Shown: positions 1 through 64,000, counted from the first letter of the stretch. The stretch is DNA of 64,000 bases from a candidate division LCP-89 bacterium B3_LCP (GCA_005223185.1 NJBN01000002.1:248001-312000), one strand, 5' to 3'. Numbers and translations: made by a program. The notes: generated by a model not told the origin, from the sequence alone.

Positions 1-1868
1 TCCATCACCGTCCGCATCGATATCCACTATGTCGAAGCCCCATATACCTGTTGTTACCGAATAGTTCAATCCAGTGATACCGTACGGAGTTTCAAGTGTC
101 ATAACGGCGCTATCCGGTGTTCCGGTATTACGGTAAAAAGCGACATTCTCATCTCCATTGAAGAAGAGATCTAAATCACCATCTTCGTCTATGTCCCAAA
201 AGCGGCTCCAGCGTTGGATTTGTACTGGATCGATCCCCTGCCAGTTATCGCTTCGCCAGACGAAGTTCGGGTTATAGATGGTTCCGGTGTTTTCAAAATG
301 GAAGTAGCTTCCCCCCTGGTCGCAGAGAAATAGATCAAAATCTTCATCAGCATCGATGTCGGCTAAAGTGGGATATATAATCACGTGGTAAGTTCCAGGA
401 ACGAGATTGTCAGAATAGAGGATGAAGTCCGCCTCTTCAGGCGTCCCCCTGTTTATGAATAAGTGCAATCCGGGTGATGGTCCACCTAGAACTCCTTCAC
501 CGGAAAACAGGTCATAATCCCCGTCAGCATCTATATCACAGAAGAAGGGGGAAATGCCATAAACGACTATGTTCTGGTAGTTGGAAGTCTCACGGATCAG
601 GCTTGGTGTTTCGTTGGTACCGACATTGCGGTAAAACTGGAGTTCATCACCACAAGCTGTGAACATGTCTTCATCGCCGTCGGCGTCTATGTCTATCCAA
701 TCCATATGAGTTAAATGCCCTTCATCGATGCTGAGGTAATTTGTCGTCACCAACTGAAAGTCAGCCTGTTGCGGTGTGCCTATGTTTTCATAGAAGAACA
801 CATCACCCGGAGTCTGTGCTGCCCAGTCCGGCTCTCTGCCCACGAACAGATCGTAATCACAATCCCCGTCAATATCGGCGAATTCGGGGGAAGAGTAGTA
901 TCCTACGTCTATACCAGCGAAATTGTCAGTTACGTAGGTAAAATCATAATTGGCAGAATCACCGTCGTTACGGTAGTACCAGATTATTCCGTTATATTTC
1001 TCCCCGATAAAAAGATCATAATCGCCATCTGCATCAATGTCCACTAAATCTGTAACCGTGTAAATACTCTCGTCTATACCCAGGTAATCGGTCGTTACGA
1101 ATTCAAAGGAATACTGCTGTGCGTTACCAACATTTTCGTAGAAATACACATCTCCGGGGCCATTAATAGGATAATCAGGATCTCTGCCGACAAAAAGGTC
1201 ATAATCACCATCTCCATCCACGTCGGCAAATTCAGGTGAAGCGTAATCACCAACATCTATACTGTCGAAATAATCGGTCATATAGGTAAAATCACAACTG
1301 TCAGGTGTACCGGTGTTCTCGTAGTACCAGATGTTGCCGTTTTTATTACCTATAAAGAGATCATAATCACCGTCGCTGTTAATGTCAACAAGACAAGGAG
1401 AAGCGTTTTGTCCCACATCAATTCCGCCGAATTGTTCTGTTTCCAAAAATAGGTTATACACTTGACTTGTACCAACGTTTTCATAGTACCATATCGTTCC
1501 ATAATAGTTGCCGATGAAAAGATCAAAATCATCATCAGAATCCAGATCAATAAATGACAATTTACTGTACCCTGGAACGTCGATTAGATCCAGTGAATCA
1601 GTGACGAACTGGAATTCTGGTTCTTGAGGTGTTCCTATATTCTCCCAGTGATGAACCAATCCCCAGAAGTTTCCAATAAATAAATCATAATCTCCATCGA
1701 AATCTATATCAGTGAATTCTGGGTAGGATTCATATTCCCCCCCCCCCAAGGTGAGAACATTTGCCATCCGTCGATCTCAACAGGAATAGTGTCATACTCT
1801 TGCTGAAAATCCAGTGTTTGAGCGAAGAGAAGGGTGGGGAGAAGGAGAAGTAGTAGGATTGTTCTCAT
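1..1868 (-). pseudogene. Secreted FG-GAP/VCBS repeat protein, 3' truncated by window, frame broken at a G tract
   Basis: The minus strand starts at ATG 1866-1868 with a signal peptide (MRTILLLLLLPTLLFA, then QTLDF). The frame runs to a tract of eleven G (plus-strand C, 1737-1747) and then breaks: the start frame meets a stop soon after the tract. A second frame is open from the tract to base 1. It encodes about nine units with the calcium-loop pattern D-x-D-x-D-G-D-Y-D-L-F-I-G, each followed by a WxYYENxGT-type segment, which is typical of FG-GAP/VCBS beta-propeller surface proteins. Nine or twelve G would restore one frame. I read this as one gene that is either phase-variable or carries a homopolymer sequencing error. 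The C-terminus, where a T9SS tail might lie, is outside the window. A strong promoter lies just upstream. Confidence 0.75.
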
Positions 1869-1897
1869 GAAAAGCTCACAATTGATAGCCTGTTTAA

Positions 1898-1926
1898 AAT
1901 ATAGTGAAGATTTAAGGGAAAGTCAA
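1898..1926 (-). promoter_or_regulatory. Sigma70-type promoter of the FG-GAP gene
   Basis: Read on the minus strand: TTGACT at 1926-1921, a 17-base spacer, and TATATT at 1903-1898. Start of transcription would fall near 1891, about 23 bases before the ATG. The layout matches the other promoters of the window. Confidence 0.6.
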
Positions 1927-1944
1927 GGGGTTTGTTTTTTTAGG

Positions 1945-2135
1945 GGGGAGTTCGTCGGTTGACGGATTCGATTCATGGTATGGTAATGAAGGTTTTTTCG
2001 CTTTTCAAGTTCGCTGGATTCCTGCGTACGCCCCGTAGGGGCAGGCAGGAATGACAGTTCCACGTAGTGTAATGACGGTGGGATGGGATACATGCTTCGT
2101 CCCGCTAAACCGGAGCCAGAACGCAGGCTATCACA
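1945..2135. repeat. Intergenic palindromic repeat debris
   Basis: This gene-free stretch holds short repeats found elsewhere in the window. The sequence GTCGGTTGACGGATT near 1952 recurs in the hairpin at 2144-2181. A palindrome around 2009-2060 has arms of the type GGATTCCTGC/GCAGGAAT. A segment at 2079-2135 (ATGCTTCGTCCCGCTAAACC and on) matches, in reverse, the palindrome at 36847-36885. No gene is visible. Confidence 0.5.
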
Positions 2136-2143
2136 ATAAAAAC

Positions 2144-2181
2144 GGTGGACTGCATCCGTCGGTTGACGGATTTAGTCCACC
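2144..2181 (-). terminator. Perfect double-stem palindrome, likely terminator of hflKC
   Basis: GGTGGACT (2144-2151) pairs with AGTCCACC (2174-2181), and inside it ATCCGTC pairs with GACGGAT around a GGTT loop. Read on the minus strand the hairpin is followed by GTTTTTATT, so it can end the hflKC transcript. The sequence also looks like a member of the local REP-like repeats, so a repeat may serve as terminator. Confidence 0.55.
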
Positions 2182-2215
2182 CTACAATTGCTTTTTATCC
2201 TTTATCCTTCATGTG

Positions 2216-3082
2216 TCAGTTTCCCGTCCGTGGGCCTTCCAGATACCTGAACAGTGACGAATTGGCCGATAGAACCAGAGTGGCGTCTTCACCCAACGCT
2301 GCCCGGTATGTTTCCAGGCTGCGCAGAAATGAGTAAAACTCCGGGTTCTTCTTTAAGGCATCAGCGTAAATCTTAATTGCCTTAGCATCGCCTTCCCCGC
2401 GTAGTATTTCACTCTGGCGGCGCGCATCAGCAATTATGATCGCTTTCGTTTTGTCCGTTTCGGCTTTGATTTTCAACTGCTCCTCTTCACCTTCAGAACG
2501 GTAACGTTTCCCAATTCTAATACGTTCTGCCTGCATCCTGGAATAGATGCTTTCAGCGATTTCATGAGGAAAGTCGGTGCGTTTGATTCGTACGTCAATG
2601 ATCTCCACTCCGAATTCTAATCCTTTTTCCTTGGTTATCTGCAGAACTTCCGCCATGATTGGTTCACGTTTCTCGGTGATGATATCAGACTGATCATGAG
2701 AAGCGACAGCCTCCCGCAGTTCAGATGAAATTATCGCATCGAGACGCGCATTGGCGCGCGGCATGTCTTTGAGGGTTTCGTAAAATATGCGCGGGTCTGA
2801 AATAAGGAAACGCGCGTAGGCGTCAACCACCAGGGCTTTCTTATCTTTAGTTAGAAATTCCGCTGGCGGCGCATCGTAACGTAACAGTCTCTTCTCGTAA
2901 GTTGTCACTGACTGGATAAAAGGGATTTTCATATGCAATCCCGGGCTCTGTACTGCTTTGACGAAACGTCCCAGTTGAATAATTATGACCTGTTTAGTTT
3001 CATCAACAGTGTAGAACGCATTGGTCAGCAGGATGATGATGACCAGACCGACGATAACGGTGAAAATGCTATTCTTTTTCAT
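2216..3082 (-). CDS. hflC: HflC-type SPFH/band-7 membrane protein
   Basis: 288 residues, somewhat shorter than E. coli HflC. One N-terminal membrane segment (about residues 6-24) is followed by the SPFH/band-7 domain (about 20-190: VIIIQLGRFVKAVQSPGLHMK). A charged helical region with GEGDAKAIKIYADAL follows, then the HflC hallmark FYSFLRSLETYR near residue 250. HflC pairs with HflK to form a ring-shaped cage on the periplasmic face that surrounds and restrains the FtsH protease. The start ATG overlaps the hflK stop in ATGA (3079-3082), so the two are translationally coupled. No FtsH gene is in view. A second, divergent HflC-like gene lies at 27284-28165. Confidence 0.9.
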   Translation of the reverse strand: MKKNSIFTVIVGLVIIILLTNAFYTVDETKQVIIIQLGRFVKAVQSPGLHMKIPFIQSVTTYEKRLLRYDAPPAEFLTKDKKALVVDAYARFLISDPRIFYETLKDMPRANARLDAIISSELREAVASHDQSDIITEKREPIMAEVLQITKEKGLEFGVEIIDVRIKRTDFPHEIAESIYSRMQAERIRIGKRYRSEGEEEQLKIKAETDKTKAIIIADARRQSEILRGEGDAKAIKIYADALKKNPEFYSFLRSLETYRAALGEDATLVLSANSSLFRYLEGPRTGN

Positions 3083-4125
3083 TGCTGACCTCCTTTCCTG
3101 GTTTCCGCAAGAGGTATTGATGAACCAAGATCACCCAACGGCAGCAGCGGCAGAGACTTGCCGGCAACGTCCTTGGAGATTACTATCTTGTTGGCTTTAG
3201 CAAGTACCTCTTGCATAGTTTCGAAGTACAGTCTGCGCCTGGTAACGTCCTTGGCAATTCGGTACTCTTTCAGCATGGACAGGAAACGAGCGGCGCTGCC
3301 CTTAGCTTCGAGTATGCTCGTTTCTTTGTATGCTTCTGCTGCGCGAAGCATCTGCTCTGCTTCACCACGTGCTTTGGGCAGCAGATCTTCCTTGTACGCC
3401 TGCGCTTCATTGATGATGCGTTCGCGGTCTTCCTTAGCGCTGACTACGTCTTTGAATGAAGCCTTTACTTGATCTGGCGGATCCACAGCCTGCAGTTTAA
3501 CAGCAGTTATTAGCAGACCGGTTCTGTAAATATCCATCAGCGACTGGAGGTGTGTTTTCGTATCTTCCTGAACTTTTGCTCTGCCAGTAGTGAGGATATC
3601 ATCAATATCCATACTACCGGCGACGCCACGCAGTGCGGTTTCGGCTGCATCCATCAGGGTGCGCCGGTCTGCGCTGCCTTCAGGATCCCAGACACGAAAC
3701 AGGAAATCAGGTAAACTGCTGATACGATACTGTATCACCACGCGTACGTTCACCAGGTTTTCATCACCGGTGATCATCAGCGATTCAAGTGGGTATGATT
3801 TGATCCGTGCAGGCGGTCCCGGGTGTATGGTACGGAATCCCAGCTCCATGCTGCGAATCTCTTCAATCTTGACCACGTCCACACGTTCAATGGGACCGGG
3901 AATGTGATAGTGAGGTCCGGGCCCTGTGGTCGTCCGCATCTTACCGAATCTGCGTACAACGCCCATTTCACCCGGCTTGACGATATATATCCCCGTCAGC
4001 AGCCAGAGTACGGCGATTCCACAGATGGCGTAGATCCAGAGCCGTCCGGGGCCCTTACCCGCAAATTGCCTTTGCAAGCTTTTGAAAAACTTACTGTTCA
4101 AAAACTCATCGAAAGATTGATCCAT
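3079..4125 (-). CDS. hflK: HflK-type SPFH/band-7 membrane protein
   Basis: 348 residues from ATG 4125. An in-frame TTG at 4137 would add four residues, but the GGAGGAG Shine-Dalgarno lies inside that extension and is well spaced for ATG 4125, which settles the start. One membrane segment (about 27-48, LWIYAICGIAVLWLLTGIYI) is followed by the SPFH domain, with GVVRRFGKM at its head and VNVRVVIQYRI inside. A long helical arm rich in Ala, Glu and Lys follows (AKEDRERIINEAQAYKEDLL). The Gly-rich N-terminal stretch of proteobacterial HflK is absent. First gene of the hflKC operon. The product should sit in the inner membrane with HflC and modulate FtsH (family knowledge). Confidence 0.9.
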   Translation of the reverse strand: MDQSFDEFLNSKFFKSLQRQFAGKGPGRLWIYAICGIAVLWLLTGIYIVKPGEMGVVRRFGKMRTTTGPGPHYHIPGPIERVDVVKIEEIRSMELGFRTIHPGPPARIKSYPLESLMITGDENLVNVRVVIQYRISSLPDFLFRVWDPEGSADRRTLMDAAETALRGVAGSMDIDDILTTGRAKVQEDTKTHLQSLMDIYRTGLLITAVKLQAVDPPDQVKASFKDVVSAKEDRERIINEAQAYKEDLLPKARGEAEQMLRAAEAYKETSILEAKGSAARFLSMLKEYRIAKDVTRRRLYFETMQEVLAKANKIVISKDVAGKSLPLLPLGDLGSSIPLAETRKGGQQ

Positions 4126-4181
4126 CGACTCCTCCAATTTGTATTGTTATATATTTGTCCTTGACTTTCTCACCTTTTCAG

Positions 4182-4199
4182 AGCTACTTTAATGTAGCT
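4182..4199. promoter_or_regulatory. Inverted repeat at the hflK transcription start
   Basis: AGCTAC-TTTAAT-GTAGCT is a perfect 6+6 inverted repeat. It covers the transcription start predicted from the promoter at 4203-4231, a position suited to a repressor site or to a short 5' hairpin. No regulator is known for it. Confidence 0.35.
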
Positions 4200-4202
4200 A
4201 CC

Positions 4203-4231
4203 AATATGGAGTAATCATATCACTTTGTCAA
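4203..4231 (-). promoter_or_regulatory. Promoter of hflKC
   Basis: On the minus strand TTGACA (4231-4226) is followed after exactly 17 bases by CATATT (4208-4203). The leader would be about 70 bases long. The rest of the 4126-4439 gap holds TATAAT at 4413-4418 close to the next plus-strand gene, without a clear -35 box, and nothing else that I can name. Confidence 0.55.
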
Positions 4232-4439
4232 GTGAGTTTTTACCTGAATGCTTCACCATCTGTTGTAAAATTTCACTTGAGTAGCATTTCAGTACAGTTG
4301 GCAATTATGGCGAGAGTTTTATCAGATTGGTTTATGCTTAAATTGTTCGCGACTCACAAATATCATCCCGGTCTGATTATTGCGTTATTCTCTCAGCTAA
4401 TTCCATCAGAATTATAATCAGTCAACTTACGAGGACTAC

Positions 4440-5996
4440 ATGAAACGAATAGTAATGGTGATTTTTATCGTAGCTTTAGCGACTTTGTCCGCTGGTGCTT
4501 ACACAGATCTCTTTCAGCAGTCCTGGGACCTCAACTGGCGCGGTGACCATCAAGGTGCAGTTAGGGGTTATCTGGAATTCGCCAAAGCCAATTCCAAACA
4601 TGAACTGGCACCGGTGGCTATGTACAATGCTGCCAGCATCAATTTCCTGGAGTTGAATGATTTTGATGCCGCCCGGGACGGTTTCCTGGAACTTGTGCAA
4701 GAACATCCTGCCACCAAGTGGACCGCTGAAGCTTATTCCTGTCTCGCCCGGATAGCCTTAGCTGATGAAAATCCCCGCCAGGCAGTGGATTATTACCGCC
4801 AGGCTCTAAAGCTATCTTCAGGGGATAACTACAGTCTGCCTGATACCTGGATAGATGAAGTGTTACAGAACTTCAGGGATAATTTGACAGACCTGAACGA
4901 TCCTGAATTCACTTTAAATGTTTACCGCGATATCGCCGCTTTTATCCCCCCCGGAAATCAGGCTGCCGAAGCGAAGTACAACTTAGGCATGGTGTTGAAG
5001 GAGACCGATCGCAACGAAGAGGCTGCCAGCGCATTCATAGAATTGTTGTATTTCTATCCTTATTCCGGTTTCAGCGGTACTGTCATCGAAAATGAGAGGG
5101 AATTAATCGATCAGCATCACGATTTTCCCTGGAATGCCGTCGAAACGATGCGGGAAGGTATCGCTCTTTATCGTCAGAGGCAATATAGCCAAGCTCGCGA
5201 CATTTTCAAGGGCGTATCTGAAGAGTTTCATGATACTCCACTCGTGGAAAACGCAGAATTGAGTTTGATCGGCGCTGAGATTCACATAACCGGCGACTTT
5301 GAAACCGGAGCTGAGATGCTGCAGGATTACATAGATAAGTATCCTGACGGTGTCGGTTCGAGTGAAGCTTCTGACAGGCTCGAGGAGACCGAGAGAATCC
5401 TGAGGATGATGGATAGACTGGCGGTCAATCCTGATGACTATCCGACCCATGTATCCTTAGGGTTCCAGTTGCTCCGCCGCGGCTTCTTCGGAAAGGCGGC
5501 TGACCATTTCGAAGCGGCTACGGTTGATACCACTTCGGATGCCGCTTACATGGGTTTGGGTTACGCCTATCTAAATAGTGGACGCACCGAAGATGGGATC
5601 AAAGCTTTCGAACGCTACCTCCAGAGCAGCCCCAACGATGGCAACGCCTATAACCGCATCGGATACGCATATCTTGGGTTGGGACAGATGGATGAAGCTC
5701 TAACATGTTTCCAACGATACGTAGAGTTGGAACCTGATAATCCCAATTCCCACGACAGCTATGCAGAATGCCTGATGAATTTGGAACGCTACGAAGAGGC
5801 TATCACCCAATACCAGCGCGCCATCGAACTCAATCCGGGGTTTACCAATCCCTATTTCATGCTGGGAGAAGTATATAATCGCATGGGCGATGAAGAGAAT
5901 GCCTTGCGGTACTATCGGCAATACTTAGAACAGGATCCCAACGGTTTCCAGAGCGTACAGGCTCAGGCGAATATCTCATCACTAAGTCAGAATTAA
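4440..5996 (+). CDS. Secreted tetratricopeptide (TPR) repeat protein
   Basis: 518 residues with a signal peptide (MKRIVMVIFIVALATLSAGA) and a GAGG ribosome site. The N-terminal half has loosely conserved TPR-like units of the YbgF/BamD type (for example LAPVAMYNAASINFLELND). Residues about 335-510 form a regular block of at least five canonical TPRs (AYMGLGYAYLNSGRTEDGIK, AYNRIGYAYLGLGQMDEALT, PYFMLGEVYNRMGDEENALR). Such proteins serve as periplasmic scaffolds. No enzyme domain is visible and no partner is proven. The next gene, a Tat-exported DUF362 protein, begins 28 bases downstream, so the two probably share a transcript. Confidence 0.85.
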   Translation: MKRIVMVIFIVALATLSAGAYTDLFQQSWDLNWRGDHQGAVRGYLEFAKANSKHELAPVAMYNAASINFLELNDFDAARDGFLELVQEHPATKWTAEAYSCLARIALADENPRQAVDYYRQALKLSSGDNYSLPDTWIDEVLQNFRDNLTDLNDPEFTLNVYRDIAAFIPPGNQAAEAKYNLGMVLKETDRNEEAASAFIELLYFYPYSGFSGTVIENERELIDQHHDFPWNAVETMREGIALYRQRQYSQARDIFKGVSEEFHDTPLVENAELSLIGAEIHITGDFETGAEMLQDYIDKYPDGVGSSEASDRLEETERILRMMDRLAVNPDDYPTHVSLGFQLLRRGFFGKAADHFEAATVDTTSDAAYMGLGYAYLNSGRTEDGIKAFERYLQSSPNDGNAYNRIGYAYLGLGQMDEALTCFQRYVELEPDNPNSHDSYAECLMNLERYEEAITQYQRAIELNPGFTNPYFMLGEVYNRMGDEENALRYYRQYLEQDPNGFQSVQAQANISSLSQN

Positions 5997-6024
5997 TCTT
6001 GAATTACAGATACTCGGAGGATAC

Positions 6025-6930
6025 ATGGCTATCACACGAAGGGAATTCATAAAAAGCAGCGTTGGGTTGGCTTCAGCCGTTTCTCTTGCTGCTGTACCTC
6101 TCTACCCGTTAGTAACTCAGGCGGGTGCAAAAACGATAAAACCAATACTGATGGCAGCAACCGGCGACTCACCAGCATTGAATGCTCGTAAGGTTATCGA
6201 CGCCCTGGGCGGGATTGAAAAGTACGTTAAGCCGGGGAACACAGTCTTCCTGAAACCCAATAGTATCACCCAACTTGGGCCCGAATTCGCAGTCAACACC
6301 AACCCGGAAGTGGTAGCCGAAGTAGCACGTCTCTGTCAAAAGGCGGGAGCCTCCAAAATTATTGCCTACGCTCATGATGATCCCAGTAGCTGGGTGGAAA
6401 ACGGTATAGGCAAAGCAATCGAATCTTTCGGAGGCGAAATTGTGGCAGCAAATACTATTTCCATGTATCGTCAGGTCAATCTGCCTTTAGGATTGGTTCT
6501 GCGGGAGACGATGATGATAGAGGAATTCCTTACCGCCGACGTCTTCATTAATCTTCCCGTTGCCAAGCATCACGCGGGCGCTCAGCTCACTTTGGGTATT
6601 AAAAACTACATGGGCATCAACTGGGATCGTCAGATAATGCACCGCACCGATCTGGATCAGACTATCGCTGATCTGGCTACCGTCCGCAAACCGGATTTAA
6701 CTGTAATGGATGCCACACGCATGCTGCTAAACAACGGTCCCTCCGGACCTGGAACGGTAAGAGAAGAGAAGACTATCATCGCATCTGAAGACCCGGTCGC
6801 TGCAGACGCCTTCACAGCCACTCTGTTCAAACATGAACCCAATGAGATCAGGCACATCCGCCATGCTTCAGAAATGGGCCTGGGCGTCATGAATCTGAAG
6901 AAAATGAAAATAAAGAAATTCCAGGTGTGA
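6025..6930 (+). CDS. Tat-exported DUF362 family protein
   Basis: 301 residues with a clear twin-arginine signal (TRREFIKSSVGLASAVSLAA) and a well placed GGAGG ribosome site. The mature part is a DUF362 domain: FLKPNSI, AKHHAGAQLTLGIKNYMGIN, and VMDATRMLLNNGPSGPG followed by ASEDPVAADAFTA. DUF362 proteins often carry iron-sulfur clusters or accompany redox enzymes, and their biochemical role is unsettled. Tat export suggests folding with a cofactor in the cytoplasm before transport. I see no CxxC cluster motif here, unlike the second DUF362 protein at 12393-13628. It is probably co-transcribed with the TPR gene upstream and ends before an intrinsic terminator. Confidence 0.85.
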   Translation: MAITRREFIKSSVGLASAVSLAAVPLYPLVTQAGAKTIKPILMAATGDSPALNARKVIDALGGIEKYVKPGNTVFLKPNSITQLGPEFAVNTNPEVVAEVARLCQKAGASKIIAYAHDDPSSWVENGIGKAIESFGGEIVAANTISMYRQVNLPLGLVLRETMMIEEFLTADVFINLPVAKHHAGAQLTLGIKNYMGINWDRQIMHRTDLDQTIADLATVRKPDLTVMDATRMLLNNGPSGPGTVREEKTIIASEDPVAADAFTATLFKHEPNEIRHIRHASEMGLGVMNLKKMKIKKFQV

Positions 6931-6960
6931 GCCATAAGTAAATTATGAATTATGAATTAA

Positions 6961-6990
6961 GGGCGCTCCCATAGTGGGCGCCCTTTTATT
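6961..6990 (+). terminator. Intrinsic terminator after the TPR-DUF362 pair
   Basis: GGGCGC(T)CCCA pairs with TGGGCGCCC around a three-base loop (one bulged T) and is followed by TTTTATTT. Confidence 0.8.
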
Positions 6991-7038
6991 TAATCAGTTC
7001 TGTCATCCCTGCGGACGGGGGCGTCTACCAGCATATTA

Positions 7039-7079
7039 GGAGAAACCCGGCACTTAAGAAGCCGGGTTGCCTGTTCTCC
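7039..7079. repeat. Strong intergenic hairpin
   Basis: AACCCGGC pairs with GCCGGGTT, with an outer GGAGAA/TTCTCC pair. It has no T run, so it is not a classic terminator. The rest of 6991-7130 shows nothing else recognisable. Confidence 0.5.
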
Positions 7080-7135
7080 GACACTTTAGTCTTTCGATGG
7101 GTCTTTCGTTTTTAAAAAAATATATAAATATTACC

Positions 7136-7165
7136 TTGACTTCTATTAATAATAGAGTTTATTTT
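7136..7165 (+). promoter_or_regulatory. Promoter for a short transcript
   Basis: TTGACT (7136-7141), an 18-base spacer, then TATTTT (7160-7165). It lies about 60 bases upstream of a complete intrinsic terminator and over 200 bases upstream of the next start codon. Confidence 0.4.
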
Positions 7166-7171
7166 ATAACG

Positions 7172-7233
7172 AAATAAAATTTGATAATGTCGAACTTAGG
7201 GCAGCTCGCTTGGGGAAGGGGAGTTGCCTTTTT
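7172..7233 (+). ncRNA. Candidate small RNA or attenuated leader
   Basis: A predicted transcript of about 60 bases runs from the promoter at 7136-7165 to a terminator in which GGCAGCTC (7200-7207) pairs with GAGTTGCC (7221-7228), one G-T pair included, with TTTTT at 7229-7233. The loop holds the G-rich run TGGGGAAGGG. It could be a small RNA, or a terminated leader of the gene at 7373. No known RNA family was recognised. Confidence 0.3.
7200..7233 (+). terminator. Intrinsic terminator
   Basis: An eight-pair stem with a 13-base loop and five T. It separates the promoter at 7136 from the AT-rich gene at 7373. Confidence 0.7.
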
Positions 7234-7372
7234 AATTAAGAAGAAACTTCTAATAAAAAGAGTGCAGATTATATTTGCCTACATATACAGTCTTAATAGG
7301 TATTTTTGAGTATATAAATACCTCGAATTAATCTTAAGTGTAAAATACAGTTTAATACAAGGATAGAGAACA

Positions 7373-8890
7373 GTGAAAATATCACGTAGAAGACTCTTTC
7401 AGTTCATTTCAGGAATAGTTGTTGGTGCATCGACCTACTTTCTTTTCTGGCAGAAAGAAAAATCACCATCAAAACCAGAAAAGGCATTTGTTTCGTTAAA
7501 TCGTGATTTCTTATCCGCAACTGATGTCGCTAAAAGCTTTGTTGAAGCTAATACACCTTTTCTTATGGCCTCATATGCGGTATTTTATCCACCCCTCTTA
7601 AGAAAATTAGGACGAGGGGCAGTTCAAGAACTTAAAAAAGCAAAAGAAGCAGAAAAATTAATCAATAAAAAAAATCACCATCGATTGGATTCCATACCAG
7701 CAGTTGCAGCAGCTCATTTGCTTTCCGTTAGCCCACTGCAGAATGACAAGGATATGTTATGCAATGAGATTGTACCAGCACTAAATGATAGACGAAGAGA
7801 AGTAAGAGAAATTGTTGTACAAAATCTGATATCTGCAGCATCACCTAATATTGATACTTTACGATATTTCGCGGTTAATAAAGAAATATTGGACAGTATT
7901 AAAAAGATTTTGCTAGAGGCTGAGGCTAATGAGAAGTTACTAACGCCAGCAACAATCTGCGCAGAATTTTTGCTAAACTCAAGATTAATTTTGAATGCAA
8001 GAGAGGTACCTGCTCAAGAAATTAATCAATATGATGAACTGATTAATATGTTAAAAGGATCTCGCGCAAATCACTTTTGGTTTATATCTGAGCTAATTAA
8101 ACTTCACGAGGCAACGTTTACTTCACCAAAGTACCAGGCAAGTCGCCTTCTTCCACAGTCCAGCGAAGCGTTAATGAATTGCAGAAAGTTCGATTATGCT
8201 AGAGACTATCTTTCTCACCTTGCACTCATACGTGCTAGGCTATTATTAACCAATTTTTATACCTCAAGTGGGAAAACTGCAAGCGACGATGTTATGAATT
8301 CAAATCAAGCAAAGTATGCATTACCAAAGTCAATAAGTTTCATTAATAACTTTAAACTTCGTGATCTGATTATTAATAATGAAGCAATAAATAGTATACC
8401 AAAGAGTGAAAAAGCACTTAAAAGTTTCTTAACCACTGGAGAATTTGATGAGTTAATAAATAATCCACATAAATTTGGTGTATCATTGGTGGATGTTAAG
8501 CCGGACCGAGAGGAGATCGACCTTTCAAAGTGCGTGCCATTTACTCAATATAAGGATCATGGAATAATGCAAAAAGTGGTTGAATGTCAGGATGAAAATA
8601 GACGCAGGTTTATTTATAAAGTAATTCAAGAAGGTTTTAATGCAGCGGCTACTGGGTATGGCGCATCCGTTGCAAGTGGATTTTTTTATGATTTTGTAGC
8701 GCCAATGTTTGGTATTGAGAAAAAGGAACAATCAAAGATACATGAAGACATAAAAGAAAAGGCTGTAGAACAAGCGGTTATGAAAGAAAAAGAAATTGAT
8801 TCTGGCTACTATAAGGGAGTGGATGAACAAGAGAGAGAGTTAGGGCCAATAGATTTGTCAGTCTATGAGAATAAGAGTACGCAGGATTAA
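7373..8890 (+). CDS. Tat-exported protein of unknown function, AT-rich
   Basis: 505 residues from GTG 7373 (AAGGA upstream). The N-terminus is twin-arginine-like (SRRRLFQFISGIVVGASTYF). The rest is largely alpha-helical and rich in Lys, Asn and Glu; residues about 90-260 resemble helical-repeat (HEAT/ARM-like) packing, but I cannot name a family. A Gly/Ala-rich hydrophobic stretch near residue 425 (AAATGYGASVASGFFYDFVA) could insert in a membrane, and the tail is highly charged (KEKEIDSGYY). Codon use is clearly more AT-rich than in the flanking genes, which suggests recent acquisition. It stands alone, with a terminator before it and palindromic repeats after it. Confidence 0.7.
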   Translation: MKISRRRLFQFISGIVVGASTYFLFWQKEKSPSKPEKAFVSLNRDFLSATDVAKSFVEANTPFLMASYAVFYPPLLRKLGRGAVQELKKAKEAEKLINKKNHHRLDSIPAVAAAHLLSVSPLQNDKDMLCNEIVPALNDRRREVREIVVQNLISAASPNIDTLRYFAVNKEILDSIKKILLEAEANEKLLTPATICAEFLLNSRLILNAREVPAQEINQYDELINMLKGSRANHFWFISELIKLHEATFTSPKYQASRLLPQSSEALMNCRKFDYARDYLSHLALIRARLLLTNFYTSSGKTASDDVMNSNQAKYALPKSISFINNFKLRDLIINNEAINSIPKSEKALKSFLTTGEFDELINNPHKFGVSLVDVKPDREEIDLSKCVPFTQYKDHGIMQKVVECQDENRRRFIYKVIQEGFNAAATGYGASVASGFFYDFVAPMFGIEKKEQSKIHEDIKEKAVEQAVMKEKEIDSGYYKGVDEQERELGPIDLSVYENKSTQD

Positions 8891-8912
8891 GATATATTTA
8901 TAATCGGTCGAA

Positions 8913-9099
8913 TCAGGTCCTTAGCGAAGCGGAGACCTGACGCCAGGAATCCCACACCCCTGCTGTGGGTGTACTAATTGATCCCCCCTTACTCCCCCCT
9001 TGAAAAAACAGGGGGGATTGTTGATTCCCCACTTTCCCAAGGGCGGAATCCCTCCCGAGCGTGACAAGCTCCTCGCCTTCAGCGTCCAAGACCTGACGC
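8913..9099. repeat. REP-like palindrome cluster
   Basis: The segment opens with TCAGGTCC and GGAGACCTGACG (8913-8942). A palindrome near 8949-8972 pairs CCCACACCCC with GGGTGTAC-like bases. Next comes GATCCCCCCTTA with AAAACAGGGGGGATTG. The end is GCGTCCAAGACCTGACGC (9082-9099). The GCGTCAGGTC core recurs at 11323, 60285 and 62159. No gene is supported here. Confidence 0.6.
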
Positions 9100-9239
9100 A
9101 ACACTAAACCCGTCTCCGAGGAGCCAGATCACTCACCGCATCCTAAATCCCGCATCCTGAATGTACTCCATTCCCTGAAGTCAACCACTTTAAAAACGGG
9201 GGTTTTCTGAAGTATATACCGGTGTTTTTTTATATCTGC

Positions 9240-9268
9240 TTGCAAATGGCTATTTTTTTGCGTATATT
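9240..9268 (+). promoter_or_regulatory. Promoter of the subtilisin gene
   Basis: TTGCAA (9240-9245), 17 bases, TATATT (9263-9268). The predicted start near 9275 leaves a leader of about 20 bases carrying the TGAGGTG ribosome site. Confidence 0.65.
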
Positions 9269-9295
9269 TTATATAGAAATAGCTTGAGGTGTTAC

Positions 9296-11299
9296 ATGAA
9301 ACAATCTATAATTGTCCTTCTCATACTGTCCATGTTCTGTGCTGTCGTCCCTGATTCTGCTCAGGCTGGAAAAATTCATCCCACTCTGATGGGACCGGGA
9401 AGCATAGCTGCTGCTTCTGATTCCATCGATGTATGGGTGGTATTCCATGATCGTGGGTTTAGTGATGATTCTGAACTAAATCGCGCTCTTCAACGAGCAG
9501 AAGCTAATATGCTGCCGCGCACTAAAACCCGCCGGCTGAAGGTCAGAACCGCTTCTCTAGTCGATGAAAAAGATCTTCCCGTCAATGTAACCTATGTTCA
9601 GGCTGTATTGAGGGTAGGTGGACGTTATCGCACGGTTAGCAGGTATATCAATGCCCTATCAGCGCGAGTACCTCAGCAAAAGTTGATGATTATAGCGAAT
9701 CTGCAGTTCGTAAAGGAAATAAAACCTGTCGCTAAAGCTTACCGTCCCTTACCTCGACCGGAATGGGCGATACCGAAACCCATGGTCAGAACTACGTCGT
9801 TCACGGATGATCTGGATTACGGTCCTTCTTATGATCAATTAGAACAGATCAACGTAATTGCGGCACACGATTCCGGCTATTCCGGAGCGGGCGTTTTGGT
9901 ATGCCTCCTGGACACCGGATTTTTTACCGATCATGAAGCACTGGTAAACCAGACGGTCGTCGCTGAATGGGATTTTATCAATAATGATCCCGAAACGCAA
10001 AACGAACCCGGTGATCCCGATAGTCAGCATAATCACGGTACTTATACATTCTCAGCATTAGGTGGAGCGCATGAAGGAGACCTCTACGGTCCTGCCTATG
10101 GCGCTTCCTTCTTAATCGGAAAAACCGAAGCCTTAGCGTTTGAATTACCGATCGAAGAAGACTGGTATGTAGCCGGCTTAGAATGGGCTGACAGTATAGG
10201 TGCTCAGGTGGTTTCAACTTCGCTGGGCTATTTCGACTGGTACACTTTTGAAGATATGGACGGTAGCACTGCGGTTACCACAATCGGAGTGGATATTGCC
10301 GTTGCCAACGGAATCGTCTGTGCTACTGCAGCGGGAAACGAACGTAATTCCGCCTGGGGTCATATTATCGCTCCTGCAGATGCCGATAGCGTTATCACCG
10401 TTGGAGCTGTAAATAGTGCAGGCGAACTTGCCGGATTCAGTTCACCCGGTCCTACCTACGATGGACGCATCAAACCTGAAGTATGCGCTCGCGGAGTAGC
10501 CACCTGGTGTGCATATCCTGAGGTAAATGTATACGGTGAGATGGGAGGAACCTCCCTGGCGACTCCCCTGGTTGGCGGATCGTGTGCACTGGTACTGGAA
10601 GCGCACCCTGACTGGACGCCCATGCAGGTGAGAGAAGCACTTATGATGACTGCCGATAACGCTCAAACCCCTAATAATGATTACGGCTGGGGCATCATAG
10701 ACGTAATGGCTGCCATCGATTATAACTTCCCGCCTGTAATCATCCAGCGGCATCCTCTGGCTGGAACCATCATCGCCTTTATAGATACTACGCAGGACTT
10801 CTGGGTTTCGGTCGATGACTATGAAGGTGACCGCCTGTTTTATCGCTGGTACGTGGATTCACAGGAGATCCAGACTGGAGGAGATTCCACTTTCGAATAT
10901 ACCTGGTCGGAATCGGGTCTCTATACCGTATCTGTATCCATAGAAGATACCCATAGTGGTTCAGACAGCACCAGTTGGTCTGTGCAGGTGGAAGCGGCAA
11001 CAGGTATTGTTCCCGTGGATCTTTCTGGTATTCCCCAACAATATGATCTAAAGGGTGTATATCCCAATCCTTTCAACCCTACAACTACGATCACGTTTGA
11101 TCTTCCTCATTATGGTGCCGTCAAGCTGCAGGTGTTCGATCTGTCGGGAAAGATGGTTGCTGACTTGATTGACGAAAATATCCCCGCAGGCCGCCGCCAG
11201 TTGACTTTCGACGCTTCAGCTTACGCTTCCGGTATATACTTCCTGAAGTTTTCAGCTAAAGATTACCAGGCTGTCACTAAGATGGTTTTATTGAAATAG
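9296..11299 (+). CDS. Secreted subtilisin-like (S8) serine protease with T9SS tail
   Basis: 667 residues from ATG 9296; an in-frame TTG at 9284 lies within the ribosome site (TGAGGTG) and is rejected. Signal peptide 1-24. An inhibitor-I9-like propeptide is likely at about 40-150. In the S8 domain I see Asp206 (CLLDTG), His247 (HNHGT), the oxyanion Asn348 (AAGN) and Ser420 (GGTSLATP), so the enzyme should be active. A PKD-like Ig fold follows (about 480-570, FEYTWSESGLYTVSV). The last 85 residues are a T9SS sorting domain (YPNPFNPTTTITFDL to KMVLLK). It should be exported by Sec and then T9SS and be cell-surface bound or released. It has its own promoter and no operon partner. Confidence 0.92.
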   Translation: MKQSIIVLLILSMFCAVVPDSAQAGKIHPTLMGPGSIAAASDSIDVWVVFHDRGFSDDSELNRALQRAEANMLPRTKTRRLKVRTASLVDEKDLPVNVTYVQAVLRVGGRYRTVSRYINALSARVPQQKLMIIANLQFVKEIKPVAKAYRPLPRPEWAIPKPMVRTTSFTDDLDYGPSYDQLEQINVIAAHDSGYSGAGVLVCLLDTGFFTDHEALVNQTVVAEWDFINNDPETQNEPGDPDSQHNHGTYTFSALGGAHEGDLYGPAYGASFLIGKTEALAFELPIEEDWYVAGLEWADSIGAQVVSTSLGYFDWYTFEDMDGSTAVTTIGVDIAVANGIVCATAAGNERNSAWGHIIAPADADSVITVGAVNSAGELAGFSSPGPTYDGRIKPEVCARGVATWCAYPEVNVYGEMGGTSLATPLVGGSCALVLEAHPDWTPMQVREALMMTADNAQTPNNDYGWGIIDVMAAIDYNFPPVIIQRHPLAGTIIAFIDTTQDFWVSVDDYEGDRLFYRWYVDSQEIQTGGDSTFEYTWSESGLYTVSVSIEDTHSGSDSTSWSVQVEAATGIVPVDLSGIPQQYDLKGVYPNPFNPTTTITFDLPHYGAVKLQVFDLSGKMVADLIDENIPAGRRQLTFDASAYASGIYFLKFSAKDYQAVTKMVLLK

Positions 11300-11322
11300 C
11301 GGTAATCAGTGATTCAGAAAAG

Positions 11323-11364
11323 AGCGTCAGGTCACACCTGCCTTCGGCGTCCAAGACCTGACGC
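11323..11364. repeat. REP-like palindrome
   Basis: GCGTCAGGTC (11323-11332) pairs with GACCTGACGC (11355-11364), with CTTCGGCGTCCAA in between. It belongs to the same family as 8913-9099 and 60285-60318. Confidence 0.65.
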
Positions 11365-11423
11365 AACAGAAAAAAGTCAACCCAAAATAGACTAACCCGT
11401 CCTGTGAACCGTAGATAATATAC

Positions 11424-11453
11424 TTGCATTATAACATCGTGAAGTCTTATATT
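11424..11453 (+). promoter_or_regulatory. Promoter of the UbiA-family gene
   Basis: TTGCAT (11424-11429), 18 bases, TATATT (11448-11453), with a start expected near 11460 and AAGGAG just before ATG 11484. Confidence 0.55.
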
Positions 11454-11483
11454 TATTGCTAATGCCTACAGAAGGAGCTCTTC

Positions 11484-12350
11484 ATGATTATTGCCCTCAT
11501 CACCGCTGCCAGACCCAGGCAGTGGACAAAGAATCTGATCATTTTTGCAGGTCTGATTTTCTCGCAGAATTTCTTCCATATTGATTATTTACGTACAAGC
11601 ATCTTAGCTTTTGTAGCCTTCTGTCTCGCTGCCAGCAGTGTTTATATCATCAATGATCTTAAAGACTTAGAACAGGATCGTCTGCATCCTATAAAGAAGA
11701 ACCGCCCCCTTGCTGCAGGAAAGGTTTCTCCTATAGCAGCTGTCATACAGAGTCTTCTTCTTTCAATCATCTCTATCAGTCTGGCATTTTGGCTCAATTA
11801 TAATTATGGACTACTGCTCACTCTTTATTGGATTATGATGATCATCTATTCGTTTCGATTGAAGCACCTGGTTATCGTGGATATATTGATCATTTCCATG
11901 GGTTTCATAATTAGAGCTGTATCCGGCGCTGTCGTCCTGGAGGTGATGATATCTCGCTGGCTATTGGCTTGCGCAATATTTTTATCCCTGTTCTTGATTT
12001 TAGCCAAGCGCCGCATTGAAATTGTAGAACTGAATGCGGATGCTGTCAATCACCGCGCTGTACTGGAAGAATATGGCGAACGTTTCTTAGATCAAATGAT
12101 AGCTGCAGTTACTGCCTGTACGATAATAAGCTACGTATTATATACAGTGGATCCGGGCACGGTGGAAAAATTCCAAACCAACAGCTTAATCTGGACGGTT
12201 CCCTTTGTAATTTACGGAATATTCCGCTACTTATATCTGGTGTATCAACGCAACTTAGGTAGCAGACCGGAAATGGTTCTCCTGACGGATAAGCCGACTA
12301 TGTTATCTGTGCTGTTGTGGATCCTGGTCTCCATGTTCATAGTTTATTAA
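11484..12350 (+). CDS. UbiA-family prenyltransferase, DPPR-synthase-like
   Basis: 288 residues with eight or nine membrane helices. The first Asp-rich motif is NDLKDLEQDRLHPIKKNRPL (near residue 57), and the second region reads LKHLVIVDILIISMGFIIRA. Both match decaprenyl-phosphate phosphoribosyltransferase (Rv3806c type) better than heme or quinone UbiA enzymes. That enzyme joins phosphoribosyl pyrophosphate to a polyprenyl phosphate, giving a lipid-linked ribose or arabinose donor for cell-surface glycans. The DprE1/DprE2 partners are not in this window, so the pathway is inferred only. A good promoter and AAGGAG site precede it. The DUF362 gene downstream starts 42 bases after the stop and may be co-transcribed. 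Confidence 0.82.
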   Translation: MIIALITAARPRQWTKNLIIFAGLIFSQNFFHIDYLRTSILAFVAFCLAASSVYIINDLKDLEQDRLHPIKKNRPLAAGKVSPIAAVIQSLLLSIISISLAFWLNYNYGLLLTLYWIMMIIYSFRLKHLVIVDILIISMGFIIRAVSGAVVLEVMISRWLLACAIFLSLFLILAKRRIEIVELNADAVNHRAVLEEYGERFLDQMIAAVTACTIISYVLYTVDPGTVEKFQTNSLIWTVPFVIYGIFRYLYLVYQRNLGSRPEMVLLTDKPTMLSVLLWILVSMFIVY

Positions 12351-12392
12351 AGACGATAAAACTGAATTCCTATAGAAGGATATCATTTTAAG

Positions 12393-13628
12393 GTGAAGAG
12401 AAGCAGAGTACACATAGCTCATAAAGAGGTAATACCGGGAACTCCCAACGATTACGATGAATCGTCCCTGAATCTCATCCAGGATATGGTAAGCGAGGCG
12501 GTCGATGGACTGGATTTCTCCCAAATGGTAAAGGGTCGTTCGGTATTGATAAAACCTAATCTGGTCAGACCCGATCCCCACGTTCCATCAGCAGTTACCA
12601 CAGATCCGCGCGTCATCATCGCCATGATGCGACACTGCCTCGATAGCGGCGCCAAAACTATCGGCATCGGCGACAAACCTGGTATAGGTCTTTCCTGCCG
12701 TGGCGGAGAGGAACTGCTGGGATTGGGAAAATACTACGGAGAAGTGGGCGCGCACTTTGTCTATTTCGATGAATCCGAAGAAGTCTGGGAGGAAAATCCG
12801 CCAGGAAGACTGTGTGAATCAATCCCAATTCCACAGGTCTTACGGGAATATGAAGTTCTGATCAACCTCCCCAAGCTGAAGCTTCACATGCACACCGGCG
12901 TTTCCTTGGGAATAAAGAACCTTTTCGGGTTGATCCCCGAACATTTCCGCATGAAGCACCACCGGGAAGACCTGCACCGTTTTTTGGTCGATTATCTCTA
13001 TCTGGTTAAACCAGATATGACCATCATTGATGGTATATGGGCACTGGAAGGTCAAGCGCCCATCTGTGGGACGCCAGTGCAGGATTTCAACGCTATTATT
13101 GCTTCTGCCGATATTGTCGCAGCGGATTCCATCGGTGCCTATCTGATGGGCGTCGAACCGGACGAAATAGCCATGATTCGCATGGCTGCGCAGGAAGGTT
13201 TTGGGCATGCGGATCTCGACCAAATCGAAGTTACGGGCGTTAAACCTGATGAAATACGCAGACACTTTAAACGTCCGGTGCTCTCATCACAAAACGCCTA
13301 TCCAGGGATCGACGTTATCGTGAAAGGTGGGTGCGTAGGCTGCTATTCTTCTCTGCGGCATGCTTTGGATCGTCTCCATGCGGCTGGACATTTGCAGGAG
13401 GATCCACAGACCATAATAGTGGGAATGCGGCACAAAGCCAAGGAACAGAACTTAAGCGACCATCCCGGAGTTTTGTGGTGCTACGGGAACTGTTGCGTGG
13501 AGCAATTCATTGAATACCATGAAGGGGACGAGAATAGCCATTGGCTGGAAGGCTGCCCGCCGCACTTTATGAACTTCTATAGAGCCTACCTCGAAGCTAT
13601 GGGTATTGACGTACCGGAACAAAAATAG
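12393..13628 (+). CDS. Cytoplasmic DUF362 protein with Cys-rich C-terminus
   Basis: 411 residues from GTG 12393 (AGAAGGA lies 13 bases upstream, a loose fit; no better start is visible). There is no signal peptide. DUF362 core: VLIKPNLVRPDPHVPSAVTT, INLPKLKLHMHTGVSLGIKN, TIIDGIWALEGQ and ASADIVAADSIGAYLMG. The last 100 residues add many Cys (KGGCVGCYSSL, WCYGNCCVEQF, LEGCPPHF) that could bind a metal or iron-sulfur cluster. The substrate is unknown. It differs from the Tat-exported DUF362 at 6025-6930 by lacking export and by these Cys. It may be linked to the UbiA-type gene just before it. Confidence 0.82.
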   Translation: MKRSRVHIAHKEVIPGTPNDYDESSLNLIQDMVSEAVDGLDFSQMVKGRSVLIKPNLVRPDPHVPSAVTTDPRVIIAMMRHCLDSGAKTIGIGDKPGIGLSCRGGEELLGLGKYYGEVGAHFVYFDESEEVWEENPPGRLCESIPIPQVLREYEVLINLPKLKLHMHTGVSLGIKNLFGLIPEHFRMKHHREDLHRFLVDYLYLVKPDMTIIDGIWALEGQAPICGTPVQDFNAIIASADIVAADSIGAYLMGVEPDEIAMIRMAAQEGFGHADLDQIEVTGVKPDEIRRHFKRPVLSSQNAYPGIDVIVKGGCVGCYSSLRHALDRLHAAGHLQEDPQTIIVGMRHKAKEQNLSDHPGVLWCYGNCCVEQFIEYHEGDENSHWLEGCPPHFMNFYRAYLEAMGIDVPEQK

Positions 13629-13694
13629 ACCAGCACCTCGCATCCGCATACCTAAAACAAGTATGAATAATCCCATAAAACAAAGGAGAATGAA

Positions 13695-14039
13695 ATGAAA
13701 ATCGTGAAGATGCTACTCGTAGTGCTGTTAGTGATTCCCTCTGTTTCCTTTGCTACTGGAATTTATGGGACCATATTAATACAGGAAGGTGAATCACAAA
13801 GGCCTGCAGATAATGTAAGTATAGCACTTATCAGATCTATCAATATACCACCGGACAAAGGTATGATATATAACGGCTCTTATACCTTGTTTACCGGAAG
13901 TTCTGGTGACTATATAATCAGAATATATTACAAGGGATCTTATATTTATTCAGAACAGTTCTGGATACCTGAAAGTTCTAGACAAATCAACTGGGTTGTT
14001 AAGCGGCAAGACGATAAATACATTATTGAAAGGAACTAA
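13695..14039 (+). CDS. Small secreted protein, carboxypeptidase-regulatory-like fold
   Basis: 114 residues with a signal peptide (MKIVKMLLVVLLVIPSVSFA) and AAGGAG ribosome site. The mature part (GIYGTILIQEGESQRPADNV, then GDYIIRIYYKGSYIY) looks like one CarboxypepD_reg/transthyretin-like beta-sandwich. AT-rich compared with upstream genes. The next gene starts three bases after the stop, so the pair is certainly one transcript. Function unknown. Confidence 0.7.
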   Translation: MKIVKMLLVVLLVIPSVSFATGIYGTILIQEGESQRPADNVSIALIRSINIPPDKGMIYNGSYTLFTGSSGDYIIRIYYKGSYIYSEQFWIPESSRQINWVVKRQDDKYIIERN

Positions 14040-14042
14040 GAA

Positions 14043-15134
14043 ATGATAGAAGGCGATGTCGGCGACATAGAAAACTCACAAGGTGGGAAGAAGGAAGTTA
14101 GAGGAAAGAGAGATTTTTGGGATAAACTGAGTATTCTCAGCAGACCCCTGGGTGGCATACTGGCTGCATTTGTTATTGCACTTATTGGATACATGGGATC
14201 AAACTATCTCAATAAGCAGCAGCAGCAAGATATTCAAACGCGGTTATATACTGAATTAATTAGCAAACGGGAGCAATCTGAAAGTTCTCTGCGCCAACAG
14301 ATGTTCAGTTCAATTATTAGCATGTTTGTTGGAGATAAACGGTCCCATGTGGAAGGACTTGATTTGGATGAATTCGATGAAGTTATTTTAAACCTTGAGC
14401 TTTTAACCTACAACTTCCATGAAACCCTTGATATTGAGCCTCTGTTTAAGTATCTAAGGGGTAAAATTGACTCGGCTAAGGGAGATACTAATACCAAAAA
14501 AGATTATATTAAACGCTTGGAAAAAGCTGCACAGGAGATTTCCCAAAAACAATTGGCAGCTTTGCGGTCAGCCGGTGAATCAAAAGAATATTTTATTGAA
14601 TTTGGTTCCGAAGGCGAAATAATAGGTCCTGATAAATTTGAGGAAAACTGGAAAATAAAAGACATTAAGCGGCATTTTACCATTAATGTTGGTACAGTAG
14701 GCGTAGCAGAAAAAAAGATTCCGATAGAATTAACCGTATGCACTCTTGATCAACTAGAAGACATAGAAGAGGAGGAACCGCCAAAAAGGGTCCTATTTCA
14801 TGTAGAATATTTTGATTTTCCTATGATTGATAATGTGCGATTGTCACAGAATGAGCGGTGTGCCATTGTGCTAACTCATTTTAATAAAGAACAAAATAAT
14901 GCTATGATATCACTAGTTTACTTCCCTGGTTCGCACGCAAGTCTTAAAGAGAAACAATTTTACAGTGAAATAATCAACGATCTGATTCCAGAAGAAAAAG
15001 GTATGAGTGCTTCCGGCTTCGTATTTATGGCAATATGTTTGTTCTTGATAATACAATTAGCTCTTGTTACGATCTTTTGGATTATTATTCGCAAGATTGT
15101 AGTTTCTAAACAAAGCCCCATATCCAACAGTTGA
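14043..15134 (+). CDS. Two-helix membrane protein of unknown function
   Basis: 363 residues. After a charged N-terminus comes a membrane segment (about 36-54, GGILAAFVIALIGYMGS). A helical, partly coiled region follows (NKQQQQDIQTRLYTELISKR). A mixed domain at about 170-310 contains beta-rich stretches (HFTINVGTVGVAEKKIPIEL). A second membrane helix lies at about 322-350. The middle should therefore face one side of the membrane as a large loop. I do not recognise the family. AT-rich, as is its partner 13695-14039, which suggests the pair arrived together. Confidence 0.6.
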   Translation: MIEGDVGDIENSQGGKKEVRGKRDFWDKLSILSRPLGGILAAFVIALIGYMGSNYLNKQQQQDIQTRLYTELISKREQSESSLRQQMFSSIISMFVGDKRSHVEGLDLDEFDEVILNLELLTYNFHETLDIEPLFKYLRGKIDSAKGDTNTKKDYIKRLEKAAQEISQKQLAALRSAGESKEYFIEFGSEGEIIGPDKFEENWKIKDIKRHFTINVGTVGVAEKKIPIELTVCTLDQLEDIEEEEPPKRVLFHVEYFDFPMIDNVRLSQNERCAIVLTHFNKEQNNAMISLVYFPGSHASLKEKQFYSEIINDLIPEEKGMSASGFVFMAICLFLIIQLALVTIFWIIIRKIVVSKQSPISNS

Positions 15135-15158
15135 CCTACCACCCAACGGAGCATTAAC

Positions 15159-15920
15159 ATGAAACTGAAAATATACCCAACTGCAATTCTCATGATGGCA
15201 ATGCTGATCCTGACCGCCTGCGACACTACACCGGATGGTTCCTTGAGCACGGGTCCGGTTTACACCGGTTCAGATTCATTCAACGATCTCACCGTCATGA
15301 ATGATATGTTCTACCTGACCAATTTCGACCTGAACGAGGGTAGTGGAAACAGGATTTACCTCTATTCCTTCGATGAAAATGGGAATCCGGGAAGTCTGTA
15401 TGATCTGCAGATGAACGGACAGGGATACATCTCCATCAGCAGTGGGGATGGAGATCTCTTCCTCTTCTGTCAAACGACTGGTCTTCTGCTGCGTGTTACC
15501 CCCTTTGGCGAATACTTAGCTACCAACTGGCCCGGTTCTGCATTTATCGGTTGGCAGGCTGGAGGCATTCTAAGCTTACCTGGTGATGAATACTGCGTTC
15601 TTTTGTGGAAGGATGACGGACATATTAAAATATGTTCACTTGATCCTGTTACCCTGGAATTGGAAGACGATAATTCCATTCAAGTTCCCGATAGATTCGC
15701 CTTTCGGTCTGTTTGTGCTAATGTTCAGTTCGATTCGCTGTACGTCCTCTGTTCTGATCAGAACGGAGCCGATTACGTGGAAATATTCGATCAGGGTTGG
15801 GTACTCCTGGATGAAATCACTCTGACCGACAGTCTGGTCGCAGGTATCAGCTACTACAATGGCGATATCTGGGTTTCAACCGAAGATCGCAGGATAGTGG
15901 AGCTATCCCAGGTGCAATGA
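15159..15920 (+). CDS. Lipoprotein with a beta-propeller-like domain
   Basis: 253 residues. A lipoprotein signal ends at LTAC (cleavage before Cys21 or so). The body has repeated short beta blades (YLTNFDLNEGSGNRIYLYSF, GDGDLFLFCQTTGLLLRVTP, GISYYNGDIWVSTEDRRIVE), like a small SMP-30/NHL-type propeller. GGAG ribosome site. It ends 30 bases before the riboflavin promoter. No enzymatic residues can be assigned. Confidence 0.65.
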   Translation: MKLKIYPTAILMMAMLILTACDTTPDGSLSTGPVYTGSDSFNDLTVMNDMFYLTNFDLNEGSGNRIYLYSFDENGNPGSLYDLQMNGQGYISISSGDGDLFLFCQTTGLLLRVTPFGEYLATNWPGSAFIGWQAGGILSLPGDEYCVLLWKDDGHIKICSLDPVTLELEDDNSIQVPDRFAFRSVCANVQFDSLYVLCSDQNGADYVEIFDQGWVLLDEITLTDSLVAGISYYNGDIWVSTEDRRIVELSQVQ

Positions 15921-15949
15921 TGTTTGAAGGAGGAAAATCAGGAAATATC

Positions 15950-15978
15950 TTGACATTCACCTTCTAATCTGATATATT
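15950..15978 (+). promoter_or_regulatory. Promoter of the riboflavin operon
   Basis: TTGACA (15950-15955), 17 bases, TATATT (15973-15978). The start is expected near 15985, just ahead of the riboswitch. Confidence 0.75.
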
Positions 15979-15992
15979 GTATAGTATAACTT

Positions 15993-16116
15993 GCTTACGG
16001 GGCGGGGTGAAAGTCCCCACCGGCGGTTAGAGCCCGCGAGTTCTGCTTTCTAGTATTAGCTGAACTGAATCGGTGGAATTCCGATGCCGACGGTCAAAGT
16101 CCGGATGGGAGTAGGC
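15993..16116 (+). promoter_or_regulatory. FMN riboswitch (RFN element)
   Basis: The conserved RFN core is present: GGGGCGGGGTGAAAGTCCCC, then ACCGGCGG, a variable arm, GAATCGGTGGAATTCCGATG and CCGACGGTCAAAGTCCGGAT followed by GGGAG. The P1 stem is GCTTAC (15993-15998) with GTAGGC (16111-16116). FMN binding should favour the terminator at 16154-16181 and shut off ribD-ribE-ribBA-ribH. Confidence 0.95.
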
Positions 16117-16153
16117 ATATATGAGGTGTGGTATATCTCATACCGCTGTGTGC

Positions 16154-16181
16154 CCCGTAGTTACAAACGACGGGTTTTTTT
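16154..16181 (+). terminator. Riboswitch terminator (expression platform)
   Basis: CCCGTAGTT pairs with AACGACGGG around an ACA loop with one A-G mismatch, followed by seven T. A second hairpin just before it (TATGAG with CTCATA, 16119-16141) may belong to the alternative fold. Confidence 0.8.
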
Positions 16182-16198
16182 CGTTATTAAGTGTGATT

Positions 16199-17311
16199 GT
16201 GGATAGTGACCAGAAATACATGCAGTTGGCGCTGCGCCAGGCGGGGAAGGGTATAGGTTATACGAGTCCCAACCCCAGAGTGGGCGCGGTCGTAGTTAAA
16301 GATGGGCAGGTGATAGCCAGAGGTTACCATAGAGCCTACGGCGCTTCCCACGCTGAGATCGACTGTCTGACCAAGCTGAAGGCGGGGCAGGCGAAGGGCG
16401 CCACACTCTACGTCAACTTAGAGCCCTGCTGTCATCATGACAAAAAAACGCCACCCTGTGTACCGGCGATTATTAAAGCCGGAATAACCCGCCTTGTATA
16501 TGGAATTATTGACCCCAATCCTGACGTCAACGGGCAGGGACTTAAGGAGTTACGAAAAACCGGTATCGAAGTATCCGGACCGGTTCTGGAAGAGCAGTCG
16601 AAGGAACTTAACAGAGCATATATCAAGCACAGATCTTCCGGATTTCCCTGGGTAACGCTAAAAACAGCCCAGAGTCTGGATGGGCGCATAGCCACCAATA
16701 TCGGTGACACGCGCTGGATAAGCAGTCAAGAAAGTTTGAAATTGGCGCATCAGTTGCGAGCAGAAAACGATGCGATTATAGTTGGTATCAGAACCGCCTT
16801 GGCTGATGATCCTAAGTTGAATGTGCGGTTCGCTAAAGGACCAAATCCCAGACGGGTTATATTAGATGGCGATTTGCGTATAAGCCCTAACGCGAGTATG
16901 TTCAAGGTGAATTCTGATCCTGTAATAATAGCCACAAAACCGTATCCACCTGCTGAAAAAGCCGCGAGGCTGGAAGCACAAGGCGCTGAATTCATCTGGC
17001 TGCCTCCGGGGGAAGCAGGGACTCTCGATATTAAATTGCTGTTGGAAGAGTTATCCAGGCGCGGATTGTTGTACCTTTTAGTCGAGGGCGGCTCCAACGT
17101 AGCTGCCACCATAGTCAAAAGGAATCTATTCGATGAGATGATCGTCGTACAGGCTCCCATGATTATTGGTGGTGATGGTATTCCCAGTATAGCCTCGCTG
17201 GGAGTTACTAAGTTAAATGAAGCCAGAAGATTACACCTTGTTAAGCGAAAAACGTATGGATCAGATCTGGTAACCTGGTTCAGATCATCATCAAACAGTG
17301 GTGCTGACTGA
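16199..17311 (+). CDS. ribD: Bifunctional riboflavin deaminase/reductase
   Basis: 370 residues from GTG 16199, whose start (MDSDQKYMQLALRQA) lines up with the N-terminus of E. coli RibD (367 residues). GTG 16193 is an alternative. An open frame also reaches ATG 16121 through the riboswitch terminator, adding 26 residues. The N-terminal deaminase has HAE (SHAEIDC) and the zinc Cys pair in LEPCCHHDKKTPPC. The C-terminal reductase has LKTAQSLDGRIA and LLVEGGSNVAATIV. It deaminates and then reduces the pyrimidine intermediate of riboflavin synthesis. Stop and ribE start overlap (TGATG). Confidence 0.93.
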   Translation: MDSDQKYMQLALRQAGKGIGYTSPNPRVGAVVVKDGQVIARGYHRAYGASHAEIDCLTKLKAGQAKGATLYVNLEPCCHHDKKTPPCVPAIIKAGITRLVYGIIDPNPDVNGQGLKELRKTGIEVSGPVLEEQSKELNRAYIKHRSSGFPWVTLKTAQSLDGRIATNIGDTRWISSQESLKLAHQLRAENDAIIVGIRTALADDPKLNVRFAKGPNPRRVILDGDLRISPNASMFKVNSDPVIIATKPYPPAEKAARLEAQGAEFIWLPPGEAGTLDIKLLLEELSRRGLLYLLVEGGSNVAATIVKRNLFDEMIVVQAPMIIGGDGIPSIASLGVTKLNEARRLHLVKRKTYGSDLVTWFRSSSNSGAD

Positions 17312-17946
17312 TGTTCACAGGGTTAATCGAAACGATAGGGACTATTCAGACTCGCCGCAAACTGTCTGCTGGTATGTCCTTTGAAATCAAGTGCAATTTC
17401 AACGCGGATGAATACCGTAAGGGTGAGAGCATCGCCGTTGACGGAATCTGCGTTACTGTCGAGAGTTTCAATACCAGTAGTTTCACTTTCAACGCCTCCG
17501 ATGAGACTCTTAAACGAGGAACGATTGGCGAGAAGAAAGTGGGGGATAAAGTGCACCTTGAAAGGGCGCTTCGGTTAGGGGATCGTTTGGGCGGACATAT
17601 TGTTCAGGGACATGTCGATGACGTCGGCAAGGTGTTGAGGATACTGCGCAAAGGCAATACTGCAGAAATGGTGATTGAAATGCCGCCCGGATTACTGCCG
17701 TATGTGGTGGAAAAGGGCTCCATAGCCCTGCACGGCGTCAGTCTGACGATTGCTGAAATCAACCGACAAGCCATTTCTGTATCCCTCATTCCGGAGACAC
17801 TGAACAGCACATATTTCGGAGATTTTAAGCATGGAGATAAAGTAAACATTGAAGTTGATATCCTGGCGAAATACACTGAATCCATGCTTAACAAGAAGGA
17901 CATTAAATTAGATGAGAACAAGCTAAGAGACTGGGGATTCGAATAA
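17311..17946 (+). CDS. ribE: Riboflavin synthase, alpha chain
   Basis: 211 residues, the usual length. Two tandem lumazine-binding domains: MFTGLIETIG with VDGICVTV in the first half, and HIVQGHVDDVG with LHGVSLTI in the second. The enzyme converts two molecules of 6,7-dimethyl-8-ribityllumazine to riboflavin plus a recycled pyrimidine. It overlaps ribD by one base and is under the FMN riboswitch. Confidence 0.95.
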   Translation: MFTGLIETIGTIQTRRKLSAGMSFEIKCNFNADEYRKGESIAVDGICVTVESFNTSSFTFNASDETLKRGTIGEKKVGDKVHLERALRLGDRLGGHIVQGHVDDVGKVLRILRKGNTAEMVIEMPPGLLPYVVEKGSIALHGVSLTIAEINRQAISVSLIPETLNSTYFGDFKHGDKVNIEVDILAKYTESMLNKKDIKLDENKLRDWGFE

Positions 17947-17990
17947 CCTGTGACTAATGAGAAATTAACGGAAAACAATCTGAGTAAACC

Positions 17991-19214
17991 ATGAATAAGA
18001 ACAATCAGGAAATCCATTTAGATGCTATTGGGGAAACACTAGAAGAATACCGGCGCGGCAAGATTATAGTCGTTGTCGATGATGAGGATCGCGAAAATGA
18101 GGGTGATTTCATCATGGCGGCGGAATTTGCTACGCCTGATGCGATTAACTTCATGTGCAAGTACGGCAGAGGGATGATCTGCATGCCCATGACTGCTGAA
18201 CGCGCCGACGAATTGGGTCTTGACCTTATGGTTGGTACCAATACTGCTCTGCACGGTACTTCTTTCACAGTCACTATCGATGCGGTGAAAAACACTACCA
18301 CCGGCATTTCAGCCGCTGATCGAGCTACTACTATTCTGACTGCAGTCGATCCGGCCACCAAACCGGATGATTTAGCGAAGCCCGGGCATATATTCCCTTT
18401 GAGGGCTGCCAGGGGCGGTGTGCTCAAGCGAGCCGGACATACAGAAGCAGTAGTGGATTTAGGGCGTTTGGCAGGACTGAAACCCGCTGGCGTTCTCTGT
18501 GAAATAATGAGTGAAGATGGTTCTATGGCACGTCTGCCGGAACTGAGTGAGATCGCCAAGCGGTTTGACTTGAAACTCATCTCTATAATGGATCTTATCG
18601 AATATCGGCAACGCACAGAATCTTTAATCGAACGTTCTGTGGAAGTTGATTTACCAACGCGCTATGGTCATTTTCGCCTCATCAATTACCGCAGTCTGGT
18701 GGATGGCAAGAATCAATTGGCATTGGTAAAGGGCGAAATAAAATCAGAAGAATCCATTTTGGTCAGAGTTCATTCTGAATGCCTGACTGGTGACGTCTTC
18801 GGTTCGATGCGCTGCGACTGCGGTGATCAGCTTCATCTTGCCATGGAGAGGATTGCTGAGGAAGGCACCGGCGTGTTGTTATATATGAACCAGGAAGGTC
18901 GCGGCATCGGTCTGGAGAACAAGTTAAAAGCCTATCAATTGCAGGATGAAGGCAGGGATACGGTTGAAGCAAACGAAGAACTGGGCTTCAAGGCTGATCT
19001 GCGTGATTATGGTATCGGAGCTCAGATGTTGTATGATCTAGGTGTGAGAAACATTCGGTTATTGACCAATAATCCCCGCAAAGTCATCGGCTTGAAAGGG
19101 TATCAACTTGAAATAGTGGAGAGGATTCCCATAGAAATTCCATCTAATCCCTGTAATAGTGAGTACTTAAAGGCAAAGAAAGAAAAACTGGGTCATTATA
19201 TACAAGATACATAA
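17991..19214 (+). CDS. ribBA: Bifunctional DHBP synthase / GTP cyclohydrolase II
   Basis: 407 residues. The N-terminal DHBP synthase has [20 protein letters not shown], and [20 protein letters not shown] near residue 160. The C-terminal GTP cyclohydrolase II has the zinc Cys set [18 protein letters not shown], then [20 protein letters not shown] and LLTNNPRK. All key residues I can check are intact, so both early branches of riboflavin synthesis are covered. The start ATG has no clear Shine-Dalgarno, and the 44-base gap after ribE suggests moderate coupling. Confidence 0.95.
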
Positions 19215-19232
19215 ACACTGGACGGAGGATAT

Positions 19233-19733
19233 ATGAGTCCTAAAACAACAGCGTCGTTTTCATCTGAAAAAATCCAAACAGTACAGGGGCATTTGGACGC
19301 TACGGGGAAGAAATTTGCCCTGGTCGTTTCCCGCTTCAACGAACTCATATCAAAGAAGCTTTTAGAAGGTGCACTGGACTGCTTGGAACGCCACGGTGCC
19401 AGCGATGAAGATCTGAAAATCGTATGGGTTCCCGGATCATTTGAGATTCCCATAGCAGCGGCGAAGTTAGCGAATTCAGGAAAGTATGATAGTGTGATCT
19501 GTTTAGGTGCTGTTATTCGCGGCGCTACTCCGCACTTTGATTTTATTGCTGCTGAAGTTGCCAAGGGCATAGCGCAAACGGCTCTCCAATATCAGTTCCC
19601 GGTGGCTTTTGGCGTGTTGACTACCGAAACTATCGAACAAGCATTGGAACGAGCGGGCACTAAATCTGGTAATAAAGGGTGGGATGCGGCTATCAGCGCC
19701 ATCGAGATGACAGATTTATGGAAAAAACTCTAA
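19233..19733 (+). CDS. ribH: 6,7-dimethyl-8-ribityllumazine synthase
   Basis: 166 residues with a good GGAGG site. Landmarks are [22 protein letters not shown] and [20 protein letters not shown]; the His of the last motif is the catalytic one. It condenses the ribityl pyrimidine with DHBP. An extension of about 15 residues precedes the family core. Fourth and last riboflavin gene of the riboswitch operon; transcription probably continues into the next gene, only two bases away. Confidence 0.95.
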
Positions 19734-19737
19734 TTTG

Positions 19738-22128
19738 ATGAAGAAAACTCACCTTGGTATCATATTCCTACTCCTGCTGAACGTTTGGTTATATCGTCCT
19801 TGCGTGGCTTCGGATTGGGAAATTCTCCCATCTGTACATTCAGTTCGGTCCCTTATTCGCATCGATCACACTCTCTGGGGAGCTACCAATAGTGGGCTTT
19901 TCCAATTTGACCTCTCTACGCATACCTTCAAGTTCTATACCACTGTGGATGGGTTGTCTTCCAATGATATTTCTGCCATGGTTTTAGATGACAGAGGCAA
20001 CCTGATTTTGGGGATGACCAATGCTTACATCGATATCTTCAACCTAACCACGCACCAGGTTTCACGAATCTCGGATTTCAAGCTCAGCAGCGATGTTTTT
20101 CACATCTATGCCATGTACAATCACGATGGGGAAATCTACGTGGGCACCGATGTGGGAGTTCATCGGGTGGTTTATTTTGAGGATTTGAATAAATACTTGA
20201 TCCAGAATAGCTATGAAAATCTGGGCAGCTTTACACCGCAGGAAGCTAAAGTGCAGGCGATTCTAGTCTATCAGGATGGTTTATGGGTGGGTACTCCGGA
20301 AGGCGCAGCGCGCGGTGACTTGACCGCTGGCTATTTAGAGAGCCCGCAAAACTGGACTAACTACACCACTGTACAGGGATTATCATCGGATGAGATTTCC
20401 TCCCTGGAAGTGTTCCATGATACTCTATATGCCGCCACCCCGCAGACCGGTTTGAATGTCTTTGATGGAAGCGCATTTCAGGCTTTGAACGTTCAGTACA
20501 CCACGGATATTACTTTCTTAAAAGCCCACCAAGATACGCTGTACATCGGCAGAACGTACGGAATACAATTCCTTAACGGCAGTATCGCTCAGGGTTTCGG
20601 TCCCCAGAACGCAAGAGGAGGGGATCTCGAATTCGATAGCAACGGCAATATGTGGGGTGGTTTTGAAACCATCAAAACGTCAGCAGGCAATAGCAAATTC
20701 GGCGGCTTGCAAGAATGGGATGGACAATCCTGGACACATCATCTACCGGAAGGTCCTCTGGTTGAAACCGTGAGGGATATACTGGTGGAAGATGATGGTT
20801 CTGTGTGGGTTTGCGGTAAACTCAAGCTGAACTACAATAATGGCACTTTATGCCACTTCGATGGCAGTCACTGGACTAACATCGGCCATCACAATGACGA
20901 TTATATCGGCGGCACTGCCGTAAGCAGTGATAGTTTCTTCTACTTTCAGCCCACGTCAATGACCAGGGATCACACTGGTTCTGTATGGGTGGGAAGTCAC
21001 GGCAGAGGCGCTGGCTGGTTCGAGTTTACCGGTGACACTATATCAGCAAAGGGATTCTTCTCAGAAACAACTGGTGAATTGACCGGTATCGGTGGAACCC
21101 CATACCAATATTGCGTAGTGGAGGATATCCTCACAGATTATTTTGGCAACGTTTGGATTTGTAACAGTCAAGCGAGTTCTGCGATTGGAGGCCCAATTGC
21201 GGTTGTGCCTTCGGATTTCATCACGAACCCCCAGCAATTTCCTAACTGGAACTATACTACAGTTATGAATGAATCGGGTAGTGCGCCGATTCCCAATGCT
21301 GAATTTTATATTGATCGCATTATAGAAGACTCCTACAGACATAAATGGTTCGGAGCTGATAATGGCATAGGATCAGGAATACACATATTGGATGACAACA
21401 CTTCACCGCTGTTCCCAGCCGATGATACCTGGTTGACATTCTCTGAATTGGCTACAGAAAATATCACCGCTTTAGCTTGCGACCGTGAAGGTGTCGTATG
21501 GGTGGGAACTGCCGATGGTGTCAGATACTACTATCCCGAATCCAATCCGGATTTCCTCTATGGAATTGACGTCTATAATTTTCCCATCGGGCCGAATATA
21601 AACGTAATCGCGATCGATCCTCAGGATAACAAGTGGTTCGGCACCAATGATGGCGTAGCTGTATTGGGATCTGACAATTATACCTGGCTGGAAGCATATA
21701 CCAGTATCGAAGGCGATTATCCCAGTCCGCTGCCGTCAGATGTGGTTCTCTCAATAGATTTTGATATTCACACCGGCGACGCCTATATTGGAACAGGGGC
21801 TGGTTTAGCCGTCTTGAAAACCCCCTATCAGCAGATGGAGCAGACCGTTACCTATCTTGCCATTGCTAAACCGAATCCATTCGTCATTGCAGACGGATCA
21901 GATAACCGTCTGTTTTTAGATCCTATGGGACTGTCAGAAACCTCTGAATTGAAAGTATTCACGTTATCCGGTTTATTAGTACGGCAATTGATCGGTACGG
22001 AGATCACCGCAGGCTGGGATGGTCGCAATGCGCGTAACGAAATGGTGGGTTCAGGCGTTTATCTGCTATTAGCTTACGCACCAGATGGTTCATCAGCGGT
22101 GGGAAAGGTGGCAGTTATTCATCAGTGA
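19738..22128 (+). CDS. Secreted PorZ-like beta-propeller protein with FlgD/T9SS-type tail
   Basis: 796 residues from ATG 19738 (a TTG three bases earlier is ignored). Signal peptide 1-26. The N-terminal propeller (WEILPSVHSVRSLI, TVDGLSSNDISAM, GNLILGMTNAYIDIFNL) follows the pattern of the PorZ N-terminal domain and two-component-regulator propellers. A second propeller has repeated [VI]WVG blades (DHTGSVWVGSHG, DREGVVWVGTADG). The tail (KPNPFV, then SELKVFTLSGLLVRQL and AGWDGRNARNEMVGSGVYLL) is a FlgD-Ig-like/T9SS-type domain of a different subtype from the KMVLxK tails. Its position next to riboflavin genes looks incidental. It may be a secreted protein or a PorZ-like part of the T9SS itself. 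Confidence 0.75.
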   Translation: MKKTHLGIIFLLLLNVWLYRPCVASDWEILPSVHSVRSLIRIDHTLWGATNSGLFQFDLSTHTFKFYTTVDGLSSNDISAMVLDDRGNLILGMTNAYIDIFNLTTHQVSRISDFKLSSDVFHIYAMYNHDGEIYVGTDVGVHRVVYFEDLNKYLIQNSYENLGSFTPQEAKVQAILVYQDGLWVGTPEGAARGDLTAGYLESPQNWTNYTTVQGLSSDEISSLEVFHDTLYAATPQTGLNVFDGSAFQALNVQYTTDITFLKAHQDTLYIGRTYGIQFLNGSIAQGFGPQNARGGDLEFDSNGNMWGGFETIKTSAGNSKFGGLQEWDGQSWTHHLPEGPLVETVRDILVEDDGSVWVCGKLKLNYNNGTLCHFDGSHWTNIGHHNDDYIGGTAVSSDSFFYFQPTSMTRDHTGSVWVGSHGRGAGWFEFTGDTISAKGFFSETTGELTGIGGTPYQYCVVEDILTDYFGNVWICNSQASSAIGGPIAVVPSDFITNPQQFPNWNYTTVMNESGSAPIPNAEFYIDRIIEDSYRHKWFGADNGIGSGIHILDDNTSPLFPADDTWLTFSELATENITALACDREGVVWVGTADGVRYYYPESNPDFLYGIDVYNFPIGPNINVIAIDPQDNKWFGTNDGVAVLGSDNYTWLEAYTSIEGDYPSPLPSDVVLSIDFDIHTGDAYIGTGAGLAVLKTPYQQMEQTVTYLAIAKPNPFVIADGSDNRLFLDPMGLSETSELKVFTLSGLLVRQLIGTEITAGWDGRNARNEMVGSGVYLLLAYAPDGSSAVGKVAVIHQ

Positions 22129-22129
22129 T

Positions 22130-23824
22130 ATGTTAAAGAAGCTGCTTATTAAAAATTACACGGTAATTGAACAGGCAGAAATTCATTTTCAACCTGGATT
22201 GAACGTAATTACCGGTGAAACCGGAGCGGGTAAATCCTTGCTTCTGGATGCTATCGGTTCTTTGATAGGTGAACGAAGAGGCGGATTTCCCATCCGCACC
22301 GGGTCTGACCGAGCCTATATCGAAGCTGAATTTGACAGCAGGTCCCAATCTGTTCTGACAGGCTGGTTGAAAACACACGGCTTTTCGGTGGATCTGCCTG
22401 TAATTCTCCGCCGGGAGTTCTATAAGGATGGAAACACCGCCTCAAGCAGAACGCGCGTTTTTATAAATGACTCACCGGCGACTGTCGCTCTGGTCAGGGA
22501 ATTGGGCATTCTGCTGATGGATATGCATGGTCAGCACGAAGTTGTGACTCTCTTCGACAGGAATAGACAATTATCGCTGCTGGATTCCTTTTCAGGAAAC
22601 ACTAAATTTCTTTCGAAATACCAGGGTACATTCGGAGAACTCCACAAGCTCAAAGAAAAACACAAAAATCTACAGGATGAAATCAACGATGCCCGGGACG
22701 GCAGAGACGCCCTGAAGAGGAAAGCAGAAGAGTTGGAACAGCTTAGTCCGCAACCGCAGGAGATCGTACAAATTGAAAAGGAACTGGATAGGCTGGAGAA
22801 CTCAGAAAAGATCTTTGACTTATGCAGGGAAATGTGCGACCTGCTCAATGAAAAACCCGGTTCCGCCGTTGAAAAGCTCAGTGACACAATTCACCTGTTG
22901 CCGGATTTATACCCTTATTATGCAGAACTCAAAGATTGGGATGGCCAACTTCAAACCATCCGCTCGACAATCACGGAATTAAATCGCTCTCTATTGGAGA
23001 TAAGCAGGGACGTTTCGCATGATCCTGGCAGAGTGGAAAAACTACGCCAGCGTTTGATGTTGCTTACCGGTTTCCTCAAACGTTGGAACTGTCCCGGGGA
23101 CGACCCCTGTAACATCGCTGAAGAAACAAAGCGGAAGCTGGATGAATTAAATAGACGGGAACAGGAGTTACGCTTAACTGTAAAAGAGATAAGCTCTACG
23201 GAGAGTGTTCTTTTAAAAGCAGGCATTGAGCTTTCTAAACATAGAAAGAAAGCCGCCAGCGCATTAATTGAACAAGTTGAAGAGAGGCTGGCTTCAATCG
23301 GCATGGAAAAAGCACGATTCAGCGTTGCTTTTGAAGCATTGCAGATGGACAAGCCGTATGAAGACGGCCTGGATAGAATTGATTTCACATTTTCACCTAA
23401 CGCTAAACTGCCACACCAGGTTCTGAAGAAGGTAGCTTCAGGTGGTGAACTGAGCCGTATTCTGTTAGCGTTGAAAGGTTCCTTAGCCGGAATTGACGGT
23501 GTGGAGACGTTAGCTTTCGATGAGATAGATCAGGGGATATCCGGCAGGATGGCTCATATGGTTGGTCTGGAACTGTTGAATTTAGCGCGCAACCACCAGA
23601 TGATTGTGGTAACCCATCTCCCCCAGATAGCCAGCTTAGGCGATCTTCACCTTTCAGTGTGCCAGGAATCCAGCAGCGGTGCCGCTACTGTAAATGTACT
23701 TGATGGTGAAGAGCGTATCGTGGAGTTGGCTTCGCTATTAGCCGCCACCGGCATCTCCGATAGCGCACTGCAAAACGCTCGCGAGATGTTCGAGACAGCA
23801 CAAAACCTAAAAAGTGCTTCATAA
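22130..23824 (+). CDS. recN: DNA repair ATPase RecN
   Basis: 564 residues from ATG 22130, one base after the preceding stop. An upstream in-frame ATG at 22085 would sit inside the previous gene and add a non-conserved tail, so it is rejected. SMC-like ATPase: Walker A GETGAGKS (about 30-37), long coiled-coil middle (about 160-390), ABC signature ASGGELSRILLALKG, and Walker B TLAFDEIDQGISG. RecN acts early in double-strand-break repair by recombination. Length fits the family. Confidence 0.95.
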   Translation: MLKKLLIKNYTVIEQAEIHFQPGLNVITGETGAGKSLLLDAIGSLIGERRGGFPIRTGSDRAYIEAEFDSRSQSVLTGWLKTHGFSVDLPVILRREFYKDGNTASSRTRVFINDSPATVALVRELGILLMDMHGQHEVVTLFDRNRQLSLLDSFSGNTKFLSKYQGTFGELHKLKEKHKNLQDEINDARDGRDALKRKAEELEQLSPQPQEIVQIEKELDRLENSEKIFDLCREMCDLLNEKPGSAVEKLSDTIHLLPDLYPYYAELKDWDGQLQTIRSTITELNRSLLEISRDVSHDPGRVEKLRQRLMLLTGFLKRWNCPGDDPCNIAEETKRKLDELNRREQELRLTVKEISSTESVLLKAGIELSKHRKKAASALIEQVEERLASIGMEKARFSVAFEALQMDKPYEDGLDRIDFTFSPNAKLPHQVLKKVASGGELSRILLALKGSLAGIDGVETLAFDEIDQGISGRMAHMVGLELLNLARNHQMIVVTHLPQIASLGDLHLSVCQESSSGAATVNVLDGEERIVELASLLAATGISDSALQNAREMFETAQNLKSAS

Positions 23825-23835
23825 ACGGACTCGAA

Positions 23836-25116
23836 ATGGATAAGTTTGTCATAGAAGGCGGTAAACCGCTTAAGGGAACCCTCCCCGTCTCAGGGGCTAA
23901 GAATGCTTCACTTCCTCTGATGGCAGCAGCGATACTGGCGCCCGGAATTCATACAATTGAAAACGTCCCCCGTCTTCGCGACGTTCGCACCATGGCGCAT
24001 CTTCTGCGCATCATCGGCGCACGCATTGATTTTGAGGATGGTCCTTCTTCAGTCCCATCTTTAGTGATAGATACTTCAGATTGTTCCTTCTGCGAAGCTC
24101 CCTATGAGTTAGTGAAGACCATGCGAGCCTCCATCTACGTTTTAGGACCGCTTCTGGCGCGCTTTGGTAAGGTTCGAGTATCACTTCCGGGAGGCTGTGC
24201 CTGGGGACCCCGTCCGGTTGATCTGCACATAATGGGGATGGAAAAATTAGGCGCACAGATCGAATTTGAGGATGGTTACATCGTTGCCAGTGCTGAGAAG
24301 CTTCGCGGAGATACGATCAGTTTTCCCATCCGTTCCGTGGGAGCCACCGGAAACGTCATGATGGCGGCTTGCCTTGCTGAAGGTACCACCATCCTTCAGA
24401 ATGCTGCTTGTGAACCGGAGATAGTCGCCTTAGCTCAGTTCATCAATGCGATGGGTGGGCATGTCAAGCAGGCGGGATCAGATCAAATCGTCATCGAAGG
24501 TGTGGACCAACTTCATCCGGCAAAGTTCCAGAACATCCCCGACCGCATTGAAGCGGGTACGTTTCTCTCTGCTGTAGCTACGACCGGCGGTGACGTTACT
24601 CTGACAAACCTGCGTTCAGATCACCTTAGCGTGGTTCTTGACGGCTTGGAACGAGCTGGTTTTTCCCTCGAAATTCAAGATACTTCAGTTAAAATACAGA
24701 GTGAAGGAAGAGCCTATCCAGTGGACATGAAGACCGCACCTTATCCAGGTTTTCCCACAGACATGCAGGCGCAATGGATAGCCTTGATGAGCCTTGCTGA
24801 TGGAAGCTGTACCATGACCGATACCATCTACACCAACCGCTTTACCCATGTCGCAGAATTGCAGCGGCTGGGGGCTGACATAAGAGTGGAGGGCAACACC
24901 GCCCTGATCAGGGGTGTTGAGCAGTTGAAAGGTGCGCCGGTAATGTCCACAGACATACGTGCTTCTGCCAGTCTCATCATTGCAGGCTTAGCTGCGGAAG
25001 GAAGAACCGACCTCTCCCGCGTATATCACATTGACCGTGGTTACGAACGAATAGAAGAAAAGTTACGCTTAATCGGTGCCGATATAAGACGTGAGGACGA
25101 ACCGCTGCAAGTGTAG
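23836..25116 (+). CDS. murA: UDP-N-acetylglucosamine 1-carboxyvinyltransferase
   Basis: 426 residues, standard length. Lys22-Asn23 (SGAKNASLPL) and the active-site Cys121 (LPGGCAWGPRPVDLH) are present; the Cys implies sensitivity to fosfomycin, whereas an Asp there would give resistance (family knowledge). It carries out the first committed step of peptidoglycan synthesis, adding phosphoenolpyruvate to UDP-GlcNAc. Starts 11 bases after recN. The long open frame opposite it is a shadow. Confidence 0.96.
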   Translation: MDKFVIEGGKPLKGTLPVSGAKNASLPLMAAAILAPGIHTIENVPRLRDVRTMAHLLRIIGARIDFEDGPSSVPSLVIDTSDCSFCEAPYELVKTMRASIYVLGPLLARFGKVRVSLPGGCAWGPRPVDLHIMGMEKLGAQIEFEDGYIVASAEKLRGDTISFPIRSVGATGNVMMAACLAEGTTILQNAACEPEIVALAQFINAMGGHVKQAGSDQIVIEGVDQLHPAKFQNIPDRIEAGTFLSAVATTGGDVTLTNLRSDHLSVVLDGLERAGFSLEIQDTSVKIQSEGRAYPVDMKTAPYPGFPTDMQAQWIALMSLADGSCTMTDTIYTNRFTHVAELQRLGADIRVEGNTALIRGVEQLKGAPVMSTDIRASASLIIAGLAAEGRTDLSRVYHIDRGYERIEEKLRLIGADIRREDEPLQV

Positions 25117-25136
25117 TCAAATTAGCTTATCAATAT

Positions 25137-27266
25137 ATGCTTAGTTTCTTTGTTGACATAATAGTAAAGACTGCTTCAATTCTGGTAGATACGAGTCTCT
25201 ACCTCCTCTTCGGTTTTTTTATAGCCGGGATTATCCACGTTTATCTACCCCAGAAACGTATCTTCAAGCTGTTCGGCAAGCGGGACGTCAAGTCTGTCGT
25301 CAACGCCAGCCTTCTGGGAATACCTCTGCCTTTATGCTCATGTTCTGTCCTCCCCACAGCCATATCACTGCGAAAGAGTGGCGCCAGTAAGGGATCGGTC
25401 TTCTCCTTTTTGATATCCACGCCTGAAACGAGTGTTCCCTCCATCGGTATCAGCTTCGCCTTATTGGATCCCCTGATGACGATCTTCCGTCCTCTCGGCT
25501 CCTTTATCACTGCCGTTCTCACAGGTCTGGGAGTTAATCTTCTAAACGGAAATGATTCTAACGATAAATCGGATATCATCCCCAACGAAGACGAAACCTC
25601 CAATTGCGGTCCATCCTGTAATCAGGAAGTGGATCAGTCCACACCAAATCCTCGCAAGTTTTCAGAGGTCATAAAATATTCCTTCGTGACTCTGATGAAT
25701 GACATGGCGCCCTACTTGGTATTCGGCTTTTTGGCTGCAGGATTAATCTCAGTCCTCATCCCTGAAAGCATCTTCAGCGGATTTTTAGGACGCGGTATAT
25801 GGCCCATGTTACTGATGCTGGTGATCGGTATCCCCATCTACATCTGTGCTACTGAATCGACTCCCATTGCCGCAGCTCTTATTTTAAAAGGGTTGTCACC
25901 TGGTGCAGCTCTGGTGTTTCTCCTGGCTGGTCCAGCTACCAATATCAGTTCGCTTATCGTCTTATCAAAATATTTCTCCCGCAGAATTTTGATAATTTAC
26001 CTGGCGTCCATTGCCATCGTTACGTTGATACTGGGCGGCATTCTCAACTGGTTGTACGGTTCACTGAACCTGCTTCCCCATGTCACTATGGGTACCGCTG
26101 CTGGAATGTTTCCGACATGGCTGAAGGTAAGTGCTACGTTAGCCTTGCTGATCATGCTGCACATCAGTTTGGTAAAGAGCCAAAATTATTCCACATTTTG
26201 GGCCTGGTTAAAGAAGAAATCCACCTGGACGGGTAATAAACTTATCAGGGTTTTTGCTGTATTGGCAGTTTTAGTGTACATCTCTGACGGATTCTTCGTC
26301 GTGCCTGCGGGAAGTACGGGCATGTCGGTTACTTTTGGCAAGGTTACCGGTAAGGATTTACAACCGGGGCTGCATTTTCGAGCGCCCGCGCCGATCGGTA
26401 GGACTATTCTGGTGAAAACTGATCTGGTGCGTGTGCTTGAGGTCGGTTTTCGGCGCACGGATGAAGGTACTGGAATTGCGATGATGACGCAGAGATCAAC
26501 TTACTCATCACTTCTGCGGGAAAAACTGGATGATTTTTCCAGTAAGGACATGCCCAAAGAAAGTGAACTGTTAGCCGGTGATGAAAACCTGATTGACATT
26601 GACCTGGTAGTTCATTATTCCCTGGAAGACGCCTATCAGACCACCTATTTAATTGAGAATACCGAGCAGTTATTAAGAGAACTGACCGCACACCAGATAT
26701 TGCGAAAGATCGCTACGTGCAAAGTTTCAGATGAATTGACGTCCACTCGTGCACAATTTGAAAACGACGTGTCCGCAGGGTTGCAGGAATCATTGGAGCA
26801 CCTGGAAATCGGAGTAAAAATACATAGCGTCAGCTTGGTTTACGCGCACGCTCCTTCGGTAGTTCACGCAGCATTCCGGGACGTTGCCTCTGCTATGGAA
26901 GATAAATACCGCCTGATCAACTTAGCTCAGACGGATTCAATTGGCACGGTGGCAAAGGCGCGTGGAAAGAGTTACAGAAAGCTGTCAGGTGCGCGTTCCG
27001 ATTCCGTAAAGAGGGTAAATGATGCCACCGGTCAGTCAAGTCGTTTTGTGGATATGGCACAGAGTATGAGCCGCTGGCGCAGTACTCAGCAGTTCCGTTT
27101 AAATGCTGAAGCGGCTGAATCAACCCTGGTCAATATCGATAAGATTCTAATGTTAACTAAACAAGGACAAGGTCTTGACCTTATTCTCTGGCCAGGCTTA
27201 AGTAACAAGAATAATATTCCCCCGGAAGTATTTCAGCGGTTGCAGGGTTCTTCCGGATCACCCTAA
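25137..27266 (+). CDS. Metal permease (YraQ/SO_0444 type) fused to HflK-like SPFH domain
   Basis: 709 residues; two families in one chain. Residues 1-345 form the permease, with about eight helices, the signature PLCSCSVLPTAISLRKSGAS (C67, C69), STPETSVPSI, a Cys loop NCGPSC (157-161), and ICATESTPIAAALILKG with Cys237 followed by LAGPATNISSL. This is the YraQ/DUF318 family, whose SO_0444 branch exports Cu or Zn. Residues 370-385 are a new membrane helix, followed by an SPFH domain of HflK type (GMSVTFGKV, then LQPGLHFRAPAPIGRT). The C-terminal arm is shorter than in true HflK. It starts 20 bases after murA and is followed at once by HflC-like and HflK-like genes. No frameshift is needed, so the fusion looks real. 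Confidence 0.88.
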   Translation: MLSFFVDIIVKTASILVDTSLYLLFGFFIAGIIHVYLPQKRIFKLFGKRDVKSVVNASLLGIPLPLCSCSVLPTAISLRKSGASKGSVFSFLISTPETSVPSIGISFALLDPLMTIFRPLGSFITAVLTGLGVNLLNGNDSNDKSDIIPNEDETSNCGPSCNQEVDQSTPNPRKFSEVIKYSFVTLMNDMAPYLVFGFLAAGLISVLIPESIFSGFLGRGIWPMLLMLVIGIPIYICATESTPIAAALILKGLSPGAALVFLLAGPATNISSLIVLSKYFSRRILIIYLASIAIVTLILGGILNWLYGSLNLLPHVTMGTAAGMFPTWLKVSATLALLIMLHISLVKSQNYSTFWAWLKKKSTWTGNKLIRVFAVLAVLVYISDGFFVVPAGSTGMSVTFGKVTGKDLQPGLHFRAPAPIGRTILVKTDLVRVLEVGFRRTDEGTGIAMMTQRSTYSSLLREKLDDFSSKDMPKESELLAGDENLIDIDLVVHYSLEDAYQTTYLIENTEQLLRELTAHQILRKIATCKVSDELTSTRAQFENDVSAGLQESLEHLEIGVKIHSVSLVYAHAPSVVHAAFRDVASAMEDKYRLINLAQTDSIGTVAKARGKSYRKLSGARSDSVKRVNDATGQSSRFVDMAQSMSRWRSTQQFRLNAEAAESTLVNIDKILMLTKQGQGLDLILWPGLSNKNNIPPEVFQRLQGSSGSP

Positions 27267-27283
27267 ACAATGATACCCTCAAA

Positions 27284-28165
27284 ATGAAGAAAAGCATAAC
27301 CTATGCAATTCTGGCGCTCATCGTAATTACCCTGATTAATTCGAGTCTTTATCAGGTGAATGAGAACCAGGTTGCAGTAATAACGTCGTTCGGTCGGCCC
27401 GTAAAAGCTGTCGAAAAATCCGGTCTGCACGCAAAATGGATTTATCCATTCCATAAAGTACAGAAATTCGACCGGAGACTGCTGACCTTTGATCCCCAGG
27501 CAACCGAACTTTTGACGAAAGATAAGAAGAACCTGAATGTTGACGCCTTCCTGCTCTGGCGCATCGAAGACCCCATCCAGTTCTTAGTGTCTGTTGGAAA
27601 CCGTTCAGGAGCCGAAGCCAGGCTTGCGGACCTGCTATATTCTGCTATGGGAACCAAAATAGGTCAGGCGATGTTTTCTGAACTTATCAGCAACGTTCCC
27701 GGGGAAATGAAATTAATGGAAATCTGTCGGACTATAGAAGAGAGTTGTTATGAAATCGCCTCCGAGGACCTGGGTATCAAAGTTGAATCCGTTCTGATCA
27801 AGCGTATAGCATATCCGCCACAAAACCGCGTTGCTGTGTTTGAACGCATGAAAGCCGAACGCGGCAGAATCGCCAGGCGATATCGAAGTGAAGGTGAAGA
27901 GAGCGCTCAGAAGATCAGATCGGGTGCTGATCTTGAATCAGCGCTGATTCTGGCGGCGGCAAATCGAGAGGCGCTTACAATCCGGGGAGCCGGGGAAGCA
28001 AAGGCTGCTGACATTTACCGCAAATCCATACAGAAAGATCCGGAATTCTTCCGGTTTCTGCGTAGTCTGGACGCTTATAAAGTCTTCATGGATGAGCGTT
28101 CCACCGTCGTGATTCCCAACGATTCTGAACTCATGCAGGTACTGCGCAAAGGGCCACCAAGGTAA
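27284..28165 (+). CDS. HflC-like SPFH protein (second set)
   Basis: 293 residues. One membrane helix (about 4-22), an SPFH domain (QVAVITSFGRPVKAVEKSGL), a helical arm (AKAADIYRKSIQKDPEF) and the HflC signature FFRFLRSLDAYKVF. It resembles the first HflC (2216-3082) but is clearly divergent. It lies 17 bases after the permease-SPFH fusion and five before an HflK-like gene, so the three should be made together. It may form a mixed ring with both HflK-type partners. Confidence 0.88.
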   Translation: MKKSITYAILALIVITLINSSLYQVNENQVAVITSFGRPVKAVEKSGLHAKWIYPFHKVQKFDRRLLTFDPQATELLTKDKKNLNVDAFLLWRIEDPIQFLVSVGNRSGAEARLADLLYSAMGTKIGQAMFSELISNVPGEMKLMEICRTIEESCYEIASEDLGIKVESVLIKRIAYPPQNRVAVFERMKAERGRIARRYRSEGEESAQKIRSGADLESALILAAANREALTIRGAGEAKAADIYRKSIQKDPEFFRFLRSLDAYKVFMDERSTVVIPNDSELMQVLRKGPPR

Positions 28166-28170
28166 CGGCA

Positions 28171-29082
28171 ATGAAGAAATTTGTATTCATCCTGATTGGA
28201 ATTATCTTAGGTATTTATCTGTTGACCGGCATCTATGTAGTTGGATCCGAGAAGATGGGTGTGGTCACCTTTTTCGGCAGAGTAGTTGCTGACAGAATTC
28301 CAGCCGGTATCCATTACGCGTTCCCCTGGCCCTTCACAAAAGTATATACACCAGCGGTGGCGGTGGTTAAGCGTATGAGTATCGGCTTTAAGTTAGTGGA
28401 TCAATTGCAGGGCATAGGGCCTTCGCGCAACGAGAGTGAAAGATTATCGGGTGATTCCAACGTCATAACCGTTTCCATAATGGTACAGTACACCGTTCGT
28501 GATCCAGGCGCTTATCTGTTCAATGCTGAAGACCCTGATTTCCTGGTCCGCAAGGCGGGTGAGGCTCTCCTCTGCGAAAAGGTGGGTATGATCAGTGTAG
28601 ATGACCTGCTCACCGTTGGCAAATCTGAGGTTGAACAGTATGTACGTAACGGTTTACAAACCTTCTCCGACAGCGTTGGCGCTGGCTTGCGAATCCGTTC
28701 CTGCAGCCTGCAAAAGGTCGAACCGCCCCTGGAAGTGATCGAGTCCTTCAACGAAGTATCCCGGGCGAAATCTAACCGGGAAAAGATTATAAATGACGCT
28801 CACACCTATCGTTCTGAAATGCTACCCAAAGCGCGCGCTCAAGCTCAGCAGATTGTTCAATCTGCACAAGCCGTTTCCGCAGCCCGTGTAAGCAAAGCTG
28901 AAGGTGATGCCGCCCGCTTTGAAAAGATCTTCTCTGAATACAGGAAAAATCCCAAAATCTTAAGCCAACGCCTTTACTGGGATACCATCGAAGCAGTGTT
29001 GGCAGGCGCCCGTAAAATAATTGTTGACGACAAACCAGACGATCAGGGAACAAACTTGCATATTATCTCTGATACTCCCTAA
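28171..29082 (+). CDS. HflK-like SPFH protein (second set)
   Basis: 303 residues, shorter than usual HflK. Membrane helix about 3-22 (FVFILIGIILGIYLLTGIYV), SPFH domain (GVVTFFGRVVADRIPAGIHY, then VITVSIMVQYTVRDPG), and the arm motif AKSNREKIINDAHTYRSEML, close to the corresponding arm of the HflK at 3079-4125. It is the third SPFH protein in a row and has a full coiled arm, which the permease fusion lacks. A role in organising FtsH or the permease is inferred, not shown. Confidence 0.88.
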   Translation: MKKFVFILIGIILGIYLLTGIYVVGSEKMGVVTFFGRVVADRIPAGIHYAFPWPFTKVYTPAVAVVKRMSIGFKLVDQLQGIGPSRNESERLSGDSNVITVSIMVQYTVRDPGAYLFNAEDPDFLVRKAGEALLCEKVGMISVDDLLTVGKSEVEQYVRNGLQTFSDSVGAGLRIRSCSLQKVEPPLEVIESFNEVSRAKSNREKIINDAHTYRSEMLPKARAQAQQIVQSAQAVSAARVSKAEGDAARFEKIFSEYRKNPKILSQRLYWDTIEAVLAGARKIIVDDKPDDQGTNLHIISDTP

Positions 29083-29114
29083 AATTTCCTGATTGAACCC
29101 CATTTCATCACAAT

Positions 29115-29561
29115 ATGAGTAACGACAACGGTGCAACCAGCCCAATTACCATACCTCACTACAGCGTAACCGCCGGTCTGATTTTCAATAACGATCGAAT
29201 CCTGATAAGCAAGCGCAAAGAAGGCAGCACTTTCGGCGGATACTGGGAATTCCCCGGCGGGAAACAGGAAGCTAATGAGACGCTGGAAGAATGCCTGCAG
29301 AGAGAGCTTTCCGAAGAACTTGCTATTAAAGTAGAAGTAGGGGATAGTTTCGCAACAGTAGATCATACTTACGCTGATTTTCGCATTACTCTCCACGTAT
29401 TTATATGCAAAATTGTCTCTGGTGTGCCTGAAGCTATAGACTGCTCTGATTGGCGGTGGGTTTCCTTGGACAAATTGCGTGATTTCAAGTTTCCACAAGC
29501 GGATAATTTGGTTATAGACAAGTTGACAGCGGATGCTTCGGTGAATAAGGAAGTTGAATAA
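29115..29561 (+). CDS. MutT-type Nudix hydrolase
   Basis: 148 residues. The Nudix box reads GGKQEANETLEECLQRELSE followed by ELAI, matching G-x5-E-x7-R-E-U-x-E-E-x-G-U with Ala in place of the last Gly. WEFPGGK before it and WVSLDKL near the end are typical of MutT (8-oxo-dGTP cleanup). The CDS may start at a later ATG; the first has no strong ribosome site. It follows the SPFH genes by 32 bases. Confidence 0.88.
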   Translation: MSNDNGATSPITIPHYSVTAGLIFNNDRILISKRKEGSTFGGYWEFPGGKQEANETLEECLQRELSEELAIKVEVGDSFATVDHTYADFRITLHVFICKIVSGVPEAIDCSDWRWVSLDKLRDFKFPQADNLVIDKLTADASVNKEVE

Positions 29562-29578
29562 TCCCTCCAATTTATATT

Positions 29579-29719
29579 ATGAGTGAAAAGCTGCACGAAG
29601 AAGCCTGGCTGGAGTTGGTGCATACTTACGGAATAGGACCGAAGAACGCCTGGAAAGTTTACAATCAGATAAACGATTCGGGTTTGAAGATAGCTGAGTT
29701 CTTTCCCGTAGCGGCATAA
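29579..29719 (+). pseudogene. N-terminal remnant of a dprA-like gene
   Basis: ATG 29579 opens 46 residues (MSEKLHEEAWLELVHTYGIG, then PKNAWKVYNQINDSGLKIAE) ending in TAA 29719. A short helix plus a GIGP helix-hairpin-helix is how DprA (DNA processing, transformation) begins, but the Rossmann-like remainder is missing. The coding sense stops where a block of palindromic repeats starts, which suggests that repeat insertion or deletion destroyed the gene. The assignment rests on a short segment. Confidence 0.4.
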
Positions 29720-30010
29720 TAACAGTAACCGTAGGCGCAGCCTGTGGTATAGATGCCGAGAGCACGCTTGATCCAGGAAGGGTCAAACCAAATGAGCCTC
29801 GATATTCGATCCTTCCAGGACCGTAAAAAATCATGGTTGCATGTTTCCGCAGGTTTCACCTGCGGCTACTACGGTGCATCCCCTTCGGGGATAGAAAACG
29901 CCAAGAGGATAAATCCACTACTCTGAAATACCAACCCGTCGCTTCTTCCGAAGGAATCTCTTCGGGAAGCGACTTTACCCAAAATTCGGGCGTATGAATT
30001 TATTCATGCG
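29720..30010. repeat. Array of hairpin repeats
   Basis: At least four consecutive hairpins: CCGCAGGT/ACCTGCGG (29847-29865); ATCCCC/GGGGAT (29878-29892); GTCGCTTC with inner CCGAAG/CTTCGG and GAAGCGAC (29938-29973); CGTATGAAT/ATTCATGCG (29991-30010). No gene is supported. Open frames on the minus strand here are best explained by the repeats. Confidence 0.6.
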
Positions 30011-30079
30011 TTACCTGTCCCTGACCTCGACTACATATATGAAACCCCTTGGGAGCTTTAAATAAAGTAGAAATTTCTC

Positions 30080-30108
30080 TTGCTTTAACTTGTATAAGTT
30101 TATATATT
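30080..30108 (+). promoter_or_regulatory. Promoter of the padR-RND efflux operon
   Basis: TTGCTT (30080-30085), 17 bases, TATATT (30103-30108). A palindrome fills the spacer, so it is probably repressible. Confidence 0.6.
30087..30100. promoter_or_regulatory. Candidate operator inside the promoter spacer
   Basis: AACTT-GTAT-AAGTT is a perfect inverted repeat between the -35 and -10 boxes. A second one, GTTTA-TATAT-TAAAC (30098-30112), overlaps the -10 box. The nearest regulator is the PadR gene directly downstream, so autorepression is the natural guess. The motif is not the classic PadR ATGT-N8-ACAT site. Confidence 0.4.
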
Positions 30109-30133
30109 AAACGTTATATATATAAGGTTGTCT

Positions 30134-30694
30134 ATGTCTGTCGAAATTGGAATACTTGGATTGTTGCGTGAGAAGAATTATCACGGGTACGAGCTTAAGA
30201 AGGAAATTCAACACCGGATGAGTCATTGGACCGATGTGAAGTTTGGTTCGATATATCATGCTTTACGTAAATTAGTAGATCGTGGAGCAGTTGAAAAAGC
30301 AGCCGAGGAGCGGCAGAGCGGAAGACCTGAAAGAACTATCTACCGGATTACGAAGAGTGGGGAAGAGGAGTTCTTAGTGCTTCTCCGTGATCTGTTGAAC
30401 CGCTTTCAACGCGTATATCTTGAGTTCAACATAGGATTTTATTTTGCAGGTAGCGTTCCTACTAAAGAGCTGGATGATATTTTGTCGCGGAGAATTGACT
30501 ACCATCATGAACTGGTAGAAAAATTGGAGAACCACAAAAATATGCCCTACTTTCAGGAAATTCCTGGCGTAACGGAAGTCATTTTAGAGAACTCCATCTT
30601 TCATTTGAAAGCAGAAGAGGAATGGTTAAAATTCGCCAGAAAGCGAATCAATAAAGAAGACCTATATTCCATTAAAGGTAAGAAACGGCTTTAA
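30134..30694 (+). CDS. PadR-family transcriptional regulator
   Basis: 186 residues from ATG 30134 (the TTG six bases before is ignored). The N-terminal winged helix (IGILGLLREKNYHGYELKKE, then FGSIYHALRKLVDRGAVEKA) and TIYRITKSGEEEF are typical of PadR subfamily 1, with a C-terminal dimerisation helix pair (about 100-180). PadR proteins repress stress, phenolic acid or efflux genes until a ligand binds. Here it heads an operon with TolC, adaptor and RND pump genes; the tolC start lies 15 bases after its stop. Confidence 0.85.
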   Translation: MSVEIGILGLLREKNYHGYELKKEIQHRMSHWTDVKFGSIYHALRKLVDRGAVEKAAEERQSGRPERTIYRITKSGEEEFLVLLRDLLNRFQRVYLEFNIGFYFAGSVPTKELDDILSRRIDYHHELVEKLENHKNMPYFQEIPGVTEVILENSIFHLKAEEEWLKFARKRINKEDLYSIKGKKRL

Positions 30695-30709
30695 TTGGGG
30701 TTGCTGAAT

Positions 30710-32083
30710 ATGAAGAAGCGTTTGCTGTTAATTATATGTATCATTTCGCAGTTCGCCCTTAGCGCTACGGGATTGGCTGATGAAAAAGTTCCTATTTCGC
30801 TGGAAGAGGTAATTGCCACAGCGCTGAAGAACAATCCCTCGCTTCGCCAGGCGCAACTGGACAAATCCGCCGCCGGTTGGGGTATGTTAGGCGCAGTATC
30901 TGAAGCCTTCCCCCATGTGAGTTTCAACAGCAGCGTTCTGCGGTCGGACGATGAGAGCGTCTTTCGTTCAAACATCATGCGTGACGTTATCCTGCAGGAA
31001 TACGGTCAATATATCGATCCTGAAGATTTTCCGCCTTTTCTCTACAAGGATATGTACAGTTCTTCGATTTCAGTGGATCAACCGATCTACAACGGTGGTG
31101 TTGAAATCACAGCGTTACGAATTGCCGGTACCAGGAAGAAAATCATCAAGCTGACGTTGGAAACACAGCAGAGGGAAACGATACTTCAGGCTACCATAGC
31201 GTACTACAATCTATGTAGAGCTTATCAAGCCTTTTTAGTGCAGCAGAACACACTGGAAGTTTCCAACAGCTATCTGAATCGTTTCAAGCGGAGACAGGAT
31301 TTGGGGTTGATCTCAGAAGTGGACGTCCTGCGATGGGAAGTCCAGGCTGCTGACGAATACGCCGCATTCATAGAAGCAGAAAATAACTTAAAACTCGCCA
31401 ATCTGGAATTAGGAAGAGTCATAGGACTATCAAGCGAAGGTTGGTATTATCCTTCGGATTTGGCTGACTTCCTGGGAGTATCTTCCGGTGACCCTTCCGC
31501 GGGGATAGAGAGTCCTGAAAGCTTATGGGAAAGAATTCAGGAAAGATCCCCTGATCTTGAGATTGCACGTAGCAGCATCGCTTTAGAGAAGCAGAATGTG
31601 TGGTTAGCTTCATCTAACTTCCAGCCGAAATTTAACTTCAACTACACCTATGCCTGGCAATCAGATGGCGATTTAGCGCTGGACGGGTTTGAATCCTGGA
31701 CTGCCAGCATTTCACTGAGTATGCCTATATTCGCAAGTTTCGGCAACGTTGCCAAAATACAAGAAGCGCGTATCGGTGTAAAGAAAGCGAAGGAGAGCGT
31801 GAGGGATTATGAAAATTCACTGCACATCCAGTTGATTGCGGCGTATAGTGATCTTCAATCTGCAGCGGCGCGTTTGAACAGCGCCAAGCGTATGTCACAA
31901 CAGGCTGAAGAAGTGGTAGCGGCTCAAGAAAACCGCCACGAATTGGGGATGATCACCATGCTGGAACTGTTAGACGCAAAAACCACTAAACTTCGCGCGG
32001 AATTAAATCAAATCAACTCACTTTTTGATGCACTCATTGCGCGGGAGAGACTTGTGCGCATCGTTGGACCGATGGATCGGTGA
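30710..32083 (+). CDS. TolC-family outer membrane efflux protein
   Basis: 457 residues from ATG 30710. Signal peptide 1-23. Two outer-membrane-efflux repeats with long coiled helices: ISLEEVIATALKNNPSLRQA at the start, then SISVDQPIYNGG, RRQDLGLISEVDVLRWE, and in the second half SISLSMPIFASFGNV and NRHELGMITMLELLDA. Forms the trimeric outer channel of the pump made by the next two genes. The TolC family is also used by type I secretion, but this operon fits efflux. Confidence 0.9.
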   Translation: MKKRLLLIICIISQFALSATGLADEKVPISLEEVIATALKNNPSLRQAQLDKSAAGWGMLGAVSEAFPHVSFNSSVLRSDDESVFRSNIMRDVILQEYGQYIDPEDFPPFLYKDMYSSSISVDQPIYNGGVEITALRIAGTRKKIIKLTLETQQRETILQATIAYYNLCRAYQAFLVQQNTLEVSNSYLNRFKRRQDLGLISEVDVLRWEVQAADEYAAFIEAENNLKLANLELGRVIGLSSEGWYYPSDLADFLGVSSGDPSAGIESPESLWERIQERSPDLEIARSSIALEKQNVWLASSNFQPKFNFNYTYAWQSDGDLALDGFESWTASISLSMPIFASFGNVAKIQEARIGVKKAKESVRDYENSLHIQLIAAYSDLQSAAARLNSAKRMSQQAEEVVAAQENRHELGMITMLELLDAKTTKLRAELNQINSLFDALIARERLVRIVGPMDR

Positions 32084-32207
32084 GTGGTCAGCGATCATTT
32101 CACGAGAATCTAAATCCACTTAAGGTAGCGCGGGGGCTTGCGGTGAAACCGTGCCAATGGTGCCCCCGCAGGTACATCGCTTATCATTACCCCTTTTGGA
32201 GAGTATG

Positions 32208-33305
32208 ATGAATAATTCAAGCTCGAAGAATAAGTTAGCATTTATCGTTGCTTTGTTGGGTACGGCGCTCATATTCATATCCTGCAGTTCGGACAGTAAT
32301 AAAGAGTCAGATGATTCAGGTGATGACCGTATTGTGCCTGTGCGGGTTTACCATGTCATGCCTCAAACACTGGAATTGACGGTCCAAGCTACCGGAGTTA
32401 TACGTTCCCACGATCAATGTCCGATCACGCCTGAAGTTGCGGGTAAGGTGGTTGAGAAGATACGCGACGTCGGTGACCCTGTCAGCATCGGTACTGTAAT
32501 CCTCGCAATCGATCCCGAACCGTACGCCTTGGCAGAAGCGCAAGCTGATGCAGGCTACCGGTCAGCGCAGGTTGCCTACGAACAGACACAGCGTGATTAC
32601 CAGAGAGCTGAAGAATTAAAGACATCAGAAGATATTTCGCAAAATGAATTAGAAGCAATGCGGCTCCAGGAAAGAACGGCATTTGCCAACCTGAGTTCTG
32701 CCGAAGCTGCTTACAAATTAGCCCAACGAAACCTGCGATTGACTGAAGTTGTCAGCCCTATCTATGGATCGGTTGCTCAATTGAATGTGCAAATCGGTCA
32801 GCAGGTATCGCCCGGTATTCCTCTGGGAACAATAATTTCTTCTGACAATATTGAAGTTGAAGTTGGGCTCAGCGAAAGGGACATTATCAAGATGGTGAAG
32901 GGGATTCGTGTTGAAATCACCACCGACGTATTTCCTGAACGAAGCTTCGCAGGAACAGTGCGGAGAATTGGGCAAGCAGGCTTAAACATGGGACGAACTT
33001 TCCCTGTAGTCATCACTATCGATAACAATGAAGGTCTTCTGAAGCCGGGGATGATCGTAAAAGCCCAAATCATCTGGGCGGAACGTTCCCAGGTGCTGGC
33101 AGTGCCTCGGGAAGCGTTAGTTTCAGGATCAGAAAAACCGCTTCTCTACATCGTTGAGGATAAAATTGCCATTGGGTGCGAAGTGAAGTTGGGCAGTAGC
33201 GACGGTAATAAAATTATCATAGAATCCGGTATTGCGGAAGGCGATCTCTTAGTGGTAGAAGGTCAAAACGTCTTACGTGACAGCATCAAAGTAGAGATCT
33301 TTTAA
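32208..33305 (+). CDS. RND efflux periplasmic adaptor lipoprotein
   Basis: 365 residues from ATG 32208; the GGAG at 32198-32201 fits this ATG better than the one at 32205, and the upstream frame to 32151 has no support. The lipobox is FISC, so it is anchored in the membrane. HlyD-like order: barrel-sandwich (TGVIRSHDQCPITPEVAGKV), coiled hairpin (QTQRDYQRAEELKTSEDISQ), lipoyl return (VVSPIYGSVAQLNVQIGQQV), and beta barrel (PERSFAGTVRRI). It bridges the RND pump and TolC channel. A 124-base gap with a short G/C-rich palindrome separates it from tolC. Confidence 0.88.
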   Translation: MNNSSSKNKLAFIVALLGTALIFISCSSDSNKESDDSGDDRIVPVRVYHVMPQTLELTVQATGVIRSHDQCPITPEVAGKVVEKIRDVGDPVSIGTVILAIDPEPYALAEAQADAGYRSAQVAYEQTQRDYQRAEELKTSEDISQNELEAMRLQERTAFANLSSAEAAYKLAQRNLRLTEVVSPIYGSVAQLNVQIGQQVSPGIPLGTIISSDNIEVEVGLSERDIIKMVKGIRVEITTDVFPERSFAGTVRRIGQAGLNMGRTFPVVITIDNNEGLLKPGMIVKAQIIWAERSQVLAVPREALVSGSEKPLLYIVEDKIAIGCEVKLGSSDGNKIIIESGIAEGDLLVVEGQNVLRDSIKVEIF

Positions 33306-33317
33306 AGGAATCTAAGT

Positions 33318-36300
33318 ATGTCTCCGATTCGACTTGCGGTAAATAATCCGGTATTAGCCAACCTGTTGATGGTTACTTTGACTCTTCTGGGAGTTTTAGC
33401 TTTCATGGATCTTCCCCGGGAGTTAATGCCGAAAATATCTTTTAACTGGGCGTTTATCGTTACGCCATATCCTAACGTTCCAGCTGAAGATGTAGAACAA
33501 CTGGTGACCATCCCCATCGAGGAAGAGATAGCCGACATAGACGGTATTGACCAGATAACTTCGGTCTCCAGGGAAGGGCGGTCTTTTATATGGGTAAAAT
33601 TCGAGCTCATGTCCGAAGATAAATTTTCCAAGTTGCTTTCCGATCTCAAGATTGAAGTGGACAAGGCTGTTATACCCGATGACGTCGAAGATATATACGT
33701 AGAAGAATTTGATACTGAAGATTTCATACCAATAATTTCCATATCCCTTTCCGGAGATTTTCCTGAAAAGGTAATGCATGATCTGGCTGAAGATCTGGAG
33801 GATCTCTATCTGGACGTCTCTGGTGTTTCGGAGATCGCCGTAGCGGGCACGCGGGATCGGGAAATATGGGTGGAAGTAGCTCCAGAAAAGTTGTATGCAC
33901 ACGGTTTGACCTTAGAACAGGTAGCCAGCAGTATAAAATATAGAAACTTTAACCTTGCTGGTGGAGATCTAAAAGCTGGAAATGAAAAACTACTGGTTCG
34001 CACTGTCGGTGAATTTGAAAAAACCGATGAAATTGGTTCCAGCGTTGTTCTGAAATCAGGACCAGACGGGAATCAGGTTTACCTTCATGACGTTGCCACC
34101 ATTACCGATGGGTGGGAAGAAGAGATCAGCAGGTCCCGACTGAATCAACTTCCTTCTATAACCCTTTCCATCTCCAAGAAGTCAAAGGCTAATTCACTGG
34201 ACCTGATCGATACGATCAAGAACATCACGGAAGAATATAGAGATAAACTCCCACCTGGTATGGAAATTACCTATACCAATGACAATTCCATACAGATCGT
34301 TGATGTTCTGCAGAAACTTCAGAACAATGCTATTCTAGGTTTCATTCTGGTTATTATCCTCCTCTGGGCTTCACTGGGATGGAGAAATGCTCTGATTACA
34401 GCACTGGGTATCCCCATCACTTTAGCCATAACCATGATCTTCTTAAAACATACCGGCAATACCTTAAACGGTACGGCTCTTTTCGGTCTGGTTCTTGTCT
34501 TAGGTATGTTGGTGGATGATGCCATCGTGGTGATGGAGAACTGTTACCGTTACATTCAGTCCGGGTTGCCGCCCAAAGAAGCCGTTATAAAAGGGGCAAA
34601 AGAAGTTGCCGCCCCGGTGTGCGCCTCGGTTTTTACCACTATAGCTGCTTTCCTGCCCTTGATGCTGCTGCCCGGCATTATGGGACGTTTCATGCGTATC
34701 GTGCCTATCGTCTTATCATTAGCTCTGATGGCGAGTCTATTTGAATGCTTCTTCATCCTTCCATCCCACGTCGCTGAATGGTCCGGAATTCAGAAGATCG
34801 CAGCCGCCCAATCCCGGCTGATGGAAAGGATCAGTTCCATCTATAAGCGCCTTTTAGAACGCGTTATGCGCTTCCGCATCCTGATCGCCATAATTATGCC
34901 ATTTGTTATTCTCATCTCCGCCACGATGATACCGCTGGTGGGTGTGGAACTCTACCGGGATGAAGAGATAAGCATGTTCTTCGTGTGGGTGACGATGCCT
35001 GAAGGAACCTCACTTGAGACGACAGATCGGATTATTACGCAATTCGAATCAGAAGCAATGAATCTGCCAGCCTCAGAACTATTTGCAGTAGTGGCGACAC
35101 CGGGAATGATGCAGACTGATGACGAGTGGCACCTTAAATCATCTGTGGGGCAGTTAATAATCGATCTAAAAGAGCGCCGCGACCGCACTATGTCCATCGA
35201 AGACATAATGAACCAACTCAGGTCCAGCACAGCGGACATTCCCGGCGTTCAAGATGTCCAGTTTGCCAAGGTAAATACTGGTCCGCCTCTGGGTAAACCT
35301 GTAGAAGTGCGTGTCCAGGGCAAATACTACAAAGACACTGAACCTGTCGCTGAAATTTTGAAGAGTGAGTTAGCTCAAATTGAGGGAGTCTATGATGTTA
35401 CAGATAACTATTCTCCCGGAAAACGACAGGTAAAAGTTAAGGTAGATCCAGAACGTGCTGCTATGTTTGGCTTAAGCGTTACTCAGGTAGCCGCTTCTAT
35501 TGCCGCCGCATTTGACGGGATAGTACCCACTGTTTTCCGAGATGGCGATGATGGCATCGATATCCGAGTGAAATTTCACGAAGATCATTTGAAAGAAATC
35601 GCCGACGTTACACGTTTGAAGTTTCTCTTGCCGGATGGGAGCTGGGTACCGTTCGAAAATGTAGCGTCGATATCAGTCGAACCCGGGATTGCTGACATCC
35701 GCCATTTCGATCAGAATCGCGCTATCACTGTTTCTGCTAATGTGGATGAAGGAAAAGTTTCGGGTGTCGAAGTCAATCAACAACTGGTGAAGAAGTTTAA
35801 AAACATCGAGAAACAGCACCCCGGCGTGCGCATGTATTTTGGCGGTGAGTGGGAGGAGTTTCAGGAAGCGTTCTCTGGCATATTGGAACTGTTCCTGATC
35901 GGACTGGGGCTCATGTACGTTATCTTAGGGACGCAGTTTCGCAGTTTCATACAGCCGATCATCATTATGACTGCCATTCCTTTTGCGTTTGTTGGATCAG
36001 TAATTGGATTGCTGTTGTCCGGAAATCCCTTCTCCATAACAACCTTGTTCGCTTTCGTGGCTTTAGCCGGTGTCGTTGTCAACAATTCCATTGTGCTGGT
36101 ATCGTTCATCAATGATGCCCGCGCGCAAGGAGCCGGTCGGCATGAATCCATCGTGCAAGCTGGAATGCTGCGTTTACGACCTATCATTCTGACTTCAATA
36201 ACTACCATCTTCGGACTCCTGCCCATGGCTATCGGGTTGGGTGGTCGTTCTGAAGTGTGGGGGCCCCTGGCCAACATAATCGTCTGGGGATTAGCGTTTG

Positions 36301-36419
36301 CCACATTCCTGACGCTACTGGTTATCCCCGCGGTTTACGAACTTGTAGTTGATGACATTGGCGGCTTGTTCCGTAGAAAGCTGAAGATGAAGAACGGCTG
36401 GGTAAAGAATCACGTCTAA
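33318..36419 (+). CDS. RND efflux transporter permease
   Basis: 1033 residues, the usual length for an HAE/AcrB-like pump. N-terminal helix (MSPIRLAVNNPVLANLL), porter region with VPAEDVEQLVTIPIEE, helix 4 with the proton-relay pair Asp400-Asp401 (GMLVDDAIVVMENC), a second half starting near residue 530, and a late transmembrane block with VALAGVVVNNSIVLVSFIND. It uses proton flux to expel amphiphilic drugs, bile-like compounds or lipids. Substrate cannot be read from sequence. Starts 12 bases after the adaptor gene. No terminator is obvious after it. Confidence 0.93.
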   Translation: MSPIRLAVNNPVLANLLMVTLTLLGVLAFMDLPRELMPKISFNWAFIVTPYPNVPAEDVEQLVTIPIEEEIADIDGIDQITSVSREGRSFIWVKFELMSEDKFSKLLSDLKIEVDKAVIPDDVEDIYVEEFDTEDFIPIISISLSGDFPEKVMHDLAEDLEDLYLDVSGVSEIAVAGTRDREIWVEVAPEKLYAHGLTLEQVASSIKYRNFNLAGGDLKAGNEKLLVRTVGEFEKTDEIGSSVVLKSGPDGNQVYLHDVATITDGWEEEISRSRLNQLPSITLSISKKSKANSLDLIDTIKNITEEYRDKLPPGMEITYTNDNSIQIVDVLQKLQNNAILGFILVIILLWASLGWRNALITALGIPITLAITMIFLKHTGNTLNGTALFGLVLVLGMLVDDAIVVMENCYRYIQSGLPPKEAVIKGAKEVAAPVCASVFTTIAAFLPLMLLPGIMGRFMRIVPIVLSLALMASLFECFFILPSHVAEWSGIQKIAAAQSRLMERISSIYKRLLERVMRFRILIAIIMPFVILISATMIPLVGVELYRDEEISMFFVWVTMPEGTSLETTDRIITQFESEAMNLPASELFAVVATPGMMQTDDEWHLKSSVGQLIIDLKERRDRTMSIEDIMNQLRSSTADIPGVQDVQFAKVNTGPPLGKPVEVRVQGKYYKDTEPVAEILKSELAQIEGVYDVTDNYSPGKRQVKVKVDPERAAMFGLSVTQVAASIAAAFDGIVPTVFRDGDDGIDIRVKFHEDHLKEIADVTRLKFLLPDGSWVPFENVASISVEPGIADIRHFDQNRAITVSANVDEGKVSGVEVNQQLVKKFKNIEKQHPGVRMYFGGEWEEFQEAFSGILELFLIGLGLMYVILGTQFRSFIQPIIIMTAIPFAFVGSVIGLLLSGNPFSITTLFAFVALAGVVVNNSIVLVSFINDARAQGAGRHESIVQAGMLRLRPIILTSITTIFGLLPMAIGLGGRSEVWGPLANIIVWGLAFATFLTLLVIPAVYELVVDDIGGLFRRKLKMKNGWVKNHV

Positions 36420-36439
36420 TACCTTCAAGCTGATTTTGC

Positions 36440-36468
36440 TTGACTTATCTTTATGATTAATGTATTTT
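36440..36468 (+). promoter_or_regulatory. Promoter upstream of tRNA-Leu
   Basis: TTGACT (36440-36445), 17 bases, TATTTT (36463-36468). The next gene on this strand is the tRNA at 36631, with a long palindrome in the leader. Confidence 0.5.
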
Positions 36469-36492
36469 AAAAGGTTGTCACAGGACTAGAAT

Positions 36493-36607
36493 TGTCATTC
36501 TGAGCCCCAATTTATTGGGGTGAAGAATCTCCTGTTATTCTGTAAATCCCGTAGTCGGGGTCACCCCTGACCCCGACATGAGACTCTTCGCTTCGCTCAG
36601 AGTGACA
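36493..36607. repeat. Long nested palindrome
   Basis: Outer arms TGTCATTCTGAG and CTCAGAGTGACA enclose three inner hairpins: CCCCAAT/ATTGGGG, GAAGAATCTC/GAGACTCTTC, and GTCGGGGTC/GACCCCGAC. The same family occurs at 55193-55306. It lies between the promoter at 36440 and tRNA-Leu. Confidence 0.65.
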
Positions 36608-36630
36608 CTTCGAGGAATAGCTCCTCCTTA

Positions 36631-36713
<83 letters not shown>

Positions 36714-36719
36714 CGAAAA

Positions 36720-36751
36720 AACTGGACGGTTGAAAAGCCGCCCAGTTTCTC
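36720..36751 (+). terminator. Terminator after tRNA-Leu
   Basis: AACTGG with CCAGTT, plus CGG with CCG inside, followed by TTTCT. Confidence 0.6.
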
Positions 36752-36754
36752 ATG

Positions 36755-36890
36755 TTGGTTAGTAATTCTATAGTCGGGGTCGCTTGCGCCTATGGTGTCC
36801 CTGACCCCGACGCTTCAAGCATGTACAGATATGCCCCCGTGGGTAGCATGTTTCTGGCTCCGGTTTACCGGAGACGAAGCATGTCCTTGC
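36755..36890. repeat. REP-like palindromes
   Basis: GTCGGGGTC with GACCCCGAC (about 36773-36812), then the hairpin GCATGTTTC...CTCCGGTTTACCGGAG...GAAGCATG at 36847-36885, whose reverse matches 2079-2135. No gene. Confidence 0.55.
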
Positions 36891-36901
36891 TGTCAACCTA
36901 C

Positions 36902-39088
36902 CTACTTCATCAGCACCATCTTACCAGTATCCGTAAACTCACCGGCAGTGAGCCGATACAGGTACACCCCCGATGCCAACCCCGATCCATCGAATACAGC
37001 TTCATGCACACCTTCATCCCGCCAGCCACTCACGATTTCCGTCACAGAGCGTCCGCCTACATCATAGACGATCAGCGAAACTTTAACTGCTTCGGGCAGG
37101 GAGTAGCTGATAGTCGTTACCGGGTTGAAGGGATTGGGGTAGTTCTGATAAAGATGATACTCCGTAACATCCATCCCACTTATAGTTACTGTGATGTAGT
37201 CTGAATAGGTGGCGGAACCGCCTATGTCGATTTGTTTAAGTCGGTAGTTATAGGTCTCATGGTTATTGGTTGAACAATCTGTAAAGCTGTAGTCATGGGG
37301 CTCAATGGTAGTCCCAGAACCAGGTATAACTGGGCTAATATCTTCCCAAATAGGTATACTCCCCCAGCCTTCAGCTTTATTCAGGGAGCGCTGAACGACC
37401 CAGCCGTAGCACTCTATCTCGCCGGCTGTATTCCAGATTAACAGGACATACTCCGGTTCAACAGAGGCACAGAAATCAGTTAAAACCACTGGTAGAGGTT
37501 CCCCCCCCGGACAACCCAGTGTTACTGAAGATAGGGTTGTGTTTCCTGTAACTGAAATGTTACTAAACTCCGGATAATACCCCGAGTGGTAGAAATCGAC
37601 ATCATAAGATCCACTTGGAATACCGCTCATTGAATAGTACCCACCACTTCCAGTAGATGCAGACCAATAGTCACTGGCTCCCCAAAGAATAACACCCGTT
37701 CCCCCATGATCGGTTGTATCTTGGAGATAACAGTAGCCATCAACATCGTAATAAGGAACAGCAAGAGGGGAAAGCCAGGAGTACATGGTTTCATTAGTAT
37801 TAACTTCTACATATTGATTGTCATCCCAGTAACCATCGTGGTGAAAATTGGCGTTATACGAACCACCAGGCACACCCTCTATTAGAAAATATCCACCACC
37901 GCTTGTTACATCATTAAATGTTCCACTATTACCTGAAAGGGTTACCGTCGTTCCTGCATGCCACGTCGTATCAGTAAGGTAACATTCACCATCTACAACA
38001 TAGACAGAAGGGGAAATAGGGTATAACCACTCATCATCCAAAGAGGTTACATCGGAGAATACCAATATTGAGTACTGGTATTCGTCCCAATAACCATCAT
38101 GGTAGTATGTAGCATCGTAGTTATCATAAGGGACATCAAATATTTGGAATCCTCCATCACCGTCTGTCGAACCGCTAAATGAACCGCTACCACCCAAGAT
38201 CGTTACCGTCGTTTCTGCATGCCACGTCGTATCGCTAAGGTAGCAATTACCATAAACCACACCGTGTAACCGATTTAAAGTGACGTCATTCAGTATAGTA
38301 CTATCTGCTATCCCCACCGGGCCCAATTGGCCTGGAAGATAACCGGTGTGAGTGTATGAGAAAGTATAATTACCGGCAGGCAAACTAAATTCGTATTTGC
38401 CTTGATTGCCGGTAATTTGGGTGTATTCTCCAGAGGCGGATACAGTTGTACCGCTGTGGTTAGCCTGATCATCCAGATAGCATCTGCCGACTACGTAATA
38501 AGAAGAAAGCAGTTCTTGCAACTCGAAAGAATCGAGGCCGCCGCTGCCATCGACAATAATATCCATATAATCAGAACTATACCCTGAGTGTGTGAAATCT
38601 ATGTGGTAATTTCCTGCAACTAACTTTAGTGCGTATCCTCCATTCCGATTAGTCTCTTTCCATTGAGGATCAAAAGACAAACCTGGCTGAGTTACTAACG
38701 GAATTATAAAAGTGCCCGCGTAATTGCCAAGTGGCTGATTCTGTAGGGTACATATTCCTTCTAAAGTATATTCTTTTGCCTGTAGTTCTACAGTTTCTAA
38801 TGTTTTGTCGCTATCGATATAAACCGCCATATGTTTTACGTCATAGTGTGGATAGTTCCAGAGACTAATCACATAGGTTCCGCTTTCATTTACCCAGAAC
38901 TCATAGTGCCCATTGTTTTGAGTTGGATCGCCGACCATTTGGTTATTAACATACAACTGAGTCCCCGACCAGTCGCTATCTTGGTGTTGCAACTTACAAA
39001 TCCCATCTACCTGAAAAGCGTGACAAATGTTCGGAATCACCGCCAAACTTAAGGATACTCCCAATAAAAACAGTATTTTCTTAGACAT
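36902..39088 (-). CDS. Secreted Cys-repeat protein (carboxypeptidase-regulatory-like) with T9SS tail
   Basis: 728 residues with an AGGAGG ribosome site and signal peptide (1-24). Six tandem units of about 80-90 residues start near 29, 111, 201, 280, 367 and 451; each opens with G-x-C-Y/K/T-L (GNCYLSDTTWHAETTV, GECYLTDTTWHAGTTV) and ends in HDGYWDxxQY or HSGY-like text. The fold is CarboxypepD_reg-like. Next comes an FN3-like domain (about 530-640, TDFCASVEPEYVLLIWNTAG). The tail is a T9SS domain (NYPNPFNPVTTISYSL ... KMVLMK). The last 115 coding bases nearly match those of the genes at 41486 and 44900. Likely a surface adhesin or binding protein; ligand unknown. Confidence 0.88.
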   Translation of the reverse strand: MSKKILFLLGVSLSLAVIPNICHAFQVDGICKLQHQDSDWSGTQLYVNNQMVGDPTQNNGHYEFWVNESGTYVISLWNYPHYDVKHMAVYIDSDKTLETVELQAKEYTLEGICTLQNQPLGNYAGTFIIPLVTQPGLSFDPQWKETNRNGGYALKLVAGNYHIDFTHSGYSSDYMDIIVDGSGGLDSFELQELLSSYYVVGRCYLDDQANHSGTTVSASGEYTQITGNQGKYEFSLPAGNYTFSYTHTGYLPGQLGPVGIADSTILNDVTLNRLHGVVYGNCYLSDTTWHAETTVTILGGSGSFSGSTDGDGGFQIFDVPYDNYDATYYHDGYWDEYQYSILVFSDVTSLDDEWLYPISPSVYVVDGECYLTDTTWHAGTTVTLSGNSGTFNDVTSGGGYFLIEGVPGGSYNANFHHDGYWDDNQYVEVNTNETMYSWLSPLAVPYYDVDGYCYLQDTTDHGGTGVILWGASDYWSASTGSGGYYSMSGIPSGSYDVDFYHSGYYPEFSNISVTGNTTLSSVTLGCPGGEPLPVVLTDFCASVEPEYVLLIWNTAGEIECYGWVVQRSLNKAEGWGSIPIWEDISPVIPGSGTTIEPHDYSFTDCSTNNHETYNYRLKQIDIGGSATYSDYITVTISGMDVTEYHLYQNYPNPFNPVTTISYSLPEAVKVSLIVYDVGGRSVTEIVSGWRDEGVHEAVFDGSGLASGVYLYRLTAGEFTDTGKMVLMK

Positions 39089-39214
39089 TTTGAAACCTCC
39101 TGATTATTAGATATAACCTGTTGACAACTATCACCTTGGATTAAAAGAGCTAAGAAGTGATTGGTTTATTATCCTGCCACAAAAAACTACCCCAAAAAGT
39201 CTATTTACTGTTTC

Positions 39215-41266
39215 CTACTTCACTAATACCATCTTCTTCACATAATTGAATTCACCTGCCAGTATACGATAGAAATAGAGCCCGGACGATAGTTTCGAGC
39301 CATCAAACGTAGCTTCATGCACACCTGCATCCCGCCAGCCATTTACCAATTCCGCTACCATACGTCCAGAAATATCAAATACCGTCAGTTTTACCAAACT
39401 CGAAACTTGCAACTCGAAACTAAGAACTGTCGTTGGGTTGAAGGGATTGGGATAGTTCTGACCTAAACTGTATGCTGAAGGTAGAGAGCTGGAGGTGACC
39501 GGAGAATCTTTAGCCTTATTGAACGATTCGCCTGTATTGAACCATCCTGACAGCCAATCTATTCCAGATGATCCCAACTTCACGAAAGTGAAGCTGTCCA
39601 TGGAGGTATCCGAACCTGCTATTGCGTAGGCGTTGTAAGTATAAGTTCCAGTTGGTGCAGCCGGAGGAACGGTCTGCGTTCTTTCGCGACGTTCGGATTG
39701 GCCACTTTCCAGTGTTATCGACACCGGTCCGAAAACTGGTCCGTAGATGGTTCCATCGGGCAGGGTAGCATCACACCAGCTACTTACCAATTGCGTTAGG
39801 GGATCGATGTTGGTTGCCTGGATGGTGTAGTCGAAGGAGCCACCTTCCGGCGGAATCACTATAGGGGTATTATGAGGGGTAAGCAGAACTCGTACAGGCA
39901 TACTCTGATCGAAGTAAAACGTTCCAATATCTGCTGCAGTGCCATCAGGATCGTTGTATGAAGGATCGGGATCACCAGCATCGATGCAGGGCGAACCCCA
40001 CTGCAGACGGAAGTCATTTTGATTGACGTTGACCAGGCAGGGATCCAGGAAAATATTGTAGAATGCATCGCAGGAATCCCCGTTGGTATTGACTGTGATA
40101 AGTTGCCCTAAACCGGCAGGAACGCTACCCCCCAGAAAATTGCCGATTTCATTGTCGCTAAAATCGCTGTATGTGATCGTACAAACATCAGCATTGCGAA
40201 AGTAGATAGCTCCGTTTCCCTGATTACCTGAGACGATGGTATTGCGGAAAACATAGAGGCGGCACATTGACCCGACGTAGATTCCTCCACCGTTCTGTCC
40301 GGAAGAATTATTGGAAATGGTGCAATTAATAAAGCTCGGCCAGGTGTTATAATCAACCCAGACTGCACCCCCATCGTTGCCCGATGTGTTCTCGGAAAAT
40401 ACGCAGTATTCAGCCACGAAGTCACCGCACCAGTAGCCGGCAATGGCACCACCACGCACCGCACAACTGTTGCCATTGAAAGTACAATGATCCAGTAACG
40501 GGATTGCGCTTAAAGAGTAGATCCCGCCGCCGTAGCCGGAGACAGCCGCATTATTATTAATAGTGCAGAAACTGATAGTCGGCCAGAAAAAGGACAGACT
40601 AATTCCTCCGCCGGTGATGGCAGAATTTTCGCTGATATCACAATAGCTTATGTTCGGTTCAGTGGGATACATCCACCCTTCAGTACAAAGTCCTCCACCG
40701 AAAATTGCCGCCGAATTTCCGGTTATGGAGCTGTGATGGATAGTGGGATTTGAGGAACTTTCATTTGCGGTGCAATAGATTCCGCCACCGTTTCCCTCTG
40801 ACGAATTTCTGCTGATAGTGCAGTGGCCGATCACAGGGCTTGAACTTTCGCACATAATACTACCACCGTGATGATCCAATGAATCTCCGAAAGCACGGCC
40901 ATATTCGATGATACAGTATGACAAATGGCTGCTATCCGGGGCCTCGATGAACCTTATGCCGTGCCAGCCTTCACTTGTATAAGCCGCAGTAAAGAGAATC
41001 GAATCACCTTCGGCACCCAAAGCCTCGAGGTAACCGTTGACGATAAGCTTGTAATGCCCCTGGAAGTTCACTTCAACTCCAGGTTCAATGTTGAGAATTG
41101 AATCGGCGGGCACTGTGATCTCACCTTCGATCAAGTAGGGAGAACCGACGGCTTCCCAGGTGCCGGAAACGTCTCCACCGGGTATGATCGTCTGCGCCGA
41201 GACTGCTGTAACTATTAAGGTTACGGCAAATGCAATTATAAAAGCGTAGTGCTTACCTGCGTTCAT
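39215..41266 (-). CDS. Secreted right-handed beta-helix protein with T9SS tail
   Basis: 683 residues. Signal peptide 1-24 (MNAGKHYAFIIAFAVTLIVT). A beta-helix (about 55-420) carries repeated coils such as SSPVIGHCTISRNSSEGNGG and NNNAAVSGYGGGIYS, the PbH1/polymorphic-outer-membrane pattern GG[IA]xC. It closes with SPCIDAGDPDPSYNDPDG. A beta domain (about 455-565, with QSERRERTQTVPPAAPTG) and the T9SS tail (QNYPNPFNPTTVLSFEL ... KMVLVK) follow. Residues 1-73 are identical to the next gene (41486-44680), and the flanking DNA is duplicated. Surface binding or glycan-related roles are usual for such helices; no catalytic residues can be named. Confidence 0.9.
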   Translation of the reverse strand: MNAGKHYAFIIAFAVTLIVTAVSAQTIIPGGDVSGTWEAVGSPYLIEGEITVPADSILNIEPGVEVNFQGHYKLIVNGYLEALGAEGDSILFTAAYTSEGWHGIRFIEAPDSSHLSYCIIEYGRAFGDSLDHHGGSIMCESSSPVIGHCTISRNSSEGNGGGIYCTANESSSNPTIHHSSITGNSAAIFGGGLCTEGWMYPTEPNISYCDISENSAITGGGISLSFFWPTISFCTINNNAAVSGYGGGIYSLSAIPLLDHCTFNGNSCAVRGGAIAGYWCGDFVAEYCVFSENTSGNDGGAVWVDYNTWPSFINCTISNNSSGQNGGGIYVGSMCRLYVFRNTIVSGNQGNGAIYFRNADVCTITYSDFSDNEIGNFLGGSVPAGLGQLITVNTNGDSCDAFYNIFLDPCLVNVNQNDFRLQWGSPCIDAGDPDPSYNDPDGTAADIGTFYFDQSMPVRVLLTPHNTPIVIPPEGGSFDYTIQATNIDPLTQLVSSWCDATLPDGTIYGPVFGPVSITLESGQSERRERTQTVPPAAPTGTYTYNAYAIAGSDTSMDSFTFVKLGSSGIDWLSGWFNTGESFNKAKDSPVTSSSLPSAYSLGQNYPNPFNPTTVLSFELQVSSLVKLTVFDISGRMVAELVNGWRDAGVHEATFDGSKLSSGLYFYRILAGEFNYVKKMVLVK

Positions 41267-41472
41267 GATGAAACTCCATAGTTATGTTAAATCACGCAAC
41301 AGAATTGGAATATTCCAAACTTGATGAATCTGTCTTCTACTATGGGAGTTTTCCGAACCGACCAAATCTTACCGTGAAATCCATATTATTTGGATTAGAT
41401 TATTTAATAATGATTATATCAAGAAATAAAGAGGCGGGATACCCCCGCCTCAAATAACTACTCAATAATGTC
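41050..41472 (-). repeat. 423-bp direct repeat, copy 1
   Basis: This covers the first 72 or so codons of the 39215-41266 gene, its whole upstream gap and the terminator of the gene before it. By eye it is base-for-base identical to 44464-44886, offset 3414; the first difference is at 41473. Confidence 0.85.
41431..41451 (-). terminator. Terminator after the 41486-44680 gene
   Basis: GAGGCGGG pairs with CCCGCCTC around GGTAT on the minus strand, then TTTATTTC. Confidence 0.75.
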
Positions 41473-41485
41473 TATTTACTGACTG

Positions 41486-44400
41486 TTACTTCATCAACAC
41501 CATCTTCCCAGTGTCTGTAAACTCACCGGCAATGAGACGATACAGGTACACTCCCGATGCCAGCCCTGACCCATCGAATACAGCTTCATGCACACCTTCA
41601 TCCCGCCAGCCATCTACCAGTTCCGCTACCATACGTCCAGAAATATCAAATACCGTCAGTTTTGCCAAACTCGCAACTCGCATAGAGAAACTAAGAACTG
41701 TCGTTGGGTTGAAGGGATTGGGGTAGTTCTGACCCAAACTGTATGCTGAAGGCAGAGAGCTGGAGGTGACCGGAGAATCTTTAGCAGTACTGAACGATTC
41801 GCCTGTATTGAACCAGCCTGACAGCCAATCCATTCCAGATGATCCCAACTTTATGAAACTAAAGCTATCCATGGATGTATCCGTCCCCGCCGTAGCGTAG
41901 GCGTTGTAGGTATAAGTTCCAACTGGTGCAGCGGGGGGAACGTTCTGCGTCCTTTCACGTCCAATGGTAACCTCGCTGCCGATATCGATATTCACTGGTC
42001 CCAAGGTTGGTCCGAAAACACTTCCATCCGGCATAGTGACGTCGCACCAGGCATCGACATTCAGCGCTAATGGGGCGATGTTGGTCACCTGCACGTAGTA
42101 ATCGAAGCTTCCACCGGTTGCGGCAATCTCAATGGGCATATCGAAGGGCGTAAGCAGAACTCGCACAGGCATACTTTGGTCGAAGTAAAACGTTCCAATA
42201 TCTGCTGCAGTGCCATCAGGATCGTTGTATGATGGATCGGGATCGCCAGCATCGATGCAGGGCGAACCCCACTGGAGCCGGAAGTCGTTTTGGATGACAT
42301 TGACCAGGCATGGATCAAGGAAAATATTGTAGAATGCATCGCAGGAATCCCCGTTGGTATTGACTGTGACAAGTTGCCCTAAACCGGCAGGAACGCTACC
42401 TCCCAGGAAATTCCCGAATTCATTGTCGCTAAAATCGCTGTATGTGATCGTACAAACATCAACATTGCGAAAGTAGATGGCTCCGTTTCCCTGATTACAT
42501 GAGACAATGGTATTGCGGAAATTGTAGAGGCAGCACATTGATCCAACGTAAATTCCACCACCATTTTCTCCGGAAGAATTGTTGGAGATGGTACAGTTTA
42601 AGAAACTAGGCCAGGTGTTATAATCAACCCAAACTGCACCACCATCGGAGCCCGAGGTGTTTTCGGAAAATACGCAGTGATCAGCCACGAAGTCCCCGCA
42701 CCAATAGCTGGCAATGGCGCCGCCGGATCCACCAGTACTGTTGCCATTGAAGGTGCAATGATCCAGAAATGGGACAGAGCTCAGTGAGTAGATCCCACCG
42801 CCAGAACCAGTAGTTGCCGTGTTGTTGTTAATCGTACAGAAACTGATCGTCGGCCAGTAAAATATCAAACTAATCCCTCCGCCTGTTGTGGCAGTATTCC
42901 CGATGATGTCGCATTGGCTTATATTAGGTTCAGTAGCAAACATCCACCCATCACAACTAATCCCGCCACCGAAAACAGCCGCCGTATTTCCGGATATGGA
43001 ACATTGATGGATTGTAGGACATGAGGAACTTTCGTTGGCGGTGCAATAAATTCCACCGCCGTTCTCGTCTGATGAATTCCTGCTGATGGTGCAGTGGCCG
43101 ATCACAGGGCTTGAACTCTCACACATAATACCACCGCCGTGATGATCCAATGAATCGCCGAAAGCCCGGCCATATTCGATGATACAGTATGACAAATGAC
43201 TGCTATCCGGGGCCTCGATAAACCTTATGCCGTGCCAGCCTTCACTTGTATCAGCCGCAGTGAAGAGAATCGAATCACCCTCGGCTCCTGCAGCCTCGAG
43301 GTAACCGTTGACGATCAGCTTGTAATGTCCCTGGAAGATGACATAAACTCCCGGTCCAATGGTCAGCGTTTCATCGGCGGGCACTGTGATCTCCCCTTCT
43401 ACGAAGTATGGAGAGCCTGAGGCTTCCCAGTTGCCATACACGTCACCTCCTAAAATCAGTGTCCCGGTGCTCACTTGATCGAAATAGAAAACACCAATAT
43501 CGGCGATGGTGTTGTCCGGATCCAAGGGTGAAGCTGGATCACCGGCATCTATGCAGGGTGAACGAGTTTCATCCCAATAAGGGTAGTTATCCCAGGTAAT
43601 CTGAAAATTGCCGTTGTTGGGATTTTCGAAAAGGGGATCTTCGAAGATGTTGCAGAAAATGTCACAGGAATCACCGTTGGCATTGACGGTAACCAATGAC
43701 CCTAACTCAGGAATCGGAGCACCAAGATATGTGAAAGCGCCGTTTTCATTGTTGTAGAAATCGCTGTATGTGATGTAAGGAGTAATGGGATAGTAAAAAT
43801 TAATTCCACCGTCTCCATAATTGCTTTCAAAGACTGTATTTACAATGGTCGGGCAAGTAGAGGTGACACTCATCCCGCCGCCCATCAATTCTGTCGTATT
43901 CCTGCTTATTACGCAGTGGCTGAAGATCGCATTACCACCGCTGCCACAGTTGACTCCTCCACCAAATAGTGCAGCATTTTCATTGATGGTAGTATAACTG
44001 ATGAGCGGATAGGAATTAGAAATTTGAATCCCACCTCCGTTAGTAGCAGAATTTTGGCTGATAGTGCAGTGGTTGATATCCGGGTTAGAACTGTATTTGA
44101 TAGCAATCCCACCTCCTTGCGCCCCATACAGTTCAAGTACATTCTCGGTGATGGAACAATAGCTGATCACTGGATTTGAATACGCACAGTAAATCCCACC
44201 ACCTGCATGAACAGCCGAATTCTCTCTGAAGGTACAGTGTTTGATCACCGGATTCGAGCTGGAACAGTTGATTCCACCGCCAGAAAAATCAGGGAAATTG
44301 CCCGAGGCATAGCCATACTGAACAATGCAGTAGGACAGATGACTGCTGTCAGGCGCGCCTATGAAGCGGATGCCGTGCCAGCCAGTATCAGGATCAGCCG

Positions 44401-44680
44401 CAGTAAACAAAATGGAGTCAGTTTCCGTTCCCACTGCTTCCAGGAATCCGTTGACGTTAAATTTGTAATGCCCCTGGAAGTTCACTTCAACTCCAGGTTC
44501 AATGTTGAGAATTGAATCGGCGGGCACTGTGATCTCACCTTCGATCAAGTAGGGAGAACCGACGGCTTCCCAGGTGCCGGAAACGTCTCCACCGGGTATG
44601 ATCGTCTGCGCCGAGACTGCTGTAACTATTAAGGTTACGGCAAATGCAATTATAAAAGCGTAGTGCTTACCTGCGTTCAT
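41486..44680 (-). CDS. Secreted double beta-helix protein with T9SS tail
   Basis: 1064 residues. Signal peptide 1-24; first beta-helix about 55-400 with GGGIYC-type coils (AGGGIYCAYSNPVISYCSIT). A second complete module begins near residue 404 (GTLILGGDVYGNWEASG) and closely follows the whole 39215-41266 protein, including its beta domain (IGRERTQNVPPAAPVGTYTY) and T9SS tail (KMVLMK). So this gene looks like two helix modules in tandem, the second a near copy of its neighbour. Surface location by T9SS; the ligand is unknown. Terminator at 41431-41451. Confidence 0.9.
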   Translation of the reverse strand: MNAGKHYAFIIAFAVTLIVTAVSAQTIIPGGDVSGTWEAVGSPYLIEGEITVPADSILNIEPGVEVNFQGHYKFNVNGFLEAVGTETDSILFTAADPDTGWHGIRFIGAPDSSHLSYCIVQYGYASGNFPDFSGGGINCSSSNPVIKHCTFRENSAVHAGGGIYCAYSNPVISYCSITENVLELYGAQGGGIAIKYSSNPDINHCTISQNSATNGGGIQISNSYPLISYTTINENAALFGGGVNCGSGGNAIFSHCVISRNTTELMGGGMSVTSTCPTIVNTVFESNYGDGGINFYYPITPYITYSDFYNNENGAFTYLGAPIPELGSLVTVNANGDSCDIFCNIFEDPLFENPNNGNFQITWDNYPYWDETRSPCIDAGDPASPLDPDNTIADIGVFYFDQVSTGTLILGGDVYGNWEASGSPYFVEGEITVPADETLTIGPGVYVIFQGHYKLIVNGYLEAAGAEGDSILFTAADTSEGWHGIRFIEAPDSSHLSYCIIEYGRAFGDSLDHHGGGIMCESSSPVIGHCTISRNSSDENGGGIYCTANESSSCPTIHQCSISGNTAAVFGGGISCDGWMFATEPNISQCDIIGNTATTGGGISLIFYWPTISFCTINNNTATTGSGGGIYSLSSVPFLDHCTFNGNSTGGSGGAIASYWCGDFVADHCVFSENTSGSDGGAVWVDYNTWPSFLNCTISNNSSGENGGGIYVGSMCCLYNFRNTIVSCNQGNGAIYFRNVDVCTITYSDFSDNEFGNFLGGSVPAGLGQLVTVNTNGDSCDAFYNIFLDPCLVNVIQNDFRLQWGSPCIDAGDPDPSYNDPDGTAADIGTFYFDQSMPVRVLLTPFDMPIEIAATGGSFDYYVQVTNIAPLALNVDAWCDVTMPDGSVFGPTLGPVNIDIGSEVTIGRERTQNVPPAAPVGTYTYNAYATAGTDTSMDSFSFIKLGSSGMDWLSGWFNTGESFSTAKDSPVTSSSLPSAYSLGQNYPNPFNPTTVLSFSMRVASLAKLTVFDISGRMVAELVDGWRDEGVHEAVFDGSGLASGVYLYRLIAGEFTDTGKMVLMK

Positions 44681-44886
44681 GATGAAACTCCATAGTTATG
44701 TTAAATCACGCAACAGAATTGGAATATTCCAAACTTGATGAATCTGTCTTCTACTATGGGAGTTTTCCGAACCGACCAAATCTTACCGTGAAATCCATAT
44801 TATTTGGATTAGATTATTTAATAATGATTATATCAAGAAATAAAGAGGCGGGATACCCCCGCCTCAAATAACTACTCAATAATGTC
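44464..44886 (-). repeat. 423-bp direct repeat, copy 2
   Basis: Identical to 41050-41472. It spans the start of the 41486-44680 gene, its upstream gap with the palindrome TTGGAATATTCCAA, and the terminator of the gene at 44900. Confidence 0.85.
44845..44865 (-). terminator. Terminator after the 44900-46045 gene
   Basis: Same hairpin as 41431-41451: GAGGCGGG/CCCGCCTC with TTTATTTC on the minus strand. Confidence 0.75.
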
Positions 44887-44899
44887 CATTTACTGACTG

Positions 44900-46045
44900 C
44901 TACTTCATCAACACCATCTTCCCAGTATCAGTAAACTCGCCGGCAGTGAGACGATACAAATACACTCCCGATGCCAGCCCCGATCCATCGAAGGTAGCTT
45001 CATGCACCCCTGTATCCCGCCAGCCATCTAACAGATCGGCAACCTTTTGCCCTGACAGGTCATAGACCGTCAGATGAACCAGACTTGCATCATGCAACTC
45101 GAAACTAACAACTGTCGTCGGATTAAAGGGGTTGGGGTAATTCCCAATTAAATTGAATGCAGACGCCGTCTCCGATCCAACCACAACTGTGATAGGATCC
45201 GAATAGGTTACCGTAGCGTCGATGTCGATCTGCTTCAGCCTGTACAGGTACGTTTGACTGAAGTTGGCACTGTTATCCACGTAGCTGTAGGAATGCGGTT
45301 CCTGAGTAGTGCCATATCCGGGAATGAATGGGCTGATATCAATCTCATTGCGCTGAACGAACCACCCGTAGCAGTCGATTTCACTGGCTGTTTCCCATTG
45401 AAGAGTTACGGTTTCCTCCGATACCGATGCTGAGAAACTTGAGAGTGTAATCGGATTCGGGAGTGCAACGTCGTCAATGGAAATGTCATCATAGTAGGTT
45501 TCATCCAGCAGTGTCGGGAAACCGGTCTCGTAACCCCAGACTCTGATGCCGATTACCACGGTTCCCGGATCGATGAAGCCGGTGAGGTCGAACTGCTGCC
45601 ATTCGGAGGTGGGCCAGATGACGTCTTCACTGTAGGTGAAGTCATCGTAGATGAAATTGATCGCCGCTATAGCTTCCAACGGTTGCCTGCACCATAAAGT
45701 AGCAGATACAATGTCGGATGCCGGAATGGGGAAGAAATCCTGGCGCAGCCAGTTATTGCTGGTATCATAGGCGCAGTATGTGCCGCTGTGGGGATTATCG
45801 GTTGAAATGTACCACGCTCCTTCGTGGTACCAGGGTTCGAAACTGCCGCTTTCAAATCCTCCGTTTAACAACAATTCCTCATCTGTTTCAATGGGCATCT
45901 TTTTGAAGGTTCTAATTTCGTTCTGGGATACATGAACGGTCGTATGACCGCTGCGTATAATGCGTGCTGTGCTGGGTAAGACAAACGATGCGATGAGGAA
46001 AGGTATCAGGAGGAAAACGGATAGAATTCGTGTTCTTTTTTCCAT
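44900..46045 (-). CDS. Secreted jelly-roll (carbohydrate-binding-like) protein with T9SS tail
   Basis: 381 residues from ATG 46045; an ATG four codons earlier overlaps the GGAGG ribosome site, so the second is chosen. Signal peptide about 1-27. Residues about 55-200 look like a galactose-binding/CBM-type beta sandwich (LLNGGFESGSFEPWYHEGAW, PTSEWQQFDLTGFIDPGTVV, TYYDDISIDDVAL). An FN3-like domain follows (about 200-295, LSSFSASVSEETVTLQWETA, with DCYGWFVQR and YRLKQIDI). T9SS tail at the end (YPNPFNPTTVVSFEL ... KMVLMK). Possibly a glycan-binding surface protein; no catalytic domain. Its 3' end resembles those of 36902 and 41486. Confidence 0.87.
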   Translation of the reverse strand: MEKRTRILSVFLLIPFLIASFVLPSTARIIRSGHTTVHVSQNEIRTFKKMPIETDEELLLNGGFESGSFEPWYHEGAWYISTDNPHSGTYCAYDTSNNWLRQDFFPIPASDIVSATLWCRQPLEAIAAINFIYDDFTYSEDVIWPTSEWQQFDLTGFIDPGTVVIGIRVWGYETGFPTLLDETYYDDISIDDVALPNPITLSSFSASVSEETVTLQWETASEIDCYGWFVQRNEIDISPFIPGYGTTQEPHSYSYVDNSANFSQTYLYRLKQIDIDATVTYSDPITVVVGSETASAFNLIGNYPNPFNPTTVVSFELHDASLVHLTVYDLSGQKVADLLDGWRDTGVHEATFDGSGLASGVYLYRLTAGEFTDTGKMVLMK

Positions 46046-46363
46046 AGTTGCCTCCATGTTGTGTGTGGAAGAGCCTGTTTGTAGTCAGGTTAGGTAGAAG
46101 TGCTTAAAGTATGACTCAATTATTAGTTATGATTCTCTGGTTTTCTCCTATTTACTATGTGAGGTTACAATTCCATTTATTCGAGTTCATGCCAGAATAG
46201 AAGAAGTAAGGCCTTAATTACCAATACCCTCTTTATGAATATACCTAATAAATTACACATAGTTCCAGTACTAATTTAAGTAAATTACCCCATACGCAAT
46301 ACAAAACCTGTTTTGTGCATTTAAGATTGATATATATGCAATAAATTATTTATCCGGACATAA

Positions 46364-46391
46364 AGAGGCTGTCCCCCGGAGAACAGCCTCT
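46364..46391. terminator. Bidirectional terminator hairpin
   Basis: AGAGGCTGT with ACAGCCTCT, TTTTTATT on the plus side and TTTATG on the minus side. It serves the 46492-50739 gene on the minus strand. The rest of 46046-46360 shows no gene and no promoter that I trust. Confidence 0.65.
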
Positions 46392-46404
46392 TTTTATTCA
46401 TCTT

Positions 46405-46488
46405 CATCCGTCATTCCCGCCACGAAGTGAGTCGGGAATCTGACGGAAGTGTCGTGTCTGATTCTGGACAAGCCGGAATGACACGACA
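46405..46488. repeat. Two nested palindromes
   Basis: CCGTCATTCCCG with CGGGAATCTGACGG (46405-46443), then TGTCGTGTC with GACACGACA (46451-46488). REP-like, between the terminator and the gene end. Confidence 0.6.
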
Positions 46489-46491
46489 GAT

Positions 46492-49400
46492 TTATTTCAC
46501 CAGCACCATCTTCCGCACAGCTGTGAAATCGCCTGCTTCAATGCGGTAGAAGTAGATGCCGGATGATAGTCCTGATCCGTCGAAAGTGAACACATGGCAG
46601 CCCGCTCCACGATATCCGTTGACTAATTGCGCTACCTGGCGACCGAGCATGTTATAGACTGCGAGCTGGACTCGTCCAGCTTCAGGCAGTGCGAAGCTGA
46701 TAGTAGTCAGCGGATTGAAGGGGTTGGGGTAATTCTGTTCCAGAGAATAAGTCTCAGGGATAGACGGATCATCTTTAGTAGTCAACCATTCATCGAACGG
46801 TTCACCGCTGTTTGACCAATCTTCAACCCAGGCGCCGTCTCCTGTTGTGAGCTTCTCGAAAGTAAAACTGTCCATGTCCCAGATTGTTTCGGGGTGCAAT
46901 CCTATGAAAGCTTGATAGGTGTAAGTCCCCTCCGGAGCGCCGCCGGGTACTGTCTGGGAACGATCTCGATCCAGTTGAAAACCGGCAGGTAGCGTCAAGT
47001 TGATGGGGCCTAACAAGGGTCCGTAAAGGTTTCCGTTCGGGAGTATCACATTGCACCAGACGTCACCTACCACCTGGTTGGCTCCTGAATTTGCTATGGC
47101 GATATTGAAATCGAACGATCCACCGGTAGCCGGAATCTGGATGGGTGTGCCGTAGGGAGTTAATGAAACTGTAGCATACGCAGCTCCTTGGTCGAAGTAA
47201 TTAGCTCCCATATCGTCTCTTGTACCATCCGGATCGTTGTAGAAGGGATCTGGGTCTCCGGCGTCAATGCAGGGCGAATTCGGATCTAAGAACCAGGTGT
47301 TGATTAAGAGGGGATCTTCTTCGATTGTACCCACTCCAGCAGTTGCGCCATTGGCAAAGGGGGTGGGGCAGTTGTAGATGCAGCTGTATTCAACTACAGT
47401 CGGACCATTTACACCAGTTTCGCAATTTACAATGATGTTGTTCCTCGCGGTACCTGAAAAATCCATTATGCCATATCTGGCATTGATTATAGTATTATTG
47501 AAAACTTCACCTATCGGATCATCAACACCATAACCGTCAGCATTTATACAGTTGTGTCGCGCAACTCCTGAACAATTATACAAACCCCTACCGTTGTCAA
47601 ATGTATATCCTGAACCTGTAGTAGAAGTAATAATATTATGTGAAATTTCACCTGAGCATTCGTCAAACCCATAAGCACTAGCAAACCAGGAAGGATTCGA
47701 AGCATAAGCGTTCAACACATTGTTGATGAATAGTCCTTCGGAGTATGCCACGCATGTTGCAATCGCCGGGAAAAACTCAACATTGAAGCTCATATAATCA
47801 TGTATGTAATTATTAATGACTATCCAATCTGTTCCATAACGTATTCCTCCATCTATTTCACTGTTGGTTATGGTATTGCCAGAGGAGTTTTCAGCATAGA
47901 TGGATCCAGTAAGGCAATTATCTATTAGCACTGGTTGACTTCCCAAGTAAACACATTCAGAGATTGTTGTGTTGTAAAGTTCCAAAGAGCAGGTTGGTAT
48001 TTCGACAATTACTTCATTAAAGTGTGTGTAATGTATGTATGAGGGTTGGCTTGCATTATGGAAGTAGGTTCGGCTCCAGAATGGGCCGCTTATTAATACA
48101 GGGTCTTCTTCTGTACCCTGACATAGCAGAACGCCGTAGACATCGAATGTGAGAATCTCGAGAAATTCAACTTCAGTTCCAGGTAGCATTATTAGGGTAT
48201 CCCCTTCAGGGATAAAAACATCACCCACAATTGAATATGGGCTATTTGCGGCAGTCCATATACCTGAGACGGCACCCTGTAAAACGCTTCCATCGTAATA
48301 GTAGGCTCCCATATCAGTTCTACTACTATCGGGATCGAGAGGGTATGTGGGATCTCCGGCATCTATGCATGGGGAATTCGGCATCAATTCGCAGTCTTCT
48401 GTAATCAAAGGATTACCCAGCAAATTACCTATACCGGGCCAGAGTTCAGGTGCAATTGAATAGGTCATGCTTACTTGGGCGGGATTGACAGTGATAAAGG
48501 TAGTGTCAAGATCATATATGATTGAGTTTGAAATGTTTATCTGCGAGAGATTATCAATTATTTCTACTGCATAGGGTTCATAATTACCATAATGATAACA
48601 TAAATCACTATGATCAAAATCTACTGTTGATGAACTATCAAGAACTAGAACGGCACTCTGTTGCTCAAAGTAAGGATAACTGTAGGTGAACAAAGAGCGT
48701 GTAATATTGACATCTGATCCGCTAACGTATAAGGCTACACCATTTTCATTTTCTTCGTTGTTATATATCTCAGACCTGTAAAAAGTACATGAATCAATTA
48801 CTATGTTGGAATTATCGATGTACATTGAGCCTCCAAAACTTGCTTCACAGTATTCAAAATAACAGCCGTCCATGCTTATTTCGCTACAGTTAGAAGCATG
48901 AAATCCGCCGCCTAAAGCTGCATAACAGTCTTCAAAATAACAGCTGTCCATGCTTATTTGGTTACAGTTATAAGCATAAAATCCGCCTCCTTTATTATTA
49001 AAACAATCGGATATGTAACAGTTTCTCATGTTTAGTTGTGAATTATCCAAGAATATACCACCTCCTCTTCCATTGTTTAATGGATAAGAGACACCACCTT
49101 CTTTAATTATTACATATTCAAGCCTATTATCTCCGTCAGCGAAATTGAAAATTAAGCCACCCCAATCATCATTGTCAGTTGGTGTGAAGTGTATTGAATC
49201 TTCTTCACTACCTATTGCCTGTAGATTTCCCTCTATCTGAAAAACTCTAGTAGGCTCGAACATCACTTCTACACCGGCCTCTATGACTAATTGCTCGCCA
49301 TCTTCCACAATTAAATCTTCATCAAAACAATAAGGAGATTGTGCTGCTGTCCAGATGCCAGAAACAGGTGTAAATTCACGTAGAGGACCCCAAATATGTA

Positions 49401-50739
49401 CAGATGCAGTATCGTTAATAATAAATTGAGGTGATGTGAAAACCAGATCACTGGATCTGTCATACCCTGGGCATGTAAATGTAATGGGAATTTCAGTGCC
49501 TTGATTCGGCTCCAAAATTAATGGAGTGATGATATTGTATTGGAAATTATCCGGTGAAGTTAAATAGGAACCGGTAATAGTAATATTGTAGGGGTGCAAG
49601 TTTAAGAGTTGAAACGACTTTTCTGTTTGTTGAGTAGGCCACAAGGGTTCAAATTCAACATTAAGAACTGATGGAATTATGAGATCATAGCTCCTGAGTC
49701 CCATATCTGACCTTGAACTGTCTTCGTCAACCCAAAATCCTGAAGGATTCCCTGTATCAATACAGGGAGAACCAGGACTAAGGTTGAAGTTTCCGTTAGT
49801 AGGATCCATAAACAATGGATCAGCAGAAATATTACCGATACCTGGATACGTAAAGGGCAAATCACAATACTCAACATCATATGTCTGCCCTCCCCCTACC
49901 AGCGAATCCCCTACCCAAAAAATGCAATTTTGTATAATCTTATATTTGTAATTAGTAGCCGCACCATATTCATCAAAGAAAGGGTAACCCGGTGACACCG
50001 TTTCATAAAAAATCGAATTTGCGACTATTCCTTTATAGAGAGAAATCACATATTGACACTCATTTTCGAAAAACTGGCAGTTATAAATAACGGAGTTTTG
50101 TTCTTCTTCAAGGTAATTAGAATAACCTGCCGCGATGATTCCATCGCTTATGTTATCGAAAAATCTACAGTTTCTTATTAGGATATCTCCATCTGTATTA
50201 ATGCCAATCTGGCCGCCGGTCGTATTATTATAGAAATCACAATTACTTATTAATATATCACAACTAACACCACCATTAACATCAATGGGGGATTTATCAC
50301 AAGTATTGTTTCTGAAGGTACAGTTGTTAATTTCTGCATTTGAAGATTTGATGTGGAGGCAGTCCCCCATATACCAACTAAAAAAACCACTTGATCCTTG
50401 AAATATTGCGTAGTTTATAGAATTTAGTCTCGGATAAGTAACATCGATTGTTATGCTTTTCCAAGTTGTATTCCCATCTGAGAATAACACAGAGTCGGTT
50501 TCTGTACCATTTACTGTGAAAACTTCTTCAATTTCTAGTATGCAATCCGAATTGAAGAAGACTTCAACAGCAGCTTCAACTGTTAAGGAATCTGCCCAGG
50601 TATCAGCCGTGATTATATACGGACTTCCCGCCGGAGTCCAGGTTTGACTGCCGATACTCCCTGAGATATACGTTTGCCCCTGTGCCAGAACCGGAATTAG
50701 GATAATCAGGATTATGAAGATAATTTTATGACCACGCAT
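46492..50739 (-). CDS. Very large secreted beta-helix protein with T9SS tail
   Basis: 1415 residues from ATG 50739; the ATG at 50751 overlaps the GGAGG site and is rejected. Signal peptide about 1-22. Three beta-helix blocks: about 30-350 (DILISNCDFYNNTTGGQIGI), about 470-830 (ISMDSCYFEDCYAALGGGFH) and about 840-1200 (VEYSCIYNCPTPFANGA). Each ends with SPCID[TA]G(N/D)P. A spacer near 360-460 (PTQQTEKSFQLLNLHPYNIT) looks Ig-like. Beta domain about 1205-1320 and T9SS tail (NYPNPFNPLTTISFAL ... KMVLVK). Same family as its neighbours but much more diverged. Probable surface-layer or adhesion protein. Confidence 0.88.
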   Translation of the reverse strand: MRGHKIIFIILIILIPVLAQGQTYISGSIGSQTWTPAGSPYIITADTWADSLTVEAAVEVFFNSDCILEIEEVFTVNGTETDSVLFSDGNTTWKSITIDVTYPRLNSINYAIFQGSSGFFSWYMGDCLHIKSSNAEINNCTFRNNTCDKSPIDVNGGVSCDILISNCDFYNNTTGGQIGINTDGDILIRNCRFFDNISDGIIAAGYSNYLEEEQNSVIYNCQFFENECQYVISLYKGIVANSIFYETVSPGYPFFDEYGAATNYKYKIIQNCIFWVGDSLVGGGQTYDVEYCDLPFTYPGIGNISADPLFMDPTNGNFNLSPGSPCIDTGNPSGFWVDEDSSRSDMGLRSYDLIIPSVLNVEFEPLWPTQQTEKSFQLLNLHPYNITITGSYLTSPDNFQYNIITPLILEPNQGTEIPITFTCPGYDRSSDLVFTSPQFIINDTASVHIWGPLREFTPVSGIWTAAQSPYCFDEDLIVEDGEQLVIEAGVEVMFEPTRVFQIEGNLQAIGSEEDSIHFTPTDNDDWGGLIFNFADGDNRLEYVIIKEGGVSYPLNNGRGGGIFLDNSQLNMRNCYISDCFNNKGGGFYAYNCNQISMDSCYFEDCYAALGGGFHASNCSEISMDGCYFEYCEASFGGSMYIDNSNIVIDSCTFYRSEIYNNEENENGVALYVSGSDVNITRSLFTYSYPYFEQQSAVLVLDSSSTVDFDHSDLCYHYGNYEPYAVEIIDNLSQINISNSIIYDLDTTFITVNPAQVSMTYSIAPELWPGIGNLLGNPLITEDCELMPNSPCIDAGDPTYPLDPDSSRTDMGAYYYDGSVLQGAVSGIWTAANSPYSIVGDVFIPEGDTLIMLPGTEVEFLEILTFDVYGVLLCQGTEEDPVLISGPFWSRTYFHNASQPSYIHYTHFNEVIVEIPTCSLELYNTTISECVYLGSQPVLIDNCLTGSIYAENSSGNTITNSEIDGGIRYGTDWIVINNYIHDYMSFNVEFFPAIATCVAYSEGLFINNVLNAYASNPSWFASAYGFDECSGEISHNIITSTTGSGYTFDNGRGLYNCSGVARHNCINADGYGVDDPIGEVFNNTIINARYGIMDFSGTARNNIIVNCETGVNGPTVVEYSCIYNCPTPFANGATAGVGTIEEDPLLINTWFLDPNSPCIDAGDPDPFYNDPDGTRDDMGANYFDQGAAYATVSLTPYGTPIQIPATGGSFDFNIAIANSGANQVVGDVWCNVILPNGNLYGPLLGPINLTLPAGFQLDRDRSQTVPGGAPEGTYTYQAFIGLHPETIWDMDSFTFEKLTTGDGAWVEDWSNSGEPFDEWLTTKDDPSIPETYSLEQNYPNPFNPLTTISFALPEAGRVQLAVYNMLGRQVAQLVNGYRGAGCHVFTFDGSGLSSGIYFYRIEAGDFTAVRKMVLVK

Positions 50740-50813
50740 CACAACCTCCATAATTAGTTAAATCAGCTACTTAGAAGGTGGTTTTTAGAAAATGTGGATA
50801 TCACCGATACTTT

Positions 50814-50842
50814 AATATACACAAAGATTTCGAATTTGTCAA
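50814..50842 (-). promoter_or_regulatory. Promoter of the large beta-helix gene
   Basis: TTGACA (50842-50837), 17 bases, TATATT (50819-50814), all on the minus strand. Confidence 0.7.
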
Positions 50843-50878
50843 GTACTTTATTATTTTGTGGAAATTTATTTAATAAAA

Positions 50879-50906
50879 AGGGCGTTCCACCATAGCAGAA
50901 CGCCCT
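50879..50906 (-). terminator. Terminator of the C25 protease gene
   Basis: On the minus strand AGGGCGTTC pairs with GAACGCCCT and is followed by TTTTATTAAAT. Confidence 0.8.
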
Positions 50907-50932
50907 ACTTTTTCCTTTTAACTTTTCCCTTT

Positions 50933-53900
50933 TTACTTCATCAAAACCATCTTCCGCACAGCGGTGAAGTCTCCCGCTTCTATGCGGTAGAGGTACATGC
51001 CTGAAGACAGTTCGTGTGCATCGAAGCTAACCTCTTGCAAGCCAGCTTCTCTGTGCCCGTCAACCAGAAGTGCCACTTGACGTCCTAACAGGTCGTAAAC
51101 AGCCAACTTCACATAACCCGCTTCCGGTAGACCGAAACTGATCGAGGTTACCGGGTTGAAGGGGTTGGGGTAGTTCTGAGTGAGACTGTACTCATCAGGT
51201 ACCACCACCTCACTGGAAATAGCAGTCATCCACTGTTCGAAGGGCTCACCGTAGTTAGTCCAACTACCCACTTGGGCGCCGTCGCCGGTAGCCAGCTTCT
51301 CAAAGAGGAAGCTGTCCATGTCCCAGATAACGCTGGGATAGACACCGGCGTAACCGTTGTATGTGTACATGCCAGTCGGTGCTACTCCAGGTACATTCTG
51401 TACGCGGTCGCGGTTGCCTGCGAAACCGCCGGGGATAGTCAAAGCAACCGGTCCTAAAGTTGGCCCGTAACTGCTTCCGTTTGGAAGAGTTACATCACAC
51501 CACAGATCGCACGATATCTGCGTGGCTACGTTATTAGTGAGCGCAATGTTGTAATCAAAGCTGCCACCAGTTGCAGGGATCTGAATTGGTAATCCAACCG
51601 GTGTGAGAGTTACCGTTACATCCGAACCCATGGATGCGGCCATGTAGAGGATCGCCATTTCCGCTCCAATCGGCGTGGCATGAATGTCGTAAGTCCCTTC
51701 CAACAGGTACTGCAGTCCATCCGTTTCCGTCGCATTTTCAATACCTACGGTGCACGAAGAAGGATCGCTGACCTGTTGATATTGCATCAGGATCTTGCCA
51801 TCACCCGTTGGAGTGACATGAACGGTCGGATCGTAGAATATAACTTCGAACGTTTCCAGAGCCGTAGCTGGCGTCCACTGCGGCACCCGGAAGAATTCAA
51901 CTACGAAGTAACCTTCGACCACATCGTAGTAAGTGGCTACCTGACCACCCGTCTCCATGTTCATGTCTTCCCAGAAAGGAGCGACCATGGAAACCGGCCC
52001 ATCTAAGTCTGGTATGGCAGAGTTAGACCAATCTGAATCCGGTGTGGCGTCACCCAATGCCAGCCAGCCATTAGTGCAGATGGTTAAATCTGTGTAGTCC
52101 GTCCCGTAGTACTGGAAGCTAAACGGCAGAGCCACTAATGTGGAACGGTCATCCTGCCCGGTAAGCGCGGTTACTTCAACACCAGGACCGCCACCCGCAG
52201 GAGCCACTTCGATCCACTCGAAAACGGGTGCATTGCCACCATCATTGATATCGTATGCATAGTAGCCGTATCCGTCTGGACCTGTAGGTGCGTACATCAG
52301 GTCACCAATGGTGATCTCGAAACTATCAGAACCACTATAGCCGCCACCTGTAAAAGCAAGATTAAGGGTGGCAACATGCTCCTGTGGACAGGAAGCAGAA
52401 ATAGTAACTGAATAGTCTAGATACTGAGCGGAAGCACCGGGTTCTAAGGTTCCAATATTTAACGGTTCATTTGGAACTGTGACAAAGGGATCAGCAGTAC
52501 TCAGGAGTATATGCAAATCTGGTACAGCAGAACTGCCTTCATTGGTAATTTCGATATATATCGTCCCCGATTCACCAGGATCGAAGTTGCCGTTCTGGTT
52601 ACCCGGAGGCGGATCATCAATGATATGTGATGTGTATTCACAATCAGGCGCGTGAGCCACTATGGAAAAGTTACTGGTCCACGTTGTATCTGATACAGCC
52701 TCTAAAGTGAATAATAAACCCTGGCCATCTGCAATGCTGGGATCAGCTTCAATCGAGAAACCGTGATCGGCAGTAGCCATACCGCCTGCGGCGATATCAC
52801 CAACATATTCGGTGCCATCCAGTATCGTAATCAGCGGTTCAGCAGTGAGTACGTTTAAGGTTACTCCAGTAGCCAGAGCAACACCGACATTCTCAGCCGT
52901 AATGGTCAGATTGGATGTTTCGCCGAAATCAAGCTGTCCGTTGTTATTGCCCAGCAGATCATCTGCTACTTCAACCGATTCATAGACCACAAATGGACCG
53001 CTAGGTGGAATGATCTGGATAACCTGCTGATAAGTCAGGTAGTTATGAGCAGAAACTGTGATGGTAAGATCACCTGGCTGCGCTGGTGCAGGGTTGAATT
53101 CCAGAGTGATACTACCCGTATTATCAGTATAACCCGCTGCATAGACTTCACTATTCTGAGCACAGACCAGAGCGCCTTCAAAGCCTACATTCACATCTAA
53201 AGTGCTCGTTCCGATGAGCATCACCGAGGGGTGCGTCACGGTCAAAGTCTGCATGGTGTTGGTCCAAGCATCAACACAGGCATCTCCCAGCCACAGGTAG
53301 GTGCGGATGTTCGATTCGCCGATAGCTCCATGTAGATTATAAACTGTGATATTCGCGAAGTTGGAAGCGTAGCCTATCTGGTTGATACCCAGGTCGTAGA
53401 TCGCCTTGTAAAATTCCTTGTCATAATCATGATTGGGAATGGTGTAAGACGGGATGATAGCACCATTGATGGCGATAGCTGCCGCCGGGGCTTTCATGAA
53501 CGCTTCAGCCAGGCAGTCTCCATTGTATCCGGGAAAGTCCATGTTATCGCAGCAAACGTCGTAGTGGACGAAATAGCGATCGTAGTTCGTAAGTTGGTAT
53601 ACGTGTGTTGCAGTGAAGCTGCCGCTTGTCCCCCAACTCGCCCATCCGGTCTGAGATCCATGACCGCGATAGTTCAGGATACCAGAGCTATAGGTGTTCA
53701 GGTAGTCTATTACGTCCTGATTGGATGCACCAGCACCGCCGTAAGCCGTGCCGAAGATGGGAACCTGAATCGAGTATGGATAAGTGCGGATTTCCTCCTT
53801 GCATTGAGTGTATTTAAGCGGATATTGTTCCGAATGCGCCACTAAGAGTGTATGCTCTGCCCAGTTGGAAACCTCCGGCGCGGTCAAGTATGCCATGGTC

Positions 53901-54997
53901 TTGTCAATTTGGTGGGTAAGATCGGTCGGTCCGTCATAGACGATACGCCCACAAGATAGGTCAGCTAAGTAGTCACCGGGGCCGTCCATCATGGTATACC
54001 AGGAATCAGAGTAGGAATCCACCCAATAGTACATGGGTACATCTACCTGACCACCACTGTAGTAAGCATCACCTACGATTAGGATGTGCTCAAGGCCATA
54101 TAGGTTGTAGAGTTCCGTGACATATGCCTTGATCTCTTCGGCAGTGGAGAACCCGGGCTCAATTACCCGAACTTCAGTTTCATAACCCTGTGCATGCCGG
54201 AAATCGACCAGATCCTGAATGTAGGGGATAGCCGGCGTGGTGGTGACCACTAAGTACTTGGTGCCGGGATTATCTGTTCCCCCGTTGTCCAAGGGGTAAC
54301 CCAGATGATCGAAGTTGATCACTGCGGCGCGGTACAGCTTCTGGAAATTGACGTTGATGGGTGTACGATTGCGTGTGAATTGACGCGTGGCGTTTTGACC
54401 GAAGTATTCGATCTTCACACGCATTTTGGTTGCTACCGTCAGCTCATCCGTTACAGGATTGTAGCTTACAGGTCTCGTTTCCAGGCGGGTCAGTCTGACG
54501 TCCCGCCAGATCTGCGGTTCACTCACCAAAGCGTTTCGATCAGGATAGCTTCCGTTCTGGGTGTAGAACTGCGCATCGATGAAGAATGGCGGCGTATCTT
54601 CGCCGTCAAGTTCCATTTCTTGCGCGGGCCAGATGTTGTATCCCGTCAGTGTAACTGCGTCCAGCACTTCCATCGATACTCGCAGATCGCTGCGATCGGG
54701 AATGCCGATTAATTCTGTGATTACCGGCAGTTGCGGTTTACCCACTTCCCTCAGCGCTGCATTATCACCGAAACTGAGCATCTGGTAAATTTCGTTCCCT
54801 TCGGCGATTTCATCCGAATAGAAACCTGCTAAAGTGACGTCCAGCACAGTTGCGCTTGAGGTGTGGGATACCAGTTTGACTTCAGGTGCAGCGGGCGCCG
54901 CCGCATCCATTGCGATCCATTCTGCTTGTACGGTAGTAAAGCAGAAGAGGATCATAGCCAAGCTTAAGGCATAAATTGATGTGTTCGTAAGTTTCAT
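50933..54997 (-). CDS. Gingipain-family (C25) cysteine protease with T9SS tail
   Basis: 1354 residues, GGAGGAG ribosome site, signal peptide 1-25. A gingipain-type propeptide lies at about 30-240. The catalytic domain (about 245-600) has TKYLVVTTTPAIPYIQDLVD, His446 in NYRGHGSQTGW and the likely nucleophile Cys483 in DVCCDNMDF (compare CxNGDF of gingipains). Ig-like and CARDB-like domains follow (about 600-900, VTAENVGVALATGVTL), a beta-sandwich (GTDYTDLTICTNGWLALGDA) and the T9SS tail (NYPNPFNPVTSISFGL ... KMVLMK). Either a nutrient-scavenging protease or, like PorU (a C25-type enzyme that cleaves T9SS tails), a processing factor; its own sorting tail favours cargo. It has its own promoter. 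Confidence 0.9.
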   Translation of the reverse strand: MKLTNTSIYALSLAMILFCFTTVQAEWIAMDAAAPAAPEVKLVSHTSSATVLDVTLAGFYSDEIAEGNEIYQMLSFGDNAALREVGKPQLPVITELIGIPDRSDLRVSMEVLDAVTLTGYNIWPAQEMELDGEDTPPFFIDAQFYTQNGSYPDRNALVSEPQIWRDVRLTRLETRPVSYNPVTDELTVATKMRVKIEYFGQNATRQFTRNRTPINVNFQKLYRAAVINFDHLGYPLDNGGTDNPGTKYLVVTTTPAIPYIQDLVDFRHAQGYETEVRVIEPGFSTAEEIKAYVTELYNLYGLEHILIVGDAYYSGGQVDVPMYYWVDSYSDSWYTMMDGPGDYLADLSCGRIVYDGPTDLTHQIDKTMAYLTAPEVSNWAEHTLLVAHSEQYPLKYTQCKEEIRTYPYSIQVPIFGTAYGGAGASNQDVIDYLNTYSSGILNYRGHGSQTGWASWGTSGSFTATHVYQLTNYDRYFVHYDVCCDNMDFPGYNGDCLAEAFMKAPAAAIAINGAIIPSYTIPNHDYDKEFYKAIYDLGINQIGYASNFANITVYNLHGAIGESNIRTYLWLGDACVDAWTNTMQTLTVTHPSVMLIGTSTLDVNVGFEGALVCAQNSEVYAAGYTDNTGSITLEFNPAPAQPGDLTITVSAHNYLTYQQVIQIIPPSGPFVVYESVEVADDLLGNNNGQLDFGETSNLTITAENVGVALATGVTLNVLTAEPLITILDGTEYVGDIAAGGMATADHGFSIEADPSIADGQGLLFTLEAVSDTTWTSNFSIVAHAPDCEYTSHIIDDPPPGNQNGNFDPGESGTIYIEITNEGSSAVPDLHILLSTADPFVTVPNEPLNIGTLEPGASAQYLDYSVTISASCPQEHVATLNLAFTGGGYSGSDSFEITIGDLMYAPTGPDGYGYYAYDINDGGNAPVFEWIEVAPAGGGPGVEVTALTGQDDRSTLVALPFSFQYYGTDYTDLTICTNGWLALGDATPDSDWSNSAIPDLDGPVSMVAPFWEDMNMETGGQVATYYDVVEGYFVVEFFRVPQWTPATALETFEVIFYDPTVHVTPTGDGKILMQYQQVSDPSSCTVGIENATETDGLQYLLEGTYDIHATPIGAEMAILYMAASMGSDVTVTLTPVGLPIQIPATGGSFDYNIALTNNVATQISCDLWCDVTLPNGSSYGPTLGPVALTIPGGFAGNRDRVQNVPGVAPTGMYTYNGYAGVYPSVIWDMDSFLFEKLATGDGAQVGSWTNYGEPFEQWMTAISSEVVVPDEYSLTQNYPNPFNPVTSISFGLPEAGYVKLAVYDLLGRQVALLVDGHREAGLQEVSFDAHELSSGMYLYRIEAGDFTAVRKMVLMK

Positions 54998-55054
54998 TGC
55001 TCCTCCGTCATTTGTTTGCGATTATTTCAAGTTAGTATTTTTATCGGTACTATT

Positions 55055-55083
55055 AAGATACACAATTTTCGGGAAAATGTCAA
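55055..55083 (-). promoter_or_regulatory. Promoter of the C25 protease gene
   Basis: TTGACA (55083-55078), 17 bases, TATCTT (55060-55055), minus strand. Leader about 50 bases. Confidence 0.65.
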
Positions 55084-55192
55084 TAGCGGTACTCAAATTA
55101 ATTCAGTTTTACTATTGATATTTTACTTCCAAATAAAAGGAGTTCTTACGCATTGGGACTGTTCCACTCTGTAAGAGTCCCTTTAGGAAAAG

Positions 55193-55306
55193 TGTCACTC
55201 TGAGCGTAGCGAAGAGTCTAATATGGTTCATAAGTTGCCGTATGAAATGAGATTCTTCGCCCCAATAAATTGGGACTCTCCATAGGAGTCCTTCGGACAG
55301 AATGAC
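55193..55306. repeat. Long palindrome, second copy
   Basis: GTCACTCTGAGCGTAGCGAA at one end and GATTCTTCGCCCCAATAAAT ... CAGAATGAC at the other. It is the same family as 36493-36607. It lies between ssb and the protease promoter. Confidence 0.6.
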
Positions 55307-55336
55307 CCCTTTAAGACAGTTCTGGAGGGATACACC

Positions 55337-55774
55337 CTAAAACGGCACATCGTCCTCGCCATCTGGGGCTGCACTTTCAGGTGTATCTTGCGGCGGCGGT
55401 GGAACTGGTTCACGCTGTCCGGCGCCTTTTGCTCCTTCAGGGATAGGATCTAAGTAAGCGAAGTATTCTAGCACTACTTCGGTCATATACTTTTTCTGTC
55501 CTTCCTGGTCTTCCCAACTGCGGTGGGTTAATCTTCCCTCTACATAAATCTTGGAGCCTTTTTTCAAATAGGTCGCTATCGTTTCCGCACGGTTTCCCCA
55601 GGCTACGATATTATGCCACTGAGTTTCGTCCTGCCATTCTCCTTCCTTGTTTTTGTAACGCCTATTAGTAGCCATACTGAAAGTCGCCACACTCTGCCCC
55701 GAAGGAGTTGATTTTAATTCAGGATCTCTTCCGAGATTACCGATCAGCATTACCTTGTTTAATGAACGTGCCAT
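55337..55774 (-). CDS. ssb: Single-stranded DNA-binding protein
   Basis: 145 residues with a GGAGGAAC site. OB fold: LNKVMLIGNLGRDPELK, ETQWHNIVAWGNRAETIATY and KGSKIYVEGRLTHRSWED. A Pro-rich linker leads to the acidic tip DDVPF, the usual docking site for repair and replication partners. Likely the housekeeping SSB. It follows the vanZ-like gene in the same direction with a 48-base gap. Confidence 0.95.
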   Translation of the reverse strand: MARSLNKVMLIGNLGRDPELKSTPSGQSVATFSMATNRRYKNKEGEWQDETQWHNIVAWGNRAETIATYLKKGSKIYVEGRLTHRSWEDQEGQKKYMTEVVLEYFAYLDPIPEGAKGAGQREPVPPPPQDTPESAAPDGEDDVPF

Positions 55775-55822
55775 GTTCGTTCCTCCGAATTGATTTATCT
55801 TCTATTACGTTCTTGAATTTTC

Positions 55823-56230
55823 CTATTTATTCTTTTTTGTGATCACCTTCCCGAATACCAATACTCCTACTATAGCACCAACGCTGTCTGCCAGGACGTC
55901 GAACTCAGAGGCAAACCTTCCCGGTACAAAATATTGATGTAACTCATCGCTTGCTGCATATAAAATACCGAATAGCACACTAACCCAAAACCAGTTACGC
56001 CGTAACCATTCACTCCCTTTGAAATACGCCGTTCTGGCGGCTAAATAGCCCAGTATGCCGAATTCGACAACGTGAGCTAATTTATCCCAGGATATATACT
56101 TGCCCTGTGGTATTATCGCCTTGGAATAGGTTGATAGTAAGAAGATAACTGACAGCCAGACTAATAAAGGAATATACAATCTGACCGGGTTCAGTCTTGT
56201 CACTAACTGCTCTGATGGTGAACGTGTCAT
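55823..56230 (-). CDS. VanZ-like membrane protein
   Basis: 135 residues and four membrane helices. WDKLAHVVEFGILGYLAARTA and SDELHQYFVPGRFASEFDVL show the VanZ pattern (DKxxH, then DExxQ-like). The role of VanZ proteins is not fixed: teicoplanin resistance in enterococci, and various stress roles elsewhere. Its ATG overlaps the nnr stop (ATGA). Confidence 0.8.
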   Translation of the reverse strand: MTRSPSEQLVTRLNPVRLYIPLLVWLSVIFLLSTYSKAIIPQGKYISWDKLAHVVEFGILGYLAARTAYFKGSEWLRRNWFWVSVLFGILYAASDELHQYFVPGRFASEFDVLADSVGAIVGVLVFGKVITKKNK

Positions 56231-57777
56231 GCTTCAGGGATAACCTGTCGGATAGTTTCTGGGATCAGATGATCGATATCACCGGCGATGGTGGCTGCAA
56301 TGCCTATATCACGAGCAGCGATATCTCCCGCTAAACCGTGCAGGTAAACGCCCACACAGGCAGCATGAACGGTCGGGCATCCTTGCGCCAGTAAACCTAA
56401 AATCATTCCGGTTAGAACGTCACCGGAACCGCCGGTAGCCAGTGCCGCATTCCCAGTGGGATTACAATACATTTCACCACCGGGATCAGCAATAATGGTC
56501 GGTGATCCTTTCAGGACTATTACCGTTCCCCACGCTTCCGCTTTTTCGGCGGTAAGATCAACTCTATTTGCCAGTATTTCCGGTATCGGTATTCCACACA
56601 AACGGGAGAATTCACCTGGATGAGGTGTGAGTATGGTCCCGGCATGCAGCAATCCGTCAAAATCCTCTTCATCACCCAGCAAATTCAATCCATCAGCATC
56701 GATCACCACCGGTTTTTGAACTTTCTTAAGGAGTTCTTTAATGGTTTCGCCAGTATCAGCGTGTTGCGATAAACCTGGCCCTATAGCCAGAACGTCCGCC
56801 CAGGAAGCAAGTTCTTCGATTTTCGGCAGTGCCTCAGGACAGATGAACCCTTTATCGTTTTCAGCCAGAGGGTTCGTCATTACTTCGGTGAGTTTTGTTT
56901 CTAAGATTGGATTTAGTCCAGCCGGTATGCCTAACTTGACGAGCCCTGCTCCAATCCGCAGCGCGGCACGAGCACTAAGTGTTGCTGCGCCTGTCATTCC
57001 GGGAGATCCTGCCAGGATAAAAGCCTTCCCGCAATCTCCCTTGTGTGCGGCGGGATCTCTGCGAGGGAAAGCTGCCCTGACGTCTTCAGGCTCCAAAAGA
57101 TTGAAAGGAATATGTGTGCCCGCTCGAATGCGCGGCGGAAGCGAAATAATCGCTACGGTAATCTCTCCAGCTAAATCTTTTCCCGGTGAAAGAACTAAGC
57201 CTCGCTTGAGCAGACCCATAGTAACCGTCCAATTAGCGATGACGGCGGAGCCTTTAGCAACTCCGGTATCCCCTTCAACACCGGAAGGAATGTCAACAGC
57301 CAGAACCGGTTCTGAACGCCCGTTTATCCAATCGATGACCTTCGCCGTCAAGCCTCTCGGCGGCCCGGTAATGCCGGTTCCTAAAAGCGCATCGACGATG
57401 AGATCAGCAGATGGCAGTGAGCGCAGGCTGTTAGCTTCCTTCAGCTCCGTAACGATACCTCCAATATTCTTGTAAATTTCCGCGTTAGTGCGCGCATCAC
57501 CCTGCAATTTTGAAACGGGACATGTGGAGAGTAGAGTTACTTTAGCGCCTCTGTTCAGCAGGTGTCTGCCTAAAGCGTATCCATCACCACCGTTGTTCCC
57601 TTTACCGCAAGCAATTATGTAACTTTGATCGCGAAAATCACCATTCATGATCTGCTTTATCACATCAAGTAGTCCCAGCGAAGCGTTTTCCATCAGGATT
57701 AACGCGGGAATACCGGCTTTTTCGATGGCGGCGGCGTCCAACGCCTGCATCTCATTGGCAGTGGCGATTTTTTTCAT
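56227..57777 (-). CDS. nnr: Bifunctional NAD(P)HX epimerase/dehydratase
   Basis: 516 residues. The YjeF-N epimerase half has CGKGNNGGDGYALGRHLLNR, and VDALLGTGITGPPRG near residue 130. The C-terminal ADP/ATP-dependent dehydratase half has LAGSPGMTGAATLSARAALR, VIDADGLNLL, TPHPGEFSRL and GNAALATGGSGDVLTGMI. It repairs NADH and NADPH damaged by hydration. The acpS gene sits 29 bases upstream; the vanZ-like gene overlaps its end. Confidence 0.94.
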   Translation of the reverse strand: MKKIATANEMQALDAAAIEKAGIPALILMENASLGLLDVIKQIMNGDFRDQSYIIACGKGNNGGDGYALGRHLLNRGAKVTLLSTCPVSKLQGDARTNAEIYKNIGGIVTELKEANSLRSLPSADLIVDALLGTGITGPPRGLTAKVIDWINGRSEPVLAVDIPSGVEGDTGVAKGSAVIANWTVTMGLLKRGLVLSPGKDLAGEITVAIISLPPRIRAGTHIPFNLLEPEDVRAAFPRRDPAAHKGDCGKAFILAGSPGMTGAATLSARAALRIGAGLVKLGIPAGLNPILETKLTEVMTNPLAENDKGFICPEALPKIEELASWADVLAIGPGLSQHADTGETIKELLKKVQKPVVIDADGLNLLGDEEDFDGLLHAGTILTPHPGEFSRLCGIPIPEILANRVDLTAEKAEAWGTVIVLKGSPTIIADPGGEMYCNPTGNAALATGGSGDVLTGMILGLLAQGCPTVHAACVGVYLHGLAGDIAARDIGIAATIAGDIDHLIPETIRQVIPEA

Positions 57778-57806
57778 CGGTTCATTCTCCGAATGCTTTC
57801 TTTTGC

Positions 57807-58199
57807 TTACTCAGTTAGCAACAAAACTACTGCAGCAGCGACATAATTGGAATGCGTGAGTGACAGGTAAATCTTTCTACCCTTCATCTTCTTCTGGAGT
57901 TTTTCAGATAACTGCACACGCAACTGACCGTGTTCAGAAATGGTCTCTATTCCCCTCCAGGGCACAGCTTTTAAATCGGGATCACCCAGAGCTTTATAAA
58001 ATGCCTCCTTCACCGCAAAACGTCCCGCGAAAGAGGGAAAGGGGTCTTTTTTAGCCTGGCAATAAGCAATCTCCGACTTGCAGAATACCTTTTCTATGAA
58101 TCCTTCCCTGCTGCAGGATTCAGTGAAACTATCTAAGTCAACTACGTCTATACCGATGCCGGGAACCGGGCGTCCTAAATCGTCAGTCGGATTCGACAT
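57807..58199 (-). CDS. acpS: Holo-[acyl-carrier-protein] synthase
   Basis: 130 residues. IGIDVVDLDSF (the magnesium Asp) and FAGRFAVKEAFYKALGDPD (the Glu of the active site) are diagnostic, as is LSLTHSNYVAAAVVLL at the end. It transfers 4'-phosphopantetheine from CoA to acyl carrier protein. The N-terminus is about 10 residues longer than usual (MSNPTDDLGRP), overlapping the HAD gene by 17 bases; a later start cannot be excluded. The acpS-nnr pairing is common in bacteria. Confidence 0.93.
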   Translation of the reverse strand: MSNPTDDLGRPVPGIGIDVVDLDSFTESCSREGFIEKVFCKSEIAYCQAKKDPFPSFAGRFAVKEAFYKALGDPDLKAVPWRGIETISEHGQLRVQLSEKLQKKMKGRKIYLSLTHSNYVAAAVVLLLTE

Positions 58200-58872
58200 T
58201 CTTCAATATCTCCAGAATTTCCGATATGTCGTCAACCTCCCAGTCGGCATCTGAGTGAATGGTGCCATGAGTATCACCGTAACGCGCATAGATGGTGCGA
58301 ATACCTAACGCATTAGCGCCAGCCATATCACGTTCGGGCCAATCACCGATCATTAATGCTTCATCAGCGGAAACGTCTAAAGTCTGCAATGCCTTCTGGA
58401 AGGGGAGTGGGTGAGGTTTGTGTTCCCCGGTATCTTCGAACGTTATCACAGTTTCGAAGATATGCTGAAGCCCTAACGAACAGAGTCGCAGCCAGGCTTG
58501 TTTAGCGGGAGCGTCAGAAATTACTGCCAGGCGGTATCCCCTACGCACCAGTTCAACCAGGGTGGATTTAACGTGGGGATACAATACCAGCGCATCTTCA
58601 CGAGCCCGCCGGTAGGCTATCACCGCCGATGCGAATAACTTGAAGTCGATCTGTCCGTAATGTTCGATCAGCAGCAGGTCGAAGACCTCCTGGAATTCGA
58701 TCCCTTCGTCCCGGTAAATTTTCCAGATTCTCTTGTCTGCTTCGTCGGCAGAAAGATCCAGCCCTGCATCGATCATGGCAATAACCGCGGCATCCACAGA
58801 CGCGTGCTTCATCTTCATGAAGTCAACTAAGGTGTTGTCCAGGTCGAAGAGAAGTGCTTGAATCTTTGTCAT
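58183..58872 (-). CDS. HAD-superfamily phosphatase
   Basis: 229 residues. Motif I LLFDLDNTLVDF (nucleophile Asp), motif II ISDAPAKQ, motif III Lys in EHKPHPLPFQKAL, and motif IV GDWPERDMAGANALG. Cap of the small helical type (about 20-95). Substrate unknown; probably a small phosphorylated metabolite. Ends inside acpS, so the two are co-translated. Confidence 0.85.
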   Translation of the reverse strand: MTKIQALLFDLDNTLVDFMKMKHASVDAAVIAMIDAGLDLSADEADKRIWKIYRDEGIEFQEVFDLLLIEHYGQIDFKLFASAVIAYRRAREDALVLYPHVKSTLVELVRRGYRLAVISDAPAKQAWLRLCSLGLQHIFETVITFEDTGEHKPHPLPFQKALQTLDVSADEALMIGDWPERDMAGANALGIRTIYARYGDTHGTIHSDADWEVDDISEILEILKNVESD

Positions 58873-58886
58873 TGGATATTTACCGC

Positions 58887-59987
58887 CTATTCTGGAACAT
58901 TAGGAGGAAACGGTGGGAATGGAACAGGAATTTGTATTGCGATAACAGCCATACTCTGTCCAACCACCAATCCTTGATCTTCATCAGCCACGATCACCAT
59001 GTCACTCCAAACACGGAAGTTATTGGGATCAGATGTCACCAGCGAACCTGCGGATACGGGATTTTCCGGATCAGATACGTTCACCGCGAAGATACCGTCA
59101 TATTTGTCCTGTAAAAGAGCGTAGTTTCCCAACATCTCGATTCTCTCAATGTCGGTCGAGCTTCCAAGTTGAAGTGAACCCAGAATGCTCATATTAGCGG
59201 GATCGCTGACGTCAACGGTGATGATGCCTTCGTAACCTGCTGCCAAACAGAGCACGTCTCCCACTAAAGCAGCATCGCGCACCTTGCCTGGAGTATTCAG
59301 TTCGGATATAACGCCGGCGGTTGTAGGAACACTGCAGTCAACAGCTACGATACCTCCCATATCACGGCAGATAAAAACCACGTCATTATCACTCCCGGCG
59401 AAACCGTAGAGCTTGAAATCCTGAGGTTCCACATACCGGCTGAAGAAGCTCTTGCTGGGGAAGTTGAAGGGATCCGCCCAGCGCTCGAAGTTGAAGCCGT
59501 CATCGGGGCTTTGGTCACAGCGGAGTACGGTCAGCTCATCCTGTGCAGGCGTAACGCCTTCGGTGAAGTCGGTGACGATTTTATAATGGAGTGCCCCTCC
59601 GAACTGAAAGAGAGCCTGCCCACTTTCGAGACTGTAGGCACTCATTCCGGGTGGTTCAACCACAATCGCGATTTTCCCTGAAGGATCTATGGTGATCATA
59701 TCTATATCATCGGGGAATAGTACATCGAATTCCAGCGAATCCACTCTGGCAGGATTTGCTGGATCAGAAATATCATACACGCTGATGCCGAAAGGTTCAT
59801 CCGCCACATAAGCTAAGTTGCCCACCATAGACACGTCTTTCGCCACTCCGCGTACCGGAGTGCTGCTCAGGTAGACCAAAATGCTCTCTGAGCCACCTGA
59901 GAGAACAGCGTTTTTTCTCTCTGCGCAGCTATTCAGCAGAAAAATTATCCCCAAAAGTATAAATGATACTGTCGTAGCTCTTTTCAT
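58887..59987 (-). CDS. LVIVD-repeat lipoprotein
   Basis: 366 residues from ATG 59987 (GGAG nine bases upstream, in GGAGTGAACATG; the GTG two codons earlier is ignored). Lipobox LNSC. Body made of LVIVD propeller blades: MVGNLAYVADEPFGISVYDI, LVGDVLCLAAGYEGIITVDV, MLGNYALLQDKYDGIFAVNV. Such proteins sit on the cell surface or in the periplasm and probably bind partners; no enzyme activity is known. First gene of the minus-strand run to ssb, driven by the promoter at 60021. Confidence 0.88.
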   Translation of the reverse strand: MKRATTVSFILLGIIFLLNSCAERKNAVLSGGSESILVYLSSTPVRGVAKDVSMVGNLAYVADEPFGISVYDISDPANPARVDSLEFDVLFPDDIDMITIDPSGKIAIVVEPPGMSAYSLESGQALFQFGGALHYKIVTDFTEGVTPAQDELTVLRCDQSPDDGFNFERWADPFNFPSKSFFSRYVEPQDFKLYGFAGSDNDVVFICRDMGGIVAVDCSVPTTAGVISELNTPGKVRDAALVGDVLCLAAGYEGIITVDVSDPANMSILGSLQLGSSTDIERIEMLGNYALLQDKYDGIFAVNVSDPENPVSAGSLVTSDPNNFRVWSDMVIVADEDQGLVVGQSMAVIAIQIPVPFPPFPPNVPE

Positions 59988-60020
59988 GTTCACTCCGTGC
60001 TGGATCGTTCAAGTTTAACA

Positions 60021-60049
60021 AATTTACGAAATTTATCTGCAAATGTCAA
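60021..60049 (-). promoter_or_regulatory. Promoter of the LVIVD-HAD-acpS-nnr run
   Basis: TTGACA (60049-60044), 17 bases, TAAATT (60026-60021), minus strand. Confidence 0.6.
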
Positions 60050-60109
60050 GCTCATAATCCATCTGATCTAAAGCGGGATCGATAAATTTGAAATGCTGTT
60101 GTAGCAGAA

Positions 60110-60318
60110 TAGTAGGTTGGGTTAAGACGCCAAAGGCGGATGTAATCCAACAATTTGTTATGACGGTGCCGTAGCACGCCCTCGTGTGATGTGGGTGGCA
60201 TGCTTCTGGTCCCGCTTCAGCGGGGAGTTGGTAGCAGGTATAGATGTCCGGCGCTAAAGCACCGCCCTACGTTTTCGCAACGTTGCGTCAGGTCCTTAGT
60301 GAAACGGAGACCTGACGC
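60110..60318. repeat. Cluster of REP-like palindromes
   Basis: GTTGGGTTAAGACGCC with GGCGGATGTAATCCAAC (about 60117-60153); GGCATGCTTCTGGTCCCGCT followed by TCAGCGGGGAG (about 60194-60220), in the family of 2079-2135 and 36847-36885; and GCGTCAGGTC with GACCTGACGC (60285-60318). Confidence 0.6.
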
Positions 60319-60341
60319 TGATTAAATAACGCTCTAACCCA

Positions 60342-60370
60342 TTGACATTTGACAACAGAAGCCGTATATT
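60342..60370 (+). promoter_or_regulatory. Promoter of the 120-bp-repeat TPR gene
   Basis: TTGACA (60342-60347), 17 bases, TATATT (60365-60370). Confidence 0.7.
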
Positions 60371-60400
60371 ACGCTCACCAGAAAATGAACGAGGTTTTAT

Positions 60401-62014
60401 ATGTCTATGAAAATTATCCGAATATGCGGAATTTTAGCAGGTATTGCGCTTGTTGTCTTTGGCTTCGTATTGAGTGGTGTCACAGGTATCTTGTTGTGGA
60501 TCGCAGGTGGCTTAGCTATATTGCAGGGAATACCACCTGCCTATGATATCCTTAAACCTAAGAAAAAAGAAGAAGTCGATATACCGGATGAAACCATCAA
60601 GCAAATCGCTGAACAAACAGCTGATACCATTGAAGCCAGGCAACAAGAAGCCCAATCCTTCTTCGATGGTCTTCCAGAAACTGATAATGTAAAACTGAAG
60701 CGGATCTTCGATAAAGGACAGGTAGAGGAGGCTCGAGCTGCTAAGGTAACCGCTGCCATCCAGCAGGGTGGAGAGGAAGCCGCCAAGCAGTACGCAGAAG
60801 CCACTCTTAAGGCTATCGAGTATTACAGCAAGGGCTTATCCGCCAACCCTAAGACCAGCGAACGCTGTGCGCTGTATAACCTTATAGGTTTAGCTCATCT
60901 CAATATTTCTCAGTTGGATGAGGCTGCAGATGCCTGGGAAGAATCTGCCAGCTTAGCAGGCGAGATGATCAAAGCTGAAGAGAACACAGAAGAGGGACAG
61001 ATAGCTCTGGCTATTGCTACCGGCAATTTAGGCATAGTCTATGGAATCTGCGGAGACCTTGACCGCGCTGAAGAGATGTACCATAAAGCGCTAAAGATCA
61101 ACGAGGAGCTGGATCGCAAAGATGGTATGGCTTCCGATTACGGCAATTTAGGTGTAGTCTATAAAATCCGCGGCGACCTGAAGCGCGCCGAAGAGATGCA
61201 CTTGAAGTCGCTGAAGATCAACGAGGAGCTTGGTCTCAAGGAGGGTATGGCTAACCAGTACGGCAACTTAGGCATAGTCTATGGAATCCGCGGTAATCTT
61301 GACAGAGCTGAAGAAATGTGCTATAAAGCGCTAAAGATCGACGAGGAGCTTGGCCGCAAGGAGGGCATGGCTAAACAGTATGGCAACTTAGGCATAATCC
61401 ATAAAATCCGTGGCAATCTGGATAAATCCGAAGAGATGTACCTTAAAGCGCTGAAGATCGACGAGGCGCTTGGTCGTAAGGAGGGCATGGCTTCAGATTA
61501 CGGCAACTTAGGCATAGTTTATAAAACCCGCGGTGATCTGGATAAAGCGGAAGAGATGTACAATAAGGGATTAAAGATCGACAGAGAACTCGGTCGTAAA
61601 GAAGGTATGGCTTCAAAGCATGTCAACTTAGGCAATATCTATCAGACCCGTGGTGATCTGGATAAAGCGGAAGAGATGTATAACAAAGCACTGGAAATTA
61701 ACGAAAGCCTTGGTAACAAAGAAATAATGGCATCTCTTTACGGCAACTTAGGCGTTGTTTATCAAACCCGCGGTGATCTCGACAAAGCTGAAGAGATGTA
61801 TAATAAAGCGCTGAAGATCAACGAGGAGCTTGGCCGTAAAGAGGGCATGGCTATCCAGTACGGCAACTTAGGCGTAGTCTATAAAACCCGCGGTGATCTA
61901 AAGAAGGCGGGAGCGCATTACCGCCAGGCGTTAAAGCTGTTTAGAGAAATGGGTGCTGAACCTCAAATTGAATGGATAATAGAGCATTTAAAAGAGATCG
62001 GTGCGGAACCGTGA
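60401..62014 (+). CDS. Membrane-anchored TPR protein with near-identical repeats
   Basis: 537 residues from ATG 60401 (GAGG ribosome site). Two hydrophobic stretches at the N-terminus (about 5-42, CGILAGIALVVFGFVLSGV) suggest a membrane hairpin, then a charged linker (about 55-150). Residues about 205-525 are seven to eight TPRs of exactly 40 residues, of the TPR_12/kinesin-light-chain type, each close to GDLDKAEEMYNKALKI then EELGRKEGMA. The repeats are alike at DNA level too. TPR stacks bind partner proteins; none is named here. The gene stands alone with its own promoter. Confidence 0.88.
   Translation: MSMKIIRICGILAGIALVVFGFVLSGVTGILLWIAGGLAILQGIPPAYDILKPKKKEEVDIPDETIKQIAEQTADTIEARQQEAQSFFDGLPETDNVKLKRIFDKGQVEEARAAKVTAAIQQGGEEAAKQYAEATLKAIEYYSKGLSANPKTSERCALYNLIGLAHLNISQLDEAADAWEESASLAGEMIKAEENTEEGQIALAIATGNLGIVYGICGDLDRAEEMYHKALKINEELDRKDGMASDYGNLGVVYKIRGDLKRAEEMHLKSLKINEELGLKEGMANQYGNLGIVYGIRGNLDRAEEMCYKALKIDEELGRKEGMAKQYGNLGIIHKIRGNLDKSEEMYLKALKIDEALGRKEGMASDYGNLGIVYKTRGDLDKAEEMYNKGLKIDRELGRKEGMASKHVNLGNIYQTRGDLDKAEEMYNKALEINESLGNKEIMASLYGNLGVVYQTRGDLDKAEEMYNKALKINEELGRKEGMAIQYGNLGVVYKTRGDLKKAGAHYRQALKLFREMGAEPQIEWIIEHLKEIGAEP
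61020..61915 (+). repeat. 120-bp tandem repeat inside the TPR gene
   Basis: The start of each unit (TACGGCAACTTAGGC-like) recurs at about 61139, 61259, 61379, 61499, 61619, 61739 and 61859, exactly 120 bases apart. Unit 61619 is the most diverged (CATGTCAACTTAGGC). Confidence 0.9.
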
Positions 62015-62045
62015 GCTGATCCCCACCATACTAACCTCTAATCCC

Positions 62046-62176
62046 TAAATTGATCCCCCCTTTCCTCAAAGCGGGACGGGGGGATCTAGAATCCGGAGGG
62101 TGGCCGGGACAGCTTCCCCATAGGGGCTGACGAAGTCAGGATGTCCCGGTCAATTACAGCGTCCAAGACCTGACCC
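62046..62176. repeat. Palindromes including a three-way-junction element
   Basis: GATCCCCCC with GGGGGGATC (about 62050-62090). Then CCGGGACA (62104-62111) pairs with TGTCCCGG (62142-62149) around two inner hairpins, CCCC/GGGG (62116-62126) and CTGAC/GTCAG (62127-62139). The end carries GCGTCCAAGACCTGACCC (62159-62176), of the GCGTCAGGTC family. Confidence 0.6.
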
Positions 62177-62204
62177 ACCTTTATAAACCACGCCGTGAAA
62201 ATGC

Positions 62205-62233
62205 TTGACAATCTGCTGAAAAAAGCCTATATT
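62205..62233 (+). promoter_or_regulatory. Promoter of proS
   Basis: TTGACA (62205-62210), 17 bases, TATATT (62228-62233). Start expected near 62240, which places any start codon before that out of the mRNA. Confidence 0.75.
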
Positions 62234-62281
62234 TCAGTTTACTCAAATTATAACGAAAAATCTAAAAAACATTTAATCATC

Positions 62282-63994
62282 ATGCGTCTGTCACGCGCCT
62301 TTATACCTACACTAAAAGAAACTCCTGCTGATGCTGTCATTCCCTCGCATCAGTTAATGATCCGTTCCGGTATGATCAAGCAACTTGCCGCCGGGATTTA
62401 TTCCGAACTGCCCTTCGAATGGAAAGCTGCCCTTAAAGCCATAGGAATCGTTCGTGAGGAGATGAACAGGATCGGAGGTCAGGAACTCTTCCTGCCGATA
62501 CTGAATCCTGTCGATGTATGGGAAGAAACTGGCAGAGCGACCGATTTCGGCGATGAGATGTTCAGACTGAAGGATCGCAAGAATCACCAGATGTGCTTAG
62601 CGCCGACACACGAAGAGATAATCTGCGACATAGCCAGAACTTATATCCGATCTTACCGTGATCTCCCTCAGATCTGGTATCAATTTCAGTCGAAGATGCG
62701 TGATGAACCCCGCCCCCGATCCGGCGTTTTACGGGCACGTCAGTTTATAATGAAGGATGCCTACAGCCTGGACGTCGATGAAGAGGGATTGGATGCCAGT
62801 TACCAGTTGCACGCAGGAGCCTATCGCCGTATGTTTGATAGATGCGGACTGGATTTCTTCGAAGTCGGCGCTTCCAGCGGTCTGATGGGGGGGACTGGTT
62901 CACAGGAATTTATGGTCGAATCCCCGCACGGTGAAGATCACACTGCACGATGTGATAAATGCGGTTATGCTGCCAATTTAGAAGTTGCTTCATCTAAGCC
63001 GCCACAAATTGACGATTCTGCGCAAGATGAATCACAGGGAGATCTAGAGCGCGTGGCAACGCCTGAAAAGCGAACCATCGAAGAGGTCAGCGGTTTTCTA
63101 AAAATTGCCCCGGAAAGATTGATAAAAACCATAATTATTATGGCTGGAGATGAAAAACCGGTCATGGTTCTTCTATCCGGTGATGATGAATTGCAGGAAG
63201 CTAAGCTTTTGTCTGCTCTGGGAGAAACCTCCAGGCCTGCTCATCCTGATGAAATTAAAGAAATCTTCGGCTGCGAAGCCGGTTTCCTGGGACCGTACAA
63301 GGCGCCGAAGATGCGTATAATTGCGGATAATCGTTTAAAAGGCGCTTCAGGTCGCGTTACAGGCGCTAATGAAGATCATTATCATATCACCGGTGTGGAT
63401 GAAGGACGCCACTTTCAACCTGATAGCTTCGAAGATTTGCGTACAGCTAAAGACGGTGAAGGATGCCCCAATTGCCAGGGGACTCTGCACGTAACCAATG
63501 CCATTGAGTTAGGGCACATCTTTAAATTAGGCACCAAGTATTCAAGTTCCATGGGCGCTAACATCCTCCACGAAAACGGGAAGGAGAGACCTATCGTCAT
63601 GGGGAGTTACGGCATAGGTATTGGACGCATCTTAGCCTGTGCAATTGAAAGTAATCATGACGAATTTGGCATCATCTGGCCTGAAAATATATCACCTTAT
63701 GATGTAATACTCATAGGCATAAACCTGGAGAATGACGAAAAAGTCCAGCAGAAAGCGGATTCCCTTTACGAACAGCTTCAATCAGAAGGTTTTGACGTTC
63801 TGTTTGATGACCGAAATGTGCGTCCGGGATTCAAATTCAAGGATGCCGATCTGCTGGGGATTCCTTATCAGGTCATAGTAAGCCCCAAGAGTCTCGAGCA
63901 GGGCGGGGTGGAGGTTAAAGTACGCCTTTCCGGCGAAAGAACCGTTATTAATAGCGACAATCTGTTAAATTTCTTGCGAGGAAATCATGAATGA
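62282..63994 (+). CDS. proS: Prolyl-tRNA synthetase
   Basis: 570 residues from ATG 62282, matching the 572 of E. coli ProS. An in-frame start at 62195 would lie upstream of the promoter at 62205-62233 and is rejected. Class II motifs: motif 1 region QLFLP-like (GGQELFLPILNPVDVWEETG), motif 2 RPRSGVLRARQFIMKDAYS, motif 3 GSYGIGIGRILAC. An editing insertion domain (about 235-380, with VMVLLSGDDELQEAKLL) removes mischarged Ala-tRNA. The C-terminal anticodon-binding domain ends near 570. The stop overlaps a possible ATG (63991-63994) that opens the next gene beyond the window. Confidence 0.96.
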   Translation: MRLSRAFIPTLKETPADAVIPSHQLMIRSGMIKQLAAGIYSELPFEWKAALKAIGIVREEMNRIGGQELFLPILNPVDVWEETGRATDFGDEMFRLKDRKNHQMCLAPTHEEIICDIARTYIRSYRDLPQIWYQFQSKMRDEPRPRSGVLRARQFIMKDAYSLDVDEEGLDASYQLHAGAYRRMFDRCGLDFFEVGASSGLMGGTGSQEFMVESPHGEDHTARCDKCGYAANLEVASSKPPQIDDSAQDESQGDLERVATPEKRTIEEVSGFLKIAPERLIKTIIIMAGDEKPVMVLLSGDDELQEAKLLSALGETSRPAHPDEIKEIFGCEAGFLGPYKAPKMRIIADNRLKGASGRVTGANEDHYHITGVDEGRHFQPDSFEDLRTAKDGEGCPNCQGTLHVTNAIELGHIFKLGTKYSSSMGANILHENGKERPIVMGSYGIGIGRILACAIESNHDEFGIIWPENISPYDVILIGINLENDEKVQQKADSLYEQLQSEGFDVLFDDRNVRPGFKFKDADLLGIPYQVIVSPKSLEQGGVEVKVRLSGERTVINSDNLLNFLRGNHE

Positions 63995-64000
63995 AGAGAA

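Follow-up and report, generated by a model that had tools for sequence, protein, structure and literature searches.

The closest described relative of the system reported here is the FtsH-HflK/C complex of Escherichia coli (PDB 7wi3, 9cz2, 7vhq; PMC12048511, PMC13220708), whose HflK and HflC chains combine one transmembrane helix with a periplasmic SPFH domain, coiled coils and C-terminal hat strands. FtsH is surrounded there by assemblies of 24 subunits in which HflK alternates with HflC (PMC12048511). Of the two, only HflK is in contact with FtsH, and its residues R141, E142 and R185 matter for this contact (PMC13220708). SPFH assemblies are also known with membrane partners other than FtsH, as in QmcA-YbbJ (PDB 8z5g) and in human stomatin with aquaporin-1 (PDB 9zd2), where the partner is a transport protein. 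In these cases the partners are separate, without covalent fusion, and are not metal exporters. The SO_0444 family (NF033936) carries the annotation of Cu/Zn exporter, and Cd and Cu induce one such gene in Nitratiruptor (PMC10092412); its members are normally free proteins of ~350 aa. The role of SPFH cages beyond enclosing FtsH is addressed here with an operon in which a cage subunit is covalently joined to its putative cargo.

The window, that is, the whole stretch of 64,000 nucleotides analysed, comes from a candidate division LCP-89 bacterium (B3_LCP). Its translation contains a single open frame of 709 aa on the plus strand (25137-27266) in which a permease is followed by an HflK-like SPFH protein, as the first-pass annotation had proposed. 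The SO_0444/ArsP_1-type permease module (25137-26171; residues 1-345) has the motifs C-S-C and Y-I-C-A-x-x-S-T-P, matches PF03773 (1.7e-48), and passes the curated cut-off of NF033936 (SO_0444 Cu/Zn efflux) over residues 14-341, with 368.6 bits against 300. Among the five cysteines singled out in that annotation, C67, C69 and C237 are invariant across 15 homologous fusions, whereas the loop pair C157/C161 is variable. No solved structure related to the permease module was found by sequence. The HflK-like module continues in the same frame (26172-27266; residues 346-709 plus stop), with its SPFH domain (PF01145) at residues 388-599. Its score against TIGR01933 (hflK), 126.9 bits, is below the cut-off of 159.4, which several fused HflKs elsewhere pass, for example with 211 bits. 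A single-chain AlphaFold2 model of moderate confidence (mean pLDDT 67.5, shallow alignment) has a transmembrane helix (366-383), SPFH1, SPFH2, coiled coils (574-663) and C-terminal strands, and the best Foldseek matches of this model are HflK chains (7vhq/9cz2). A full HflK architecture is thus predicted, with moderate confidence, for the fused protein.

Two more SPFH genes follow on the same strand after gaps of 17 and 5 bp, and they are HflC-like and then HflK-like, as first noticed from the sequence. The HflC-like protein (27284-28165, 293 aa) scores 206.8 bits against TIGR01932 (cut-off 134.4), and the HflK-like third subunit (28171-29082, 303 aa) scores 206.2 bits against TIGR01933 (cut-off 159.4); both align full-length with HflC and HflK, respectively. 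Canonical hflC (2216-3082) and hflK (3079-4137) lie on the minus strand of the window, outside the system. The operon has three SPFH chains, the first of them fused, and is therefore not a canonical two-gene hflKC unit. Phylogenetic trees bear out the earlier view that this is a second, divergent set beside the normal hflKC. In the HflK tree, canonical HflK forms one clade (99*), which includes the window's hflK1, while third-gene HflK, including that of the window, forms another (90) and fused HflK a third (92, unstarred). In the HflC tree, one branch (98*) parts operon HflC, including the system-specific protein of the window, from canonical HflC, with which hflC1 groups. An ordinary hflKC duplicate is ruled out because the canonical HflK (99*) and HflC (98*) groups exclude the operon chains.

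The operon is widespread. The order X-HflK / HflC / HflK, where X is a transporter module, was recovered in 46 non-redundant operons, which represent about eight phyla: the small phyla of G103, G302, G112, G061 and G155, each sampled with 2 to 9 genomes, together with the phylum of the window, Planctomycetota and Rokuibacteriota. The phylum count is approximate because sample code names and NCBI names match only in part. Within the family of the window, three of five other genomes have the same operon, with 47-71% identity per part, and it is also present in G103, which belongs to another phylum. A scan of one genome per species added copies in Planctomycetota, Candidatus Rokuibacteriota, an assembly named Gemmatimonadetes and other bacteria. 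Further copies, some of them highly divergent and with long His-rich loops such as HDHGHDHGHDH, came from a profile search of 386 genomes. In a domain-wide sample of roughly 350 genomes, at least ~26 contain the operon, and nearly all operon genomes are metagenome assemblies. Restriction to the lineage of the window is therefore ruled out, as is an assembly artefact, a frameshift or chance, since no stop interrupts the frame and all 46 operons repeat the fusion and the gene order. Confinement of the fusion to one assembly, which the first-pass annotation had allowed for, is likewise not what was found. A very divergent branch (L169, L170, L200, L201) has a His-Asp repeat as its permease loop, and its second HflK extends into a long C-terminal tail (436-445 aa in L169 and L170).

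Gene order is conserved. HflC and then HflK follow the fused gene everywhere except in copies cut by contig ends and in one further case, so that the three genes are otherwise found side by side in every contig long enough to tell. The exception is a second permease-HflK fusion in G409 (L192:5747-7918) without adjoining HflC and HflK; a complete operon is present elsewhere in that genome. The gap between the first and second genes is at most 35 bp in 43 of the 46 operons. Wherever the first gene of a K-C-K triplet is complete, it has a transporter at its N-terminus, and no such triplet was found at loci with ordinary hflKC. Among 67 plasmid records matched, none was matched over 80% of the chain; two matches on Persicobacter plasmids are ordinary hflKC. 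The three SPFH chains are inherited jointly, as their distance matrices are correlated (r 0.90-0.93; 0 of 999 permutations as high). Such correlation is a sign of joint inheritance and not of contact, because shared ancestry inflates these values.

The transporter module, by contrast with its SPFH partners, is exchanged. SO_0444 permeases account for 27 of the X modules, CDF cation-efflux transporters for 15 and P1B heavy-metal ATPases for 4, which means that all 46 operons have a member of a metal-exporter family in this position and that three unrelated folds are involved. In G172, for example, a CDF transporter (PF01545) is the N-terminal module and is followed by the same HflK, HflC and HflK. 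Searches with the SPFH part alone recovered more CDF fusions and, in one phylum, the fusions to heavy-metal P1B ATPases, whose modules score 591-616 bits against TIGR01525 (cut-off 346). The fused-HflK tree calls for at least four switches of transporter type, and the HflC tree for at least two. Fused forms are scattered over several groups of the permease tree, so gain or loss of the fusion may have happened repeatedly. The metal-site motifs of each family are kept: P[LI]CSCxV is present in all permease modules and C-A-x-x-[SA]-T-P in nearly all (motif scan), at least one HSxxD site in all CDF modules, and CPC, DKTGT and GDGIND in all four P1B modules. Many permease forms also have His-rich loops. 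Judged from these sequences, the transporters look active. CDF and P1B proteins differ here from their relatives in being fused to HflK; in the CDF forms, Pfam reports no C-terminal CDF domain and the membrane part runs into HflK. Going by family membership, the metal would be of the Zn, Cu or Cd class for the permease and ATPase forms and possibly Fe or Zn for the CDF forms. The exchange of exporters suggests that the cages are dedicated to metal transport. It also supports, more strongly than the sequence of the window could, the earlier proposal that SPFH subunits organise a metal exporter.

Two relatives in the family of the window provide a natural comparison. In G002 (L042:1679-2860) and G005 (L040:9140-10279) the SO_0444 permease is free, with a stop just after the linker; the G002 gene is positioned as in the fused relatives, with murA on one side and the downstream gene on the other. 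A stop between the two parts in related genomes had been named in the first-pass annotation as evidence against its reading. Such stops are indeed present, yet both genomes also lack all three operon SPFH parts, and no HflC of either operon or canonical type was found in them. In the permease tree, these two form the sister group of the family's fused permeases, a position compatible with loss and with gain of the fusion. The SPFH parts behave as a single unit in both scenarios, and their joint absence where the permease is free argues for coupling. Two more permease loci without fused SPFH are present in the genome of the window itself (G000, contig C7, at 68.6 kb and 82.2 kb; L005 and L002).

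CDF and P1B exporters have a cytoplasmic C-terminal end. This is where HflK begins, so that the topology fits the fusion and would place the exporter in the membrane floor with the SPFH part over the periplasmic side. We consider it probable that the operon encodes a mixed HflK/HflC-type periplasmic dome, with an exporter tethered in its membrane floor, that serves metal homeostasis. The exporter module would end in the cytoplasm, and the HflK membrane helix would then take the chain to the periplasm. There, the SPFH and coiled-coil parts of the fused chain would co-assemble with HflC and the second HflK, in a mixed ring of some presumed stoichiometry, to build an HflK/C-type dome. By inference, the three chains would make up a single cage enclosing the exporter. 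Such a dome could gather several exporters in one membrane patch and roof their periplasmic mouths. With transport presumably outward, it may organise, stabilise or gate metal export, or hand metal to periplasmic partners. It is possible, although we hold this more tentatively than the dome itself, that metal is released into an enclosed periplasmic chamber, and that a three-subunit SPFH dome with a covalently attached, exchangeable heavy-metal exporter represents an unnamed class of machine.

The main rival to this cage over an exporter is a variant FtsH-HflK/C complex in which the fused exporter is inside the FtsH chamber and is degraded or spared according to metal supply, so that control is by turnover. 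Arginines at the positions of R141 and R185, two of the three contact residues of E. coli HflK, are common in fused HflKs, which suggests that FtsH may be part of the system. FtsH was found in 39 of 43 genomes searched, but this says little because nearly all bacteria have FtsH. The operon HflC is the only HflC found in 11 of 41 operon genomes (some assemblies are incomplete) and may therefore also do the canonical job. The other 30 have another HflC, however, which adjoins the operon in G122, and the operon HflK and HflC chains form their own groups in the trees. No ftsH was seen beside the operons examined. We regard control by FtsH turnover as unlikely. With three SPFH genes instead of two and one HflK fused to a metal exporter, the operon also departs from the E. 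coli arrangement.

A mere tethering role for the SPFH part is less probable again. The exporter would then be sorted into a membrane microdomain or stabilised there without any closed or mixed cage, which is in line with the wide proposal of SPFH proteins as microdomain organisers (PMC13220708) and with the two family members that keep a permease without SPFH parts. Against a simple tether, the fused chain is predicted to retain the dome-building parts of HflK/C, including coiled coils and C-terminal strands, the two further chains align with HflC and HflK over their full length, and the three SPFH genes stay together in 46 operons. Least credible by far is a fusion that only couples the expression of two unrelated proteins, perhaps cleaved later: loss of a stop codon between neighbouring genes can produce fusions, but CDF and P1B exporters have been swapped in at the same junction, always from the metal class, and all SPFH parts are absent where the permease of the family is free.

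The component families of the proposed exporter cage are already known. As far as could be found, they have not been described in this combination, with a third SPFH subunit or with an exporter that can be exchanged; the literature searched, which covered subscription papers only in part, yielded no account of a transporter-fused HflK. The operon represents a new variant within SPFH cages and has a fair chance of deserving a class of its own. Because the join is covalent and involves three unrelated exporter families, the cargo can be read from sequence, and the idea that SPFH domes organise membrane transport becomes directly testable in a small operon. If such a dome does receive the exported metal in an enclosed chamber, HflK/C-type cages would serve transport and not only FtsH. 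The operon also opens a new way into metal homeostasis across many uncultured phyla.

Genomic neighbours vary by lineage and include formamidase-like, superoxide dismutase, FeoAB, gyrA, P450 and other genes; most are not metal genes, and no conserved fourth operon member was found among them. In three loci, a co-directional feoB immediately precedes the CDF-HflK / HflC / HflK operon (L175:3315-8859, L176:421-6042, L177:3157-8494), with feoA upstream of feoB in L175; this points to a divalent metal, iron or another, in the CDF branch concerned. In G292, the gene for a ZIP zinc transporter (L163:2503-3357) abuts the start of the permease-HflK fusion. These feoB and ZIP neighbours are only hints of function. 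Rokubacteria-type operons have an extra HflC-like gene (L061:6724-8725, L064:470-2527, L156:10636-12677, L193:9582-11587), and in L061 a formamidase/acetamidase-family gene is just upstream of the fusion. Downstream of the operon in the window, 30128-36419 encodes PadR-like regulator, TolC-like, membrane-fusion and RND-type proteins, according to translations judged by eye, and represents a separate efflux cluster.
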